Shown piece after piece: positions 1-64,000 of a stretch of 64,000 nt of DNA. Position numbers and translations under genes: made by a program. The notes below the pieces were generated by a model, which saw only the letters and a program-made list of their open reading frames with translations, did no database searches and had not been told where the DNA came from. Location of the stretch: contig CAJXZP010000004.1 in assembly GCA_913062955.1 (NCBI GenBank), forward strand, positions 1 through 64,000. Reading direction: 5' to 3'. Origin of the DNA: an uncultured Flavobacteriales bacterium (GTDB taxonomy: Bacteria > Bacteroidota > Bacteroidia > Flavobacteriales_G > Salibacteraceae). Within the stretch, counting starts at the first letter, position 1. Each line of letters starts with the position of its first letter.

Positions 1-2927
1 ATGCTGACATTGGAAATATATTCATCACACGGACTGGCAGAGGATGTAGCCCCACAAAGAATGGGTACCGAACCAGATATAATTATGGTATAATCCTCTA
101 CTTCGCCCCATATTGAGGTTCCACACGGGGTAATCTGACCGTCATCTGGTAAAAAAGACATCCTAACTCGCATCCGTACCGTAGCTGTTTGCACATTTGA
201 AGGAACTGAAATACTACCCGTAAGAGGTAATACGGTACTGACTGAATAGGTTTCTACAAACACCTGTTCATTCGCATCGGTAAAATCGCCATCGCTATTC
301 CAATCAATCCAAACCGCTACTTGATCATTGGTGTACCCTGCCCCAGTACCCCCTATTTGTGCTGTGGAGATACTTAAGGAAACGGTAGTTCCAGAACTCA
401 TGATGGTAGATTGGGAAGTGAAATCCGAATAATTCCCACAGGAGGACGTATTGTTAATGGACCCAATCGTTACATTACTAATGTATTCATCACACGGACT
501 GGTTGACGAAGTGGCCGCACAATAATTGGTAGGGGTTCCTCCACCACCGGTGAATCCGTCTGAACTAAATAAACCACGTCCATGAGTGGCCGCAATTACT
601 TGGTTATCGGAAGTTCTGATTTGCAGCATATCCACCCGTACATTGGCCAGTCCCGAATTGGACGGGGTCCACGAAGGCGAACTTTGATTAAAATCGGTAG
701 AAGCCCAAACGCCAACTTCGGTGGCTAAAATAACCTCATTGTAATTTAATGGATTGAACAAAGCCCAGCGTACTGGCATATCCGGAAGATTCCCCTCTTT
801 GGAAGTCCAAGAGGTCCCCCCATTGGAAGTATACCAAACAGAAGTAGTTCCATAATTGGAAAAGGTCACTATCATTTCATTTTCATTTTGCCCAAATTCA
901 ATACACGAAATAGAACCTGTAGGAAAAGAGCTTCCGGTAATCTCTGTTTTGGATGGGCTGGTATTGGCATTAGAAATCCGATACAAACGACCTGCAACAG
1001 TACCGATAAACAATTTTGAAGAGGAGCTGGTATACGGTGAGACCTTTAAACAAGAAGCGGGAGACAGAATACTCGAAAACGTCACAGTAGATGCTACCGG
1101 AGAAGCGGATTCGAAACCGGTTATTTTATACACCGAAGTATACGATTTATAGGTATACAAAATGTTTTGGCTATCGTCCAAATCACTTGGGTTAATAAAC
1201 CGACCGGTTAATTGATCTGCTAACACACTACTGGAAGTCGTAAACCCATCATTCGAATGATCTACCACATTGTACACATATTGGGCCGATTGATAATTTC
1301 CATTGCTCTGATCAATATGACAAAAAGCGCCATCTCCACCCATAATTTCGGTGGTGGAATTCACTCCTGTAGCACTATATTGTTGGGTTCCGTTATCCTG
1401 GGATCCCGCCAAGTATTGGTTACTCGATGCTGTTGGGTGTATGGCACACGCATAATATTGGGTCACGTTATACTCTTTATTTCTATGATTCAAGGTAGGA
1501 CTAAAACTGGTCATATTACTGGAATAAGCTACTCCTCCATCATTTCCAAAAATGACGGTTGAAGAAGAACCCGGCTTATACACAATGGCATGCTGATCGG
1601 CATGAATTCCTGGTAAGCCAAATCCCCCATACCAATGCGATAATTGCGACCAAGCGCTTCCTCCATTGGTAGATTTAAACAAATCAATTCCACCAATAAT
1701 CAAGGTATTCATATTGGTGGGGTCTACATCAATGGTTAAATCGTACCACGCTTGACCTCGTGTAAAATCAGAGGCCGAAATATCCGGATCCGAGTCCTGA
1801 GGCTCCGATTTCGAGACCCATGTAACACCATCGTTCGTAGTCATTTTTACGGCATCTAGTTTTGAATTAACTTCAAACAAAGCATATACATAATTAGAAT
1901 TGGAAGGGGCACATGCCAAGTTTACTCTACCACTTTGACTATGGGTATATTCTAAATTAAAAGAAGTTCCAGAAACAGAGGAATAAACCCGTCCTCCTCC
2001 TGAACTAGAGGAGTTATTGGTGGTTCCAAGCCAAAGTTCATTATCCGATGCAATATCCAAATCAGAAAGTTCAATGGGTGTTCCACCCGCATTCATCATG
2101 ACTTGGGTCCAAGAGGAACCGCCATTAACCGATCTTTGTAATCCGCTATTTGATCCGTGCCATTGACCTTGATAATACGATTTTGAAACGGCTGCATAAA
2201 TAACGGATGTACCACTTTCGTTACGTACTACCATATCATTGATATAATAAAACCCAGAAGTGGCGGTCAATTGAGAAAACGAGGTTCCCCCATTGGTAGA
2301 TTTCCAAATCCCAGCACCTCTATTAGCCGAAGCATAACTTTCACCGGTGGCCACATATATAGTGTTCGAGTTATTGGGATCAAAAACAATGGTCGTCACC
2401 GAAACATTGTCCCAAAAGTCATTAACGGATTGCCAGGAGGAAGAACTACTGGTAATATTATTGTTATACCACAATCCTCCGGCCACACCTCCTGCCCAAA
2501 CCTTATTGGTTACGCTGGGATCCCACGCCAAAGCACGGGTTCTACCACCCACATTATTAGGACCTCTTTCTACCCACGGTGAGCTAGCCGATCCGGGTGT
2601 TCTGGCGGCCATTTGTTGCAGATTCTTGGTTCTCTCCATAATGGGAAACAAACGTTCAATTTCTGGTTTTCCGGTAGCTGGATCTAGGGTGGCCAAGAAA
2701 TTTTGTTCAAAAGCCAAATCCGGTCGGTCTCGTTTTGGAATTTCATTTATAGAAGTCTCCGATAACCTTCTATTGAATGCATGATTTTGCAAAAATGCTT
2801 CGTAAGCAATTCGTTTGGACGCTACTGAATTGGCGGTAGAAGAATCAAAGGCGGGGTAATAATTTATTGTGGTAATGAGTAAAGCCACCAAAAAGGTGGT
2901 TGTAGCTGTGTAAAGTTTTATTCTCAT
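1..2927 (-). CDS. Secreted BNR/sortilin-like repeat protein with GEVED domains (3' end outside window)
   Basis: The frame is open from an ATG at 2927 to the window edge (about 975 codons), so the C-terminus is missing. It starts with a hydrophobic export signal (MRIKLYTATTTFLVALLITT). The mature part opens with 'ERGPNNVGGRTRAL', followed by many Asp-box-like 'STNGG..W' motifs, typical of BNR/VPS10-type beta-propellers. From about residue 797 there is a GEVED domain: 'CDEYISNV', then 'WIDWNSDGDFTDANEQV', ending 'WGEVEDY'. A second 'CDEYISNV' at the window edge starts another GEVED domain. Such proteins in Bacteroidota are normally exported by T9SS and carry a C-terminal sorting domain, which would lie beyond position 1. 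The ligand or enzymatic role cannot be told from the sequence; adhesin or hydrolase-associated functions are both possible. Confidence 0.85.
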   Translation of the reverse strand, partial: MRIKLYTATTTFLVALLITTINYYPAFDSSTANSVASKRIAYEAFLQNHAFNRRLSETSINEIPKRDRPDLAFEQNFLATLDPATGKPEIERLFPIMERTKNLQQMAARTPGSASSPWVERGPNNVGGRTRALAWDPSVTNKVWAGGVAGGLWYNNNITSSSSSWQSVNDFWDNVSVTTIVFDPNNSNTIYVATGESYASANRGAGIWKSTNGGTSFSQLTATSGFYYINDMVVRNESGTSVIYAAVSKSYYQGQWHGSNSGLQRSVNGGSSWTQVMMNAGGTPIELSDLDIASDNELWLGTTNNSSSSGGGRVYSSVSGTSFNLEYTHSQSGRVNLACAPSNSNYVYALFEVNSKLDAVKMTTNDGVTWVSKSEPQDSDPDISASDFTRGQAWYDLTIDVDPTNMNTLIIGGIDLFKSTNGGSAWSQLSHWYGGFGLPGIHADQHAIVYKPGSSSTVIFGNDGGVAYSSNMTSFSPTLNHRNKEYNVTQYYACAIHPTASSNQYLAGSQDNGTQQYSATGVNSTTEIMGGDGAFCHIDQSNGNYQSAQYVYNVVDHSNDGFTTSSSVLADQLTGRFINPSDLDDSQNILYTYKSYTSVYKITGFESASPVASTVTFSSILSPASCLKVSPYTSSSSKLFIGTVAGRLYRISNANTSPSKTEITGSSFPTGSISCIEFGQNENEMIVTFSNYGTTSVWYTSNGGTSWTSKEGNLPDMPVRWALFNPLNYNEVILATEVGVWASTDFNQSSPSWTPSNSGLANVRVDMLQIRTSDNQVIAATHGRGLFSSDGFTGGGGTPTNYCAATSSTSPCDEYISNVTIGSINNTSSCGNYSDFTSQSTIMSSGTTVSLSISTAQIGGTGAGYTNDQVAVWIDWNSDGDFTDANEQVFVETYSVSTVLPLTGSISVPSNVQTATVRMRVRMSFLPDDGQITPCGTSIWGEVEDYTIIISGSVPILCGATSSASPCDEYISNVS

Positions 2928-3050
2928 TTGTAATGAATTAGGAAATTACCTAACAAAAATAAACGGAACTGAGGAATAAGTAAAGTGGTGTTCAAAACTA
3001 TTTTAAACGTAAACAAATACCGATATTTGTACCTAACAAACACATTGTAA

Positions 3051-3488
3051 ATGTTTCGAAACCGCCTTCTTCCCATTACCGTTGCCATCCTCTTCATTTC
3101 GTTAGGGTCCTGTGTTTCCACTGAAAATACGACCAAAATTCCCACCGAAAACTTAACTATTCTATCCGCAACTTATACCCCAGTAATTAGAGGTGCAGGT
3201 CGGTCCAAGGGGGTGAAAATCCAAATTACAGCCCTCCGTTCAGAGGGTATTTCCGTTGATTCCATTCATTATGAAATGCTATTTAAACCTGCGGAGTTGG
3301 TCCGCAATTCAGAAGATACTATTTGGCTCGAAGCATTTTTTTACCCCAATCACAAAAAAGAAGGTTCCGAACTAGAAACCGGTTTCTCAAGCGCTGAGTG
3401 CCGTTTATTTTACACTTCTAATAAGGAAACCAAAAGTCTATTCCTAAAAAACATGGAATTGGTTTCCTCACCTACACAATGGAAATAA
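3051..3488 (+). CDS. Small lipoprotein of unknown function
   Basis: 145 residues. The N-terminus (MFRNRLLPITVAILFISLGSC) is a lipoprotein signal with the lipobox Cys at residue 21, so the protein is probably anchored in the outer or inner membrane. The rest is polar and beta-rich ('IQITALRSEGISVDSIHYEMLFKP') and matches no family I recognise. It is transcribed divergently from the BNR/GEVED gene; the 123 bases between them must hold both promoters. Only about 80 bases separate it from the next beta-barrel gene on the same strand, so co-transcription is possible. Existence of the gene is well supported by the signal peptide; function is unknown. Confidence 0.7.
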   Translation: MFRNRLLPITVAILFISLGSCVSTENTTKIPTENLTILSATYTPVIRGAGRSKGVKIQITALRSEGISVDSIHYEMLFKPAELVRNSEDTIWLEAFFYPNHKKEGSELETGFSSAECRLFYTSNKETKSLFLKNMELVSSPTQWK

Positions 3489-3570
3489 GTTACCTTTTTT
3501 TTAAATGCCTAACAAATATCATTTTTTGAAGCCCATACTCCCCTAAATTTGCCCACTTGAAATATTCCGT

Positions 3571-4416
3571 ATGAAAATAGTTTTTACATTCATTATTCTA
3601 TTCTGTAGTATCTCTGGTTCTTATGCTCAAAAAGGATGGAACCAAGATTACAGTCGTAAAAATCAATTCTTCGGACATTGGGGATACAATGTTTCGGGGT
3701 ACTCCAATTCAGATATATCCTTTGTAGGTCAGGATTACAATTTCACGTTGTATGATGTACAAGCCACGGACCGTCCCACTCCATTTGATTGGGATACTTA
3801 TTTCAATCCAGGTACTATTTCTATTCCGCAATGGAATTTACGTTTCGGTTATTTCATTAGCAATCGTTGGAGTTTGTCCATAGGTACCGATCATATGAAA
3901 TACGTTATGGTTCAAGATCAATACGTGGCTATGGAAGGCTATATTAACATTGAAAACGGTTCTCATAACGGAGCCTATAATCGCCAAGCTAAAAAGCTCA
4001 CGGATGATTTCTTGAAATTTGAACATACGGATGGCTTGAATTATGCGAGTGTGGAAGCAGAATACCATGGGAACATTTATCAATTTAACGAAAAACACAG
4101 TATTGATTATTATATTGGCCCTGGTATTGGACTACTTGTTCCACGTTCTAACGTTACTCTAATGGAGTTCCCTCGTTACGATGCCTTTCATTTAGCCGGA
4201 TTCGGAATGTCGGCTAAAATGGGTATTCAAGCTATATTATGGAAACATTTAACTTTTAATGCCGAATGGAAAAACGGGTTCATTAGTATGCAAGACATTC
4301 TAACGACTGGCAAAAGCCCGAATGACCGATCGATGCAAAATTTTTGGTTTACTGAATTTACCGGCACCATTGGTTTTATTATGGATTTCACGAAGAAAAC
4401 TAAAAAGATAGAATAA
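3571..4416 (+). CDS. Outer-membrane beta-barrel protein
   Basis: 281 residues with a cleavable signal peptide (MKIVFTFIILFCSISGSYAQ, cleavage after AQ). The mature protein is rich in alternating aromatic strands ('WNLRFGYFISNRWSLSIGTDHMKYVM', 'IDYYIGPGIGLLVPR') and ends in strands typical of porin-like barrels of Bacteroidota. The repeated pattern of 'G-Y-hydrophobic' strands supports an outer-membrane location. No catalytic motif is visible. It converges with the AI-2E family gene, whose stop codon lies 1 base away, so their transcripts must overlap or share a very short termination region. Confidence 0.75.
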   Translation: MKIVFTFIILFCSISGSYAQKGWNQDYSRKNQFFGHWGYNVSGYSNSDISFVGQDYNFTLYDVQATDRPTPFDWDTYFNPGTISIPQWNLRFGYFISNRWSLSIGTDHMKYVMVQDQYVAMEGYINIENGSHNGAYNRQAKKLTDDFLKFEHTDGLNYASVEAEYHGNIYQFNEKHSIDYYIGPGIGLLVPRSNVTLMEFPRYDAFHLAGFGMSAKMGIQAILWKHLTFNAEWKNGFISMQDILTTGKSPNDRSMQNFWFTEFTGTIGFIMDFTKKTKKIE

Positions 4417-4417
4417 G

Positions 4418-5485
4418 CTAGGCTTGATTTCTTTTTCCTAAAGCGATCATTATTTTATAGGTAATCGCTAAAGTGACGGATCCAATAAAAAGACCAATTA
4501 TTCCAAAAGCAATCATACCCCCAATAGAACCTAGAAGGATAACCAACATCGGTACTTCCACTCCTCTACCCATTAACATCGGTTTAATAATGTTATCGGA
4601 TGCACTCCAAACAAATGACCAAACGGCAAAAACCACGGCCACCAAGGTACTTTCTACTGAAAAAACATAAATAATCACCGGTAGAACCACCAGGCTAGGT
4701 GGGAGTTGAATAATGGCTACAATCAACACCAAAACGGTCCAAATGCCTGCCCCTGGAACCCCGATCACAAACATTCCAATTCCAATAAAAATGGTTTGAA
4801 TGATAGCGGTACCCAACACCCCTTGAACCACCCCTTTAATGGTCCCTTTGGAAAGCGTCACAAAAGAATCGCCTTCTTTACCGATAATGGTTTGGAATAA
4901 CCCGCTCGCTGCTTTTTTACCTCCATCGGCATTCACCAGAAATAATCCAGCGATGATCACTGAAAAGATGAATTGAAATATGGTTCCCACTACTCCAGCT
5001 GCCGATGAAAATAAAGTGGGTAGGTATTCTGTCAAATACGGTTTTAATTTTTCAATAAGCAACATCAAGTTATTGGACGAAGCCAACCAGAAGTCATATA
5101 AACGCCCCCCAAATACTCGCCATTGATTAAGTTCTTCGGGAGGAGGGGGTAAAACAAATGTTCCGGCATTTAATTTAGCCAAAAACACCTCAATACCATG
5201 TACGGTACTCATAATTACCACGGCAAATGGCACCACAAATACGGCAATTCCAATCGCTACAATAATGGCAGATGCCCATTTATCCTTTCCGCCCAATATT
5301 TTGGACAAGCGTACAAACAAGGGATAAACAGCAATACTAATTATGATTCCCCATACAATGGGTAAAACAAAAGGAGCCAAAATCTTAAAACTAATAATAA
5401 ATAGAAAAGCTATAAATGATAAACGGAGCGCTATTGCAATAACTGAATGCGCTTGTTCGTCTAATTGGCTGGAAGAGTTTTTCAT
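4418..5485 (-). CDS. AI-2E family transporter (PF01594-like permease)
   Basis: 355 residues, the usual length of the AI-2E/YdiK/PerM permease family. There are about seven or eight hydrophobic segments: two near the N-terminus ('LAPFVLPIVWGIIISIAVYPLF'-type pair), one around 65-90, a long soluble loop about 90-160 containing a proline-rich stretch, and a C-terminal bundle with 'GIWTVLVLIVAIIQLPP' and 'GSIGGMIAFGIIGLFIG', both typical of the family. Members export autoinducers, glycolate or other small molecules, or exchange sodium for protons; the substrate cannot be predicted here. Translation starts at the ATG at 5485. It is monocistronic between two plus-strand genes. Confidence 0.88.
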   Translation of the reverse strand: MKNSSSQLDEQAHSVIAIALRLSFIAFLFIISFKILAPFVLPIVWGIIISIAVYPLFVRLSKILGGKDKWASAIIVAIGIAVFVVPFAVVIMSTVHGIEVFLAKLNAGTFVLPPPPEELNQWRVFGGRLYDFWLASSNNLMLLIEKLKPYLTEYLPTLFSSAAGVVGTIFQFIFSVIIAGLFLVNADGGKKAASGLFQTIIGKEGDSFVTLSKGTIKGVVQGVLGTAIIQTIFIGIGMFVIGVPGAGIWTVLVLIVAIIQLPPSLVVLPVIIYVFSVESTLVAVVFAVWSFVWSASDNIIKPMLMGRGVEVPMLVILLGSIGGMIAFGIIGLFIGSVTLAITYKIMIALGKRNQA

Positions 5486-5999
5486 AATTGATAATGTTGA
5501 AAGATAATATTAGACTATTAATTCGAATTACAGAGATAGACAACGTTTTTTTTATAGATTCGTCTTCCGTTAACTTAAATAAGTAATCATACCACAACTC
5601 CTTCATTTATAAGCCATAGAAAAAATGAAATGCATTCTAAAGTCCCCCATTCTTTTCACCTTTATCTTCACATTAATCTCTCTATTTGGCTCGGCTCAAC
5701 CCCCATTGAATTTGGGGAGTACACCCAATGTAATTTGTAAAGACTCTACCTACACCATTACCTGGTCCGGAGGCGCCTCCACCGACACCGTGAGAATTTA
5801 TTTAGCAGACATAGTCGCATTTACAAGTGAGTTATATATTGGCCAAAACTTACCGAATACCGGTTCTTTTACTTGGACTGCACAAGCGGGTATATTTGGA
5901 CTCGGCTTAAAACAGTTTTATATTGAAAACACCATTCGTACCCGTTGGGATTATGGATCTCATTTTAACCTTATTCAATGTTGCAATGCTACTTATGCG

Positions 6000-8130
6000 A
6001 CTATTTACGACACTGCATGTGGGCAGGCCATTTCCCCAAGTACGAATTATATATGGAACCAAACGGGTATTTACCTAGACACCTTGACCAATACAGGAGG
6101 TTGCGATAGTATTATTTCTTACCATCTGACTATTAATTCTTCGGATACAACCCTCCTTAACCAAACAGCCTGTGGAAGCTTTTTTTGGGGTGTAAACAGT
6201 ACCAACTATCTTACCACAGGGGTTTATTTTCACACCATTTCCTCTACACACGGATGTGACTCGGTTCTGCAACTCAATTTGACCGTCCAAAATTCAACCA
6301 GCGCCAACCTTATTCAGGTGGCTTGTCACCAATTTGTATCACCAAGTGGTAACTTTACATGGAATACTACCGGAGTTTATCAAGATACCATACTAAATTC
6401 ATGGGGGTGTGATTCCGTAATTTCGATCCAATTAACCATCCATTCATTAGTTACCTACGATACACTATCGCCAGTGGCATGTATCAACTATATATCTCCA
6501 TCGGGTTTATATACTTGGTCTAGCAGTGGAACCTATACAGATACGATTCCAAATCAATTTAATTGTGACTCCATTATTACCATTCATTTAACCATTGGCT
6601 ATCCTTCTGTATCCAGTATCCATATTACCACCTGTGAGAACTATTCATCTCCTTCAAACAACCATTTATGGACTAGTACTGGTATTTATCATGACACCCT
6701 TACTAGCCAAACCGGATGTGACTCTATAATAATTGTTCATTTGACCATTAACACTATTTCTACATCCACCCTAAACCTCACTTCTTGCCATCCCATTACG
6801 TCCCCCTCCGGGAACTATTTATGGCAGCAAACTGGAACTTTTTTGGATACGGTTTCTAATGCTATGGGGTGTGACTCTATCATTACCGCTTTAGTTATAA
6901 TTAACCCGCAACATCTTACCCAATTCACCGTGTCGAGTTGCGACTTTTACACCTCCCCTTCCGGGAATCACATTTGGAATAATACGGGAGTGTATTTTGA
7001 TACTTTAACCAATGTTTTTGGATGCGATTCTATTTTGGAAATTAATATCCTCCTAAATCAGTCCTCCTTTGATACGTAACAGTAGCCGCATGTAATTCGT
7101 TTACCTCTCCTTCCAACCTCCATACTTGGACTGTAAGTGGCACCTACAATGACACCCTAATCAATACAACGGGGTGTGATTCCATCCTGACCATTCATTT
7201 AAACATCTCAATCCCCAGTAGCCAAACCATTTCCTTTAATGCGTGTGACTCCTTCGGTTCTCCATCTGGCAACCATACTTGGTTTCAAACGGGCACCTAT
7301 ACAGATACTCTTATAAACAGCGAAGGATGTGATTCCATTTTAACTATTAATTTAACCTTAAATCCTAGTTATTATATTCAACAAACCATTACCTCCTGTT
7401 CTAGTTTTGTTTCACCATCTGGTAGTTATACCTGGCAAAACACCGGGATATATATAGATACGCTGACCACTCAAATGGGATGCGATTCTATTTTGGAGAT
7501 TAATCTACTCATAATTCCGCCCTCTTTTGATACGGTAACAGTAGCCGCATGTAATTCGTTTACCTCTCCTTCCAACCTACAAACGTGGACGGTAAGTGGC
7601 ACCTACAACGACACCTTGACAAACTCAATGAGTTGTGATTCCATACTGACCATTCACTTAAATATTTTAAACCCAAGTATTCATACCATTTCAATGAATG
7701 CGTGCGACTCTTTGGTTTCTCCATCTGGAAATCAAACTTGGTATCAAACGGGTACATATACAGATACCTTAATAAACAGTCTGGGTTGTGATTCAATGGT
7801 AACCATAAATTTAACGCTACACCCTAGCTATTACATGCAACAATCCATTACCTCTTGTTCTAGTTTAGTTTCACCATCTGGTAATTATACCTGGCAAAAC
7901 ACGGGGATCTATTTGGATACATTGACCACTAAAATGGGATGCGATTCTATTATTGAAATATCCTTAACCATTCCTCCAACTACATCTACTACCTTAACAG
8001 AGTCCGCTTGTAAAAAATACCATTCCCCATCCGGCAATTATGTATGGTTTACCTCTGGAACCTATATCGACACGATACCAAATCATCAAGGATGTGATTC
8101 CATAATAACTATCCATTTAACTATTGACAC
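6000..8130 (+). repeat. Tandem ~153-bp (51-codon) coding repeats, 14 copies
   Basis: Fourteen degenerate copies of a Cys-containing beta-sandwich-like repeat lie between the N-terminal domain and the sorting domain of the secreted protein. Most repeats keep one Cys near the start and one in 'GCDS', possibly forming a disulfide per repeat. Repeat 2 is the most divergent ('FFWGVNSTNYL' replaces the 'SPSGNY.W' core). Confidence 0.85.
7076..7993 (+). repeat. Duplicated 459-bp block (three repeat units copied in tandem)
   Basis: Positions 7076-7534 and 7535-7993 are two copies of the same three-unit block, offset by exactly 459 bases (3 x 153). The first 44 bases of each copy are identical (gtaacagtagccgcatgtaa and onward), and the rest is clearly similar with scattered substitutions. 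The frameshift lies exactly at the 5' junction of the first copy. Confidence 0.85.
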
Positions 8131-8641
8131 AGTAAATATCACGGTTTTGTACCGAAATGATTCCTTAATATCTACGGCAAATAACGCTTCATTTCAATGG
8201 CTAAATTGTAATACAAATACGGTTATTCCAGATGCCACAGACTCTGTATTACTACTTTTACAAAATGGAAAGTTTAGTGTAGAGATAAACTCCAGTGGAT
8301 GTATAGATACTTCTAATTGCATCCTTGTGACCACTGTAGGAATAGAGCCCCCTAGGTTTGGAACTATAAAAATCTCCCCAAACCCAACGATTGGCACTAT
8401 AAACATTGATGGGATCATCCCAACTGAAAATACGGTCATAGAAATCTATACTATTCTAGGCTCTTTAATTTTGAAGACAAATAGCCAAAACGTGGACCAT
8501 ATCGATCTGGAAATACCCGGATTAAGGGGAACCTATTTGATGGTATTATACACTCCCAGAGGAATACAACGATTTACAATTGTAAAGCAATAAAATCAGG
8601 CAAATGATGGTTGTTAAATCCATCATTCCTATCATTGTGCC

Positions 8642-9328
8642 ATGGAACCACTGGAGATTTTGTATCAGGATGCACATGTTGTTGCGATAAATAAACCACA
8701 CGGATTATTAGTTCATCGGAGCAAAATTGCCACCAATACCGATGTATATGCATTGCAGTTACTTCGAGATCAAATGGGTCAGAAGGTATTTCCAGCGCAT
8801 CGATTGGATCGAAAAACCAGTGGGGTTTTATTATTTGCCTTGACACCCGAAGCCAATTCACTTTTACAAAAGCAGTTTGCCGAAAACAGGGTCCGAAAAA
8901 GCTACCTGTCCATTGTGAGAGGATTTACTCCCAAACAAGAAACCATAGATTATGCGTTGACCAATGAATCGGGAAAAACGCAAGATGCCGTTACCTCCTA
9001 TTCTACGTTAAAACAATCGGAAATTGAGGTGCCATTTGGTCAATTCCCCACTTCTAGGTATTCATTAATCGAGGTGCTTCCTACTACCGGACGGTTTCAT
9101 CAAATTAGAAAACACCTAGCGCATATTTTTCACCCTATCATTGGCGATCGACCTCACGGTTGTAACAAGCAGAACAAGCTTTTCAAAGAAAAATGGAATA
9201 TGATGCGCATGATGTTACACGCAAATTCACTGGAGTTCATTCATCCTATTACGGATGAACCTGTGATAATAAATGCGGATTTAAGTACAGAATTTAAGCG
9301 TACCCTATCCTTTTTAGAATTAAATTAA
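8642..9328 (+). CDS. truC: tRNA pseudouridine(65) synthase TruC (RluA family)
   Basis: 228 residues. RluA-family pseudouridine synthase with the catalytic Asp in 'HRLDRKTSGVLLFAL' (about residues 51-65) and the N-terminal strand 'EILYQDAHVVAINKPHGLLV'. The short form without an S4 domain and the 'LLVHRS' and 'LRDQMGQKVFPAHRLD' segments match TruC, which converts U65 in the T-stem region of certain tRNAs. The C-terminal 'GRFHQIRKHLAHIFHPIIGD' is the conserved family tail motif. It starts at ATG 8642, 48 bases after the repeat-protein gene, and is followed by a small beta-barrel gene. RluA relatives are hard to tell apart, but the similarity to TruC is strong over the whole length. Confidence 0.88.
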   Translation: MEPLEILYQDAHVVAINKPHGLLVHRSKIATNTDVYALQLLRDQMGQKVFPAHRLDRKTSGVLLFALTPEANSLLQKQFAENRVRKSYLSIVRGFTPKQETIDYALTNESGKTQDAVTSYSTLKQSEIEVPFGQFPTSRYSLIEVLPTTGRFHQIRKHLAHIFHPIIGDRPHGCNKQNKLFKEKWNMMRMMLHANSLEFIHPITDEPVIINADLSTEFKRTLSFLELN

Positions 9329-9360
9329 ACGACATTTGAGTCACCTAAAAGTGGCTTATT

Positions 9361-9900
9361 ATGAAACATTTAATTTGGACCGGACTATTTCTGATCTCCT
9401 TTACCGGAATATCTCAAAACTTTAATGCCGGTATTCGCATTCAGAAAACCAACGGAATGTATTGGGAAAACGGGATCTCTTTTCAATATTCATTTAAAAA
9501 TCTAAAAACCGATCAGCTCTATTTCGGATTTGATTACGTGACCACTAGATGGGGATCGGCTATGGGTTCCAATGCATTAAAACAGGATAACTATCTATTT
9601 TCCTCCAGTTGGGCTTTTCGGAAAGAGAAATCCTTTCGACCGATAGTGAGATTAAATATAGGTTACCTGAACGTAGATTTTGAAGAGGAAATATTTGAGT
9701 CCTTACCCCATTCCGCATTCTTACTCTCCCCTGAATTTTTAGTAAGTTATGCCTTCAAAAACATTCCTGTTTCCATCCATTTGGGTTCAGGGTATTACAT
9801 CGATTTTGCAGAAGAAGGCCATTCACCGGGTACCTTTCAACCTTTGTATTACCATCTAAACATTTATTACACCCTTCTAAAAACGAAAACCAATGAATAA
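9361..9900 (+). CDS. Outer-membrane beta-barrel-like protein
   Basis: 179 residues with signal peptide MKHLIWTGLFLISFTGISQN. The mature protein consists of short amphipathic strands with many Tyr, Phe and Trp ('LYFGFDYVTTRWGSAMGSN', 'IHLGSGYYIDFAEEG', ending 'YHLNIYYTLLKTK'), which suggests a small eight-stranded barrel or related periplasmic beta fold. No enzyme motif is seen. Its last 8 bases overlap the start of the following lipoprotein hydrolase gene (ATGAATAA), a sign that the two are translated from one mRNA. Confidence 0.6.
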   Translation: MKHLIWTGLFLISFTGISQNFNAGIRIQKTNGMYWENGISFQYSFKNLKTDQLYFGFDYVTTRWGSAMGSNALKQDNYLFSSSWAFRKEKSFRPIVRLNIGYLNVDFEEEIFESLPHSAFLLSPEFLVSYAFKNIPVSIHLGSGYYIDFAEEGHSPGTFQPLYYHLNIYYTLLKTKTNE

Positions 9901-10831
9901 ATTAACCTATTTAGCCATTCTTTGCATTTCAATATGTATGACTTCTTGTGGAGATCCTGAGGATATTTCAAAAGATTTATTGGATGGGAATGTCATTTTT
10001 GATGCCTCTATCTATCAACCCGAAAAATTTTTGGTATCTGCAAAATATCCCAATCCAACCCTTTCAGATTTGAACAAACACATTCTAATTGCCGTACATG
10101 GTTATTCTGCCACTACTTTTGAGTGGCAAGAATTTCAAGATTACTCCGATCCCAATGGTCCATATAGAGTCTCCCAAGTATTATTAGATGGACATGGTAG
10201 AACCTATTCCGATTTCAAAGATGCCACCTGGAATGACTGGAGTTGGGCTATTAAACGAGAATATGAGAAGTTAGAAGAGCTAGGCTATACCAAAATCAGT
10301 ATGGTTGGTTCTTCTACCGGAGGCCCTTTATTACTGGAGCTCGTATCCTCGGGTTATTTTAATTCTCATATCCCTCCAAAAAACATCTTTTTAATCGACC
10401 CTATTGTGGTCAGTTCTATCAAACTACAATCTATTGCAGGAATTGTAGGCCCCATGTTAGGCTATGTAAAAAAGGAACAAGAAGGAGATGAAAAAAAATA
10501 TTGGTATAAATTTAGACCTCATGAAACCGTAAATGAATTAAACAATTTAATGAAATTAATTCGGAAAGAATTGGAATCGGGCTTTTCCTTACCCCAAGGA
10601 ACCTACTTAAAATGTTACCATTCAAAACATGACCCCACTGCTAGCTCCACCAGTACCGTGATGATTTACAAAGGATTAACCACTTGTTCGGGTCAACCCA
10701 TTGACGTAGAAATTATGGATTCCGAGTTTCATGTATTTACTCGGCTTGCATTACGAAAGGCTAGCACGGCATTGGATTTTGCGAACCAAGAAAAGGCCTT
10801 TTCTGAAATGGCTTCCAAACTATCTAATTAG
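9893..10831 (+). CDS. Alpha/beta-hydrolase lipoprotein
   Basis: 312 residues. Lipoprotein signal MNKLTYLAILCISICMTSCG, lipobox Cys at residue 19. Alpha/beta-hydrolase features follow: an oxyanion-type 'HGYSATTFEW' near residue 68, the nucleophile elbow 'GSSTGG' near residue 143, a candidate acid in 'SKHDPTAS' and a candidate catalytic His in 'DSEFHVF' near the C-terminus. This is the layout of serine esterases and lipases; the substrate is unknown. It is translationally coupled to the upstream barrel gene by an 8-base overlap. The context suggests a surface or periplasmic esterase. Confidence 0.8.
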   Translation: MNKLTYLAILCISICMTSCGDPEDISKDLLDGNVIFDASIYQPEKFLVSAKYPNPTLSDLNKHILIAVHGYSATTFEWQEFQDYSDPNGPYRVSQVLLDGHGRTYSDFKDATWNDWSWAIKREYEKLEELGYTKISMVGSSTGGPLLLELVSSGYFNSHIPPKNIFLIDPIVVSSIKLQSIAGIVGPMLGYVKKEQEGDEKKYWYKFRPHETVNELNNLMKLIRKELESGFSLPQGTYLKCYHSKHDPTASSTSTVMIYKGLTTCSGQPIDVEIMDSEFHVFTRLALRKASTALDFANQEKAFSEMASKLSN

Positions 10832-10909
10832 TTGATAAACTGTGTAAAAGTGTTCCAATGACATGAGTTATTTTAACGATAAAAACAGCTAATAAAATTT
10901 TAGTACGAT

Positions 10910-10917
10910 TATATTTG
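10910..10917 (+). promoter_or_regulatory. Candidate Bacteroidota -7 promoter element (TATATTTG)
   Basis: TATATTTG at 10910-10917 fits the TAnnTTTG -7 consensus and lies 20 bases upstream of the ATG at 10938. No convincing TTG -33 box is seen at the right distance. Confidence 0.45.
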
Positions 10918-10937
10918 CATTCAATTCAAAGTAAAAA

Positions 10938-11771
10938 ATGAGGCTAGGACAACTCTCCAGAAAAATAAACGTTAAACCAACTGTAATCCTTTCGTACTTA
11001 AAAAACGAATTTGACATCGAGATTGGTTCCCATTTAAACACGAAAGTAGAAGATGCTTTAGCCGAAAAGGTGATGGCCAAATTTGTGGTCGTACCTAAAG
11101 TGGCGGTCGTCAAAGAAAAAAAGGCCGTAGTTGTTTCTGAGTCGGTTCAAGAAAAAACCACTACCGAAATTCAACCCGAGGAAGCCGGTTCTCCGGAACC
11201 CGAAACACCGGTGGATGAATTACCTAGCGAAGAAAGCATTGAATTTCAAGCTAGTGAGGAAGTGGATGCCGACATTATTTTGAATGCAGAACTGATTAAA
11301 GCACCTAAAGTGGAACTCCCGGGTCCTAAAGTAGTTGGGAAAATTGAGCTTCCTCCCACATTGGAAGAGCAAATGGTGGAAGTAGATGGAGTGATGATGA
11401 GCAAAGCCGAATTGGCCAATCGTAAACGAGAGGAACGGAATGAACGAAGAGCCAAACGGGAAACGGGGAGAGTAAAAGGCATGCGATCTTCGGCTACGGT
11501 AAGAACCTCTAGAGCTAAATCGGAAGCGCAATTGGATCAAATGAAACGCGACAAAGAAGCCGATGAAAGAGCACGGAAATTGGAACGTAGAGAACAGCGA
11601 ATTGCCACGAAGAAAAAGGCCGAAGCGAAATTAAAACCCAAATTTGTTCCTAAAGCACCCAAGAAAAAAAGTGCGGCTATCCTTGCCGTTGCGGAAAAGA
11701 AAAAAGTAGAAGAAGCGAAACCAAAACCAAGTACTTGGTATGGTAAATTATGGTTATGGTTTAACACCTAA
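10938..11771 (+). CDS. IF2_N-like domain protein with long charged coiled-coil tail
   Basis: 277 residues. The first 50 residues ('MRLGQLSRKINVKPTVILSY', 'LNTKVEDALAEKVMAKF') resemble the small IF2_N helical domain at the N-terminus of bacterial initiation factor IF-2, where a similar 'L..L.KE..V....I...L' pattern occurs. Residues 60-130 are acidic and Pro-rich. Residues 150-265 are very Arg/Lys/Glu-rich and predicted helical ('RKREERNERRAKRETGR', 'AEAKLKPKFVPKAPKKKSA'). The G-domain and C-terminal domains of IF-2 are absent, so this is not infB. An RNA- or nucleic acid-binding role is a guess from the charge. Monocistronic with its own candidate promoter. Confidence 0.6.
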   Translation: MRLGQLSRKINVKPTVILSYLKNEFDIEIGSHLNTKVEDALAEKVMAKFVVVPKVAVVKEKKAVVVSESVQEKTTTEIQPEEAGSPEPETPVDELPSEESIEFQASEEVDADIILNAELIKAPKVELPGPKVVGKIELPPTLEEQMVEVDGVMMSKAELANRKREERNERRAKRETGRVKGMRSSATVRTSRAKSEAQLDQMKRDKEADERARKLERREQRIATKKKAEAKLKPKFVPKAPKKKSAAILAVAEKKKVEEAKPKPSTWYGKLWLWFNT

Positions 11772-11923
11772 TTGTAACCAAATTCTACCCCAAGAAATAA
11801 TTTGGATTTAAGCGAATTTTTATTGTGGGTTTGTTCCGGTTAAATTATACTTTTGAAGTCTATAAAAAGAGTTCTAAAACATTCTTTTTAAATAACATTA
11901 AGCAATATTAAAATCAATATATC

Positions 11924-12307
11924 GTGGTAAACAAAAAAGCGCAAGAATTAATCGCCAAAATGCAAAAAAGCGTTGAGGATAACGGAATTAACGTGGACGA
12001 GTTAGTAGCTGATTTACAAACTTTACGCCCTTTTTCTATTGCAGAAAAACTTCCTCGTTTAACTAAAGCTATTCGTTTAACTAACGAACACATTGCCGAA
12101 TATAAAGGATTCTTTATTCCGCAACCCGAAGACGAAATGATAGATGAAGAAGGCGAAGTAATTGGTGTTATTGAAGCCACATCAGAAACGGATACCGATA
12201 GTTTAATATATTTATTTTCTATCATGCAAGATGCGGAGAACAAAATGAATGCCGAAGAATTAAAAGAATACAATGATGCTTTAAAAGAGTACGCTGAAAA
12301 CAACTAA
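11924..12307 (+). CDS. Conserved acidic hypothetical protein
   Basis: 127 residues, starting at GTG 11924 (no in-frame ATG gives a full-length product). It is acidic, helical and soluble, with no signal peptide or membrane segment: 'KAQELIAKMQKSVEDNGI', 'LRPFSIAEKLPRLTKAIRL', ending 'EELKEYNDALKEYAENN'. I do not recognise the family. It has its own 3' terminator at 12327-12362, which supports a real, separately transcribed gene. Confidence 0.65.
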   Translation: MVNKKAQELIAKMQKSVEDNGINVDELVADLQTLRPFSIAEKLPRLTKAIRLTNEHIAEYKGFFIPQPEDEMIDEEGEVIGVIEATSETDTDSLIYLFSIMQDAENKMNAEELKEYNDALKEYAENN

Positions 12308-12326
12308 TTCTGAATTCTAAGATATT

Positions 12327-12362
12327 TAAATCCCGTTTCTAACTGAAACGGGATTTTTTTTT
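12327..12362 (+). terminator. Rho-independent terminator
   Basis: The stem AATCCCGTTTC / GAAACGGGATT is perfect and is followed by a run of T, 20 bases downstream of the acidic hypothetical gene. Confidence 0.85.
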
Positions 12363-12427
12363 GCCTAATTCTTTACATTTTATTCTTACCTACTTAACTT
12401 GTTCCCACTTATTAACGTTACCAAAGT

Positions 12428-14170
12428 ATGAGCAAATTTCTTTTATTCGTTTTAACGATAACCCTGAATTTTTTTGCATTCTCTCAAAATACCACGGTGG
12501 TTCATACCCTCCCATTTACGGTATTGGATTCGGAAACAAAGGAACCGATTCCCTATGCCACCATTTATAGTCATGCTACGGGTACGGGAACTGTCACCAA
12601 TTTAAAGGGCCAGTTTAATTGGGATTCTTTAACTTCCAACGACACCCTTAGGCTATCATTTGTTGGATTTGAATCTCAAATCTTCACCAGTAACCATCCT
12701 ATTCCTACTGTTATTTATTTAAAACCCAAAATCGAAGTCCTTCAATCGGCCTATGTATATGGGAATATGTCTTTTTTGTATGCACTCGTATCCGGCTGTA
12801 AAGAATCTCGGTCTAACCGGACAAAACCTGCAAAAACGTACCTGAGTTTAGCGTCTATAATAAAAGGCCAAACCATCGAGAGAATGGAGGCATATTACAA
12901 TGGTTATTTCTCCGGATACGATTGCCAAGAGTTAAAGCTCAAAACCGGAAGACTAGCTATTTCCAATTTCGGTGATCGTTTTTTTATTTCTACAGAAACC
13001 ACCAAAGCGCTTTACCTACACCAATTATTTAATTCCGACTCCTATTTCCCTACTGGTCCCATGGGACTAAACAAAAAGAAACTATCCAAATGGTTTACCC
13101 TTCAATTTGTAAAGTCCTATCAAGACGATAATCAACACACGGTTTATCAAATTAATTACACCCCTAATAAGGAGTGTGAAGACTGTTTCCACGGTACGCT
13201 TTGGGTGGATTCTCTCCAACATCAAATTCAACGTATTACGCTATTTACAAATAATACAAAACAACATCCCTTTATTCCGTTAGGAAATTCCGATTCCTTA
13301 CTTAATGTTTCGCTAGAAATCACAAAAAATTATACCACTACCCAATCCCATGTTCAATTTAAGTCTACCGATTTCAATTACCAGTTGGTGTACAAAACCC
13401 GAACCGACTCTGTATTCACGGTAAACACGAATGCGCTGGTATATGCATTCGATCATCAAACCCAATTTGATCTCCCTCATTTTGAGTATGGAAACATTAG
13501 TTATCAAGATTACATTTTGATTGGTTCGATTCCTTACAACGCTTCCTTTTGGCAGAATTACAAGGAATTCCACATGATTAATAGTCAAGAGACTTCCAAA
13601 CTGTTTCAATCTCTCCATCCCGAACAAACCGGCACCTTTGTGAATACCACTCACCGCAACTTTAAAAAACCGTTTTTTGAACATGCTTATAAACCCTGGA
13701 GTATCAAGCGAATTCAATTAAATCATGTATTAGATGAGAAAGTAAAAGGAAGTGTCCCATTAGAAGCTCCACCTTCACAACAATACCATTTGGAAACACA
13801 AATATATCTGGATGTCAATGAATTTAATGATTCCATTCATGTGATCACCAAAAGTTACTTTGATCCGTATGACAGCTTTTTCTATTTACCTCAAACATCC
13901 AATACGGATGCTTTTGTAAATATGTATTTTGATCTCACCGAGATAAAAAGACGGGAACTGATTATTCTAACTCAAAAAGCGACTTCTAAAAGCCAAGTAG
14001 AAGCCATCTATCAAAAATGCATGACCGATTTAAAGGAAGAGCACAAAACTTTTGTAAAAGAAACCCAACGAGGGTATAAACTAAATGGAATGACGGAGTG
14101 GAATGAATACATCTATCGCCATTTAAGAATTGATAATATGGAATTGTTTCATCTCCTAGAAAATCCATAG
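12428..14170 (+). CDS. Secreted carboxypeptidase-regulatory-like domain protein (paralogue 1)
   Basis: 580 residues with signal peptide MSKFLLFVLTITLNFFAFSQ. Residues about 30-105 form a CarboxypepD_reg-like beta-sandwich ('VLDSETKEPIPYATIYSHAT', 'LRLSFVGFESQIF'), the same domain that precedes many TonB receptors. The large remainder is specific to this protein and its neighbour: 'YYNGYFSGYDCQELKLKTGR', a paired-Cys motif 'CEDCFHGTLWVDS', and a conserved C-terminal block 'PPSQQYHLETQIYLDVNEF'. There is no barrel of TonB-receptor length. It is probably a periplasmic or outer-membrane-associated protein of unknown role. The next gene is a full-length paralogue, so the pair arose by tandem duplication. 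Confidence 0.8.
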   Translation: MSKFLLFVLTITLNFFAFSQNTTVVHTLPFTVLDSETKEPIPYATIYSHATGTGTVTNLKGQFNWDSLTSNDTLRLSFVGFESQIFTSNHPIPTVIYLKPKIEVLQSAYVYGNMSFLYALVSGCKESRSNRTKPAKTYLSLASIIKGQTIERMEAYYNGYFSGYDCQELKLKTGRLAISNFGDRFFISTETTKALYLHQLFNSDSYFPTGPMGLNKKKLSKWFTLQFVKSYQDDNQHTVYQINYTPNKECEDCFHGTLWVDSLQHQIQRITLFTNNTKQHPFIPLGNSDSLLNVSLEITKNYTTTQSHVQFKSTDFNYQLVYKTRTDSVFTVNTNALVYAFDHQTQFDLPHFEYGNISYQDYILIGSIPYNASFWQNYKEFHMINSQETSKLFQSLHPEQTGTFVNTTHRNFKKPFFEHAYKPWSIKRIQLNHVLDEKVKGSVPLEAPPSQQYHLETQIYLDVNEFNDSIHVITKSYFDPYDSFFYLPQTSNTDAFVNMYFDLTEIKRRELIILTQKATSKSQVEAIYQKCMTDLKEEHKTFVKETQRGYKLNGMTEWNEYIYRHLRIDNMELFHLLENP

Positions 14171-14289
14171 ATCCCCATGGATATTTCAAAAATGAGAAAC
14201 CTACCATGAACTATTTTATACCTCCTTCTCAATTCCAACTAAAACTAATACCAGATTCACCCCGTACCTACCTAGATCCATAAATAAAC

Positions 14290-16056
14290 ATGAACAAATT
14301 ATTTATTGTATTAATTACGATAATCCTTAGTTTTCAAGGAGTTTCTCAAAACCCGACTGATTCAACCGATCAAATTTACACGGTATTGGATAAAGATAGC
14401 CAGGAACCAGTACCGTATGCCACCCTTTACAATAGCACTACTGGCACTGGAACAGTGACCAATTTAATGGGCCAATTTAATTGGGGAGTTTTAAATACAA
14501 GGGATGTTTTAACCCTTTCTTTTATAGGGTACACATCTCAAATTTTCACCATCAAAAACCCTATTCCCGCCATCATTTACTTACAACCCAAAACGGAAAT
14601 ACTACAATCTGCTTTTGTGTATGGTAACATGACTTTTTTATACCATTTAATTTCAAAATGCAAAGAACCTCGGTCCAGTAAAACACAACTGGCCAAAACA
14701 TACTTCACTTTAGAATCGAAAGTGGAGAACCAACCCATCGAAAATCTAGAATCCTATTACAATGGGTATTTTTCGGGGTATAACTGTCAAGAATTAAAGA
14801 TTAAAACAGGTCGATTAGCCATTACTAATTTCGGAGATCGTTATTTTTTATCTTTAGAAACATCCAAAGCACTAAATCTCCATCATCTATTTTATTCGGG
14901 TTCTCACTTCCCTACTAGCCCATTGGGTATGCGTAAAAAGAAGCTTGCTAAGTTCTATACTTTACAATTTGTTAAATCCTATTTGGATGATCACAACCAT
15001 ACCATTTACCAAATTAATTACACGCCTAAGAAAGCGTGTGATGATTGTTTTCATGGAACCCTTTGGGTAGACTCGTTACAACATCAAATTCAAAAAGCGG
15101 TGCTTATCACAGACCGTACCAATAAACACCCTTTTGCCCCTTGGGCAAACGCACGTCCTCTTCTTCATGTTTCTTTAGAAATCACAAAGAACTACAATAC
15201 TTCTGCTCCCGAAGTTCAATTCATTTCCACCGACTTTAACTACCAAGTAAAATTCAAAGCCAACTTAGACTCAATAAACGATACCCTTCTTACCATTAAT
15301 ACGCATGCCTTACTTTTCGCTTATGACTATCAAAACACCTTTAAACTACCCTTATTTGATTTTAGTCGAATTAGTTATAGAGATTATTCCATCATTGGTC
15401 TGATCCCTTACAACCCTTATTTCTGGAATAAATACGATGCGTTTAAGATGGGAAAAAGCAAGAATATTTCCAATTTATTTCTTTCCAATACCCCAGGTCA
15501 AACGGGGATATTTATTCGGTCCACTAATTTTCACACTAATCAATTTATCGGCCATTTTTTTGGGCGTGCACTTACACCTTGGGGTACAAACAGAATCAAA
15601 ATGATGCACGGTATAGATGGTTTGGCACCCAACAACACCCCAATTGAAGCCCCTCCATCACAACAATACCATTTGGAAACCCAAATATTTATGGATGTCA
15701 ATGAATTTAACGATTCACTTCATATTACGACCGTTTCCTATTTTGATCGTTATGAGAGTTTTTTTTATTTACCACAAACCCCAAATACGGATGCTTTTGT
15801 AAACATGTACTTTGACCTAACAGAGATCAAAAGGCGAGAATTAGTAAAACTTACAAAAAAAGCGACTTCACAAAAGCAGGTGGAGGACATGTATCAAAAG
15901 GGTATTAGAGACCTAGAGTTGCAACACAAATCCTTTATAAAAGAAACGCAACGTGGATATAGAGTAAAGGGTATGAAAAAATGGAATGATTTTATTCTAA
16001 AGCGCTTACAAATTGATAATGTGGCTTTGTTTCGGTTACTAGATGAGGATACATAA
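14290..16056 (+). CDS. Secreted carboxypeptidase-regulatory-like domain protein (paralogue 2)
   Basis: 588 residues, signal peptide MNKLFIVLITIILSFQGVSQ. It aligns from end to end with the preceding gene: regulatory-like domain 'VLDKDSQEPVPYATLYNS', 'YYNGYFSGYNCQELKIKTGR', 'CDDCFHGTLWVDSLQHQIQ', and near-identical C-terminal blocks. The paired Cys in 'C..CFHGT' is kept in both copies and may be a disulfide or metal site. The copies differ mostly in a central stretch (residues 250-430). Co-transcription is likely, with a 119-base gap. Function unknown. Confidence 0.8.
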   Translation: MNKLFIVLITIILSFQGVSQNPTDSTDQIYTVLDKDSQEPVPYATLYNSTTGTGTVTNLMGQFNWGVLNTRDVLTLSFIGYTSQIFTIKNPIPAIIYLQPKTEILQSAFVYGNMTFLYHLISKCKEPRSSKTQLAKTYFTLESKVENQPIENLESYYNGYFSGYNCQELKIKTGRLAITNFGDRYFLSLETSKALNLHHLFYSGSHFPTSPLGMRKKKLAKFYTLQFVKSYLDDHNHTIYQINYTPKKACDDCFHGTLWVDSLQHQIQKAVLITDRTNKHPFAPWANARPLLHVSLEITKNYNTSAPEVQFISTDFNYQVKFKANLDSINDTLLTINTHALLFAYDYQNTFKLPLFDFSRISYRDYSIIGLIPYNPYFWNKYDAFKMGKSKNISNLFLSNTPGQTGIFIRSTNFHTNQFIGHFFGRALTPWGTNRIKMMHGIDGLAPNNTPIEAPPSQQYHLETQIFMDVNEFNDSLHITTVSYFDRYESFFYLPQTPNTDAFVNMYFDLTEIKRRELVKLTKKATSQKQVEDMYQKGIRDLELQHKSFIKETQRGYRVKGMKKWNDFILKRLQIDNVALFRLLDEDT

Positions 16057-16106
16057 AAAAAGGAGGGATCACCAGATGACCACTCCCTTTTATATGTAAA
16101 GGCTCC

Positions 16107-16727
16107 TTATATTTTATAACTAAGTCCAGCGTGAAACAAAGCACCACCAAATAAACCGAACTCCAAATTCACTCCTAGATTATCCATAAAGAAATAACGC
16201 GCTCCAGCGGCTAATCTAAAAGAAATGGGAATTGGAAATTCTTCATTATCATTTAAGTAAAAGGGGTCATTCGTTTCATACTTATATTTTAACGAACCAT
16301 AACCTGCTCCTACGGAAGTATAGGCATCAAATTTTTCTGTTTGTACATAATGGAAATTGAACTTGGCCATCGCTCTAAACCGAGGTACACTGACCTTGTA
16401 ATTATAGTTGACCCCTGTATAGTCTTCATTCCAAGAAATATAAGAATCGGAATAATTCACATCAAACCCGATTCCAAATTTTTCGGTTACAATATACTCC
16501 CCTCTTATTCCTAGAGGCCCTATACCACCGACTTTAACATTTTGTTCGATCCCAGATACTTCGTCCACATAGGCATTTTTTAATACCGTGGTTTATAAAT
16601 TAGGGAAACCCACGTAGCCCTCAATTAAAAAGTTTCCTTCCTCCAAAATTTGCCCTTGAACAGGATTAACAAAAATGGCTCCTAAGGCCAATAGCATGGA
16701 TGTTATGGTTATTAATTTAATAACCAT
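16107..16727 (-). pseudogene. Outer-membrane beta-barrel protein interrupted by a nonsense codon
   Basis: One frame runs from ATG 16727 (signal 'MVIKLITITSMLLALGAIFV', then '..VQGQ') to the stop at 16107. It is broken by TAA at 16593-16595 (codon 45, after 'GYVGFPNL'). Downstream of it the frame continues as a normal barrel: 'VGGIGPLGIRGEYIVTEKF', 'FNFHYVQTEKFDAYTSVGAG', and the terminal strand 'FGGALFHAGLSYKI'. A TAT or TAC Tyr codon changed at its last base would give this stop. Restart at GTG 16568 would lack the signal peptide, so it would not reach the membrane. It may be a true pseudogene or a base-call error. Confidence 0.75.
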
Positions 16728-16756
16728 TTTAGAAATAAGTTTAAATAGTTAAATTT

Positions 16757-16774
16757 TAATAATAATAATAATAA
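16757..16774. repeat. (TAA)6 microsatellite upstream of the beta-barrel gene
   Basis: Six perfect TAA units lie about 30-48 bases upstream of the start codon of the broken barrel gene, in the leader or promoter. Copy-number change here could alter spacing, but that is inference. Confidence 0.7.
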
Positions 16775-16875
16775 TTTCAATCCGTTTCACCAATTTCATG
16801 CCAAAAATTTTCTTGCAAAAACAAAGGACCCAATAATTAGAAGTACTTCATGAAGCACAACCCTCAAATGGTATT

Positions 16876-18057
16876 TTACAGGGTCAAAACAGTTACCCGT
16901 TCCATTTCCGAAACTTCACTCGTATCTTCTGGAAGGTAAATCAATGCATTGGTAATGGCATAGGTATGCATCATGGCCGAACTTTGTCCTTCCAAAATCT
17001 CCACGCCTTCTTTGGTTAGGAATCCTTTAAGAAATTGTGCTCGATCTCCTTTTTTGGAATACCCACCAATTAAAGGGAGCTGACTTAATTTCAATCCTTC
17101 AAATCCTTTACCACTCATTTGATTTAAAGCAGGTAAAATGTAATAATACAAACTGGTTAATGCAGAAGCCGGATTTCCCGGTAAAGCAAAAATTACCGTC
17201 TCCTTTTTAGTCGCAAAGAATAAAGGTTTACCTGGCTTTTGTTTCACTTTGTAAAAATGTTCATCTACCTCCAAATCTCTAAACGCTCTACCAACAAAGT
17301 CATAATCACCTACCGAAATTCCACCTGAGGTAATCACTACATCACTTTCATTTAAAGCCACTTGCAAACCATCAAGAGTGGCTTTATAGGTGTCTTTTAT
17401 AAAATGAATTTTAGTCACCGGAAAACCATATTGCGCTAATGCCGAGGCTAAGGTGACCGAATTACTTTCGTAAATTTCACCGTATTTCAGCAGCTCACCC
17501 GGAGCGACTAATTCATTACCAGTGACCACCAAATGAATAACGGGTTTCTTAATTACCTTCATTTGAGCATAGCCCATCATGGCTAAAAAACCAATGCCCG
17601 AAGGCGTCACTATTGTTCCTTCTTGCAATCCCGTATCACCCGACATGATTTGCTCCCCTTGTTCGCGAATATTAGCGCCATCCATCACCGTTTTATTCAC
17701 GGTTATCTGTCCTTCCATTCGGGTCACCACCTCTTGAATCACCACGGTAGTTGCATCTTTGGGTACAGCTGCACCGGTAAAAATCCGAACAGCTTGTCCA
17801 GGAATAATCTCAACCTCCTGGGTATCTCCTGCTTGAACTTCGCCTATCAAGGTAAACGAATCACCTATTTCAATATCGCCTAGCGCATTCACGGCATAGC
17901 CATCCATAGCCGATTGCGGAAAACTAGGGATATCAATTTTTGAAAAGACATCCATAGCCAATACCCTACCCAAACATTGGGCAATGGGTAAGGTCTCGTT
18001 CCCTAATACTTTTACTTTTTGTTGCACTAAATCTAAAGCCTGCTCTACGGATACCAT
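16876..18057 (-). CDS. moeA: Molybdopterin molybdenumtransferase MoeA
   Basis: 393 residues, the normal length of MoeA. The enzyme inserts molybdate into adenylated molybdopterin to give active Mo cofactor in the cytoplasm. Family motifs: N-terminal 'SFPQSAMDGYAV' with the catalytic region, 'RIFTGAAVPKDATTVVIQE', and the MoCF-biosynthesis domain 'TSGGISVGDYDFV' and 'ALPGNPASALTSLYYYILP'. It starts at ATG 18057 and is divergent from fhs with 190 bases between. Together with fdhD downstream it indicates a molybdoenzyme, probably a formate dehydrogenase, encoded elsewhere. Confidence 0.95.
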   Translation of the reverse strand: MVSVEQALDLVQQKVKVLGNETLPIAQCLGRVLAMDVFSKIDIPSFPQSAMDGYAVNALGDIEIGDSFTLIGEVQAGDTQEVEIIPGQAVRIFTGAAVPKDATTVVIQEVVTRMEGQITVNKTVMDGANIREQGEQIMSGDTGLQEGTIVTPSGIGFLAMMGYAQMKVIKKPVIHLVVTGNELVAPGELLKYGEIYESNSVTLASALAQYGFPVTKIHFIKDTYKATLDGLQVALNESDVVITSGGISVGDYDFVGRAFRDLEVDEHFYKVKQKPGKPLFFATKKETVIFALPGNPASALTSLYYYILPALNQMSGKGFEGLKLSQLPLIGGYSKKGDRAQFLKGFLTKEGVEILEGQSSAMMHTYAITNALIYLPEDTSEVSEMERVTVLTL

Positions 18058-18247
18058 ATTCTCAAAGTTGTTCTACAAATAACGGACTTCCCAATTAAAA
18101 ACCCTTTATAAACCCAGCTTAAAATCAACAATTTATTGACGTATACTTCCCCCAAAATTAAAGACTCTCCGGTCCCTATTCTTTACCTTGGATTTATTAA
18201 ATTCGCAACTATCATAAAATTCGAGAACTTAAAAAAAATAATATATA

Positions 18248-19930
18248 ATGGGAGAAGTAAAAAGCGACTTGGAGATTGCTCAGGCAGCACAATTAGATCA
18301 CATCAGAACGATCGCCAGTAAACTTGGCGTGAATGAAGACGATATGGAGATGTATGGAAAATACAAAGCCAAACTTCCATTGAATCTTATTGATGATGCC
18401 AAGGTAGATAAAAGCAATCTTATTTTAGTGACTGCTTTGACTCCTACCCCAGCCGGAGAAGGTAAAACAACGGTTACCATTGGATTAACAGAAGGGTTAA
18501 ACAAAATTGGTAAACAAGCGATGGCTGTATTAAGAGAGCCTTCTTTAGGTCCTGTATTTGGAATTAAAGGTGGCGCTGCTGGTGGGGGTTATTCACAAGT
18601 AATTCCAATGGAAGACATTAACCTTCACTTTACCGGTGATTTTAATGCGATTGAAAAAGCGAATAACTTACTTTCTGCTGTAATTGACAATAATTTACAA
18701 AGTAAAACACGTAATCTAGGTATCGATGGGAGAACCATTAAATGGAAACGTGTGATTGATATGAATGATCGTGCTTTACGCGATATCACTATCGGTTTAG
18801 GTGGTTTAGCCAATGGAATTCCTCGTCAAGATGGATTTAACATTACCGCTGCTTCTGAGATCATGGCTATCCTTTGTATGAGTAAAGATATCAGTGATTT
18901 AAAAGACAAATTAGGTAAGATTTACATTGGATTAACTTTTGACAAACGCCCGGTTTATGCAAAAGAATTGAATTGTGTAGGTGCCATGGCTCTTTTATTG
19001 AAAGATGCGATTAAACCCAACTTGGTTCAAACACTAGAACACAACCCGGTATTGATTCACGGGGGACCATTTGCCAATATTGCCCAAGGAACCAACTCCA
19101 TTATTGCGACTAAAATGGGCATGTCTTTATCGGATTTCGTAGTCACTGAAGCTGGTTTCGGTGCCGATTTAGGAGCTGAAAAATTCTTGGATTTAAAATG
19201 TGCACATGCAGGTTTAAAGCCAAAAACAGTGGTAATTGTTGCCACCGTTAGAGCATTACGTCATCATGGTGGTGCACCAAAAGAAGAATACAACACGCCT
19301 AATACCGAGCGTGTAACTAAGGGAATGGCTAACCTAGAAAAGCATATCGAAAACATTAAAAAGTTTGGTCTTAACCCAGTGGTTGCTATCAATAATTTCA
19401 TATCTGATACAGACGATGAAATTCAAATCATTAAAGCTAAATGTGCTGCAGTTGGTGTAAAAGCGATCCTTTCGGAAGGATGGGCTAAAGGAGGAGAAGG
19501 AACCAAAGAACTAGCAGAAGCAGTAGTCGCAGAAATTGAATCCGGTTCGGCAAACTTTAAACCTTTATACGATTGGGCTACCACCAACGTCATAGAGAAA
19601 ATGGATATCATAGCGAAACAGATTTACGGTGCGGATAACGTTATTCTTAGTAAAAAAGCGCAAACCGATTTAAAGCGTATTCAGAACCTAGGAATGGATA
19701 ACCTACCTATTTGTATGGCGAAGACACAAAATTCGTTCTCAGATAATCCTAAGGTATTTGGAAGACCTACTGGTTTTGATGTAAACGTTCGTGAATTTGA
19801 AATTGCAGCAGGTGCCGGATTCATTGTTCCTATTTTAGGCCCAATGATGCGTATGCCTGGTTTACCAGCTATACCAGCCTCTGAAGGTATGGACATCGAT
19901 GAAAATGGTGTGATTACTGGATTGAGTTAG
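18248..19930 (+). CDS. fhs: Formate-tetrahydrofolate ligase
   Basis: 560 residues, the family's usual length. It makes 10-formyl-tetrahydrofolate from formate, THF and ATP in the cytoplasm. The P-loop '[20 protein letters not shown]' lies near residues 63-82. Other signatures are '[20 protein letters not shown]', '[15 protein letters not shown]', '[19 protein letters not shown]' and the C-terminal '[14 protein letters not shown]'. The start at ATG 18248 is the only plausible one. Its 3' untranslated region contains a 7-base tandem repeat before a terminator. Neighbours moeA and fdhD suggest a shared theme of formate and C1 metabolism. Confidence 0.97.
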
Positions 19931-19935
19931 AGTTA

Positions 19936-20101
19936 GGAGACGGGAGTTGGAAGTCGGAAGTTGGAAGTTGGAAGACGGAAGACGGAAGACGGAAGACGGA
20001 AGTTGGGAGACGGAAGACGGAAGTTGGGAGACGGAAGACGGAAGTTGGGAGACGGAAGACCGAAGTTGGAAGACGGGAGTTGGAAGACGGAAGACGGGAG
20101 A
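19936..20101. repeat. Heptamer tandem repeat (GGRAGWY)n in the fhs 3' region
   Basis: About 24 copies of a 7-base unit (GGAAGAC, GGAAGTT, GGGAGAC, GGGAGTT) follow the fhs stop codon. A 21-base higher-order unit (GGAAGACGGAAGTTGGGAGAC) is repeated three times in the middle. The strand is purine-rich and free of long palindromes. The open frame across it (EDGSWETEDGSW...) is a by-product of the repeat. It lies upstream of the terminator and so is probably transcribed. Confidence 0.9.
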
Positions 20102-20120
20102 CCTAATAAATAAAATTAAG

Positions 20121-20147
20121 CCGCTGCATTTATGTAGCGGTTTTTTT
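20121..20147 (+). terminator. Rho-independent terminator after fhs
   Basis: CCGCTGCAT / ATGTAGCGG stem with one G-T pair, a very short loop and a seven-T run. It lies beyond the heptamer repeat. Confidence 0.85.
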
Positions 20148-20196
20148 AGGGGATATCATTTTTAAAACGATCGCTACCCAAGCGAATAACTTACAT

Positions 20197-21030
20197 TTGA
20201 ACTCAAATACAAACACATTGAATTCAGGCAATCCCATACGTAAATACCAAGGTTTAAAGGTAATTCCACACACCATTCTACCGGTGGATGATTATTTAAC
20301 GGTAGAAGAAGCGATGGCCATTACTATTAATGGTAAAAACTTTACGGTCACCATGCGCACACCCGGTGATGAGCTAGAATTAGTCAGAGGTTTACTATAC
20401 TCGGAAGACATTTACCGAAACAAAGAAGTAAATCCGGAGGTATTGAACATAAAGAAGAACAAAATGGGATACATTTCTAAGGTGCATCTCCAAATCCCAC
20501 CTGAATCCTTAGGCACCGGTTATAAAAACAGTCGTAGCTTACTTTCTGTTTCTTCTTGTGGCATTTGTGGCAAGCAAGAGTTGATGGCCATTGTACCCGA
20601 AGCGCAGATAGATACAGGAAACCTAAAAATAGGACTACCCGAAATCACCAAGATGTACGCCATTTTGGAAAATGGTCAAGTCCAATTTGAAAAATCAGGA
20701 GGGATCCATGCGGCTGCCATCTTTAATACGCACCATGAGCTTCTTTCGTTAAAAGAAGACATTGGGCGCCATAATGCAGTAGATAAAGCCATTGGCGACT
20801 TGTTACTAGCCAAAAACATAAAAGGAGCTGAGTTTCTTTTAGTCAGTGGCCGGGTATCCTACGAAATTATTACGAAAGCCTTTGCGGCACGTATTCCCTT
20901 TTTAGCTGCCGTATCTGCCCCATCTTCTTTAGCGGTTGATTATGCCAAAGAATTAGGCATCACGCTAATGGGGTTTTGTAGAGAAAACAAGTTTACCGTG
21001 TACTCTCATGTAGAAAGAATCATTCAATAA
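20197..21030 (+). CDS. fdhD: Sulfur carrier protein FdhD
   Basis: 277 residues. FdhD moves sulfur from a cysteine desulfurase to the molybdenum cofactor of formate dehydrogenase. The key Cys-X2-Cys motif is seen as 'SVSSCGICGKQEL' near residue 125. Also typical are 'RTPGDELELVRGLLYSE', 'GGIHAAAIF', 'EDIGRHNAVDKAIG' and 'SGRVSYEIITKA'. No in-frame ATG lies near the N-terminus; translation probably starts at TTG 20197 or TTG 20218. The gene follows the fhs terminator. No formate dehydrogenase subunit gene is in the window. Confidence 0.94.
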   Translation: MNSNTNTLNSGNPIRKYQGLKVIPHTILPVDDYLTVEEAMAITINGKNFTVTMRTPGDELELVRGLLYSEDIYRNKEVNPEVLNIKKNKMGYISKVHLQIPPESLGTGYKNSRSLLSVSSCGICGKQELMAIVPEAQIDTGNLKIGLPEITKMYAILENGQVQFEKSGGIHAAAIFNTHHELLSLKEDIGRHNAVDKAIGDLLLAKNIKGAEFLLVSGRVSYEIITKAFAARIPFLAAVSAPSSLAVDYAKELGITLMGFCRENKFTVYSHVERIIQ

Positions 21031-21080
21031 CGACCCTTTAAGTCACTGAATTTCAATCACTAACATCCTGTCACATTCTT

Positions 21081-21100
21081 ACAACTACAAATATAGTTGT
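21081..21100. promoter_or_regulatory. Operator palindrome for the BlaI-like repressor
   Basis: ACAACTA-CAAATA-TAGTTGT is a perfect 7-base inverted repeat with a 6-base spacer. It overlaps the -33 box of the promoter of the repressor gene, as expected for BlaI/MecI autorepression. Confidence 0.7.
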
Positions 21101-21127
21101 GTAATTAGTTTTATAGTTATAGATTTG
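21097..21127 (+). promoter_or_regulatory. Bacteroidota-type promoter of the BlaI/BlaR1-like operon
   Basis: TTG at 21097-21099, a 20-base spacer, then TAGATTTG at 21120-21127, matching TTG / TAnnTTTG. The ATG follows at 21152. The operator palindrome covers the TTG. Confidence 0.65.
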
Positions 21128-21151
21128 AAGCGTTGAAATTAAACTCAGCGT

Positions 21152-21514
21152 ATGAAAAGGGAATTAACAAAAGCGGAAGAACAAATTATGCAGGCCATCT
21201 GGCACGTAGAAAAAGGATTTGCCAAAGACATTCTAGAGGTCTTACCAGAACCTAAGCCGGCATACAATACTGTTTTGACGGTGGTCCGAGTTTTGGTTCA
21301 AAAGGGTTTTGTTGCATTTCAAACCTTTGGAAAATCGAACGAGTATTACCCTACCATCTCCAAGGATGATTATTCTCGGGGACAAATGCAAACCATGAAG
21401 AAGAAGTATTTCAATAATTCAAGTAAAAAGATGTTATCCTTCTTTTTAAAGGAAAACAAATTGGACTTAGAAAACGTAGATGAAATCCTAAAAATGATAA
21501 ACGATGACGAGTAA
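21152..21514 (+). CDS. BlaI/MecI/CopY-family transcriptional repressor
   Basis: 120 residues, typical family length. The winged-helix N-terminus is clear ('LTKAEEQIMQAIWHVEKGFA', 'PKPAYNTVLTVVRVLVQKGF'), followed by a helical dimerisation tail ('KKMLSFFLKENKLDLENVDE'). BlaI homologues bind palindromic operators and are cleaved or released after signalling by a BlaR1-type membrane metalloprotease. The next gene encodes such a protein and overlaps by 11 bases, so the two are coupled. The palindrome at 21081-21100 over the promoter is the likely autoregulatory site. A role in beta-lactam response is not implied, since Bacteroidota use such pairs widely. Confidence 0.93.
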   Translation: MKRELTKAEEQIMQAIWHVEKGFAKDILEVLPEPKPAYNTVLTVVRVLVQKGFVAFQTFGKSNEYYPTISKDDYSRGQMQTMKKKYFNNSSKKMLSFFLKENKLDLENVDEILKMINDDE

Positions 21515-23171
21515 TAGTATATTGAATTCGATTTTAGAAATAAATCTTTATATTTTAATATTCAGTACTTTATGGATAGTCATTAAAAGTAGAATATCGT
21601 TTATATCTCAACGTATACTTCTTTTATCCATCCCTTTAATTGGCGTTTTAGTTTGGGCCATCAAGCCCTTATTAATGGCCAAAGAAATGGTGTATACCAG
21701 TACTGTTTTAACTCCCGTAAACATCCTGCCTAAGGTTTCAAATCTTACAGAAAATGCGACAAGTGTCCTGACTGGATCAGGAATGTACGGAGGTGTTACT
21801 GGAGGATTAGTCTTGTATTTCCTTTTCAAAATTGCCAACGTGTTGTGGTTCTTTAAGGATGCAAAGAAGCGAGGAGATATTTCGTTAAAGACTTCTTCTA
21901 TGGAAGATTCCTTTTCATTTTTCAAATTCATTCATTTACGTGCCGGTATGGATGAAGCAGAAAAAAAGGTGGTATTACAACACGAGTTAATTCATTACCA
22001 AAAACGCCACTCTTTTGATTTAGTAGTTATGGAGGTACTCCATTCCCTTTTCTGGATCAATCCCCTATTCTTCTATTTAAAGAAAGAGTTGGTAAATATT
22101 CACGAGTTTGAAGTAGATCAAGAAATGTACAAAGCACATAAATCAAATTATATGCGGCATTTATTGAACTACGCCTTAGGCTCGGTGGATTCTCACTATT
22201 TATTAACAAGTCCGTTTTACAACCGACTCACTATTACAAAAAGAATTAAAATGATGAAAACTTCCAATAAATCAAATTACATCCTCCTATTTACTATTCC
22301 TATATTCGCCCTATTTTTAACCGTAACTTCGTGTGAAAAAAAGTCTGAAATAACGAACATTCCACCACCACCTCCAACCGTAACAAACAATCCCCCTCCC
22401 CCACCTATTCCTAGTGAATACCTACAAGAGGGTGAACTCTCAAAAACGCCCGTGTTCTCCGGAGGCAAAAATGCGTTGAACACCTATTTAGCCACGAACA
22501 TCACATACTCAAAAGCAGCTCAGGAAGAAGGATTATCGGGTAGGGTTTTTATTAATTTCACCGTTAAAAAGGATGGTTCCATAGCCTTTGTAACCCTACA
22601 AAAAGGGATTACAAAAGAATTGGACCAAGAAGCTTTGCGTGTCATTAAAAATATGCCCAATTGGACTCCTGCAGAAATTGATGGTCGCCAAGTAGCGTGC
22701 CAAATGACGCTACCCATTACCTTTCAATTGACCAGCAACAACGACCAAGAGTCACCAGCCATATCCAAGGAAACAATCGAAAAAAAACACGCTCCGATTA
22801 ACTCCAAATTAGACCTGGATAAATTATTAAAAACGCAAAAAGAACAGGGCGTAGAACATGATGTTTCCAAGCTTTCATCGAAGCCTGAATTTAAAGGTGG
22901 TCTAGAGGAAATGTACACATTCATTGGCGAAAATATGAACTACCCAGAATATGCTATTACCCACAAAATTGAAGGCCGTGTGTACGTCAACTTTATTGTT
23001 ACAGCGGCTGGAGAAATTAAGGATGCCACCGTTTTAAGGAAGGTAAATGATGCACTAGATTCTGAAGCGCTAAGAGTGATCAACTCCATGCCCAATTGGA
23101 ACCCTGCAGAAATAGACAATATTCCGGTGAGTGTTGCTTTCACCTTACCTATTGTATTTAAATTAGACTAA
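21504..23171 (+). CDS. BlaR1-like M56 metallopeptidase with two TonB C-terminal domains
   Basis: 555 residues. The N-terminal half (residues 1-270) has four or five hydrophobic segments and the M56 zinc motif 'HELIHYQKRHSFD' (about residue 159), followed by 'WINPLFFYLKKELVNIHEFEVDQ'-type segments, as in BlaR1 and MecR1. Instead of a penicillin-binding domain, the C-terminus has two TonB_C-like domains. The first is at about 315-410 ('GLSGRVFINFTVKKDGSI', 'EALRVIKNMPNWTPAEIDGR'), the second at about 465-555 ('IEGRVYVNFIVTAAGEI', 'EALRVINSMPNWNPAEIDN'). A Pro-rich linker precedes the first. It is coupled to the repressor gene. The ligand is unknown; the doubled TonB domain may sense or bind a periplasmic partner. 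Confidence 0.9.
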   Translation: MTSNSILNSILEINLYILIFSTLWIVIKSRISFISQRILLLSIPLIGVLVWAIKPLLMAKEMVYTSTVLTPVNILPKVSNLTENATSVLTGSGMYGGVTGGLVLYFLFKIANVLWFFKDAKKRGDISLKTSSMEDSFSFFKFIHLRAGMDEAEKKVVLQHELIHYQKRHSFDLVVMEVLHSLFWINPLFFYLKKELVNIHEFEVDQEMYKAHKSNYMRHLLNYALGSVDSHYLLTSPFYNRLTITKRIKMMKTSNKSNYILLFTIPIFALFLTVTSCEKKSEITNIPPPPPTVTNNPPPPPIPSEYLQEGELSKTPVFSGGKNALNTYLATNITYSKAAQEEGLSGRVFINFTVKKDGSIAFVTLQKGITKELDQEALRVIKNMPNWTPAEIDGRQVACQMTLPITFQLTSNNDQESPAISKETIEKKHAPINSKLDLDKLLKTQKEQGVEHDVSKLSSKPEFKGGLEEMYTFIGENMNYPEYAITHKIEGRVYVNFIVTAAGEIKDATVLRKVNDALDSEALRVINSMPNWNPAEIDNIPVSVAFTLPIVFKLD

Positions 23172-23276
23172 TCATAAGCAGGTTCTTCGAACCAAAGAGG
23201 AGCCTGTTTCTACTCATTTTCAAACTACCCACTATTAGGTATTGTACGCTCTGATAATGAACCGTTTATTTGCAGC

Positions 23277-23432
23277 ATGGTAATGATTCACCGAAAAGCA
23301 TCTAAAGACATCAGTACTCAAATATTGGGGTACACGGTTAGACGAGCGAAAAAGAAAAAAACGAAGTCGCAATGTTGCGATAAGATTTCACGAAAAGGAC
23401 GCTATTGTAAAAGCTGTCCCCTGAAGTGCTAA
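23277..23432 (+). CDS. 51-residue Cys/Lys-rich small protein
   Basis: ATG 23277 to TAA 23430-23432 encodes 51 residues. The middle is strongly basic ('RRAKKKKTKSQ') and the end holds five Cys ('CCDKISRKGRYCKSCPLKC'), which could form a small zinc knuckle. There is no signal peptide. It lies downstream of the BlaR1-like gene beyond a possible weak hairpin at 23176-23215, so it may be separately transcribed. A nucleic-acid- or metal-binding role is inferred only from composition. Confidence 0.55.
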   Translation: MVMIHRKASKDISTQILGYTVRRAKKKKTKSQCCDKISRKGRYCKSCPLKC

Positions 23433-23470
23433 AAGCAATTTAGCACATCGTAAATGGAAAGCTTCTATAT

Positions 23471-24154
23471 TTATTTAGACAAGGTCCGTTCGATACCAAT
23501 TCCGTAAAACATTCGAAATGACTTGGTATTTACTAAGAAATCATTGAATTCTGGACTCATCCCATAATTAGCCGAAATCATGGGCGATATGGCTAAATTT
23601 TCAGCAATATACATATCGTATGCTACTCTAATTTTTAAATCTGCGGTCACCTTCTTATTGAAACCCGAAACGTTATCATAATATTCGGAATTGGAATCGT
23701 ACCTCCCATCCACCACTCCCCACCAATCTTTTTGTTGCGTGGTTTTTTCGTTCACCAGAAAACCCAACTCGACCCCTAAATTAATATCAAAGTGAGCTAA
23801 TCTAAAATTCCCAGGATAAATCCCTACCATGATTTTTGATTTTTTCACATACCCACTTTGAGATATCCCTCCAACTTTCCCTTTAGAATACCCATCATAC
23901 CCACCTTGATACTGTTCAAAGCCTAAAGTAAATCGATACACCATAAACGCATACCTTAAACTATCCAGCGCCATATACACTCCAAATCCATTACCGGAAG
24001 AATAAGAAGCTTCCATGGATGGACTTGAACTATTAGAAGGACGACTATAAAATGAATTTTGGTTTACCCCACCAAACGCCTCCATTTTTTGCGCATGTAA
24101 TCCGCCTTCGATGGTAAGAAATAAAAGAATAATCAGGGAAATATTTTTGAGCAT
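23471..24154 (-). CDS. Outer-membrane beta-barrel protein
   Basis: 227 residues, signal peptide MLKNISLIILLFLTIEGGLHAQ. The mature chain has alternating strands ('FMVYRFTLGFEQYQGGYDGY', 'FRLAHFDINLGVELGFLV', 'LAISPMISANYGMSPEF') and ends with a terminal barrel strand ('FRMFYGIGIERTLSK'). It looks like a small porin-like or assembly-type barrel of Bacteroidota. The gene stands alone on the minus strand and converges with the 51-residue peptide gene. Confidence 0.72.
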   Translation of the reverse strand: MLKNISLIILLFLTIEGGLHAQKMEAFGGVNQNSFYSRPSNSSSPSMEASYSSGNGFGVYMALDSLRYAFMVYRFTLGFEQYQGGYDGYSKGKVGGISQSGYVKKSKIMVGIYPGNFRLAHFDINLGVELGFLVNEKTTQQKDWWGVVDGRYDSNSEYYDNVSGFNKKVTADLKIRVAYDMYIAENLAISPMISANYGMSPEFNDFLVNTKSFRMFYGIGIERTLSK

Positions 24155-24239
24155 ATTCGTTCGTTTAAGGGGAAGCTAAAATATGGCTATTGGTACCATG
24201 CTCCAAATATTTTCTTAGGTAGGTATGGAACTACAATAT

Positions 24240-24770
24240 TTAGAACGGTCCTTCCTTTTTTGCGATCGAAAAAATATTCATCGTCCCTTCCTCTACTGTT
24301 TTCTCCCATGACATTCCATTCCTTTTAGCCACCGTTTCGGAACCAATATTCTCTACATGGACCATAGACATTAACCGATCGGTAAAACCACGTTCAAAGC
24401 CTTCTAGCTTGCATTTTTGAGCAGCTTCGGATGCATACCCCATACCCCAGTACTCGGGTAGTACCGAATAGCCAATTTCCATGCGTTGCTCCCCTTCTAT
24501 ATCTTGAATTAACAAACCACATTGACCGATCAGTTTCCCGGTAGATTTGGATATTAACGCATTCATACCTCCCAAATCATTTTCGTAGCGATGAAAAACC
24601 TTATCAAACCATTTTTGACATTGCTGTTTTTCACCCATGCTTTGATCCATACCTAGGTACCGAGCTACATTAGCTACAGCAAATAAAGGCAACCAATTCT
24701 CAAAATCATTTGGGCGTAATAATCTAAAACTCAAGCGATCCGTTTCTACTTCTGGCAATAGGTATTTCAT
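24240..24770 (-). CDS. GNAT-family N-acetyltransferase (RimJ/RimL type)
   Basis: 176 residues. It has the N-terminal 'TDRLSFRLLRPNDFENWLPL' and the acetyl-CoA binding motif region 'MEIGYSVLPEYWGMGYASEA' (about residues 92-111), then 'HVENIGSETVAKRNGMSWEK', all typical of RimJ/RimL-like acetyltransferases. The acceptor substrate cannot be predicted. It is preceded by the DUF1648-type membrane protein gene (46-base gap) on the same strand, and both may be in one operon with the thioesterase gene. Confidence 0.88.
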   Translation of the reverse strand: MKYLLPEVETDRLSFRLLRPNDFENWLPLFAVANVARYLGMDQSMGEKQQCQKWFDKVFHRYENDLGGMNALISKSTGKLIGQCGLLIQDIEGEQRMEIGYSVLPEYWGMGYASEAAQKCKLEGFERGFTDRLMSMVHVENIGSETVAKRNGMSWEKTVEEGTMNIFSIAKKEGPF

Positions 24771-24816
24771 GGGCTAAAGATCGGTAAAATGAGGCAATCT
24801 ACTCTTATCCTTGCCG

Positions 24817-25305
24817 TTATTTCACGCGTTTAAACCGCCAAATATAACTCCCTAAAAAAACAAATAATCCGCCAATCAACATCGGTGCAAAATTGGGTCC
24901 TAACCCACTTCTTAATCCCATAGCCGTTTGAATAGTGACGTAATTAATATAGTTAAATAGAATAATTAGGACCACATTCAAAAACTGAATCATTTGTGTC
25001 CCAATAGCATATATTCGTTTGGAGTTATCCGCTGTAATAGCTACCGGATAATTAAGCCCTTCGGGTTTATCTTTTAAGTAGTACAGTAAACTCCATAAAA
25101 ACAAACCGATTAGTGGCATAAAGAAAACCATTTTCTTGGTACTAAAATGATCGGGTTCTCCACTAAATCCATAATGAATTGGAATTTGATCCGGTAAATT
25201 ACTGTAATAGAAAAACGAAATAACGATTAAGTTAATAAGTCCCAAAATAGCCGCACCCGATAGCCATTGAGAAACTATGGCTGGGCTAGAGTTTGACGTA
25301 TTCAT
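24817..25305 (-). CDS. DUF1648-type membrane protein
   Basis: 162 residues with four transmembrane segments (about 14-33, 58-78, 100-122, 137-155). The loop after the first segment carries 'NLPDQIPIHYGFSGEPDHF', the hallmark of the DUF1648 domain found in SdpI-like immunity proteins and related membrane proteins. It is short of the full SdpI layout. Its start lies 6 bases downstream of the thioesterase stop, so the two genes are likely cotranscribed. Function unknown. Confidence 0.82.
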   Translation of the reverse strand: MNTSNSSPAIVSQWLSGAAILGLINLIVISFFYYSNLPDQIPIHYGFSGEPDHFSTKKMVFFMPLIGLFLWSLLYYLKDKPEGLNYPVAITADNSKRIYAIGTQMIQFLNVVLIILFNYINYVTIQTAMGLRSGLGPNFAPMLIGGLFVFLGSYIWRFKRVK

Positions 25306-25311
25306 CTGTTT

Positions 25312-25743
25312 TTATCTTTTGTAATAATCGCCTTCAGGTAGTTCTGTAAAAGCAGTCGCCAAATCCGAAGGTGGACTTGTTAAAATTCTTTTATCCGTAT
25401 CCATCCAAGCTCCATGCACCGTTAGATGTGCCACTTTTACATCATCTTGATTTATCATTTCATGATGAATCACCCAACGAGAACCATCTGGACGAATATC
25501 TCCTTTTAGCATATTTACCCGAATAATATCTTCTGGTCTTATTTCCCGAATAAAAGAACATTCCTCCTTAAATAAAATCGGACCAATGGCATTCTGCACC
25601 AATTCTTTCGCTCCAAACCCCGCTTCATCTATGCATTTGATCCGTACAAAGGCGGCATAGTCGTAATACGCAGAATGACGAACATGACGATTTTGATCTA
25701 CATCTGACCAACGGATTTCAATGGTTTTCTCGAATTTATTCAT
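25312..25743 (-). CDS. Acyl-CoA thioesterase, 4HBT hotdog-fold family
   Basis: 143 residues from ATG 25743. The frame extends further upstream to 25818, but the conserved domain begins right after the internal Met ('MNKFEKTIEIRWSDVDQNRH'), and the residues before it do not look like family sequence. The hotdog signature 'IRWSDVDQNRHVRHSAYYDY' carries the catalytic Asp region of 4-hydroxybenzoyl-CoA thioesterase relatives. It probably hydrolyses acyl-CoA or a similar thioester; the physiological substrate is unknown. First gene of a possible three-gene operon with the DUF1648 protein and the acetyltransferase. Confidence 0.85.
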   Translation of the reverse strand: MNKFEKTIEIRWSDVDQNRHVRHSAYYDYAAFVRIKCIDEAGFGAKELVQNAIGPILFKEECSFIREIRPEDIIRVNMLKGDIRPDGSRWVIHHEMINQDDVKVAHLTVHGAWMDTDKRILTSPPSDLATAFTELPEGDYYKR

Positions 25744-25836
25744 GGGGAAATTGTCCTTTTTGATTGGATTCAAATGTAGGTTAAAACCGAGGTTGTGTTT
25801 GGGTTTTAACCCAAACAATTTTCGGGATTCTCCCTA

Positions 25837-26444
25837 TTAATTATTCACATAGTATTGTTTTAAATACTTTTCCCATCTGGGAAGAGGCAAGGTATCCGCA
25901 GGGCCTACAATTTTGTACTTACCTAGTAAACACACATCCTTAGCATAAAACTCAAAATACTCCTCTGGGCGTCCTAAGGTTTGCTTCTAATGCATTCCAA
26001 TCACGTTTTCAAAAGTCCTATTATTCGGAAGAGTTAGAGTGGTATCTACCACAACAATTGTCAGATCAACTCGTTCATATTTAGTATTTACCAATATAAA
26101 TACCACCCTAAATTTTCGCCTAACAACACCCTACTGTAGCAACTATTAGGGTTATAATAAACCGTGTAATTCTTCAAATATTTTCCTTGATACACTAGGA
26201 ATTTAGGGGTTTCGATTAAAGTACAGGTCGTGAGTTCTGTTTGCCCGTAATTACTTTCACTTTCAAAAATTTCTCCAATTTCAAATTCATCCGAAGTCAG
26301 GATTTTGGAACCATCCGAATATTCCCAGTAAGACCCGGGATAAGCGGGTAAATAGGATTTAGGATAATGGGTTTCATACTCCCTGTCTTTTTTACAAGAA
26401 CCTAAGAAAACAAGAGCCGAAAGAGCTAGAATATACCTATTCAT
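25837..26444 (-). pseudogene. Decayed lipoprotein gene (frameshift plus nonsense)
   Basis: The 5' part (26444-26088, 118 codons) encodes a lipoprotein signal 'MNRYILALSALVFLGSCKKD' and 'YPGSYWEYSDGSKILTSDEF', and ends early after 'LGENLGWYLYW'. A second frame then reads on as 'LVNTKYERVDLTIVVVDTTL' and 'NRTFENVIGMH', hits TAG at 25987-25989, and continues 'EEYFEFYAKDVCLLGKYKI' to TAA at 25837-25839. The 'FENVI' and 'YYAK.VGLI'-like segments are what one expects at the end of such lipoproteins. So one gene has at least two lesions. A shortened 118-residue product is possible but lacks the C-terminal half. Confidence 0.8.
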
Positions 26445-26509
26445 GGAAACCAGATTAGGTGTCTAAGGCAATCCAATATTTAGCGAGTTACAAGAATAAA
26501 AAGATCACC

Positions 26510-27409
26510 CTACATCAAAACCCCTCTTTTATTAGGTGGAATCGTTTCTGGGATTTCATTTTCGTTCAATAATTCCTTCAAATTTATTTCTATTGTTCTA
26601 CAAATAGCCGACATAGGGATATCCGAATCTCTATTCATAAAGGGATCTTGTAGGTAATAGGCTATATTTTCTAACATATTAAAGAAAAAGGATACCAATA
26701 AACAAATCAGAATCACAAATGGCCCGGTAGAGTACAACATCCCAAAAGGTAACATCATGGTGAAAATAATAAGCCCTTTGTGGGTATAGGATCTGTAATG
26801 TGTTGGGAATACCGTGTTTTTAATTCGTTCGGCTTTTCCCATATGGTCGCATAAATCCTTAATGGTTTGATCTAATGCTATATGTTGAAATGAGTCGATC
26901 ATTTCGGCCTTTTTCAAATCTGAATTTACCTGAGTGATAAACTTTAATATCTCATTGGGTACATTACTTTTCCCTTTTAGGTATGCGATTTCCGAAACAC
27001 TCAAATAATCGGCTACTCCCTCCAACGCATTTAAGTTTCGTAAACTATGCTTTAATGAAATACACCACGCTATTTGGTAATAAGCCATTTTTTTGACCGG
27101 TGCGGGCATGCTTTTTTGATGGGTAAAACCAATCGCTTGCCGTACCAAAGTTCGACTATCATTAATGATACCTCCCCAAATTTTCCGTGCCTCCCACCAG
27201 CGATCGTACGAAGCATTGGTACGAAAACCTAATAACAAGGCTACGGCAAATCCCAATACGGTGGCGATAGACATTTTTATATCAATTTCAGTATAACCAA
27301 AATACGCATAGGCTAAATACACTGCGGTAACATAAGGTCCATACCAAAGGAGTTGGGGTCCAAACCCCTTTATCATTCTTGAAAAATCTATAGTGCTTTT
27401 GGTATACAT
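26510..27409 (-). CDS. Bestrophin-family membrane channel protein
   Basis: 299 residues. The family signature 'FRTNASYDRWWEARKIWGGI' (about residues 61-80) and four hydrophobic regions (about 20-36, 46-60, 212-232 and 236-250) match the bacterial bestrophin/YneE group, which form pentameric ion channels in the inner membrane. Bacterial members may conduct cations rather than chloride, so ion selectivity is left open. It starts at ATG 27409, 51 bases downstream of an outer-membrane protein gene on the same strand, and may be cotranscribed with it. Confidence 0.92.
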   Translation of the reverse strand: MYTKSTIDFSRMIKGFGPQLLWYGPYVTAVYLAYAYFGYTEIDIKMSIATVLGFAVALLLGFRTNASYDRWWEARKIWGGIINDSRTLVRQAIGFTHQKSMPAPVKKMAYYQIAWCISLKHSLRNLNALEGVADYLSVSEIAYLKGKSNVPNEILKFITQVNSDLKKAEMIDSFQHIALDQTIKDLCDHMGKAERIKNTVFPTHYRSYTHKGLIIFTMMLPFGMLYSTGPFVILICLLVSFFFNMLENIAYYLQDPFMNRDSDIPMSAICRTIEINLKELLNENEIPETIPPNKRGVLM

Positions 27410-27460
27410 ATGGAATTAATTTACACTGCGAATATAAAAAAGGAATGCCAGGTTTGTGTC

Positions 27461-28252
27461 TTAAAACTGCACACCCATACGAATAAAAAAACCATACATC
27501 TGACCATTAAAAATAGCTTCCTCTTTGCGTACTCGAAATAGCCAATATCGATATCCTGGCGCGACATATAACCATTTATTCAATAAAAAATTAACATTCA
27601 TGGTCATTTGGTTAGTCAGTTCAGGGCCAACCCTAAAAGGTCCATAATCCACATACCCTGTACATTCAATTCGAGGAGTGGGAATATATTTAATCCGTAA
27701 AGCGGCCACAGGTTCCACCCAAAAACCTTCACGTTCCCCATAAAATTCTTGTTTGATTCCGTAGGTAGTTCGTACCGAAATCTTATTATATATAACCTTA
27801 GCCCCAATAAAGCCTTGGACCTTAAACTTTCTATGAGTGACTATTTCATATCCCACTAAAGCCTCTCCAAAAGCCATTGCCAAACGGTATTTCGAATTTT
27901 TTAATAGGATTTCCTTTGGTGTAATTGCATCTCCTTCCAAAATAAAGGAAGTGGCATTCAGAACCCCCAAGTATCTATTATTATGATATTCTGTATTTAT
28001 CAATAATGCAAATTTCAATGAGTTCTTTATCTCATTAAAAGGGACACTTAACTCATATTTTGAATCTGGCTCTGGTAGGGTAGCAGGTATTGGTGGTCTT
28101 TCTAAACTAGCCTTCATGCCAATAAACCAGAAATAAGGGCCGACTCTAAATTTCCAATTATCGGTTTCATTTATGGGGTTTGGTACGGAATCTTGCCCCA
28201 ATAGACTGGTAGCGATAAATAGAAGTAGAAGTAAAACCAAACTGGATCGCAT
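27461..28252 (-). CDS. Outer-membrane beta-barrel protein
   Basis: 263 residues with signal peptide MRSSLVLLLLLFIATSLLGQ. The mature part begins 'NWKFRVGPYFWFIGMKASLE', a pattern common in Bacteroidota barrel proteins, and continues in strands ('WVEPVAALRIKYIPTPRIEC', 'LNKWLYVAPGYRYWLFRVRK') to a terminal strand ending in Phe ('GFFIRMGVQF'). The C-terminal Phe supports assembly by the BAM machinery. Possibly cotranscribed with the bestrophin gene. No substrate can be inferred. Confidence 0.75.
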   Translation of the reverse strand: MRSSLVLLLLLFIATSLLGQDSVPNPINETDNWKFRVGPYFWFIGMKASLERPPIPATLPEPDSKYELSVPFNEIKNSLKFALLINTEYHNNRYLGVLNATSFILEGDAITPKEILLKNSKYRLAMAFGEALVGYEIVTHRKFKVQGFIGAKVIYNKISVRTTYGIKQEFYGEREGFWVEPVAALRIKYIPTPRIECTGYVDYGPFRVGPELTNQMTMNVNFLLNKWLYVAPGYRYWLFRVRKEEAIFNGQMYGFFIRMGVQF

Positions 28253-28268
28253 GTTTCAAATATAAAAA

Positions 28269-28297
28269 AAAATGCCCCTTTAAAAAAAGGGGCATTT
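28269..28297 (-). terminator. Terminator of the sigma factor / Cys-rich peptide unit
   Basis: AAATGCCCC / GGGGCATTT stem with a T-run on the minus strand, 21 bases after the Cys-rich peptide gene. A-rich loop; it could work weakly in both directions. Confidence 0.8.
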
Positions 28298-28317
28298 ACT
28301 ACAATAATGGTAAACGA

Positions 28318-28431
28318 TTAACAGCAACTAACTGGCGCGCAATTACAATCGCATTGACAGCTTACTGTTTCGTTGGTATTACCGTTACAATTGCAATTTT
28401 GAGTGTTGCAGCAATTTTCTTGATCTTTCAT
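28318..28431 (-). CDS. 37-residue Cys-rich metallothionein-like peptide
   Basis: ATG 28431 to TAA 28318-28320 encodes 37 residues, 10 of them Cys. The order is 'ENCCNTQNCNCNG', then 'SCQCDCNCAPVSCC', giving CC, CxC, CxCxCxC and CC clusters. There is no signal peptide or hydrophobic segment. Such density suggests metal binding (Cu, Zn, Cd) or thiol chemistry; this is inference. The gene lies 73 bases downstream of the sigma factor gene, has its own promoter-like element identical in layout to that of the sigma gene, and ends in a strong terminator. These flanking signals support a real gene despite its size. It matches no family I can name. Confidence 0.65.
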   Translation of the reverse strand: MKDQENCCNTQNCNCNGNTNETVSCQCDCNCAPVSCC

Positions 28432-28469
28432 TTTTTTGTGTTTTAAAATTCAACTTACTTTCATCTATA

Positions 28470-28496
28470 TAGACGGCCAAGTTGAAAAAAGACGCA
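28470..28496 (-). promoter_or_regulatory. Putative ECF-type promoter of the Cys-rich peptide gene
   Basis: On the minus strand TGCGTC (28496-28491), 15 bases beginning TTTTT, then CGTCTA (28475-28470). The same two boxes with the same spacing precede the sigma factor gene. The ATG lies 39 bases downstream. An inverted repeat (TTCAACTT / AAGTTGAA at 28449-28456 and 28479-28486) brackets the second box. Confidence 0.6.
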
Positions 28497-28504
28497 ATTG
28501 AAAG

Positions 28505-29029
28505 TTAACAATTACAGTTATCGGAAGAAATGATATTCCCATATTTATCAGACTCCAATCCACAACAATCTACAAAAGACTGTTTGAGTTTTACCCGAGC
28601 TCGTTGCAAACGAGACTTCACTGTAGAATAACTCATTTCGTGAGAAGCCGCATATTCCTTTTGCGATACATTGTTATAGGTAGTAGCCATCAGCAGGTCT
28701 CGTTCTACTTTAGGCATTTGTAAAATAAATGGACGCAAACATTTGGAAAAATCTTTAGTCACCTCCTCCACCTCATCCGGTAAAGAGGATTCTAAATCCA
28801 AATCACTTGTTTCCAATTTCTTTTTTCGGTAGAAATCAATAATGGTGTTTCGGGTAATTTGATACACCCAACTAGCGACTTTATCCTGGTTTTGAAGCTG
28901 CTTAATGGTTTTATGAATCTTGATAAAGACCTCTTGTAAAATGTCTTTAGCTACCTCATCTTCATTGACTCGGCTTTTAATAAACCCTAAAAGCTCTTCG
29001 TTAAATTCTTTCCAAATTTTAGTCGTCAT
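28505..29029 (-). CDS. ECF RNA polymerase sigma factor, SigZ-like, with Cys-rich C-terminus
   Basis: 174 residues from ATG 29029, chosen because 'AACGAGGTGT' just upstream is a good ribosome binding site and the family sequence starts there ('MTTKIWKEFNEELLGFIKSR'). Region 2: 'AKDILQEVFIKIHKTIKQL' and 'ASWVYQITRNTIIDFYRKKK'. Region 4: 'LPKVERDLLM'-like helix and 'QKEYAASHEMSYSTVKSRLQ'. The C-terminal tail 'DCCGLESDKYGNII..DNCNC' resembles SigZ ('CC.FE.D..GNVI') and has four Cys. No anti-sigma gene is adjacent. Cys-rich tails act as metal sensors in CorE-type ECF factors, so a similar role is possible here. It probably drives its own promoter and that of the Cys-rich peptide. Confidence 0.88.
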   Translation of the reverse strand: MTTKIWKEFNEELLGFIKSRVNEDEVAKDILQEVFIKIHKTIKQLQNQDKVASWVYQITRNTIIDFYRKKKLETSDLDLESSLPDEVEEVTKDFSKCLRPFILQMPKVERDLLMATTYNNVSQKEYAASHEMSYSTVKSRLQRARVKLKQSFVDCCGLESDKYGNIISSDNCNC

Positions 29030-29046
29030 ACACCTCGTTTTGAGAG

Positions 29047-29073
29047 TAGACGAAGTTACTGGAAAAAGACGCA
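29047..29073 (-). promoter_or_regulatory. Putative autoregulated ECF promoter of the sigma factor gene
   Basis: Minus strand TGCGTC (29073-29068), 15-base spacer starting TTTTT, CGTCTA (29052-29047). The ATG at 29029 would leave a leader of only about 12 bases, which still holds the AGGTG ribosome binding site. Confidence 0.6.
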
Positions 29074-29087
29074 CTAATAAACCGGTC

Positions 29088-29123
29088 CACGAGACATTTC
29101 GGTTTCAACCGAAACGTCTCGTG
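29088..29123. repeat. 36-bp near-perfect inverted repeat between dnaE and the sigma gene
   Basis: Arms of 17 bases, CACGAGACATTTCGGTT and AACCGAAACGTCTCGTG, separated by TC, with one mismatch. It starts 9 bases after the dnaE stop and ends 15 bases before the ECF-type -35 box. There is no T-run, so it could be an operator, a rho-type or processing hairpin, or a cruciform site. Confidence 0.85.
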
Positions 29124-29131
29124 ACTTAAAT

Positions 29132-32100
29132 CTAAAACCCTTTAGTAGCTAGTTTATACTCCATAAAAGGCAAGATACCAATCGCTTTCATAAAGGTATT
29201 ATTTGGATCAATGGCAAATTGTCGGACGTTTGAATTGATTTTAATTTGCTTGCCTTCATGCTCCAAAATAAACTGCATATTAATTTTCGTTTTCCCAGGA
29301 TGATCACTAAACAGCGCTTCTAAATCTTCTAATAAAGCGGTATGCAAGCCAGCCATCTCAATGGTGATATTTAAGTTCTTGGCAAACTTTTCTCTTATCT
29401 CGTCCAGAAAGTCCATTTGTGTGATTTTCAAACGAGGTTCCCCATCAGGAATCCAACTGGGTACATTGAACTTTCCTTGAATAAATAGGTACAAATTCTT
29501 ATGAAAATAATCCTTAAATTTCAAATAATCATCTTTAAAGAAACGTACTTCCATACTCCCGGTATAATCGGAAATAGTAATGATTCCCCAAGGATTACCA
29601 TTTTTGGCTACCATATGACGGAAATCGGTCACCATTCCTCCAATACGTAAATCCTGTCCTACAATGCTCTTATCAGGCTTTTGCATTTTCTCTACGGTAA
29701 TGTTACAGAAACTATCAATATCTACTTTGTAATCATCCAGTGGATGTCCAGATATATATACCCCAACGACCTCTTTTTCTTTATTGAATTTCTCCAATAT
29801 CATCCATTCTTCGGCTAAGGGAATTACCGGTTCGGGTAACTGAATTTCTGATCCTCCGCCAAATAAACTGACTTGGGATGAATTGACATTTTCTTGGTGT
29901 CGCGCCCCAAATTTCACGACTGTTTCTAGGAATGTTTTTCCATTTTGATCTAACGCAAAGAACTGTTCTCTATTTACTCCGGTAGAATCGAAGGCGCCAC
30001 CTAAAACTAAAGTCTCAATAGACTTTCGATTGACCGAACGTAACTCGACCCTTTTAACCAAATCAAAAATGGACGTATAATTTCCATTTTCTTCTCTTTC
30101 TCTAATTAATGCTTGTACTGCAGCGGTACCAATTCCTTTCATGGCCGCTAATCCAAAACGAATTGCCCCATCGTTATTTACCGTAAACTTGGTAAAGGAC
30201 TCATTGATATCTGGACCAAAAACCTTTAATCCCATTCGCTTACATTCCTCCATGAAATCCGTTACTTTCGAAATATCATTCAGGTTATGTGTTAATACAG
30301 AGGCCATATAAGCCGCAGGATAATTGGCTTTTAAATATCCCGTTTGAAACGCAATGACCGAATAACAAGTGGAATGAGATTTATTAAATGCATAAGCCGC
30401 AAATGCTTCCCAATCCTTCCAAACCTTACCTGCTTTCTCCTTATCATGACCACGCTCTACACAGCCTTCTAGGAATAAAGGACGTAATTGATCAATCAGC
30501 GCACGGTTTTTCTTACCCATCGCCTTACGTAGCGTATCGGCTTGACCTTTGGAGAACCCAGCTAATTTCTGAGATAGTAGCATTACCTGTTCCTGGTATA
30601 CCGTAATCCCATAGGTTTCACCTAGGAGATCTTCCATTCCTTCCAAATCGTAAACAATATCCTCTTCTCCGTGCTTACGTGCAATAAAGTTAGGGATGTA
30701 TTCAATAGGTCCCGGACGATACAAAGCATTCATTGCAATTAAATCATCAAACTTATCGGGCTTTAAGTTCATTAGATGCTTTTGCATCCCGGGAGATTCA
30801 AACTGGAACAATCCTTTAGTTTGACCACTTTGAAAAAGCGCGTAAGTCGCTTCGTCATCTAATGGAATATCATCCGGTTCAATTTTCACATCATGACGAA
30901 ACTCCGCAATTTTAATGGCATCGTTAATGATACTCAAGGTTTTCAAACCCAAGAAATCCATTTTCAATAAACCGGCATCCTCCACCACCGCATTATCAAA
31001 CTGGGTTACCCATAAATCAGAATCTTTGGCTACCGCAACCGGAACGTACTCCGTAATGTCATTTGGTGTAATAATTACCCCACATGCGTGAATACCTGTA
31101 TTTCGCATCGAACCTTCTAATGCTCGGGCTTTATTTAAGGCAATAGCTCGATCATTATTCCCTATGGCTATTTTTTTGAGTTCTTCGGCCATTACCAAGT
31201 CCTCGGCACGAAGCTTGGCTTTTAAGTCCTTTTCACTCAATCCGAAAATCTTCTTAAGAGACATTCCAAAAGGAACTAATTTGGCAATTTGATCGGAATC
31301 CGCTAATGGTAAATCCAATACACGTGATACATCACGAATACTCGATTTTGCAGCCATGGATCCGTAGGTAATAATTTGAGCCACTTGATTGGCACCATAT
31401 TTCTCCACCACGTAATCAATAACCCGAGAACGACCTTCATCATCAAAATCAATATCAATATCGGGCATCGATACCCGTTCTGGATTCAAAAAACGCTCAA
31501 AAAGCAAATCGTACTTAATGGGATCCACATTTGTAATTCCAATACAATAGGCCACTACTGATCCGGCAGCCGATCCCCTTCCTGGACCTACCGCTACTCC
31601 CATATTTCGAGCTTCGGTGGTAAAATCTTGTACAATTAAAAAATAACCCGGATACCCCGTCTTTTCAATTACAGAAAGCTCAAAATCAAGTCTTTCCCGA
31701 ATAGATTCGGTAATTTCAGGATAGCGTTTATTAGCTCCTATGTAGGTAATATGACGTAAAAATGCATTTTCCCCGTTTTTTGTTCCGTTTATTTCATCCG
31801 TAGGATCCACAAACTCCTCTCCAATATCAAAGGCAGGTAAAAGGACATCCCGGGCCAATACATACCCGGTACATTTAGCGTTCATTTCCGCAGCGGTTTC
31901 TATAGCCTCCGGCAAATCCGAAAACAAAGCGGCCATTTCTTGGGGTGTTTTCAAATACCATTCCTCATTGGGATAGCCAAAACGTGACTCACGCCCCGTT
32001 CTACCTAGGAAAGTCTTAGGCATGGAAAGCAACTTATTGTCTTTCACACATAGGAGTACATCCAAGGATTCCGCTCCCTTTTGGGTCGGGTAAAACACAT

Positions 32101-33466
32101 TATTGGATGCAAAGTATTTGACCCCATGTTTCTTGGCAAACCGTAAAAGAGTTTCGTTCACTACATCTTCCTCTTCTATTCCGTGACGGACCAACTCCAC
32201 GTAAAAATCATCTCCAAACAACTCATGCCACCACATAAAAGCATCTTCGGCTTCTTTCTCACCAACGTTTAGAATCAGACTTGGAATCTCAGACCACAAA
32301 CCACCGGTTGTGACCATGATTTCCTCTTTATATTTTTCAATAACCGGTTTACTCACCCGCGGCACATAGTATTTCCCTTCGGTAAACGAAATCGAAGATA
32401 TTTTAGCCAGGTTATGGTACCCTTTTTTGTTTTTTGCAATTAATACTTGATGGTAACCATTATCCTTTACCGAGTGATTGGTGTGATCCTTACACACATA
32501 AATATCGGTACCCACAATGGGTTTTATGTCGGCTTTATTACAGGCATTAACAAATGCAAAAGCGCCCATCATATTCCCAACATCTGTCATCGCCAAGGCA
32601 TTCATACCTGCTTCTTTCGCTACCGCCACATAATCGGCCGGTTGCCCGACAGCTTCCAATATGGAAAATTGGGTATGTACATGAAAGTGTGCAAAATTGG
32701 CCAATACCTGCTCCGACACCTGCGAAACCGTTACTTGGGCAACCGCTTCTTGGGATTGAACCTCTACCGAATCCGTATCGGAATCTATAGGTTTGTAGGG
32801 GGCAATGTTTAATCCAATTAATTCAAATGTATGCGGGTTTTTAGCCTTGAAATTTTGAATGAAGGTTTCTTCTTTCCCTAATCGCTCCGCGGAAATGACC
32901 CCTCTTCGAATTAACTCTAAAAATGCCCGAGTAGTAGCCTCTACATCGGCACTTGCATTATGCGCCTCCTCAAATCCCTTTTGGAATAGTTTGACATACA
33001 ATTCGGTAAGTGTAGGCCATTTAAACCGTCCTCCACGGCCTCCGGTAATTTGACAGTATTCGGTCGCCTCATCCTTAGTATCAATGGTGGGAATGTTTTG
33101 TAACGGAGAGGCAATTTCTTTACGAAGGTATTCACAAGCGGCAATGTTAACATCAAACTCAATGTTATGTCCTACAACGTACTGTGCCTTCCCCAGTGCT
33201 TCGTTAAACTCATTCAGGACATACTCCAAGGGCATCCCTTCTTTGGTTGCACGATCGGTAGAAATGCCATGAATTTTTTGCGATACAAATGGAATATTAT
33301 AGCCTTCGGGTTTAATAATGAAGTTTTTGACTTCTACCAATGCCCCATTTTCATCGTGAATTTGCCACGCCAATTGAACCATTCTTGGCCAATTATCAAA
33401 ATCAGTCAACGGTGCTTTCCAATCTCTTGGGAGTCCAGTGGTCTCTGTATCGTATATTAAAAACAT
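29132..33466 (-). CDS. dnaE: DNA polymerase III alpha subunit with fused N-terminal 3'-5' exonuclease
   Basis: 1444 residues, about 280 longer than E. coli DnaE because of an N-terminal DEDDh exonuclease domain (residues 1-205: 'YDTETTGLP', 'VVGHNIEFDVNIAACEYL', 'EEAHNASADVEATTRAFLEL'). A PHP domain follows ('FAHFHVHTQFSILEAVGQPA', 'MTDVGNMMGAFAF', 'IKPIVGTDIYV'), in which positions usually His and Glu are Val and Asp. The polymerase core has 'GPGRGSAAGSVVAYCIGI' and catalytic 'MPDIDIDFDDEGRSRVIDYV'. A helix-hairpin-helix region follows ('IRFGLAAMKGIGTAAVQALI'), then an OB fold. It copies the chromosome with built-in proofreading. Monocistronic; start at ATG 33466. Confidence 0.96.
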   Translation of the reverse strand: MFLIYDTETTGLPRDWKAPLTDFDNWPRMVQLAWQIHDENGALVEVKNFIIKPEGYNIPFVSQKIHGISTDRATKEGMPLEYVLNEFNEALGKAQYVVGHNIEFDVNIAACEYLRKEIASPLQNIPTIDTKDEATEYCQITGGRGGRFKWPTLTELYVKLFQKGFEEAHNASADVEATTRAFLELIRRGVISAERLGKEETFIQNFKAKNPHTFELIGLNIAPYKPIDSDTDSVEVQSQEAVAQVTVSQVSEQVLANFAHFHVHTQFSILEAVGQPADYVAVAKEAGMNALAMTDVGNMMGAFAFVNACNKADIKPIVGTDIYVCKDHTNHSVKDNGYHQVLIAKNKKGYHNLAKISSISFTEGKYYVPRVSKPVIEKYKEEIMVTTGGLWSEIPSLILNVGEKEAEDAFMWWHELFGDDFYVELVRHGIEEEDVVNETLLRFAKKHGVKYFASNNVFYPTQKGAESLDVLLCVKDNKLLSMPKTFLGRTGRESRFGYPNEEWYLKTPQEMAALFSDLPEAIETAAEMNAKCTGYVLARDVLLPAFDIGEEFVDPTDEINGTKNGENAFLRHITYIGANKRYPEITESIRERLDFELSVIEKTGYPGYFLIVQDFTTEARNMGVAVGPGRGSAAGSVVAYCIGITNVDPIKYDLLFERFLNPERVSMPDIDIDFDDEGRSRVIDYVVEKYGANQVAQIITYGSMAAKSSIRDVSRVLDLPLADSDQIAKLVPFGMSLKKIFGLSEKDLKAKLRAEDLVMAEELKKIAIGNNDRAIALNKARALEGSMRNTGIHACGVIITPNDITEYVPVAVAKDSDLWVTQFDNAVVEDAGLLKMDFLGLKTLSIINDAIKIAEFRHDVKIEPDDIPLDDEATYALFQSGQTKGLFQFESPGMQKHLMNLKPDKFDDLIAMNALYRPGPIEYIPNFIARKHGEEDIVYDLEGMEDLLGETYGITVYQEQVMLLSQKLAGFSKGQADTLRKAMGKKNRALIDQLRPLFLEGCVERGHDKEKAGKVWKDWEAFAAYAFNKSHSTCYSVIAFQTGYLKANYPAAYMASVLTHNLNDISKVTDFMEECKRMGLKVFGPDINESFTKFTVNNDGAIRFGLAAMKGIGTAAVQALIREREENGNYTSIFDLVKRVELRSVNRKSIETLVLGGAFDSTGVNREQFFALDQNGKTFLETVVKFGARHQENVNSSQVSLFGGGSEIQLPEPVIPLAEEWMILEKFNKEKEVVGVYISGHPLDDYKVDIDSFCNITVEKMQKPDKSIVGQDLRIGGMVTDFRHMVAKNGNPWGIITISDYTGSMEVRFFKDDYLKFKDYFHKNLYLFIQGKFNVPSWIPDGEPRLKITQMDFLDEIREKFAKNLNITIEMAGLHTALLEDLEALFSDHPGKTKINMQFILEHEGKQIKINSNVRQFAIDPNNTFMKAIGILPFMEYKLATKGF

Positions 33467-33652
33467 CTGCTATTCAAGGCTTTAAATGAAAAACCATTTT
33501 CATTTTGAAGGGGTTCAAATTACTACTCTCCTTTGGAATTTTAGGCATTGAAAATCGTTAAGTTTTGAACAAAATAGGATCCATCCCTTCCTGTCAAATT
33601 AGACGATAAATTTTAAATCCGTATCTTTCTACTCAATCAAAACCAAGTCATT

Positions 33653-34021
33653 ATGAAAAAAGCAGAAATGGTAGTTCGAATTCTACTGGGTCTTATGTTG
33701 GTCGTTTTTGGCCTCAACAAATTTTTACAATTTATGCCTATGCCTCCCCCCGAAGGCGATGTGTTAACCGCATTTTCTGGATTAATGGTCATGGGAGTCA
33801 TGCCCATAGTTGGTGTAATTGAAGTGGTGGGTGGCACCCTATTATTAACGAATAAACAAACTTCGGTCACCTTATTATTCTTAATCCCAGTGGCATTTTG
33901 TGCGGTTTTATTTCACGTGGTTTTAGCCCCATCCGGAATCGGCCCCGCAGCTTTTTACCTCCTCGGAATTTTATTCTTGATGTATTATAGGAAAGAAAAA
34001 TTCATGGCATTATTGGATTAA
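33653..34021 (+). CDS. DoxX-family membrane protein
   Basis: 122 residues with four hydrophobic segments (about 7-25, 44-66, 72-90, 95-112). 'VRILLGLMLVVFGLNKFLQF' at the N-terminus is characteristic of DoxX-like proteins, and 'VGVIEVVGGTLLLT' is the conserved second helix. Members are inner-membrane proteins of often unknown function, some tied to redox stress. It is short and single-gene, bounded by a symmetrical terminator at 34041-34074 that also serves the converging MscS gene. Confidence 0.88.
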   Translation: MKKAEMVVRILLGLMLVVFGLNKFLQFMPMPPPEGDVLTAFSGLMVMGVMPIVGVIEVVGGTLLLTNKQTSVTLLFLIPVAFCAVLFHVVLAPSGIGPAAFYLLGILFLMYYRKEKFMALLD

Positions 34022-34040
34022 TTTAATCCTCATTTCCAAA

Positions 34041-34074
34041 TAGAAAAAGGAGGCTAATTAGCCTCCTTTTTCTA
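34041..34074. terminator. Bidirectional terminator between DoxX and MscS genes
   Basis: Perfect inverted repeat TAGAAAAAGGAGGCTAA / TTAGCCTCCTTTTTCTA centred at 34057, with A- and T-runs on both sides, between convergent genes. Confidence 0.9.
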
Positions 34075-34075
34075 T

Positions 34076-35344
34076 TTAATGCTGTACGTTACTCGCTTGG
34101 GTAGGATACTGAAATACTTTTAATCCAAACTCGGGAACTACCGCCAAAATATGATCAAAAATATCGGATTGAACGGCTTCGTAGGCTACCCACTCAGTAG
34201 TTTTAGTGAACAGGTAAATTTCAATGGGTAATCCTTTTTCATTGGGAGCCAATTGACGTACCATAAAGGTCATATCGGTATTGATGTCTTTTCGAGTACT
34301 TAAATAGGATTCTAAATAGGCTCTGAAGACACCGATGTTGGTTTGTCTTCGACCATTTACCCTTACCTCTGGATTAATCTTATTTTCGGTATTGTACTTT
34401 TGAATATCTGTCTCGGTCGTATTAATGTAGGGAGTCAAGGCTTCCATCTCCTTGTATTTTGAAATCATTTCCGGGGTACAGAATCGGATACTATGTACAT
34501 CAATAAATAAAGAACGTTTAATCCTTCTCCCCCCCGACTCTTGCATTCCTTTCCAGTTCTGAAAAGATTCGCTCACCAAACTATAGGTAGGAATAGTCAC
34601 AATGGTATTGTCCCAGTTTTGAACCTTAACAGTGGTTAAATTGATTTCGGTTACGGTACCATCCGCACCAAACCTAGGCATGGAGATCCAATCGTCAATG
34701 GCTAACATTTTATTAAAAATGAGTTGTAATCCGCCTACAAACCCCAAAATCGCATCCTTAAATATCAACATGATTACTGCGGATACGGCACCCAAGCTAA
34801 CTACAAGTGAGCTCAGGTTCTTATCAAAAAGGATCGCAACAACACCAAATAAAGCCACGATATAGGAAACAATTTTAAAGATTTGGATCACACTTTTTAT
34901 GGGATGATCTTTCGAAAATTCATATCGGCTATAAAAGTCATTCACCGTATTTAGTACACTGTTAAAAACGACTATGGCGATGACCACAAAACTTACTTCT
35001 AAACTTAAGAAAATTATATTCCCAATTAAGGGCATTTTTTGTAAAATGTCTCCCACAAAATAATACATGATTAAAGCAGGTACCACATAGGCTAGGTTTC
35101 TGAAAAAATGGTGTTCTACTAAAAAATCATCAAATTGATTCTTAGATTTTTTTAAGACTGGAATAATAATTTTCCACATCAAACGCACCGTAATCTTATA
35201 AACAATGTAGGAGACCCCAAATAGGATCAACAAGCTGATAAACTCACTTAAAAACCCAGCTAACGAAGAATCTAACCCAAGAGTATGGTTTAAAAACTCA
35301 AACAAGTGAAGAACTTGTCCTTTAATTATATCATGCATATTCAT
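34076..35344 (-). CDS. MscS-family mechanosensitive channel (MscM/YbdG type)
   Basis: 422 residues from ATG 35344. The frame continues upstream to a TTG at 35374, but the ATG is the first good start. Five hydrophobic segments precede the pore helix region 'LSSLVVSLGAVSAVIMLIFK' and 'AILGFVGGLQLIFNKMLAID', then the beta domain 'GTVTEINLTTVKVQNWDNTI', which is the classic MscS motif. A long C-terminal cytoplasmic part with an insertion ('YINTTETDIQKYNTENKINP', 'FMVRQLAPNEKGLPIEIYLF') is typical of the YbdG branch. It would act as an inner-membrane osmotic safety valve. Confidence 0.92.
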   Translation of the reverse strand: MNMHDIIKGQVLHLFEFLNHTLGLDSSLAGFLSEFISLLILFGVSYIVYKITVRLMWKIIIPVLKKSKNQFDDFLVEHHFFRNLAYVVPALIMYYFVGDILQKMPLIGNIIFLSLEVSFVVIAIVVFNSVLNTVNDFYSRYEFSKDHPIKSVIQIFKIVSYIVALFGVVAILFDKNLSSLVVSLGAVSAVIMLIFKDAILGFVGGLQLIFNKMLAIDDWISMPRFGADGTVTEINLTTVKVQNWDNTIVTIPTYSLVSESFQNWKGMQESGGRRIKRSLFIDVHSIRFCTPEMISKYKEMEALTPYINTTETDIQKYNTENKINPEVRVNGRRQTNIGVFRAYLESYLSTRKDINTDMTFMVRQLAPNEKGLPIEIYLFTKTTEWVAYEAVQSDIFDHILAVVPEFGLKVFQYPTQASNVQH

Positions 35345-35428
35345 TGGTTTTTCACAAAAATTTAAACCAAGCAAAAATACTGAAATTCTACCTCATCCCT
35401 ACCTCTGGTTTAGGAAGATCTTGGATCG

Positions 35429-36058
35429 CTATTCCAACATATTAATTACATTCAAACCTGCCGAGATAATAAACTCAATTCCAATAGCAATCACAATAAA
35501 TCCAACAATACGAGACAAGGCATTAATACCCGATGCACCCAGAACCTTTACAATGAGATGGGAGCCACGAAGCATAAAAAATATCAAAATGCAACACGTT
35601 AATATTGCTCCTAAAACAATGAGGGTATACATCCATCCGCTCGACTCTTGGTTATAGCTAATCAATAAAGAAATAGATCCTGGACCTGCAATCATGGGGA
35701 TGGCTAAAGGGGTTAAGGCAATATCTTCACGAGAGGCAATATCCTTTTTAACCTTGTCTCTCTTCATTCCTTTATGTTCAGAGAATTTGCCTGTTAATAG
35801 CGCAAAACCCGAAGAAGCAATAATTAATCCCCCGGCAATTTTTAGAGAATCTACACTAATTCCGAAAAACAGTAAAATATACTTCCCAACAAAATAAGAA
35901 ATAAACAATATGATCCACACATTAAAAGCCGTTTTCATAGCAATGGAAGATCGTTCCGCTTTCGTATGTTCATGGGTTAAGCTCACAAAAATAGGGACGG
36001 TACTTAGGGGGTTCATAATCGAAAACAAAGCGGCAAATACGACAAAAAATAGTTCCAT
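35429..36058 (-). CDS. MarC-family integral membrane protein
   Basis: 209 residues with six hydrophobic segments. Family signatures are 'SIMNPLSTVPIFVSLTHEH' near the N-terminus, 'GGLIIASSGFALLTGK' and 'LTPLAIPMIAGPGSISLLIS' (about residues 118-137). The function of MarC proteins is not established, despite the name linking them to multiple antibiotic resistance. It starts at ATG 36058 and lies 84 bases upstream of the MscS gene on the same strand, so cotranscription is possible. Confidence 0.93.
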   Translation of the reverse strand: MELFFVVFAALFSIMNPLSTVPIFVSLTHEHTKAERSSIAMKTAFNVWIILFISYFVGKYILLFFGISVDSLKIAGGLIIASSGFALLTGKFSEHKGMKRDKVKKDIASREDIALTPLAIPMIAGPGSISLLISYNQESSGWMYTLIVLGAILTCCILIFFMLRGSHLIVKVLGASGINALSRIVGFIVIAIGIEFIISAGLNVINMLE

Positions 36059-36212
36059 GAGTTTTTGCTACAAAACAAGAACGGCAACCTTGTTTTGATC
36101 GTTCATTCACATTAGGAAATAGTTAATAAAATGGGGGAACGGACGCTAAAATATTTACAAATCCATAACCTTAAATAATTAGTTTTGCTGCCCTTAAAGT
36201 TTTAAGATCCTT

Positions 36213-37799
36213 ATGAAGTCCTTATTTTTATCCTGTGTCGTATCCCTTTTGAGTCTAAGCCATATCTACGCACAGATCCCTGTGGGCCATGGGTACGATT
36301 TGGATGGAAATCCATTTTATGGGAACTACGATGAATTTTCTTACTCTCCAACCCTTTTGCTAAAAGTATATATGGAACAAGATGATATGATTCTTGGACA
36401 AATCACCTATCAGGATCACAAAAAAGAACAAATTCCAATGTTGTTTCGAAAGGGGGATTTATATACCCGTCATGCGGATGGGAGTGCTTCTGAAAGAATA
36501 AAAGCTAAAAACTTCCTATCTGCCATTATTGGAACGGACTCTCTTTTTACCATTTCGAAGTATAGTAAACGGGACCCTTCCAATCAACAAGTCTTTTTGA
36601 AACAAGGTCCCTTTATTTGTCTTTTCACTCTAAAAATCGACCACATGGAGTTTGCACAGATTTTTGGCGGCACAAAATCCAATCCCACTTCAAAATACAT
36701 TTTTAAACATACGGGGAGTGATCGGTGGGAAAGTTTGGACTTCTCAAAAAAAGGCGAATTTAAACGGTTCGTTCAAAAACATTTTGATCCTATCTCGGAT
36801 ATTGTATTTTCAGGACCTAACGAAAATCACACTAAAAAAAGCACCCCAACTCTTATTCAAACTATTTTATACTCTAATGCTCTTAAAACAGGTACGTTAC
36901 TCTATTACGACCAATTTTGGAATCTAAAAAATGCTCCAGGAAAGGCTGTTTATACGGCCAAAATCATTTCTTTTAATGACCCAATTTGGGAAGTAGATTA
37001 TTACAAATCCGATCAAAAGCTTCATACTGTTCATTATTCAAAACTTGTTCCTCTTATTAAGGAGGGCCTTTACACCCGTTATTACGTATCGGGAAGAACC
37101 AAAAGTGAAATTATCTTTAAAAAGGACCAATTTGAACTAGCAAAATATTTCGACTCCAATGGAAAAATAGCGTTTCAATATGCCAAGTCAGTTGTGGATC
37201 CCTATGCCCCTTTAATAACCTATAGAAACTCTTATTCAATTAGCTATAATCAGATCTTAAACCTTACCCCTAATAGCGCTGACTCTATCCATTATTTTGA
37301 TTCACTTCATCAAAAAGTGATCTATGAAAAGTATGAGAATAGTGAACTGATCGACTCCTATTTTATGGAAAACGGAAAACAGATTTATCATTTCACGAAT
37401 TCTAACACCCATCTAAAAATCACCAAGATTCAAGACTACATAAATTTCAAAGTTCAAGACGTTAATTTTAGTTGTTCCCTAAAAATGGATGCTCAGGGAA
37501 TTTCACTTCTAAAAGTACGAGTAGACCCTAAAGGAGACATTGTTAGTATTAAACACCTCTTTTCCCCTAATGAAAGTCATCAACTATTCCTGGAGACTCA
37601 CTTGGATCCAAATCCAGCCTATCTCAGAAAACTAGGTAAGTATAGGATAAATGGAAAAGCAGTAAATTACGAGGTGGTTCTTCCTATTCAATTCGTTCGT
37701 GCCAATACCGTTCCAAATGTCAAGAATTTTCATGTAGACCCCGTATTATTGTCCCCAAGTAAATCGGCAACAGAATTGCCCCAAATCATTTGTTATTAA
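36213..37799 (+). CDS. Secreted protein of unknown function (paralogue A)
   Basis: 528 residues, signal peptide MKSLFLSCVVSLLSLSHIYAQ. The mature N-terminus 'IPVGHGYDLDGNPFYGNYDE' is shared with the next gene. Later blocks also shared are 'ALKTGTLLYYDQFWNLK' and 'LLKVRVDPKGDIVSIKHLFS'. The C-terminal 100 residues ('ISLLKVRVDPKGDIV', 'GKYRINGKAVNYEVVLPIQF') look like a TonB C-terminal-type fold without the TonB helix. No enzyme motif is visible. It forms a tandem duplicated pair with the following gene. Periplasmic or outer-membrane location is inferred from the signal peptide. Confidence 0.75.
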   Translation: MKSLFLSCVVSLLSLSHIYAQIPVGHGYDLDGNPFYGNYDEFSYSPTLLLKVYMEQDDMILGQITYQDHKKEQIPMLFRKGDLYTRHADGSASERIKAKNFLSAIIGTDSLFTISKYSKRDPSNQQVFLKQGPFICLFTLKIDHMEFAQIFGGTKSNPTSKYIFKHTGSDRWESLDFSKKGEFKRFVQKHFDPISDIVFSGPNENHTKKSTPTLIQTILYSNALKTGTLLYYDQFWNLKNAPGKAVYTAKIISFNDPIWEVDYYKSDQKLHTVHYSKLVPLIKEGLYTRYYVSGRTKSEIIFKKDQFELAKYFDSNGKIAFQYAKSVVDPYAPLITYRNSYSISYNQILNLTPNSADSIHYFDSLHQKVIYEKYENSELIDSYFMENGKQIYHFTNSNTHLKITKIQDYINFKVQDVNFSCSLKMDAQGISLLKVRVDPKGDIVSIKHLFSPNESHQLFLETHLDPNPAYLRKLGKYRINGKAVNYEVVLPIQFVRANTVPNVKNFHVDPVLLSPSKSATELPQIICY

Positions 37800-37879
37800 T
37801 GAGCACGCTCCGTTCTGTTATCTATCACTTAAACAAAAACATTTTTTGTTCTGATACCAAATACGCATTTATTCCATCT

Positions 37880-39481
37880 ATGAAATTCTTGTTCCTTGCC
37901 TGTGCTTTTACGCTATTCCAATTCACCATTTACCCCCAAGTACCGGTAGGTTACGTTTATGATTTGGATGGCACGCCCTTTTATGGCTGGTATAACGGTT
38001 TTAACTACCAACCCAAAAAATCTTTAAGAGTGCCCATGGTTTTAGATGATTTCATTGCTTGCCAAGCCATTAGCGCTAAAGGAGATACCCAAGAAATTAA
38101 ACTCCGTTCAATGGGTGGTGGAATATATACTTCGGTACGAGATGGGTATGGCACAAAAAAAATAAAACCTACAGATTATCAATACATTATTATGGGAATG
38201 GACTCCCTCTTTTCATTTAGTGGTTCCTATAGGCAAACCGATTACATAAAATCGGATAATATGTTTCTTTGGTTTCTAGAAAGGGATGATTCCACCGAGT
38301 TTGCCATGGAAGTCACTGGTGGTGATTACAATCCCGTAAATTATTTTGCCAGGCGGATTGGAAGTCATCAATGGGCAAAACTAAAGGCTGGTTCCAATAA
38401 TAAATTAAAGCAAGAGTTACTGCTCTTTATGGGGCATATTCCAGAACTTAAGCAAGACATTTTAGAAAACAAGTACAAGGAGAAGGATATTCCTAAACTA
38501 ATAAAAAAGTTGAAATACTTTAATGCTTTAAAAACAGGAGAACCCTTGCCATACGATCATTTTTGGAAAGAGCAAAAACAGGTTACAAATAGCGAAAATA
38601 AAATCCGTGTAAAGGGCTATGATGGAAATCTTTGGCAATTAGAACTTACGCAAAATGGAAATATTATACAATCCGGTTATTTCAGCGCATTAACCCCTTT
38701 AATCGCTGATAGCCTGTTAAACTTCTTTGACGATCACCAACAGTTATTTAAGACGGAGTTTTATTCGAATGAAATTTTAGACAGCTCACACATTTTTAAT
38801 GCCCAAGGCACCATTGCCTACGCCATTAAATTTAAAGTAATAGACCCGAATGCCTTTGAATTAAAGTACCGAAAAAAATACTCCATCATAAATACCCTCC
38901 CCGTTTCCTCTATCGATATTTATGACACCCTTGAATTAAGCATTATCGGGGAAACCAAGCTGTGTTACCAAAAATATGAACGAGCAAAACTAACGTCCTC
39001 TTACTACCTGGAAGATGGAAAAAAGATTTACCAAATGGTTTCGCGTGATTTTCATCCAAAAACCGGTTCGATACAAGGTAAATTGTCCAAATTTTCTGAT
39101 ACTATTAATTTTGCTAGCTCTATAAAAGCCCAAGCAGAAGGGCATACCCTACTCTGGGTAAGGGTAAACGAAAAAGGAAAAATTGAACAAATGAACACCC
39201 TTTACACGCCATTTGAAAAACATGACAAATTTATCCAGTACTTTTTTGACTCCAAATACAAAAAGCGCCCTACTTTAGGTAAATACAAGGTAAATAATGA
39301 GGCAGTTACCTATGAGGTTTTGTTACCCATCAACTTCCTTCTAACCAATCAATCCAGTGTATACCAGCATTATATGAACCCATACAGAGATCCTTATTTT
39401 TCCACCCCCTATCCAGGACAACCTAATTTAGGTCCATTAAATTACGAATATCAAAACCCCAGTTATGGAATACCCAGGTAA
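37880..39481 (+). CDS. Secreted protein of unknown function (paralogue B)
   Basis: 533 residues from ATG 37880, selected because a clean signal peptide begins there (MKFLFLACAFTLFQFTIYPQ); the frame runs upstream to 37790 but without sense. It matches paralogue A along its length: 'VPVGYVYDLDGTPFYGWYNG', 'ALKTGEPLPYDHFWKEQK', 'LLWVRVNEKGKIEQMNTLY' and 'GKYKVNNEAVTYEVLLPINF'. It has an extra Pro/Tyr-rich C-terminal tail ('YMNPYRDPYFSTPYPGQPNL'). The TonB_C-like end may be a binding domain. Probably cotranscribed with paralogue A (80-base gap). Confidence 0.75.
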   Translation: MKFLFLACAFTLFQFTIYPQVPVGYVYDLDGTPFYGWYNGFNYQPKKSLRVPMVLDDFIACQAISAKGDTQEIKLRSMGGGIYTSVRDGYGTKKIKPTDYQYIIMGMDSLFSFSGSYRQTDYIKSDNMFLWFLERDDSTEFAMEVTGGDYNPVNYFARRIGSHQWAKLKAGSNNKLKQELLLFMGHIPELKQDILENKYKEKDIPKLIKKLKYFNALKTGEPLPYDHFWKEQKQVTNSENKIRVKGYDGNLWQLELTQNGNIIQSGYFSALTPLIADSLLNFFDDHQQLFKTEFYSNEILDSSHIFNAQGTIAYAIKFKVIDPNAFELKYRKKYSIINTLPVSSIDIYDTLELSIIGETKLCYQKYERAKLTSSYYLEDGKKIYQMVSRDFHPKTGSIQGKLSKFSDTINFASSIKAQAEGHTLLWVRVNEKGKIEQMNTLYTPFEKHDKFIQYFFDSKYKKRPTLGKYKVNNEAVTYEVLLPINFLLTNQSSVYQHYMNPYRDPYFSTPYPGQPNLGPLNYEYQNPSYGIPR

Positions 39482-39576
39482 AAGGGACACTTCATCCTAA
39501 AAATACGACAGTTGAGTAAAGTTAAATTTCTAAAACAGAACTAACGCTGCACATTTGCTTTCACAAACTATAAGTT

Positions 39577-41736
39577 ATGAAAACAACGGTACTCGCATTT
39601 ATATTATTCATCACGGCTTCGATTTCCGCACAAACCATTTCAGGGCTAGTCACCGATAAGGACGGGAATCCCCTACCAGGAGCAAATGTGTACATCGAAA
39701 ACACCTTTTCAGGAACCTCTTCTGATGCCGATGGAAAGTATTCCTTCCCCTTTACGGATACCGGTAGATTTGTTCTAGTTACCGAATTTGTAGGATTTGA
39801 AAATTACAAACAAGCGATATCTCTTTTTGGAAAGAGCCCTAATTACACTATTTCTCTTAAAGAAAAATTCAACGAACTTACAGCCGTTATCATTACTGCA
39901 GGAAGTTATGGAACTGGAAAATCAGAAAAAGCCATTGTGATGACCTCCCTTGAAATGGTTACTACCGCTGGGTCCTTGGGCGACATCAATGCAGCCATGC
40001 GTTCTTTACCGGGTACGAGTAACAATGGCGAATCGGGAAAATTATTTGTACATGGGGGTGATGGTCGCGAAACGGGAACGTATATAGATGGTATTTATGT
40101 ACACCAACCCTATACCTCAAGTGCTCCAAACATGGCGGTACGTGGACGATTTAACCCATTTATGTTTCAAGGCACTTCTTTCAGTACCGGGGGATACTCG
40201 GCTGAGTACGGTCAAGCTTTATCGTCCGTGCTTACCCTAAACACGAACGACATGCCAGATGAAGATGCTTTAAACATCTCCTTAATGACTGTAGGAGGAG
40301 ATTTAGCAGGAACTAAAAAATGGAAAAACGGAGCGATAACCGCTTCAGTTAATTACATCAACTTAAAACCCTACATGCAGATTACACCTCAGAACTATGA
40401 TTGGAATCAAGAACCCACCGCCTACGGAGGATCTATGAATTTTCGACAAAAGACCAAAGGTTCTGGAATGTTAAAAGTATATGCCTCAATGGACCAATCC
40501 AATCTTTCACAATTTCAACCAACTCGAGACGGAACCAGCAACACCATACAAACGGATGTGCAAAACAACAATCAATTTATTAATGTAAACTGGCACGGGT
40601 CTCCTTCAACAAAATGGCATACAACCCTTGGAACTTCATTTACCAATAACGTAGATCAATTTACTCGAAAAGAGGATATCCTGACTCAAAGAATGATTGG
40701 CAATCATATCAAAGGAACCGTAAAATACCATTTAACTCAGAAAATAAAATTACGTACCGGTATCGAAAACACTTTTACGGATTATGAAAACCAATATGCT
40801 AGAATGGCACAACCTGGGGATAGTACTATAGGCTTTCAAGAAAACCTATCCGCTGCATTTGTGGAAGCTCAAATATATACTTCTTCCAAGCTTTTATTCA
40901 ATATAGGTTTTCGTGGAGAAAACTCACAGTACTTACAACGTAGCACACTGAGCCCTCGACTTTCTATGGCGTACAAAACAGGCAAAAACTCCAGTTTATC
41001 TGCGGCATATGGATGGTTTTATCAAAACCCCATGAATGAACATTTATTAGGCAAAGACTATTTGAGCAACGAAATGGCGCAACACTATATTATTAGTTAC
41101 ACTAAGAATATTAAAGACCGTACGTTCAGAACCGAACTTTTTTACAAAGGGTACCATGATTTAGTCAAATATGGAAACAGTATGAGCGCCCCATATTCCA
41201 ATTCGGGGGATGGATTTGCCTACGGGTTGGACGTGTATTTTAAGGATAAAAAAACAATAAAAAATGGCTCCTATTGGATTTCGTATTCTTACTTAAAAGC
41301 AGAAAGAAATTACCGCCACTATCCACAATCAGCCACCCCTACATTTACGGTTCCTCACAGTATAACATTGGTATACAAACATTGGATTGGTGATTGGCGA
41401 TCGTATGTGGGTGGTGCTTTTAGATATGGAAGTGCGCGGGTATTTAATGACAAAAATTCGGATGAATTTAATTCTGGTAAACTACCGGATAACCTAAGCT
41501 TAGATTTAAACTGGAGTTTCCTTTACCGTCAAAACATTATTCTCTACGCATCGGCTACCAACGTATTGGGTTTTGAACAAATTTATGGATACACCTATGA
41601 CGTAGTACCCAATTCCGAAGGAGTTTATGGGCGTACTCCAATCCTACCTGCCGCCAAGAGTTTCTTTTTTGTAGGATGCTTCCTTACCCTAACAAAAACA
41701 GGGGAAACCAATCAATTAGATAAAATCAACTTTTAA
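39577..41736 (+). CDS. TonB-dependent receptor with N-terminal carboxypeptidase-like domain
   Basis: 719 residues, signal peptide MKTTVLAFILFITASISAQ. A CarboxypepD_reg-like domain occupies about 20-105 ('ISGLVTDKDGNPLPGANVYI'). The plug follows ('GDINAAMRSLPGTSNNGESG', 'LFVHGGDGRETGTYIDGIYV', 'GGYSAEYGQALSSVLTL'), then a beta-barrel to the C-terminus ('SLDLNWSFLYRQNIILYASA'). It imports an unknown ligand across the outer membrane with TonB energy. It is the first gene of a compact set with a TPR-like protein (19-base gap), a DUF2141 protein, a LytS-type kinase and a LytTR regulator, suggesting regulated uptake or export of one compound. Confidence 0.92.
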   Translation: MKTTVLAFILFITASISAQTISGLVTDKDGNPLPGANVYIENTFSGTSSDADGKYSFPFTDTGRFVLVTEFVGFENYKQAISLFGKSPNYTISLKEKFNELTAVIITAGSYGTGKSEKAIVMTSLEMVTTAGSLGDINAAMRSLPGTSNNGESGKLFVHGGDGRETGTYIDGIYVHQPYTSSAPNMAVRGRFNPFMFQGTSFSTGGYSAEYGQALSSVLTLNTNDMPDEDALNISLMTVGGDLAGTKKWKNGAITASVNYINLKPYMQITPQNYDWNQEPTAYGGSMNFRQKTKGSGMLKVYASMDQSNLSQFQPTRDGTSNTIQTDVQNNNQFINVNWHGSPSTKWHTTLGTSFTNNVDQFTRKEDILTQRMIGNHIKGTVKYHLTQKIKLRTGIENTFTDYENQYARMAQPGDSTIGFQENLSAAFVEAQIYTSSKLLFNIGFRGENSQYLQRSTLSPRLSMAYKTGKNSSLSAAYGWFYQNPMNEHLLGKDYLSNEMAQHYIISYTKNIKDRTFRTELFYKGYHDLVKYGNSMSAPYSNSGDGFAYGLDVYFKDKKTIKNGSYWISYSYLKAERNYRHYPQSATPTFTVPHSITLVYKHWIGDWRSYVGGAFRYGSARVFNDKNSDEFNSGKLPDNLSLDLNWSFLYRQNIILYASATNVLGFEQIYGYTYDVVPNSEGVYGRTPILPAAKSFFFVGCFLTLTKTGETNQLDKINF

Positions 41737-41755
41737 ACAACCAAAAATCAGAATC

Positions 41756-42394
41756 ATGAAAACATTGACAACCATTATTGCGGTACTATTCTCGGTACTC
41801 ACTTTTGCTGGGAACCCAGCCTACAACGAGGCCATGAAATCAGCTCTTGGACAATTTGCCACCTCCAAAAGTGTGGATGAACTTCAATCCACCGCCAACT
41901 CATTTCAACGCATCTCCAACTTAGCAGATCAGGAATGGTTACCTCAGTATTACCAAGCGCATTGTTACATTTTAATGAGTTTTATGACCCAAGATGGTGC
42001 GCAAAGGGATGCGTATCTCGATGTTGCTGAAAGCGCCATCACTAAGGTAATGGAAATGCAACCTACTAATTCAGAAACCTATGCCCTTCAAGCCTTTATG
42101 TATACGGGTAGATTGGTGGTAGATCCTATGAATCGCGGACAAGAATTCAGTATTAAATCGCACCAATCTTTAAAGAAATCCTTAGCTATTAATCCAACTA
42201 ACCCCAGAGCTTTGTATTTGCAACTCACCAATGAAATTGGGACAGCCGATTTCTTTGGAACCGATTCCTCTATTTTTTGCGAGCGAATTTCGAACCTTCA
42301 AAAAAACTGGGATGCCTACAATCAAGTAGATGGTTTAGAACCATCCTGGGGAAAAGATCAAGCACAAACTTTAAAAGCAAATTGTAACCAATAA
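41756..42394 (+). CDS. Secreted TPR-like protein
   Basis: 212 residues with signal peptide MKTLTTIIAVLFSVLTFAGN. The mature chain is helical and resembles tetratricopeptide repeats ('EWLPQYYQAHCYILMSF', 'YLDVAESAITKVMEMQPTNS', 'SLKKSLAINPTNPRALYLQL'). Such proteins serve as periplasmic scaffolds. Its position directly between a TonB receptor and a DUF2141 gene suggests a partner of the receptor system. Function not established. Confidence 0.78.
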   Translation: MKTLTTIIAVLFSVLTFAGNPAYNEAMKSALGQFATSKSVDELQSTANSFQRISNLADQEWLPQYYQAHCYILMSFMTQDGAQRDAYLDVAESAITKVMEMQPTNSETYALQAFMYTGRLVVDPMNRGQEFSIKSHQSLKKSLAINPTNPRALYLQLTNEIGTADFFGTDSSIFCERISNLQKNWDAYNQVDGLEPSWGKDQAQTLKANCNQ

Positions 42395-42419
42395 ATTTAT
42401 ATCACCTAAAACATTTCAC

Positions 42420-42821
42420 ATGAAAACAATTATTCTATCAGCCGCTCTCGCCATTTTTTCTTTCGCTTCCATGGCTCAAAACACATTGACTATCAAAATA
42501 ACCGACTTAAAACAAAATTCGGGGATCGTATATGTTTCTCTTTTAGATGCGAAAGAGGAATCGGTACAAAAAATAAAGGGAATGGTAAGTGAGGGCGTTT
42601 GCACCGTGATGCTCACCGATATTCCAGCTGGAACTTATGCCGTGCAGTATTACCATGACGCCAATAGCAATGGAGAAATGGATACCGGTATGTTTGGAAA
42701 ACCAGAAGAAGGATACGGTTATTCAAATGATGCCCGTGGTTTTATGGGTCCTGCAAAATTTGAAGATCAAATATTTGAAATCACTTCAGATCTTCAAATC
42801 ACGTTGAAAACAGTTAATTAA
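42420..42821 (+). CDS. DUF2141 domain secreted protein
   Basis: 133 residues, signal peptide MKTIILSAALAIFSFASMAQ. The remainder is a DUF2141 domain: 'LTIKITDLKQNSGIVYVSLL', 'IPAGTYAVQYYHDANSNGEM', 'GYGYSNDARGFMGPAKF'. The family is a small beta-sandwich of unknown function, often secreted. It sits 25 bases after the TPR-like gene and 44 before the kinase gene, so it belongs to the same transcription unit. Confidence 0.88.
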   Translation: MKTIILSAALAIFSFASMAQNTLTIKITDLKQNSGIVYVSLLDAKEESVQKIKGMVSEGVCTVMLTDIPAGTYAVQYYHDANSNGEMDTGMFGKPEEGYGYSNDARGFMGPAKFEDQIFEITSDLQITLKTVN

Positions 42822-42865
42822 TCTAAGTTTCCATTCTACGTCTAAAAAGAAATTATTTTTGAAAA

Positions 42866-43906
42866 ATGAAGTTTATTTCCGTCATAAAACCGTTTAAAAA
42901 CATTTGGCAAGTAATTATTGCCATGACCTTATTAGACTTCATTTTTCTTCATTATTTATTTCCTGATGCGTATGATAATGTCCGATCATTTATTGTAGCC
43001 AATATTTGGGGAACATCCATTTGGGTAACTCAAAGTTTAGGAAACAGTTCGGTATTTCATTTTTTGGATGATAAATTACCTTGGAGAAAAGGCTTACTCA
43101 AACGTGCAATAGCCAATATCATTGGCATTGGTTTGTACTCTACTATCGCATTTCTAATTGTTCAAGTGATCATGTATAGCCTTTTTCTTCCCCATGTCAA
43201 TTGGGCCCAAATTTGGGAACAATCTCTAGAGGCTACAAAAATCACCTTAACCATTTCATTCTCTATCTCATTTATTCTAACTTTTGTTGGTTTTGGCAAA
43301 AACATGATTGCCATGGAAGTAGAAAAAGAACGTCTCCAAACAGAAATGATTCGTTACAAATACGAATCCTTAAAGAGTCACATAAACCCCCACTTTTTAT
43401 TTAACAGCTTTAACGTACTTACCGAGTTGGTTTATGAAGATCAAAAACTAGCCGAGAAGTTTATTCGTCAACTCAGTGAATTGTATCGTTATGTTCTCCA
43501 TGCGAAAGACGTGGAGTTAATTTCACTGGAAAAGGAATTCCAATTTATTGAATCCTTTACCTTTCTTTTGAAAACCCGTTTTGAAAATCGGGTTCAATTT
43601 GAGATTGACCTTCCTTATTCGGATAATGAAATGGTTATTCCTATGTCGATACAATTGTTGATTGAAAACTGTATCAAGCATAATCAAGCGACATCACACT
43701 CTCCATTAGTTGTAAAAGTTTCCATACAAGATCATTTTGTGGTCGTTGAAAATAATAAACAAGCCATGTTGACATCTATTGAATCTTTTAAAATTGGATT
43801 ATCCAACTTAAAAGAACAATACGCCTATTTTACAGACCACCAAGTAGCGTTTTTTGAATCGGATAAAATATTTAGGGTTTCAATTCCCATCATTCTATCT
43901 AAATAA
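42866..43906 (+). CDS. LytS/YpdA-type sensor histidine kinase
   Basis: 346 residues. Four transmembrane segments (about 13-32, 40-54, 83-106, 126-147) are followed by a short linker and the His_kinase domain. The phosphoacceptor region 'LKSHINPHFLFNSFNVLTEL' (H172, H176) and the 'LIENCIKHN' ATP-binding N-box fit this family. There is no separate periplasmic sensor domain, so the membrane segments themselves or the neighbouring receptor may sense the signal. The paired LytTR regulator starts 3 bases after the stop codon, so the pair is surely cotranscribed. Confidence 0.92.
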   Translation: MKFISVIKPFKNIWQVIIAMTLLDFIFLHYLFPDAYDNVRSFIVANIWGTSIWVTQSLGNSSVFHFLDDKLPWRKGLLKRAIANIIGIGLYSTIAFLIVQVIMYSLFLPHVNWAQIWEQSLEATKITLTISFSISFILTFVGFGKNMIAMEVEKERLQTEMIRYKYESLKSHINPHFLFNSFNVLTELVYEDQKLAEKFIRQLSELYRYVLHAKDVELISLEKEFQFIESFTFLLKTRFENRVQFEIDLPYSDNEMVIPMSIQLLIENCIKHNQATSHSPLVVKVSIQDHFVVVENNKQAMLTSIESFKIGLSNLKEQYAYFTDHQVAFFESDKIFRVSIPIILSK

Positions 43907-43908
43907 GT

Positions 43909-44670
43909 ATGAGAGCTATTATTATTGAGGACGAGCCACGAGCAGCAAAACGGCTAGAGAAACTCATCCATGAGGTGGATCCAACTATTGAGGTATTGGC
44001 CAAATTGGAATCCATCCAAGAGTCCAAATCCTATCTACAGGACAATACATCTATTGATTTGATTTTTAGCGATATTGAATTAGCCGATGGTTTAAGTTTT
44101 GATATCTATGCATCTATACCTAAACTACCGCCAATAATTTTCACCACGGCCTATGATCAATATGCGATTAAAGCGTTTAAAAATAATGGAATTGATTACC
44201 TATTAAAACCTATAGAGCAAACAGAACTCGCAAAATCCTTAGATAAGTTAAAGTCACTTTCTTCACCCGTTATTGATTCTTCGATTCTTCACTTATTAGC
44301 ATCGCAATTAGCCAGCGGTAAAAAGACGTTTAAGGACCGGTTTATGGTGAAAGTAGGAACGCATATCAAAACCATTTTAACTTCCAATATTAACGCCTTT
44401 TATAGTTTGGATAAAGGAACCTATGTGTGTACAAGTGACCAACGCACCTTCATTTTAGATTATTCTTTAGAACAACTGCAAGAAACGCTTGATCCTAAAA
44501 AGTTCTTTCGAATTAACAGGAACTTTATTATTTGTATTGATGCCCCCATGGATATCATTGCTTGGAGTAATAGTCGTTTAAAAATTGACCTTCCAGGATA
44601 TAAGGAAGACCTGATAATAGTAGCTCGTAACCGTACCAAAGAATTTAAAAATTGGCTCGGTGACACCTAG
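43909..44670 (+). CDS. LytTR-family response regulator
   Basis: 253 residues. Receiver domain residues 1-120 with acidic pocket E7-D8 and phosphoacceptor D55 in 'LIFSDIELADG', plus 'FTTAYDQYAIKAF' and 'DYLLKPIEQTEL'. A LytTR DNA-binding domain occupies about 145-250 ('FMVKVGTHIKTILTSNINAF', 'KKFFRINRNFIICIDA'). It is coupled to the LytS-type kinase just upstream. The regulator probably controls the TonB-receptor operon or distant targets; LytTR proteins bind direct repeats about 21 bases apart. Confidence 0.93.
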   Translation: MRAIIIEDEPRAAKRLEKLIHEVDPTIEVLAKLESIQESKSYLQDNTSIDLIFSDIELADGLSFDIYASIPKLPPIIFTTAYDQYAIKAFKNNGIDYLLKPIEQTELAKSLDKLKSLSSPVIDSSILHLLASQLASGKKTFKDRFMVKVGTHIKTILTSNINAFYSLDKGTYVCTSDQRTFILDYSLEQLQETLDPKKFFRINRNFIICIDAPMDIIAWSNSRLKIDLPGYKEDLIIVARNRTKEFKNWLGDT

Positions 44671-44756
44671 ACTTTTCGCCTAATTCATACACAGATTTTG
44701 TTTTAATCGAATAACCTAATTGTCTGGTTATATTTGCATTCGTAAAATCTAATTCA

Positions 44757-46643
44757 ATGAATAAATCAATTCTATTATTTCTTAGCGTTTTATCGCTAGG
44801 AGTGGTTTCCTGTAGTACTTCTACAGAAACCAATAAACCCAAACCACAAGAAGAAGTTGTCATTTATGACTCTACAGACTTCCATACTTATTCTCAAAAA
44901 AAGGATGCCTATGTCACCCATTTAAATTGGGATGCACAAGTAGACTTTGAAACCCAAATCATTACGGCAACTGCCACATGGGATTTTATTAATGTAAGTG
45001 ATACCGATACCATTGTATTTGATATAGTTGACTTAAACATTACAAAGGTAACGCTTGACAACGGTCAAGAAACCGGATATAGTATTGGTCAAACGAAAGC
45101 CCATATGGGAGCTCCTTTATATGTAGCCATTACTTCAGAAACTAAATCCGTAAGTATTTCTTACGAAAGTGCTCCTACTGCAGGAGCGGTGTTATGGTTG
45201 AACTCGCAACAAACCTACGGAAAGAAACATCCATTTATGTTTACGCAATCCGAAGCAATTTTGGCTAGAACTTGGATTCCATGTCAGGATAGTCCTGGGG
45301 TTAAATTCACGTATAATGCGAAAGTTAAAGTGCCAACAGATTTGTTAGCCTTAATGAGTGCGACTAATCCACAAGAGAAAAACGAAACTGGCGTTTACGA
45401 ATTTGAAATGAACCAACCGATTCCGAGTTACTTATTGGCATTGGCTGTAGGTGACTTAGAATTTGGATCTCTTGGCGATCGTACCGGTGTATATGCTGAA
45501 CCTGGGCAATTAGACGCATCTATTTACGAATTCGGAGAGACGGAAAAAATGGTTCAAATTGCGGAAGAGTTATTCGGTGAATATGCTTGGGAACGATACG
45601 ATCTGTTAGTCCTTCCTCCCTCTTTCCCATTTGGCGGAATGGAAAATCCACGTTTAACATTTGTTACCCCAACAATAATTGCAGGCGACCGTTCATTAAC
45701 TGCTTTGATAGCACATGAATTAGCCCATTCTTGGTCGGGTAACTTAGTCACCAATGCCAACTGGAATGACTTTTGGATGAATGAAGGATTCACCGTTTAT
45801 TTAGAGCGTAGAATTATGGATTCTCTTAATGGAACAGATTATTCGGATATGTTATCCATTTTAGGTTCTCAAGATTTGGCATTTACATTAACCGATTTAC
45901 CAAAGGAGGACACTCGATTAAAACTGGAATTGAAAGGAAGGAATCCAGATGATGGAATGACGGACATTGCCTATGAAAAAGGATTTTTCTTTCTCTCCAT
46001 GTTGAAAGAAGAATATGGAAAGAAAAGAATGGATAATTTCTTGAAGCAGTATTTTACGGATCATACTTTCAAAAATATTACTACGGAAGAATTCATCACC
46101 TATTTGGATCGTCATCTTACGGGGCAGGATTCATTAAAACGTCCAAAATTAATGATCGAAAAATGGATTTATGAATCCGGATTACCTCAAAACGCACCTG
46201 AGTTTACCTCAGAACGATTCCAAAGAGTGGGTTCTTCCATGAAAGCATGGACAGATGGAGCGTTTGAAATTGATGAAATTGAAGTAGCGGATTGGAGCAC
46301 CAACGAATGGTTACAATTTCTCCGTAAATTACCAGATACTTTGAGTGTCAACAAATATGCAGAATTGGATAAAGCCTTTCATTTTACGCAATCGGGAAAT
46401 AATGAAATTTTGGCTATTTGGTTGGAGAAAAGTATCCTCGCTAAATACACTAAAGTGGATGCTAAGGTAGAGGAATTCCTTATTCATGTAGGAAGACGTA
46501 AGTTCTTAACGCCATTGTATCGGGCTTTACTAGAAGTAGACCCTAAAGGGAAGCACGCCATGTATATTTATATGAAGGCTCGACCAAATTATCATTCTGT
46601 ATCTACCGAAACATTAGATAAACTTTTGAACTACTCTCATTAA
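44757..46643 (+). CDS. M1-family aminopeptidase lipoprotein (leukotriene A4 hydrolase-like)
   Basis: 628 residues. The lipoprotein signal 'MNKSILLFLSVLSLGVVSC' places it in the membrane. The catalytic core has the exopeptidase motif 'GGMENPRLTF' and the zinc motif 'HELAHSWSGNLVTNANWN' at residue 320, with the third zinc ligand Glu exactly 18 residues later ('NEGF'). A C-terminal helical domain ('FLIHVGRRKFLTPLYRALLE') matches the leukotriene A4 hydrolase-like group. It removes N-terminal residues from peptides in the periplasm or at the surface. A TATATTTG promoter-like box at 44729-44736 lies upstream. Confidence 0.95.
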   Translation: MNKSILLFLSVLSLGVVSCSTSTETNKPKPQEEVVIYDSTDFHTYSQKKDAYVTHLNWDAQVDFETQIITATATWDFINVSDTDTIVFDIVDLNITKVTLDNGQETGYSIGQTKAHMGAPLYVAITSETKSVSISYESAPTAGAVLWLNSQQTYGKKHPFMFTQSEAILARTWIPCQDSPGVKFTYNAKVKVPTDLLALMSATNPQEKNETGVYEFEMNQPIPSYLLALAVGDLEFGSLGDRTGVYAEPGQLDASIYEFGETEKMVQIAEELFGEYAWERYDLLVLPPSFPFGGMENPRLTFVTPTIIAGDRSLTALIAHELAHSWSGNLVTNANWNDFWMNEGFTVYLERRIMDSLNGTDYSDMLSILGSQDLAFTLTDLPKEDTRLKLELKGRNPDDGMTDIAYEKGFFFLSMLKEEYGKKRMDNFLKQYFTDHTFKNITTEEFITYLDRHLTGQDSLKRPKLMIEKWIYESGLPQNAPEFTSERFQRVGSSMKAWTDGAFEIDEIEVADWSTNEWLQFLRKLPDTLSVNKYAELDKAFHFTQSGNNEILAIWLEKSILAKYTKVDAKVEEFLIHVGRRKFLTPLYRALLEVDPKGKHAMYIYMKARPNYHSVSTETLDKLLNYSH

Positions 46644-46692
46644 CGAATTGCTTACATTAGCATCAAACTAAAACACAACCTAAAATTAAATT

Positions 46693-47340
46693 ATGATTAA
46701 TAAACTTCTAGTTGCATTAACAGGAATCCTTTTGATACCTGCCTTGGGTTTTTCTCAAATCGATATTACACCTCATGTAGGATATAACTTTGGAGCGCGT
46801 GTTCCTATTTATGGCGGGGAGGTGAAAGTAAAAGGAAATACGACATATGGTATTAACATTGATTACAACTTAGACAGAGACAACGCTATTCAATTTACTT
46901 ATAGTACAACAATTTCTACCGTAAAAATCAATGACTATTACTACCCTGGAGGTGGAATATCTAATGGTACTTTTTCAGATGTATTGGAAAACTACTTTTT
47001 GTTAGGAGGATTGAGATACTTTAGTGATGGACCGGTTCAGCCATACGGTAACTTTAATGTAGGATTAGCTTATTATAAATTTTCAAATATTAGTGATTAC
47101 TACCTTCAATATGGACAAAGTGATATGACTCGTTTTGCCATAGGTTTTGGTTTAGGAGCTAAGATAATGATGTCGGATAGAATTGGCATTGACTTACATA
47201 TTAGAGCTCTTGCCCCTATTCAATGGGGAGGAGTTGGTATTGGTGTAGGTACGGGAGGAGCAAGTGCAGGAGTTTATGCCGGTTCTAGCTTTATTTCAGG
47301 AGATGTCGGTGGTGGATTAGTGATCCGTTTGGGAGAGTAA
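46693..47340 (+). CDS. Outer-membrane beta-barrel protein
   Basis: 215 residues with signal peptide ending 'ALGFSQ'. The mature chain begins 'IDITPHVGYNFGARVPIYGG' and runs in barrel strands ('AIQFTYSTTISTVKINDYYY', 'FLLGGLRYFSDGPVQPYGNF', 'FAIGFGLGAKIMMSDRIGID') to a terminal 'GGGLVIRLGE'. The pattern is that of the OmpA/OprF-like barrel domain of Bacteroidota. It follows the M1 peptidase gene by 49 bases and ends in a strong terminator. Confidence 0.75.
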   Translation: MINKLLVALTGILLIPALGFSQIDITPHVGYNFGARVPIYGGEVKVKGNTTYGINIDYNLDRDNAIQFTYSTTISTVKINDYYYPGGGISNGTFSDVLENYFLLGGLRYFSDGPVQPYGNFNVGLAYYKFSNISDYYLQYGQSDMTRFAIGFGLGAKIMMSDRIGIDLHIRALAPIQWGGVGIGVGTGGASAGVYAGSSFISGDVGGGLVIRLGE

Positions 47341-47362
47341 TTCCACTCCAAAAAATACGAAA

Positions 47363-47397
47363 TAAAAAAAGGGACGCATGGCGTCCCTTTTTTTATT
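47363..47397. terminator. Terminator between barrel gene and Crp/Fnr gene
   Basis: AAAAAAAGGGACGC / GCGTCCCTTTTTTT stem with a 3-base loop, symmetrical and usable from both convergent genes. Confidence 0.88.
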
Positions 47398-47426
47398 TCT
47401 ATCTTTAAATAAGCACTAAATAATAG

Positions 47427-48137
47427 TTAATAAATATTCCCAACTTTAACCAACCTTGGCGCATCCAACACCATGATTTTTCTACCGTTGGTTTTAATCA
47501 AATTCTCCTCTTTAAAATCGTGTAATAATCGAATAACGGTCTCTGTAGCGGTACCCACAATATTGGCTAAATCTTCCCGAGTCATATTGATTTGGGCTAT
47601 ATCCGTTGGGTTCTCCTCATCTCGGTACACATCCTTTAACATCAACAACGAAACAGCCAGCCTTTCACGTACCGTTTTTTGGGCCAAATTGGTTAACATT
47701 TCAGTCATCATACCCAGCTCATGACAGGCTTCTTTTAATAACATTTTGCTAAAATCTGTCGACTCTTCCATGAGTCGAACAAATTCGTCTTTGGGTACAA
47801 AACAAACTTGAACATCTTCTAATGCTTCAGCTGTTACAGGATACAAGTCTTCACCAATCATCGCACGATAGCCTAACAAATCACCTGATTTAGCAATCTG
47901 AATAATTTGATCTTTACCATCATCCCCCGTTTTATAAATTTTCAGTCGGCCCCTATTCACACAGAAAACGCCTAAAGGACGGGTATCTTCGTGAAAGATA
48001 ACTTGTCCTTTTTTGTATGCTGTACAGGATTTATTATAATTAATTTTATCTAAATCCTCGCTGCATAGCATCCCAAACTTGGAAATATCTTTCACCTGAC
48101 AATCCTCACAGGCAATGGTAACTCTACGTCCTCTCAT
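47427..48137 (-). CDS. Crp/Fnr-family transcriptional regulator
   Basis: 236 residues. The cyclic-nucleotide-binding-type fold spans about 30-150 ('AYKKGQVIFHEDTRPLGVFC', 'GDLLGYRAMIGEDLYPVTAE'). The winged helix lies at about 170-225 ('MTREDLANIVGTATETVIRL', 'NLIKTNGRKIMVLDAPRLVK'). The N-terminus has C10, C13, C25 and C38 ('ACEDCQVKDISKFGMLCSED'), spaced more widely than in E. coli Fnr, so an iron-sulfur sensor is possible but not certain. It is divergent from a receiver-kinase gene, with 132 bases of shared control region. Confidence 0.92.
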   Translation of the reverse strand: MRGRRVTIACEDCQVKDISKFGMLCSEDLDKINYNKSCTAYKKGQVIFHEDTRPLGVFCVNRGRLKIYKTGDDGKDQIIQIAKSGDLLGYRAMIGEDLYPVTAEALEDVQVCFVPKDEFVRLMEESTDFSKMLLKEACHELGMMTEMLTNLAQKTVRERLAVSLLMLKDVYRDEENPTDIAQINMTREDLANIVGTATETVIRLLHDFKEENLIKTNGRKIMVLDAPRLVKVGNIY

Positions 48138-48269
48138 TCTTGAATTATTTACGATACAAAGTAAACCTATTTTTACTAGTTCATGAGTAGTTAAAAAGGG
48201 AATAAATCTTTAGATTTTCACTAATTCAAGAGGGAGATTTTATTAATTTAGCACCAATAATTGCGGCAT

Positions 48270-49502
48270 ATGACATATAAAATTCTAATTACGGAAGATG
48301 ACAAGGTAACTGCGCTATTTATTCAGCGGGTTATTAAGCAAATGGGTCATACACCAGTTGGAATTGCATATTCAGGTGTCGAAGCATTAAAACTCGTTAA
48401 GTCCACCAAACCCGATTTAGTTTTAATGGATATATCCTTACCTGGAGAGCTAGATGGTATTTCTGTCACGAATAAAATCATGGAAGAGCATAAGCTTCCA
48501 GTGGTCTTTATTACCGGGATGTCTGACCGAGATACGGTAGGTCGGGCGTTAAAAGCGCATCCTTATGGCTATATATCCAAACCGGTCACCGAAAGTAGCT
48601 TGCAAACGGTTATAGAACTTTCCATCCAACGATTTAATTTGGAAAAGAAGTTATTAAAAAGCCAGGATCAATTAAAGCAGTTAAACTCCAACTTGGAGGA
48701 AAAGGTAAAAGAACGAACCGCAGAAATAAATTCTAAAAATCAAGATTTAAAAAAGGAAGTAGGTAAACGAAAAAAATCAGAAGCTCAATTAAAAGTTTCG
48801 TTAGCCAAAGAAAGGGAGTTAAACGAATTAAAATCTCGGATTGTAAATATTATTTCACACGAAATTAAAACCCCACTAACGAGTATTAAAAGTTCGGCTG
48901 AACTCATTGAAATTCATATTGAAAATCGATCAACACCCGAGAAAATCAATAAACACCTTAGGAGTATTGATCGGTCGGTTAATTCCCTTACCAATATAAT
49001 AAATGAAACATTGCTCATTGGAAAAATTGAATCGGGCGCTTTAAAACCGGAATTAGAACCGGTACATCTAAGAGAGTTAATTAACGATATTATTTTAACC
49101 ATTGAATCAGGGATTGGTAAAAATCATGCTTTGGTATTAGAAATTGGTTCAGAAATACCCGTTTTATTTAGAACCGATAAAAGGCTATTCACTCAAATAT
49201 TCACCAATTTATTGAGTAATGCTGCAAAATATTCCCCGGATGCAGAAATTGTAGAGATCAATTTCCATATGGACGATAATCAGCTCCATTTTTCAATCAT
49301 AGATTATGGTTTAGGTATTCCTGAAAAAGACCAAAAATTTCTTTTTGAAATGTTTCATCGAGCATCTAACACCACAGATATTGAGGGGGTTGGATTAGGA
49401 CTCGCCATTGTAAAAAAATCGGTCGAAGAACTACAAGGTAAACTGGAGTTTATCAGTTCCGAAAACCAAGGCACCACATTTATGGTCAGTCTACCATCCT
49501 AA
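48270..49502 (+). CDS. Receiver-histidine kinase hybrid protein
   Basis: 410 residues from ATG 48270 (an upstream TTG at 48261 is less likely). The order is inverted relative to most hybrids: receiver domain first (residues 1-125, D54 in 'VLMDISLPGELDG', 'YGYISKPVTESSLQ'), then a coiled coil (125-190), HisKA with 'IVNIISHEIKTPLTSIKSSA', and the HATPase domain ('DYGLGIPEKD', 'GVGLGLAIVKKSVEELQGK'). No membrane segment is seen, so it is cytoplasmic and probably driven by another kinase's phosphoryl transfer. No cognate regulator is adjacent. Divergent from the Fnr-like gene. Confidence 0.92.
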   Translation: MTYKILITEDDKVTALFIQRVIKQMGHTPVGIAYSGVEALKLVKSTKPDLVLMDISLPGELDGISVTNKIMEEHKLPVVFITGMSDRDTVGRALKAHPYGYISKPVTESSLQTVIELSIQRFNLEKKLLKSQDQLKQLNSNLEEKVKERTAEINSKNQDLKKEVGKRKKSEAQLKVSLAKERELNELKSRIVNIISHEIKTPLTSIKSSAELIEIHIENRSTPEKINKHLRSIDRSVNSLTNIINETLLIGKIESGALKPELEPVHLRELINDIILTIESGIGKNHALVLEIGSEIPVLFRTDKRLFTQIFTNLLSNAAKYSPDAEIVEINFHMDDNQLHFSIIDYGLGIPEKDQKFLFEMFHRASNTTDIEGVGLGLAIVKKSVEELQGKLEFISSENQGTTFMVSLPS

Positions 49503-49535
49503 ATAAACATCTGCGTATTTTGTAAAATTTCAGCA

Positions 49536-50651
49536 ATGACTAGCTACACAAAAATCGGTACGTTTTTATTTTTATTCACCGTACTCCATATTACTGCTTT
49601 GGGCAACACTCCTATTACAGAGGTAAAAAGAGATACGGCCATTGCGCAGGTAGTTTATGGTTCCGACTTTCTTTTCGATGGCATGGATAGTCTTTCCACG
49701 AAAGAACTATACCAATACAAGGATTCGCTAACATACTTGAATTCACCCCCAAAAGAACTTATAAATCAACTTCATATCTACTTAAAAATAAGGACCATGG
49801 ATTTCAATCAAATCTATGCGACCATTGACTCTCTATTTGAATTGAATACGATCCCTTATCCACTTATTAATGAATTAAATCGCTACATCGCCAATCATCA
49901 AGAAACGCTCAACAATTTTGAAACAGAGATCATTGATACCTCTCAATATCCTGCTGATCACTACTACCACTCCTGGAATACCATTACCCCCAATCCCTAT
50001 GGAGCGAACTATCTTACGACCCCTGATTCGGTGATTGAACTACAACTTATAGGTACCCCAAGAAGCCCTGAGTTTGTGATGCCAGTAGTAGACAAGCTCA
50101 CCTCCAAATATGGGTGGCGATCCGGAAGAATGCATAAAGGGATTGATATTGACCTACAAGTTTGGGATACAGTGGTCACAGCTTTCTCAGGGATGGTAAG
50201 AGTCGCCCGCAATTACAAGGGATATGGTCGTGTGGTTGTCGTACGTCATTTTAATGGTTTAGAAACCCTTTATGCACATCTACATCGAATAAAAGTACAA
50301 CCCGGGCAAATGGTACAAGCGGGTGAACTAATTGGTTTAGGAGGAAGTTCAGGACATTCCACGGGAAGTCATTTACATTGGGAAATACGATTTAAGGGGC
50401 ACCCCATAAACCCTTTAAATTTGGTCGACTACCAAAACCACAAACTAACTCATTCTACTCTAGTATTACGCAAAACCAAGCATGGGTTTGCGGGATATCC
50501 TAAAGGAAGTATTTTTTATGTAGTGCAAAATGGCGATTATTTGTATAAAATTGCATCCGATTATGGAACCACCGTTAATAAATTATGTAAACTAAATGAC
50601 ATTAACAGAAATTCACGATTATCAGTGGGCCAAAAACTTCGAATAATATGA
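49536..50651 (+). CDS. M23 peptidase with C-terminal LysM domain
   Basis: 371 residues with an N-terminal export signal ('KIGTFLFLFTVLHITALGN'). The M23/LytM peptidase domain spans about 178-300: 'GWRSGRMHKGIDIDL' (zinc ligands H and D) and 'HSTGSHLHWEIRFKGHPINP' (HxH ligand pair). A LysM domain closes the protein ('YVVQNGDYLYKIASDYGTTV', 'LCKLNDI'). It probably cuts peptidoglycan cross-links or acts in cell division. Its stop overlaps the start of the next small gene as ATGA (50648-50651). Confidence 0.93.
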   Translation: MTSYTKIGTFLFLFTVLHITALGNTPITEVKRDTAIAQVVYGSDFLFDGMDSLSTKELYQYKDSLTYLNSPPKELINQLHIYLKIRTMDFNQIYATIDSLFELNTIPYPLINELNRYIANHQETLNNFETEIIDTSQYPADHYYHSWNTITPNPYGANYLTTPDSVIELQLIGTPRSPEFVMPVVDKLTSKYGWRSGRMHKGIDIDLQVWDTVVTAFSGMVRVARNYKGYGRVVVVRHFNGLETLYAHLHRIKVQPGQMVQAGELIGLGGSSGHSTGSHLHWEIRFKGHPINPLNLVDYQNHKLTHSTLVLRKTKHGFAGYPKGSIFYVVQNGDYLYKIASDYGTTVNKLCKLNDINRNSRLSVGQKLRII

Positions 50652-50992
50652 ATTTACCATCATTTGATTTTACAAACTGGAGGAATCACCCAACCGATAA
50701 TAGGTATACCATTTTCTTTTTTAAAACAAGGAATGAAAGTGACTATTTTGAAAATGAGCTCACCCGTAATAAAATTAAGTTTGAGTATCATTTTGATGAT
50801 GATGAACCTACCTACAAGTACTATTATGCCGTTAATAAGGTAAACGAAAAGGCGGTCATCAAATTAAACCACCTAGCCGTTGGGGCATATAGGAAACCCT
50901 TTATTCAAATAAACTTCCTACGTTATACGTTAATTATTGCAATGATCATCATTCTAGGCATAGGTATCATTGGATATTTCAAATCTCATTAA
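50648..50992 (+). CDS. Small C-terminally anchored membrane protein
   Basis: 114 residues. A soluble N-terminal part ('FTNWRNHPTDNRYTIFFFKT', 'KFEYHFDDDEPTYKYYYAVN') is followed by one C-terminal transmembrane segment ('LRYTLIIAMIIILGIGIIGY'). It overlaps the upstream M23 peptidase gene by 4 bases (ATGA), so translation is coupled, and the next barrel gene begins 1 base after the stop. The three therefore form one operon, perhaps acting in the cell envelope. I do not recognise the family. Confidence 0.7.
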   Translation: MNLPSFDFTNWRNHPTDNRYTIFFFKTRNESDYFENELTRNKIKFEYHFDDDEPTYKYYYAVNKVNEKAVIKLNHLAVGAYRKPFIQINFLRYTLIIAMIIILGIGIIGYFKSH

Positions 50993-50993
50993 G

Positions 50994-51710
50994 ATGAAAA
51001 ACATACTGCTCACAGGTATCTTGATATCCGTTTTTTTTACGGGGTATTCTCAAGATAATGGGTATTTAGGTGGTTTTCAATTCAAACCTATTTTGGGAAG
51101 TGGCGTATTTTCTAATGATCCTGAAATGGGAAATACGGATTCTTTAAATATTGGTATTCAACAAAATTTCGGATACTCCTTTGGGATGACCATTCGAAAA
51201 CAGTTTACCAAAATTTTAGCCGTTGAAACAGGGCTCAGATTAACGCAACGTAATTTTACCGTAAGCATTGATAGCCTACAAAATAGTTACACGAATTCTT
51301 TAGGTTATAGGGTGGTTGCGTACGACCTCCCTTTTAAGGCAATGGTACGATTAAGGAGTTCAGATAACTCCTATTTAAGTATATCACTTGGAGGTCAAAT
51401 GGATTTATATCCAAGTGATGTGTTTGCCTACAACACGGATTGGCAGGTCCAAGTGAATCGAAAAAGCTGGGTCCAAGGATCTTTTGTGGCCAATTTAGGT
51501 TGGGAAATTCATCCCATCAAAAAGGGAATATTTTACATGGGCCTCTCTTACAACCAACCTTTCTCCACGCCCTATGCGGCTTTGGTAGGTTCGCGAAATA
51601 GTAATTACTCTATCACCAATATTAAACAAAATGGTACGTCCTTCGCCTTAGATTTCAGGTATTATTTTGAACCTAAAAAGGAAAAGCCAAAACGCAAGGA
51701 TAAATTTTAG
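50994..51710 (+). CDS. Outer-membrane porin-like beta-barrel protein
   Basis: 238 residues from ATG 50994, where a proper signal peptide begins (MKNILLTGILISVFFTGYSQ); the frame extends upstream to 50970 inside the previous gene. The mature chain has barrel strands typical of the PorT-like outer-membrane family of Bacteroidota ('FGYSFGMTIRKQFTKILAVE', 'TGLRLTQRNFTVSI', 'FYMGLSYNQPFSTPYAALVG') and ends in a strongly basic tail ('FEPKKEKPKRKDKF'). It belongs to the same operon as the M23 peptidase gene. Confidence 0.8.
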   Translation: MKNILLTGILISVFFTGYSQDNGYLGGFQFKPILGSGVFSNDPEMGNTDSLNIGIQQNFGYSFGMTIRKQFTKILAVETGLRLTQRNFTVSIDSLQNSYTNSLGYRVVAYDLPFKAMVRLRSSDNSYLSISLGGQMDLYPSDVFAYNTDWQVQVNRKSWVQGSFVANLGWEIHPIKKGIFYMGLSYNQPFSTPYAALVGSRNSNYSITNIKQNGTSFALDFRYYFEPKKEKPKRKDKF

Positions 51711-51751
51711 GTTACCAACACCCCTTGGTGATAAAAGTTAATTTAAATAAA

Positions 51752-51779
51752 TTGGGCTAATCATAAAATAATATCTTTG
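51752..51779 (+). promoter_or_regulatory. Promoter of fabI
   Basis: TTG at 51752-51754, 17-base spacer, TATCTTTG at 51772-51779, matching the Bacteroidota TTG / TAnnTTTG consensus. The ATG of fabI at 51800 follows about 15 bases after the expected start site. Confidence 0.65.
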
Positions 51780-51799
51780 GCAGCTAATAAATTATCGAA

Positions 51800-52612
51800 A
51801 TGGGAAATAATCTTTTAAAAGGAAAAAGAGGAATTATATTTGGAGCACTGGATGAAAGCTCTATTGCTTGGAAAACAGCAGAAAAGGCCCACGAAGAGGG
51901 AGCCAAATTTGTTTTAACTAATGCCCCAATTGCGATGAGAATGGGAGCGTTAGATAAACTGGCTGCCGACACAAATTCTCAAATCATATCTGCTGATGCA
52001 ACTAGCATGGAAGATTTGGAAAAACTTATTTCGGAATCGGTAGAAATTCTTGGAGGACCATTAGATTTTATTCTACACTCTATAGGAATGTCTCCAAACG
52101 TAAGAAAAGGAAAACATTACACAGATGTAAATTACGACTGGTTCCACAAAACCCTAGATGTATCTGCAATGTCGCTACACCGGGTGTTACAAACGGCTTA
52201 TAAAATGGATGCAATGGCTGAATGGGGATCTATCATCAGTTTATCCTTTGTGGCCTCACAAAGAGCATTCCCAGGTTACAATGATATGGCAGATGCTAAA
52301 TCATTAATGGAATCTATTACACGAAACTTTGGTTACCAATATGGAAATTCGAAGAACGTACGTGTAAATACTATTTCACAATCTCCGACTTTAACTACCG
52401 CAGGAAAAGGGGTTGGTGGTTTTGATCAATTCATCAACTTTGCCGAAGATATTTCTCCATTAGGAAATGCTTCTGCAGAACAATGTGCCGATTACACGGT
52501 TATGATGTTCTCTGACTATACCAAAATGGTAACTATGCAAAACTTATTTCATGACGGAGGTTTCTCTTTTACTGGAATTAGTGAAAAAGTAATGACTAAA
52601 TACGGGATGTAA
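51800..52612 (+). CDS. fabI: Enoyl-[acyl-carrier-protein] reductase FabI
   Basis: 270 residues. It reduces trans-2-enoyl-ACP in the last step of each fatty-acid elongation round. The NAD-binding N-terminus 'LKGKRGIIFGALDESSIAWK' and 'LDFILHSIGMSPN' are typical. The catalytic Tyr-x6-Lys is in 'FPGYNDMADAKSLMESITRN'. The preceding E. coli position Tyr146 is Phe here ('SLSFVASQRAFPGY'). The C-terminal 'SPLGNASAEQCADYTVMMFS' fits the family. It has its own promoter and a terminator at 52635-52664. Confidence 0.95.
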   Translation: MGNNLLKGKRGIIFGALDESSIAWKTAEKAHEEGAKFVLTNAPIAMRMGALDKLAADTNSQIISADATSMEDLEKLISESVEILGGPLDFILHSIGMSPNVRKGKHYTDVNYDWFHKTLDVSAMSLHRVLQTAYKMDAMAEWGSIISLSFVASQRAFPGYNDMADAKSLMESITRNFGYQYGNSKNVRVNTISQSPTLTTAGKGVGGFDQFINFAEDISPLGNASAEQCADYTVMMFSDYTKMVTMQNLFHDGGFSFTGISEKVMTKYGM

Positions 52613-52634
52613 TCCGTTTTAAAATACATAATTT

Positions 52635-52664
52635 TAAGGGGTGGTTTTCCACCCCTTTTTTTAT
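52635..52664 (+). terminator. Terminator after fabI
   Basis: AAGGGGTGG / CCACCCCTT stem with a TTTT loop and a T-run, 23 bases after the fabI stop and just before the methyltransferase gene. Confidence 0.88.
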
Positions 52665-52676
52665 GAACATCATTTT

Positions 52677-53462
52677 ATGAGTCGACTAAAAACAGCTTTT
52701 CAATACCTACAACACCAGATAAAGGGTTTCAATAGGCATGGAGTACACTCTCCTTTTGTATATGATTTTTTAGAAAATGTATTGTACAAAGATGCGAAGC
52801 CCCCAAAATTTGATGAATTGGTGAATCAACGAAAAAAACTTTTTAATGATACTCGAAAAATCAAAATAACGGACCTAGGAGCAGGATCTAAAATCAATAC
52901 AAGCACAAGTCGATTGGTCAAAGATGTGGCCAAAAACTCGTCTAAACAGCCAAAGTACGGAAGATTATTTCATCGAATAGTTCGTTTTTATAAAATTGGA
53001 AATGTTATTGAATTAGGTACATCATTAGGTTTAAGTACCATCTATTTTGCGTGTGATAATCCAAAGGTAAACGTAACCACACTAGAAGGCTGTCCAGAAA
53101 CCTTGAAAATTGCGCAAGAAAATTTTGATTTTTTAGCGTTTTCTAATATAAAAACAGTTTTGGGTGATTTTAAAACCACCCTACCCCGGGTACTTCACAA
53201 AGAGGAAGTTCCAGAGCTCATTTTTTTTGACGGGAATCATCAAGAACAAGCCACATTGGAATACTTCCACCAGGCCTTAAAAACGGTATCCAGTACAAGT
53301 ATTTATATTTTCGATGATATTCATTGGTCAACAGGTATGACCAATGCCTGGAACAAAATAAAAGGCCACCCCCAAACGGTGGTGACCTTAGATTTATTCT
53401 TTGTCGGAATTGTCTTTTTTGACCAAAGACTTACACCTCAGGATTTTAATATCCGCTTTTAG
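52677..53462 (+). CDS. Class I SAM-dependent methyltransferase
   Basis: 261 residues from ATG 52677, chosen because the domain starts right there ('MSRLKTAFQYLQHQIKGFNR'); the frame runs upstream into the fabI terminator. A lineage-typical N-terminus 'GFNRHGVHSPFVYDFLENVL' precedes the SAM-binding motif 'VIELGTSLGLSTIYFA' and 'PELIFFDGNHQEQATLEYFH', as in Methyltransf_24-type O-methyltransferases. The acceptor is unknown. Its last 4 bases overlap the end of the convergent TlpA-like gene. Confidence 0.83.
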   Translation: MSRLKTAFQYLQHQIKGFNRHGVHSPFVYDFLENVLYKDAKPPKFDELVNQRKKLFNDTRKIKITDLGAGSKINTSTSRLVKDVAKNSSKQPKYGRLFHRIVRFYKIGNVIELGTSLGLSTIYFACDNPKVNVTTLEGCPETLKIAQENFDFLAFSNIKTVLGDFKTTLPRVLHKEEVPELIFFDGNHQEQATLEYFHQALKTVSSTSIYIFDDIHWSTGMTNAWNKIKGHPQTVVTLDLFFVGIVFFDQRLTPQDFNIRF

Positions 53463-54916
53463 TTCTTTTCAGACTTATCCGTATTTTCATTTCGTTTTTC
53501 ATACTTCTCAATGAAATCTTCTAGTTGTTCGGCATTTAATTTTTTTGCGATAATTTTTTTATTCTCATCTAATAAGTATAATTGTGGGGTAGAATAAACA
53601 TCCCAGTAATCCCTGAAATTTAAACTATTCAATGTAGTCTTTCCATTCAATATTAACTGCTGTGCATTTTTATTAATGGTAGGATTATCAGAAACATTAA
53701 TCCATTCATATCCCTTTTCCTTTACAAACTTGACCCAGTCTTCATTTTCAAATTGATTTCCTACGGCAAAAATTTCTATTCCTTTCGATTTATTGGCCTT
53801 GTAAAATGTAACCAATTTCGGCATTTCCTTTTTGCAATGTCCACAATTTGGATCCCAAAAGAAAACCACCGTGTACTTAGCCTTCACCTCATTTAAAGAA
53901 ACCCAATTAGAATCCATATCCATCAATGTAAGGTTATCCGCTTTAACACCTAAAACAAGATTTTTTCGGGTATTATATAATTTCATAATATCCACTAATT
54001 GTTCATCTGATAACCACCAAGCTTTTCCTTTAGAGTAATAATTATCCGCTATGCAAACAAAAACAGCATCCATACCCATGATTTCAGATTTCTCATAATG
54101 GTTGGTACCGAATTGAACAATATACTTATACATTAAACTTGAATCCGCTACTTGACTCGTTAAATAATTAATGGCTTTACAAATAGAGTCCGGAGTTTGC
54201 GCAGTTAACTTAGTTAAATACGTTTCAATTTTTTGATTAATAACCGGGGTACGGATCAAGCGGTCATCCCTTAAATCTACATTATCCAAATAATGGTCAT
54301 GGTAATATCGAAAACGTTTTACATCATCTAACGAGCCATCTTCCTTTTCGAATTCAGGAACATTAATCTCATCTGAGGTTTTTAAAACCTTTGCGGCAAA
54401 TAAATCCTCATTTTTCGTTAAATAACCCGCCTTATATTTCTCGGCTTTCGTTTGAGCAACCTTTATTTCTGCGTCAATTTTTTCAACATTCGCTCCCTCT
54501 GCTTTCTTTTTTGCATTCAGGTCGGTCATCTTTTTTTGCATTTGAGTAACAAACTCCAAATACTCATAAAAGGCTTTATTTTCATCGGATACCTTTACCA
54601 CCATATTGGCTTCAGGTTGAACCAATTTAGTTTCCATAACAATTTTGGATTCATTTACAACCACCTGAAAATAGGTCTGATTATCGGGGAAAATAACCGC
54701 ATAAATTCCCCCAGGTTTCGTTTCATCCCCCACAAATCTAGCGATACCATTTGCATCAACATTTGTGGTGTCATTGTAATATAACTTTCCACCAAAGTAA
54801 TTTGCCAAGTAAACGGTTGTATCTGAAAGACCCGAAATTTTGAAGGTAAAGTCATGTTGAGCAAATGCCCCCAAAGCGAAAGAAAAAGCGAAAATGGACA
54901 GTAAGATTTTTTTCAT
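53459..54916 (-). CDS. TlpA-like thioredoxin-domain protein with N-terminal DUF4369-type domain
   Basis: 485 residues with signal peptide MKKILLSIFAFSFALGAFAQ. The N-terminal region resembles DUF4369 ('DFTFKISGLSDTTVYLANYF'). A long helical middle follows ('LEFVTQMQKKMTDLNAKKKA'), then a TlpA/AhpC-type thioredoxin domain with CxxC in 'VVFFWDPNCGHCKKEMPKLV' (about residues 350-370) and a conserved cis-Pro strand 'YSTPQLYLLDENKKI'. It probably works as a periplasmic thiol-disulfide reductase, for example in cytochrome or disulfide maturation. It has its own promoter at 54942-54973. Confidence 0.9.
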   Translation of the reverse strand: MKKILLSIFAFSFALGAFAQHDFTFKISGLSDTTVYLANYFGGKLYYNDTTNVDANGIARFVGDETKPGGIYAVIFPDNQTYFQVVVNESKIVMETKLVQPEANMVVKVSDENKAFYEYLEFVTQMQKKMTDLNAKKKAEGANVEKIDAEIKVAQTKAEKYKAGYLTKNEDLFAAKVLKTSDEINVPEFEKEDGSLDDVKRFRYYHDHYLDNVDLRDDRLIRTPVINQKIETYLTKLTAQTPDSICKAINYLTSQVADSSLMYKYIVQFGTNHYEKSEIMGMDAVFVCIADNYYSKGKAWWLSDEQLVDIMKLYNTRKNLVLGVKADNLTLMDMDSNWVSLNEVKAKYTVVFFWDPNCGHCKKEMPKLVTFYKANKSKGIEIFAVGNQFENEDWVKFVKEKGYEWINVSDNPTINKNAQQLILNGKTTLNSLNFRDYWDVYSTPQLYLLDENKKIIAKKLNAEQLEDFIEKYEKRNENTDKSEKN

Positions 54917-54941
54917 GTTGGTATTTTATATTTTTCAGTTA

Positions 54942-54973
54942 CAAACTTAATTTGTTATTGCTATTGACTCCAA
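54942..54973 (-). promoter_or_regulatory. Promoter of the TlpA-like gene
   Basis: On the minus strand TTG (54973-54971), 21-base spacer, TAAGTTTG (54949-54942), 26 bases upstream of the ATG at 54916. The 235-base gap to the divergent MbnP gene otherwise holds only AT-rich sequence and a second TATATTTG box (55085-55092, plus strand). Confidence 0.55.
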
Positions 54974-55151
54974 AAATGTAGATAAAATATCGGTCAATTT
55001 TGGCTTAACAATTCTTTAACAGCAAAAAAAAAGTTAAATTTTATTGAGGTAACTATTATCTCCAAATTTACGTCAATAGCATATTATATTTGTACCAATT
55101 CGTCTTGTAACTTTCTCACTGAACATTAAGAAGTACTAATACTTAAAAGTC

Positions 55152-55895
55152 ATGAAAATATATATCAAATTCGCCATCGCTATTCTAAGCATTTTGTGTT
55201 TTCATAGCTGTAAGGACTCCGATCCAGGACCATGTCCGGTAATTCCAAAAGAGCCCATTACACTCACCATCGATCAACTTTATGATGGCCAAGAATTAGA
55301 GTTTCATAAAATCTACCAAAGCACTCAATCCAACGACTTTTGGTTTACCAATAGCAAATTTTACCTTTCCAATATTGTCGCTGTAAAGGCGGATGGATCT
55401 AAAAAATTAATTGCCGATGTAGCCTTTATTAATTTTGTTCCCGAATCAAAATCAGTTACCATCCAAGGGGATATTGAAGAAGGTAGTTATACCGCTATTG
55501 AATTTGACCTAGGTGTTCGTCAGGACCTAAATGCTCAAGATCCAGCCACCTACAACTCTGATCATCCTTTAAGTATTTCAAAAGCCATGTATTGGACTTG
55601 GTCCACGCAGTATATTTTTTCGAAAACTGATGGATATAATATCGTTGGAACCGATACCACCACGTTTTTTATTCATACTGGAACGGAAGATTTGTATCGA
55701 CCAGGAATAAGTGTATCCCGTATATTCACAGTTGGTACAGGCGGAACAGATGTATCTATTAATTTTGATTTGCACACTTTGTTAAACCAGCCAGATTATA
55801 CTTTTGATCTCGTGGAAGATGGACAAAGTCATACATTAGACAATCTTCCTTTAGCCGTACATTACATGGATAACTTTACCCATGCATTTAACTAA
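55152..55895 (+). CDS. MbnP-family copper-associated lipoprotein
   Basis: 247 residues, lipoprotein signal 'IAILSILCFHSC' with the Cys at residue 19. The body is an MbnP-like domain: 'ITLTIDQLYDGQELEFHKIY', 'NSKFYLSNIVAVKADGSKKL', 'EEGSYTAIEFDLGVRQDLNA', 'SISKAMYWTWSTQYIFSKTD'. MbnP proteins bind copper and usually work with the di-haem enzyme MbnH, which modifies a Trp of MbnP. Here the overlapping downstream gene is a ruined MbnH, so MbnP has lost its usual partner at this locus. Its end overlaps the MbnH remnant by 14 bases. Confidence 0.88.
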   Translation: MKIYIKFAIAILSILCFHSCKDSDPGPCPVIPKEPITLTIDQLYDGQELEFHKIYQSTQSNDFWFTNSKFYLSNIVAVKADGSKKLIADVAFINFVPESKSVTIQGDIEEGSYTAIEFDLGVRQDLNAQDPATYNSDHPLSISKAMYWTWSTQYIFSKTDGYNIVGTDTTTFFIHTGTEDLYRPGISVSRIFTVGTGGTDVSINFDLHTLLNQPDYTFDLVEDGQSHTLDNLPLAVHYMDNFTHAFN

Positions 55896-56343
55896 ATGGG
55901 TTGCTGTATTTGGAGTTTCAATCCTTCTCTGCTCCTGCTTTAAGTAAAAGAAACCAATGGGTGAATAAGTTGTTGGCACACATGGCGGTTTTGGATTTAG
56001 AAATACTCCTTCATTCGTAAATACGGCATACAAATCATTCCTACATTCAGATGGAGGAATAAGATATTTAGAGCTCCAAATTTTATCCCCCATTAGTCCC
56101 CCCTAAGAAACGGGAAATGATTTTAATGCTATTAAAAAACTCCTTAAATCAGAAAGTCAATATATTACCGCACTCTATATGCATAATGAGTCGTTATCTC
56201 GTCTTAGAGACATTATTCATTTTCAGAAACGGGAGGAAGTTCGCATCCCAATAAAAGCAAAATGGATCCAACCCTTTACTCTATTAGAAAAAGAAAGCAT
56301 AGCACTTATTTGGTTCCTTAAATCTCTTACCGATGAACAATAG
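55882..56343 (+). pseudogene. Remnant of di-haem cytochrome c peroxidase-like MbnH
   Basis: Starting at ATG 55882 inside the end of the MbnP gene, one frame runs to TAG 56341-56343 with stops at 55945, 55966 and 56104. It keeps a lipoprotein signal ('WVAVFGVSILLCSC'), the motif 'GFRNTPSFVNTAYKSFLHSD' and 'GIRYLELQILSPI', like the 'RN.PSL.N.AY...F.HDGG...LE.Q' block of MauG/cytochrome c peroxidases. The end is 'LYMHNESLSRLRDIIHF' and 'LLEKESIALIWFLKSLTDEQ', like their 'YMHDG.L.TL..V.' and 'L...E...L..FLK.LTD' blocks. Both haem-binding CxxCH motifs are gone, so large internal deletions occurred in addition to nonsense mutations. Only about 154 of some 340 expected codons remain. Confidence 0.8.
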
Positions 56344-56354
56344 TAAAATTAAGG

Positions 56355-56388
56355 CATAAAAAAAGGTCAACCGATTGGTTGACCTTTA
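56355..56388 (-). terminator. Terminator of the cold shock gene
   Basis: AAAGGTCAACC / GGTTGACCTTT stem with a T-run on the minus strand, 22 bases after the cold shock protein stop. Confidence 0.85.
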
Positions 56389-56409
56389 GAATATAAAAAA
56401 AATTTATAC

Positions 56410-56601
56410 CTATGCCTTTTTTACGTTCACAGCGTTTAATCCTTTTCTACCTTCAGTTAGTTCGAACTCAACATCGTCATCTTCTCTGACTTCATCGATT
56501 AAACCTGATACGTGTACGAAATACTCTTTGTTAGATTCTTCGTCAACAATGAAACCAAAACCTTTGGTGTCATTGAAAAATTTTACTTTTCCTTTGTTCA
56601 T
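56410..56601 (-). CDS. Cold shock domain protein (CspA family)
   Basis: 63 residues from ATG 56601, chosen because the conserved domain begins there ('MNKGKVKFFNDTKGFGFIVD'); an extended frame to 56622 would add seven residues not seen in the family. RNP1-like 'KGFGFI' and RNP2-like 'EYFVHVSGL' bind single-stranded RNA and DNA. It acts as an RNA chaperone. A TAAATTTG box (minus strand, 56627-56620) is a candidate -7 element, 19 bases upstream. Confidence 0.95.
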   Translation of the reverse strand: MNKGKVKFFNDTKGFGFIVDEESNKEYFVHVSGLIDEVREDDDVEFELTEGRKGLNAVNVKKA

Positions 56602-56717
56602 TATAATTGTATTAAAAAGCAAATTTAATCTTTAAATCGATGCAGACAGAATTTTAGCAAAAAAAAAAAATAATATAACTTAAAGATCCTCAACACCCTA
56701 GGTTTGTCCTCGAAAAA

Positions 56718-57590
56718 CTATCTTGAAGTTTGGGTCATATCCTCAGCAACCACTAAAATATAATCACCCATTTCAGCATATTCTTCCTTAAATTCTAATT
56801 CTCCGGACCCCGAAACACTACTAATTGTGATTACCTCTAAGCCTGATTTTGCATTTTTCAAATACCAGTAAATCCCCCCGTAATGAGCGGAATGAAAATC
56901 ACCTTGGAAATGAATAAATGGCGTTTTCTTTTCCAAGTTCTTCAAAATAAAATGGGCCATCGTTGCATCTTTAACCGATTGTGCTTTAGCCATTTTCATG
57001 GCTCCCGGACCTCCTTTACCATGACCAAAATCCATTTCCATCATTTTCATTACACTGGGGTTGGTGGTATCAAAAACCATAGGTAACGGCATCATTAACT
57101 TCTTCGCCTCTTCCGATAAATCCTCCAATCCTTCAAAACCTTTTTTATTCACCACTGCGGCATACCTTCTTGGGATATTCGTAGCGACAAAATTCAATTT
57201 GTTGGTATACGCAAATTCCAATAATGGCTTATAATCTGTTTTATAATTATCCCATAATCTTGCCTCTTTCTCAAAGTCCTTTTGACGAATAACCCCGGCA
57301 AAATACTCGTTAATTAAAAGCTGATTATCCGATTCGAACATCTCCGCTCCTAAGGTTAATTTTCCAGTTTCAGCAAATAATGCTTGGGTTACTTTTAATT
57401 GTATCCAATGAATAATAGGATCGGTATGCTGTTCTCCAAATAAGATAACGTCTGATTTTTTAACCTTCCCTACGATATCGGAAACTCGCACTTCTTTTCC
57501 TTTTTTATTATAGATTTTATAAGCTACCTGAGCATATGAAAATTGCACCATAACCAATAATATGGCTAATAGACTTATTCTTGTTTTCAT
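56718..57590 (-). CDS. ChaN-family (haem-binding uptake, Tiki superfamily) protein
   Basis: 290 residues with signal peptide MKTRISLLAILLVMVQFSYAQ. The ChaN domain is clear: 'KSDVILFGEQHTDPIIHWIQ' (about residues 47-66), 'LTLGAEMFESDNQLLINEYF', 'FVATNIPRRYAAVVNKKGFE' and 'KTPFIHFQGDFHSAHYGGIY'. ChaN proteins bind haem or have a TIKI-like fold; the one here is secreted and may serve iron or haem uptake. It lies 98 bases after the second M1 peptidase gene on the same strand. Confidence 0.92.
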   Translation of the reverse strand: MKTRISLLAILLVMVQFSYAQVAYKIYNKKGKEVRVSDIVGKVKKSDVILFGEQHTDPIIHWIQLKVTQALFAETGKLTLGAEMFESDNQLLINEYFAGVIRQKDFEKEARLWDNYKTDYKPLLEFAYTNKLNFVATNIPRRYAAVVNKKGFEGLEDLSEEAKKLMMPLPMVFDTTNPSVMKMMEMDFGHGKGGPGAMKMAKAQSVKDATMAHFILKNLEKKTPFIHFQGDFHSAHYGGIYWYLKNAKSGLEVITISSVSGSGELEFKEEYAEMGDYILVVAEDMTQTSR

Positions 57591-57594
57591 TCTT

Positions 57595-57684
57595 TTACTT
57601 TGTGAAATGAGAAATTAATTGAACCCCAACCAGTAATGCAACAGCAATAAGTAAAATTACTAAAGTGGCTTTATTATTTTTCAC
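57595..57684 (-). CDS. 29-residue single-pass membrane peptide (candidate)
   Basis: GTG 57684 to TAA 57595-57597 encodes 29 residues with one hydrophobic helix ('ATLVILLIAVALLVGVQLIS') flanked by Lys. It fills the gap between the M1 peptidase and ChaN genes on the same strand. There is no ATG and no clear ribosome binding site, so it is only a candidate. Confidence 0.35.
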   Translation of the reverse strand: MKNNKATLVILLIAVALLVGVQLISHFTK

Positions 57685-57687
57685 GGA

Positions 57688-59568
57688 TTATTTTTTATTC
57701 TTTTTTGATTTCGATTTTTTCTTCTTCCTTTTTCGATCCTTTTTTGTAAGCTCATGTTCTACTTTAGGTGCTCTAGGGAACAGGTTATTCTCTAGATTTA
57801 CATCGGCCAACATCATTTGAGGATCTAGGGTGATAGAAGCTATTTCACGTATTGAAAACCCTACGTTAAAACTATATTCGGGTTGTACCCAAATCCAAGA
57901 ATTTAAGGTTTCAGAATCCGTGGTTTTCCCGCCTCGCATTTGTCTTAGCGGAATGTAAATAGAATGAGTTTCTCCATTTTTCAACTTAATTTCCAAATCA
58001 ATGGGCATTGGAAAATCAGATTCATTTCTCAAAGTCACTACCGTTTTCCCTTCCACTTCCGCATAAGCTACCGAATAATCAATTCGATGTAAGGTATTTA
58101 CCCAATGCTCAAAAAACCAATCTAACTCCATGTCAGATTCCAACTCCATAATTCTCAATAGATCATTAGGTGTTGGATGTTTAAATTTCCATTCCTCAAA
58201 ATACCGAAGTATCGCCCGGTAATAGGTTTCATCTCCTACAATATAACGTAACATGTTCTGGGTAACAGCCCCTTTGGAATAGGCACTAATACTATACACA
58301 CGATTATAATTATACAAATCACCAGGGGTGGCTAATGGCTCATCCTTATCGCCCCATCTGGTGGCCAATGCCCGGTAATTTTTATACGAGCTTTCTAAAA
58401 AACCAACACCATTTAAAGAATCTAACTTGTCCATCGCAAATTCCTCGGCATATGTGGTCATGCCTTCATCCATCCAAGGAAATCTGTACTCATTGGTTCC
58501 CAAAACACCATAGTACCAATTATGAATACTCTCATGGGTAATTAAACCCAACATGCTATGACGAGTACCGTGACCTCTGACCATGGTACACATTGGATAT
58601 TCCATACCTCCATCACCTCCTTGGATCACCGAAAAATCGGAATAGGGATACCTTCCAAAAGTAGTATTAGTGATTTTAAACATTTCTACCACATCCGACT
58701 GAATATCTTTCCATTGTTGGGCTAAAGTATCCGTTTGGTAAAAGAAATGTAACTGTAAACTATCATCTACCGCAATGACATCATGTTGGTAATCCGGATC
58801 TGCAGCCCATCCAAAATCGTGTACATTTTCTGCTCTAAAATGCCATTCTAATTTCTCTTGACCCGAATTAGCTGAACCATATCCGTGTCCTACTTCTTCT
58901 GGGTTTAATACCACACCTGTTCCTGCAATCACATAGCTAGAATCCATGGTAATTGTGACGTCAAAGTCGCCCCATACCCCATAAAACTCTCTACCTACAT
59001 ATTCATTCGCATGCCATCCATCTTTGTCGTATTCCGCTAACTTAGGATACCATTGAGTCATGGTATATTCAATACCTTCCATGTTATCTCTCCCGGAACG
59101 TCTAATTTGTTTGGGTACCTGTGAAACAAACTCCATTTTAAATACGGTCGATTCATTAGGCGCAATAGGCTGAGCTAAAACCGCTGTTAAAATGGTTCCT
59201 TCAATAGTGAATCCCACTTTCTTACCGTCCTGCATCAGTGATTTAACATCCTGAAAACCAATTTCATTCGCAGTCAATTTTGAAATACGATCTTTCACTC
59301 TACGATCCGGATCTGCAATTGTACGACTTCTTACATCCATCATACTCCCGGGTTGAAACGCATTGAAATACAAATGATAATAAACCTTATAAAGGGTATC
59401 CGGTGAATTATTAGTATACGTTAACTCCTGTTTTCCAATTACCTGATGGTTATTTGTATTCAGTTCAACGGTCATGACGTACGACACTTTTTGTTGCCAA
59501 TACGATTGCGCCACTGCCGTTTGAAAAAGACTAAAAAAAGCCAAAGCGGCTAGACAAATTTTCTGCAT
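57688..59568 (-). CDS. M1-family metallopeptidase
   Basis: 626 residues with signal peptide ending 'FQTAVAQS'. An N-terminal beta-domain ('SYVMTVELNTNNHQVIGKQE') precedes the catalytic domain with the GxMEN-like 'GGDGGMEYPMCTMV' and zinc motif 'HESIHNWYYGVLGTNEYRFP', with the third zinc ligand Glu exactly 18 residues later ('DEGM'). It lacks the LTA4H-type C-terminal domain of the other M1 peptidase in this window. The last 25 residues are very basic ('KKDRKRKKKKSKSKKNKK'), which is unusual and may help anchor it to acidic surfaces. Secreted or periplasmic. Confidence 0.93.
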   Translation of the reverse strand: MQKICLAALAFFSLFQTAVAQSYWQQKVSYVMTVELNTNNHQVIGKQELTYTNNSPDTLYKVYYHLYFNAFQPGSMMDVRSRTIADPDRRVKDRISKLTANEIGFQDVKSLMQDGKKVGFTIEGTILTAVLAQPIAPNESTVFKMEFVSQVPKQIRRSGRDNMEGIEYTMTQWYPKLAEYDKDGWHANEYVGREFYGVWGDFDVTITMDSSYVIAGTGVVLNPEEVGHGYGSANSGQEKLEWHFRAENVHDFGWAADPDYQHDVIAVDDSLQLHFFYQTDTLAQQWKDIQSDVVEMFKITNTTFGRYPYSDFSVIQGGDGGMEYPMCTMVRGHGTRHSMLGLITHESIHNWYYGVLGTNEYRFPWMDEGMTTYAEEFAMDKLDSLNGVGFLESSYKNYRALATRWGDKDEPLATPGDLYNYNRVYSISAYSKGAVTQNMLRYIVGDETYYRAILRYFEEWKFKHPTPNDLLRIMELESDMELDWFFEHWVNTLHRIDYSVAYAEVEGKTVVTLRNESDFPMPIDLEIKLKNGETHSIYIPLRQMRGGKTTDSETLNSWIWVQPEYSFNVGFSIREIASITLDPQMMLADVNLENNLFPRAPKVEHELTKKDRKRKKKKSKSKKNKK

Positions 59569-59655
59569 AATTGAATTTTTATTTGGGTGCCGAAGATAGA
59601 ATTTTAAAGCAGGTTGTAAACTCCGTTGGTGTAAAAGAAGTCACTTATTTAAGTC

Positions 59656-60162
59656 TCAATATGAGATCTTTCTTATACCGTAAATAAACTCATCGAAAAA
59701 CTTTCCATTTTTGAAAAATGTACCTTTAATAAACGCCTCTTGTTGGAAACCAGCCTTTTCTAATACACGTTTAGAGCCTTCATTATAGCCATAAGGGCGA
59801 CCAAAAATCCGAACAATATCAAAAGTTTCAAATCCATACCCCACCATTAATCCAATGGCTTGGGTCATGATACCCTTCCCCCAGAATGGCTCCCCTAACC
59901 AGTAGCCCAACTCCATGTTCTTTGCATATACATCCTCTTGTTTATGCAAACCAATTCCACCCACCACCGTTTCATCGATAGTAATGGCCATAATTTGAAT
60001 TGGATCATGATTCGAAGCCATTTCAATAAAGCTTTTGGCGTGTTCTTTCGTATATGGGTAAGGAAACCCATTGGTCAAATTATCCGATATATTTTTATTG
60101 TTCGCATAGTGTCTTAAACTCTCTGCATCACTTTCTTTAAATGGTCTTAATTGGAAGTTCAT
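59656..60162 (-). CDS. GNAT-family N-acetyltransferase
   Basis: 168 residues from ATG 60162; an upstream TTG at 60183 is less likely. The RimJ/RimL-like pattern is 'NFQLRPFKESDAESLRHYAN', 'MELGYWLGEPFWGKGIMTQA' (acetyl-CoA region, about residues 91-110) and 'VRIFGRPYGYNEGSKRVLEK', 'AGFQQEAFIKGTFFKNGKF'. The acceptor may be a ribosomal protein, small amine or toxin. Divergent from the aminotransferase gene, with a clear promoter for the latter between them. Confidence 0.9.
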   Translation of the reverse strand: MNFQLRPFKESDAESLRHYANNKNISDNLTNGFPYPYTKEHAKSFIEMASNHDPIQIMAITIDETVVGGIGLHKQEDVYAKNMELGYWLGEPFWGKGIMTQAIGLMVGYGFETFDIVRIFGRPYGYNEGSKRVLEKAGFQQEAFIKGTFFKNGKFFDEFIYGIRKISY

Positions 60163-60251
60163 TTTGATCGTATATGTGCTCAAAAATAAAATTTAATTTC
60201 CGCTTCAAAACGTATTCTATTCGACTCCCATTAAAAACACCAAATATCACT

Positions 60252-60280
60252 TTGTACTACCTATAATCGTGTTACTTTTG
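60252..60280 (+). promoter_or_regulatory. Promoter of the aminotransferase/kinase operon
   Basis: TTG at 60252-60254, 18-base spacer, TACTTTTG at 60273-60280, then 20 bases to ATG 60301. It matches the Bacteroidota consensus. Confidence 0.65.
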
Positions 60281-60300
60281 AGAACTTCAAAATTGCGAAT

Positions 60301-61497
60301 ATGAGTTCAAATGTTTCCAACCGGGTAAAAAACCTAAGTGAGTCAGCAACCCTTGCTATGGCTGCAAAAAGCCGTGAATTAAAAGCACAGGGACTAGATA
60401 TTATTAGCCTAAGTTTAGGGGAACCTGACTTTGACACTCCCGACTTTATAAAGGAAGCGGCAAAGGAAGCCATTGAAAACAATTTCACTCATTACCCACC
60501 AGTAAACGGTTATCAAGATGTTCGAGAGGCTATTTCCTTAAAATTTAAAAGAGATAACAATCTGGATTATCCACCGGAGAATATTTTGATTTCTACAGGA
60601 GCTAAACAATCCTTAATGAATGTGTTTTTGAGTTTGGTAAATCCAGGGGATGAAGTTCTTTTACCTGCACCTTTTTGGGTAAGTTATTCCGCCATGGCTG
60701 AATTTTCGGGGGCCAAGCAAATTATTATTGAAACTTCTATTGAATCGGATTTTAAAATAACTCCGGATCAATTAAGGGCCAACCTAACAGCCAATAGTAA
60801 ATTAATGGTTTTTAGTTCTCCTTGTAACCCTAGCGGAAGCGTGTATTTAAGGGAAGAATTAGAAGCTTTAGCGGATGTTATTGCGGAATACGAAAACTTA
60901 TATGTGATTTCGGATGAAATCTACGAACATATCAATTTTACCGGACAACATGCCAGTATAGGGACCATTGAAAAAATTAAAGACCGGGTGATTACCGTGA
61001 ATGGTTTGGCCAAGGGTTTTGCGATGACAGGATGGAGATTAGGATATATTGGTGCCCCTCAATGGATTATTAAGGCGGCTTCAAAAATTCAAGGCCAATT
61101 TACATCTGGTGCAAATACCATTGCTCAAAAAGCAGCCAAAGCAGCCGTTTTAGCAGATCCTTCCGTAACTCACGAAATGAGAGACACCTTTTTGAGAAGG
61201 AGAAATTTAATCCTTCGGGAACTAAATACAATTGCGGGTTTGAAAGTGAATGTTCCGCAAGGTGCCTTTTACGTTTTCCCAGATATTTCCAGTTATTTTG
61301 GCAAATCAAGTCAAGAGGGCATCATACATAATGCAACGGAATTGTGCATCTATTTATTATCTGAGGCCAAAGTGGCCTTGGTTACTGGAGATGCTTTTGG
61401 GAACCCCAATTGCTTACGTATAAGTTACGCTACCAGTGATGAAATTTTATTGGATGCCTGTAATAGAATAAAAACAGCACTTCAAAAACTATACTAG
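60301..61497 (+). CDS. Pyridoxal-phosphate aspartate aminotransferase (class I)
   Basis: 398 residues, the usual size of class I fold-type I aminotransferases. It interconverts aspartate and oxaloacetate with 2-oxoglutarate and glutamate in the cytoplasm. Signatures: 'IISLSLGEPDFDTPDFIKEA', 'FSSPCNPSGSVYLREELEAL', the phosphate-binding 'YVISDEIYEHINFTGQHASI', and the PLP Lys in 'NGLAKGFAMTGWRLGYIGAP' (about residues 236-255). The next gene overlaps by one base, so the two are translated together. The substrate could be another amino acid, but the match to aspartate aminotransferases is strong. Confidence 0.92.
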   Translation: MSSNVSNRVKNLSESATLAMAAKSRELKAQGLDIISLSLGEPDFDTPDFIKEAAKEAIENNFTHYPPVNGYQDVREAISLKFKRDNNLDYPPENILISTGAKQSLMNVFLSLVNPGDEVLLPAPFWVSYSAMAEFSGAKQIIIETSIESDFKITPDQLRANLTANSKLMVFSSPCNPSGSVYLREELEALADVIAEYENLYVISDEIYEHINFTGQHASIGTIEKIKDRVITVNGLAKGFAMTGWRLGYIGAPQWIIKAASKIQGQFTSGANTIAQKAAKAAVLADPSVTHEMRDTFLRRRNLILRELNTIAGLKVNVPQGAFYVFPDISSYFGKSSQEGIIHNATELCIYLLSEAKVALVTGDAFGNPNCLRISYATSDEILLDACNRIKTALQKLY

Positions 61498-62489
61498 TGA
61501 ATCCGCAATTAATCAATCAAGTATTCGAATCATTTACTTCGCTCAACGCTTTGGTTATTGGGGATGTAATGATCGACTCTTATCTTTTTGGTAACGTAGA
61601 TAGAATTTCACCAGAAGCACCGGTACCGGTGGTTTCAGTAACGGAGAAGGACCATCGTTTAGGGGGAGCTGCTAATGTAGCTCTAAACATAAAAGCATTG
61701 GGAGCCAACCCTATTTTATGTTGTGTAGTAGGACAGGATCATAATGCGACTGTCTTCCATTCTTTAATGAGTGCGCATGATTTAAGTACGGTAGGGGTTC
61801 ATAAGGATGCTTCCCGACCCACTACTGTTAAAACCCGTGTGATTAGTAATAACCAACAAATGCTTCGTATTGATGAAGAGGATGCCTCCAATTTGAACGA
61901 AAATGTAGTGAATGAAATGATTAAAAAAATTCATCATTTACTAGATACCATGAAAATTGATGTCATCATTTTTGAGGATTATGATAAAGGATTAATATCT
62001 TCAAAATTAATAGAATCTGTCGTTGTCAAAGCAAATACCCTAAATATCCCGACTACTGTAGACCCGAAGAAACGGAATTTTTTAGACTATAAAAATGTAT
62101 CCTTATTCAAACCCAATTTAAAGGAGTTAAGAGAAGGCCTAAATATTCATGTTGATCCTTCTGACATGGATAGTCTTCAAACAGGAATTGATTTGTTAAG
62201 AACCCAATTAGGATGTAAAGATGCTTTAGTTACACTTTCTGAATATGGGATGTTTGTTACCCAGGGTCATCTTCACGAAATTGTTCCTGCACACATCCGG
62301 AATATTGCAGATGTATCAGGTGCGGGAGACACCGTTATTTCCGTTGCTTCGTTAGCAATTGCAGCAGGCATGGATACCATTTTCGCTACGAAACTGGCCA
62401 ATTTAGCGGGGGGAATGGTTTGCGAAAAAGTAGGTGTTGTTCCCATTGATGGTAATTTACTAAAATCGGAAGCATTACGCTTAGCCTAA
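61497..62489 (+). CDS. PfkB-family carbohydrate kinase (RfaE1/HldE-like)
   Basis: 330 residues, starting at GTG 61497 that overlaps the preceding stop by one base. 'VIGDVMIDSYLFGNVDRISP' and 'EAPVPVVSV' near the N-terminus, 'RLGGAANVALNIKALGANPI', and the catalytic 'DVSGAGDTVISVASLAIAAG' are characteristic of the RfaE1/HldE N-terminal domain, which phosphorylates heptose-7-phosphate at C1 for LPS core. There is no nucleotidyltransferase domain. Whether the substrate is heptose or another sugar is uncertain. Confidence 0.85.
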   Translation: MNPQLINQVFESFTSLNALVIGDVMIDSYLFGNVDRISPEAPVPVVSVTEKDHRLGGAANVALNIKALGANPILCCVVGQDHNATVFHSLMSAHDLSTVGVHKDASRPTTVKTRVISNNQQMLRIDEEDASNLNENVVNEMIKKIHHLLDTMKIDVIIFEDYDKGLISSKLIESVVVKANTLNIPTTVDPKKRNFLDYKNVSLFKPNLKELREGLNIHVDPSDMDSLQTGIDLLRTQLGCKDALVTLSEYGMFVTQGHLHEIVPAHIRNIADVSGAGDTVISVASLAIAAGMDTIFATKLANLAGGMVCEKVGVVPIDGNLLKSEALRLA

Positions 62490-62507
62490 AAGCAGAAAAA
62501 GTTCCAC

Positions 62508-62536
62508 CTCCCGGTGAAACTTCATCTTTTCTTTAC
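62508..62536 (+). terminator. Weak terminator after the kinase gene
   Basis: GTTCCACC / GGTGAAAC stem (one G-T pair) with a CTCC-type loop, followed by TTCATCTTTT. Symmetry is good but the T-run is broken. Confidence 0.4.
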
Positions 62537-62604
62537 CCTGCTACGAGAATTATAAATATTTTAAGTATAGACGAGGCGGAAAGAGGTATTTCACTCTTCC
62601 CATC

Positions 62605-63099
62605 CTACTTTACTATCAACTCTTTAAGTTGTACAATTTTATTTGTATTAATTAATTCCTGGCCTTTGTAGATATTAATTACATATTCTCCTTTAGGCAT
62701 ATTTTCTAAATTAAAGTTATCACCGGCAACATTTGAGCCAAAAACTTTATCTCCTTCCCAATTCAATACTTCCACGGTAATCACACTTTTATCGGTAGTT
62801 AGCGTATTCACTTCTGTCGCATTAATTATTTCGTTACCGCTATTAACCTGGATGGTATATCTACCTGCAGGCATCGATTTTAAATCGAAATTTAATGCAG
62901 GATCTTCCACAGTCACCACATCTTTAAAGTCTACAGAACCATTGATATCAATAACTTCAATATTCATGGTGGATGCGATTTCGGTGGCACTTTTAAGGTC
63001 TCCCTTTTTAATTTCACCTGCAAAGGTAACAGCGGCACTCATATTTAAAACGGACATTAACATGAATGCCACTAGCGAAAATTTGGATGTATTTTTCAT
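62605..63099 (-). CDS. Small secreted protein with two related beta-domains
   Basis: 164 residues, signal peptide 'FSLVAFMLMSVLNMSAAVTF'. Two tandem units of about 55 residues share the pattern 'I.V.......FDLKSMPAGRYTIQVNSGNE' (first) and 'I.V.......FNLENMPKGEYVINIYKGQE' (second). The pattern resembles the T9SS type A sorting-domain fold ('lp.G.Y.v.i..g') but appears as an isolated, duplicated unit, and the protein ends in 'LKELIVK'. Function unknown; it may be a periplasmic chaperone or a minimal secreted protein. Upstream there are three short direct repeats (63203-63251). Confidence 0.7.
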   Translation of the reverse strand: MKNTSKFSLVAFMLMSVLNMSAAVTFAGEIKKGDLKSATEIASTMNIEVIDINGSVDFKDVVTVEDPALNFDLKSMPAGRYTIQVNSGNEIINATEVNTLTTDKSVITVEVLNWEGDKVFGSNVAGDNFNLENMPKGEYVINIYKGQELINTNKIVQLKELIVK

Positions 63100-63202
63100 A
63101 ACGTTTGATTTATATAATTTGATTGTTTTTTTGTTTTTGATAGAACAAACATACCGTGCTAAATCAGCTTACGAAATCAAAAAATATACGAACTACATTA
63201 TA

Positions 63203-63251
63203 GGTTATTTGAATTACACATTAGGGTATTTGATTTGCAAAGGGCTATTTT
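63203..63251 (-). repeat. Three short direct repeats upstream of the small secreted-protein gene
   Basis: On the minus strand, CAAATAACC (63211-63203), CAAATACCC (63232-63224) and AAAATAGCC (63251-63243) repeat at 21- and 19-base spacing, about 100-150 bases before the start codon at 63099. A TATGTTTG -7-like box (63153-63146) lies between. Confidence 0.5.
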
Positions 63252-63270
63252 GAATTACGCAAAATTCAAC

Positions 63271-64000
63271 TTAATATGGATCCACATCAATAATCACTTG
63301 GACTCCTGAATTGACTTTATTCTGTTTGAAGACAACCATATGGTCCACCAACATATTCTTCACCCTATTAATAGAGGCGGCATTTTCCACCTTTACAAAT
63401 ATTTGATTAATATACCTATTACGAACACGCGGAACTCCCGGGAACTCTGGACCTAGAACCCGACTTCCAAAGGAGCTTTGAAGGGCATCTACAAATAACT
63501 GAGCCGAATCGGTGAGTTTTTCCTTGTTGGCATGTTTAAGAATCACCCGAATTAATCTTTGATAGGGAGGATAACCAAATTCTTCCCGTTGAATCAACTC
63601 TCGATGATACATACCTTCGTAATCACCCGCCACTACTTGCTGAATAATAGGATGCTCAGGTTGATATGTTTGAATAATTACTAAACCTTGTTTTGAACTT
63701 CTACCTGCCCTTCCCGCTACTTGCGACATGAGTTGATAGCTTCGTTCATGGGCTCTAAAATCTTGAAAGTTTAACGATTGATCTGCATTCAAAACACCCA
63801 CCAAACTTACATTTTCAAAATCAAGACCTTTGGTTACCATTTGAGTACCCACCAGAATATCAATTTTCTTATCCTCAAAATCAGAAATAATATTTTGATA
63901 GGCATTTTTAGAACGTGTGGTTTCTAGATCCATACGCCCTACTTTGGCATCTGGAAAAATTAAAGACATATCTTCCTCAATTTTCTCAGTACCGAATCCA
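63271..64000 (-). CDS. priA: Primosomal protein N' (PriA), C-terminal part
   Basis: Open from the window edge to the stop at 63271, 243 codons. The first residues visible ('GFGTEKIEEDMSLIFPDAKV') and following 'GRMDLETTRSKNAYQNIISD' are the post-zinc part of the PriA helicase. Motif V-VI regions are 'VGTQMVTKGLDFENVSLVGV' and 'QLMSQVAGRAGRSSKQGLVI', and the C-terminal domain ends 'SGVQVIIDVDPY'. PriA restarts stalled replication forks by unwinding DNA and loading the primosome. Its start lies beyond the window. Confidence 0.95.
   Translation of the reverse strand, partial: GFGTEKIEEDMSLIFPDAKVGRMDLETTRSKNAYQNIISDFEDKKIDILVGTQMVTKGLDFENVSLVGVLNADQSLNFQDFRAHERSYQLMSQVAGRAGRSSKQGLVIIQTYQPEHPIIQQVVAGDYEGMYHRELIQREEFGYPPYQRLIRVILKHANKEKLTDSAQLFVDALQSSFGSRVLGPEFPGVPRVRNRYINQIFVKVENAASINRVKNMLVDHMVVFKQNKVNSGVQVIIDVDPY

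Follow-up and report, generated by a model that had tools for sequence, protein, structure and literature searches.

CorE is an ECF sigma factor without a linked anti-sigma factor, whose C-terminal Cys-rich domain (CRD) senses the redox state of copper (PMC3107203; reviewed in PMC8999054). Four cysteines are invariant in its tail, C181, C184, C192 and C194, in the pattern CxxC...CxC (PMC3107203). The CorE tail spans 38 residues, a further CxC motif lies in the linker between sigma2 and sigma4, and the neighbouring genes handle copper; the published list of CRD sigma factors contains no Bacteroidota. Cys-rich peptides and arsenic genes, in turn, are known from bacterial metallothioneins, which are tiny, Cys-dense, devoid of aromatic residues and controlled by a repressor, and from ars operons controlled by ArsR.

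We analysed a stretch of 64,000 nucleotides from an uncultured Flavobacteriales bacterium (hereafter the window; assembly of 3.91 Mb in 131 contigs, 96% complete), which holds a sigma factor gene of the SigZ family (sigZ) next to a gene for a Cys-rich peptide. The two genes probably form a so far undescribed metal(loid)-sensing circuit, in which SigZ shares one promoter type with the tiny peptide gene. The features of the locus, from upstream to downstream, are as follows.

29088..29123, minus strand: hairpin with a stem of about 17 bp and no T run, between the dnaE-like gene and sigZ, read from the sequence
29047..29073, minus strand: promoter-like element of sigZ, TGCGTCTTTTTCCAGTAACTTCGTCTA, with -35 TGCGTC, a 15-nt spacer and -10 CGTCTA; kept in relatives
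28505..29029, minus strand: SigZ-family ECF sigma factor of 174 aa (TIGR02959; sigma-70 r2 and r4 domains), with ATG 29029 as the best start
28739-28741, minus strand: single linker cysteine, Cys97, present in 44 of the 68 SigZ relatives aligned
28508..28567, minus strand: Cys tail of the sigma factor, from CC (155-156) to CNC (172, 174), four Cys; kept in SigZ relatives
28470..28496, minus strand: promoter-like element of the peptide gene, TGCGTCTTTTTTCAACTTGGCCGTCTA, with TGCGTC, a 15-nt spacer and CGTCTA; kept in relatives
28318..28431, minus strand: peptide of 37 aa with 10 Cys, MKDQENCCNTQNCNCNGNTNETVSCQCDCNCAPVSCC; relatives at other SigZ loci
28262..28297 (or 28297-28270), minus strand: intrinsic terminator with a 12-bp stem and a T run, downstream of the peptide gene

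The ORF upstream of this pair is a dnaE-like gene, and downstream lie genes for a 263-aa protein and a bestrophin; no anti-sigma gene was recognised in this neighbourhood. The hairpin probably separates the dnaE-like and sigZ transcripts; since it lies 5' of sigZ and the terminator 3' of the peptide gene, the two genes form a separate small unit. The sigZ transcript is expected to start at about 29040, with an 11-nt leader, and that of the peptide gene at about 28463, the latter predicted to run for roughly 200 nt to the terminator. An earlier note, made from the letters of this DNA, had described a SigZ-like factor with four tail cysteines and no adjacent anti-sigma gene, a 10-Cys peptide with the pattern CC, CxC, CxCxCxC, CC, and two TGCGTC-N15-CGTCTA elements at 29073-29047 and 28496-28470. 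We recovered all of these, the element positions being exact and the name SigZ being borne out by a family model.

The sigma factor scores 180 bits against that model, NCBIfam TIGR02959 (SigZ; cut-off 168.65), and is the best and the sole one to pass it among 20 ECF matches in the genome; against the stricter SigZ model PRK09637 (NF007215) it reaches 197.1, below the cut-off of 212. In a tree, it clusters with five other SigZ proteins, all of them peptide-bearing (SH-aLRT 86, not starred). Among the 68 SigZ relatives in the alignment, 63-64 keep its CC pair at 155-156 and 62 keep its last Cys, and three or more tail cysteines are found in 65 of 69 SigZ proteins versus 0 of 30 other ECFs. The CC...CxC tail is family-wide in SigZ, common to nearly all Bacteroidota relatives examined, and absent from the other ECFs compared. 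An AlphaFold model built from four sequences was weak (pLDDT 70, pTM 0.43).

SigZ resembles CorE and CorE2 of Myxococcus xanthus (former ECF44, now partly ECF238) in that it is an ECF factor without a linked anti-sigma factor, carries a short C-terminal Cys-rich extension with a CxC near its end, and is linked to metal handling (PMC3107203, PMC8999054). The number of tail cysteines is equal, whereas the first pair (CC instead of CxxC) and the spacing differ, and the linker holds the single Cys97 in place of CxC, which occurs in only 2 of 69 SigZ proteins. We therefore rejected membership in the CorE-like group (former ECF44) and do not file SigZ under CorE, although it shares the CorE principle. 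By analogy, we propose that SigZ works like CorE, with a metal-dependent activity exerted through its Cys tail, and we infer that this tail is the sensor.

In both window elements the 15-nt spacer begins with TTTTT, and the peptide element begins 8 nt past the sigZ stop codon. CGTC is a usual -10 of ECF promoters, and SigZ itself is predicted to read both. TGCGTC-N15-CGTCTA occurs twice in the window, against 0.00 expected from 100 shuffles, and a pattern search of the 3.91 Mb genome yielded only these two copies, both at sigZ and the peptide gene and none at unrelated sites. The loosened form TGCGTC-N14-17-CGTC returned the same two sites only, compared with 11 for its reversed control; in this genome, stray sites of the loosened form are possibly avoided, or base composition accounts for their scarcity.

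We further searched for TGCGTCYTTTN{11,12}CGTC in 63 SigZ-positive and 63 SigZ-negative Bacteroidota genomes. This strict pattern was present in 29 of the 63 SigZ-positive genomes (42 sites) versus 2 of the 63 SigZ-negative ones (2 sites), a difference with a Fisher p of 1e-8 when genome relatedness is ignored; the reversed control gave 5 sites in the SigZ-positive and 5 in the SigZ-negative genomes. By coordinates, about 31 of the 42 strict sites (about three quarters) are found near sigZ, at a distance of up to roughly 1 kb. The strict element is absent from about half of the SigZ-positive genomes; uncontrolled inspection shows looser forms (TGCATC, CGACTA) in several of these. Where TGCGTC-to-CGTC spacings of 14-17 nt were allowed, 15 (29 sites) and 16 (30 sites) were found, with the fixed letters partly imposed by the search pattern. 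That the repeat is a chance similarity or the binding site of another regulator, not a SigZ promoter, is very improbable in view of its exclusivity to this locus genome-wide, its near absence from SigZ-negative genomes, the fixed 15-16 nt spacing, the T-rich start of the spacer and CGTC as an ECF -10; on the first two grounds we rejected a chance or unrelated repeat.

Some strict sites lie away from sigZ. Those in five genomes, which have no convincing target, are probably chance occurrences. In one genome (G500), an unlinked element (L171, 1467-1856) stands before a small, apparently exported protein with an HMA domain. Two others of doubtful reality, in G500 and in G607 of the same family (L173 and L174), are located inside a ferredoxin-like gene and some hundred bases upstream of genes for exported proteins with a CC-rich acidic stretch.

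SigZ relatives were gathered from the order, the class and the phylum. Eight of their loci repeat the pair of elements together with a Cys-rich peptide located 3' of sigZ, and two more do so with TGCATC as the first half. In one further order, examined last, a close SigZ was present in four new genomes, all of which carry the full layout: one element upstream of sigZ, another 5-10 nt past the sigZ stop, and a Cys-rich peptide of 31-42 aa that begins 69-77 nt past this stop. Over 69 SigZ loci, the motif was found at 29, a Cys-rich peptide at 27 and an arsenic-type gene at 29, with mostly the peptide or the arsenic-type gene alone, while each of the three was found at 0 of 30 loci of other ECFs. 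The interpretation in the earlier note, namely autoregulation through a promoter type shared with a Cys-rich partner, is thereby supported overall: this layout recurs in other Bacteroidota, and the element is specific to the locus and conserved upstream of orthologues, the four last-examined genomes included. The note had also taken the unit to be undescribed. In the open-access literature searched, we found no description of a SigZ regulon or signal, of a link between SigZ and arsenic, or of the peptide, which is not proof of absence. As a correction to the note, the two-gene unit does not stand alone and represents one version of a broader SigZ regulon.

A second arrangement was observed at nine loci, where a gene for a CTCxxCxC-type peptide lies 5' of sigZ and is preceded by a looser element, TGCATC or TGTATC followed by TGTCTA or GGTCTA. 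Two loci of other genomes (L100 in G054 and L106 in G249) have elements before sigZ and also before a PAP2-type gene, together with an opposite-strand element before a 19-codon ORF ending in GGCCGGLC(D/G)C.

The 37-aa peptide of the window contains neither an aromatic residue nor His. Like bacterial metallothioneins, it is predicted to sequester ions, and it shares their small size and Cys density. In contrast to them, the peptides of SigZ loci match no model, their length and Cys pattern differ widely from genus to genus, and the window peptide is predicted to be controlled by an ECF sigma factor. Searches of ten peptides against Pfam and NCBIfam gave no match at E values up to 10, so that assignment to known metallothionein models was rejected. 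A RiPP precursor was likewise rejected, with no maturation enzyme recognised among the neighbour ORFs read. For closely related peptides of other SigZ loci (the window's own being too divergent from its nearest relatives), pN was 0.05-0.22 versus a pS of 0.5-1.1, with nearly all Cys retained; SigZ-linked peptides that are closely related to each other evolve as real proteins under purifying selection. The tight linkage, the co-regulation and the CC and CxC motifs that resemble the tail would also suit a peptide that binds SigZ as an anti-sigma factor or co-sensor instead of acting as an effector. We consider this distinctly unlikely, as detoxification genes without a neighbouring peptide are found at many SigZ loci, and the wide variation in peptide length and Cys pattern fits ion binding better than a protein interface.

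Across the SigZ-positive genomes, the genes preceded by a site include sigZ itself, those for Cys-rich peptides on the 3' or 5' side of sigZ, and arsenic genes. The element lies directly before arsM (arsenite methyltransferase) at three loci and directly before ArsI/CadI genes at four, with an ACR3 pump following the ArsI/CadI gene in one case (L125); these assignments exceed the model cut-offs (NF008823, NF041414 and TIGR00832 for arsM, ArsI/CadI and ACR3, respectively). ArsC-like and aquaporin neighbours at one locus, as well as SO_0444-like permeases beside some sigZ genes, fall below them. On a Hymenobacter plasmid, sigZ lies 2 kb from arsC-ACR3 and is preceded by AGCGTCTTTTTT...CGTCTA. 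The motif alone also led to a 72-aa Cys-rich peptide on a contig without sigZ (L168, 1624-1910; G236, contig 264), whose element lies 42 nt upstream and which would be an unlinked member of the SigZ regulon. Because the same promoter precedes arsM and arsI/cadI in relatives, the metal or thiol response suggested in the earlier note is strengthened, and the best reading of the relatives is that SigZ output would be a metallothionein-like peptide or arsenic detoxification. The outputs in the relatives (arsM, arsI/cadI, ACR3, arsC-like and aquaporin genes) are the standard set of ArsR-controlled ars operons; the difference lies in the predicted control by a sigma factor and an ECF-type promoter, replacing ArsR or beside it. 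Compared with the known SigZ family, the shared promoter and these peptide and arsenic outputs are new.

Arsenite, judging by the relatives, is the leading candidate for the inducer. A recognised arsenic-type gene is found at only about 40% of SigZ loci. For SigZ proteins of Priestia and Vibrio (plasmid records) no arsenic neighbour was found, which confines the support for a link with arsenic to Bacteroidota. In the genome of the window, a separate operon with DUF6428-like, ArsC-like and ACR3 genes (L186, G000:C28:38761-39750) has no SigZ element, and ArsM was not found; arsenic may therefore not be the signal here, and another soft ion may act instead. On the Priestia megaterium plasmid (L198), TGCATCTTTTTTCATTTTATCTCGTCA stands at about 3922-3948 on the minus strand, some 38 nt upstream of a gene for an aldo/keto reductase that is oriented divergently from sigZ, and judging by this site the promoter type may extend to Bacillota.

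Other signals would leave the circuit unchanged. Like CorE and CorE2, SigZ might respond to copper, zinc or cadmium, and the peptide would then be an ordinary metallothionein. Sensing of Cu, Cd and Zn is known for tails of the CorE type (PMC8999054, PMC3107203), the unlinked L171 element precedes an HMA-domain protein, SO_0444-like permeases adjoin some sigZ genes, albeit below cut-off, and the ArsI/CadI neighbours may point to cadmium. We regard this as a serious but doubtful alternative, given that arsM, ACR3 and arsC-like genes belong to arsenic families and that, in the loci read, we noticed no copper operon close to sigZ. Alternatively, oxidation of the tail could sense thiol or disulfide stress or electrophiles: the CC pair is able to form a disulfide, Cys-rich peptides are able to buffer thiols, and a few SigZ-type sites lie away from metal genes (one at a PAP2 and one at a MatE gene). 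This is unlikely, since the enzymes and pumps encoded beside sigZ in relatives belong to arsenic or metal families (arsM, arsI/cadI, ACR3, arsC-like) and no thioredoxin or peroxiredoxin gene was noticed while reading neighbours.

We thus favour, with reasonable confidence, the reading in which SigZ is an autoregulated sensor free of an anti-sigma factor, induces the Cys-rich peptide when a thiol-binding metal(loid) occupies its tail, and is subject to feedback by this peptide. At the sequence level it is supported by the pair of elements, which are conserved and almost exclusively associated with sigZ, by the selection on related peptides, by the family-wide Cys tail and by the elements before arsenic genes in relatives. 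At first, the sigZ promoter would yield only a little SigZ. A metal(loid) with affinity for thiols, most probably As(III) or a comparable soft ion, would then occupy the CC...CxC tail at the C-terminus, with linker Cys97 perhaps taking part, and switch the protein into an active shape. The active SigZ-RNA polymerase would then initiate at both TGCGTC-TTTTT-CGTCTA promoters, one amplifying sigZ and the other yielding a short mRNA for the 10-Cys peptide. The peptide would sequester the ion and protect the cell and, by competing with the SigZ tail for the ion, turn the circuit off.

More tentatively, and at somewhat less than even chances in our estimate, the SigZ proteins may constitute a widely distributed class of one-component sigma factors that sense metal(loid)s, are marked by the CC...CxC tail and govern the arsenic defence of Bacteroidota, with the peptides acting as arsenic-sequestering micro-metallothioneins that reset the sensor by ion competition. 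SigZ is a named family without a regulon or signal in the literature searched, and its promoter, likely signal class and compact targets now make it testable. If true, the circuit would provide a sigma-factor route to arsenic or metal control beside ArsR and would reveal a large unannotated set of Cys-rich micropeptides, and the unit of two promoters and two genes would serve as a simple metal(loid) biosensor.
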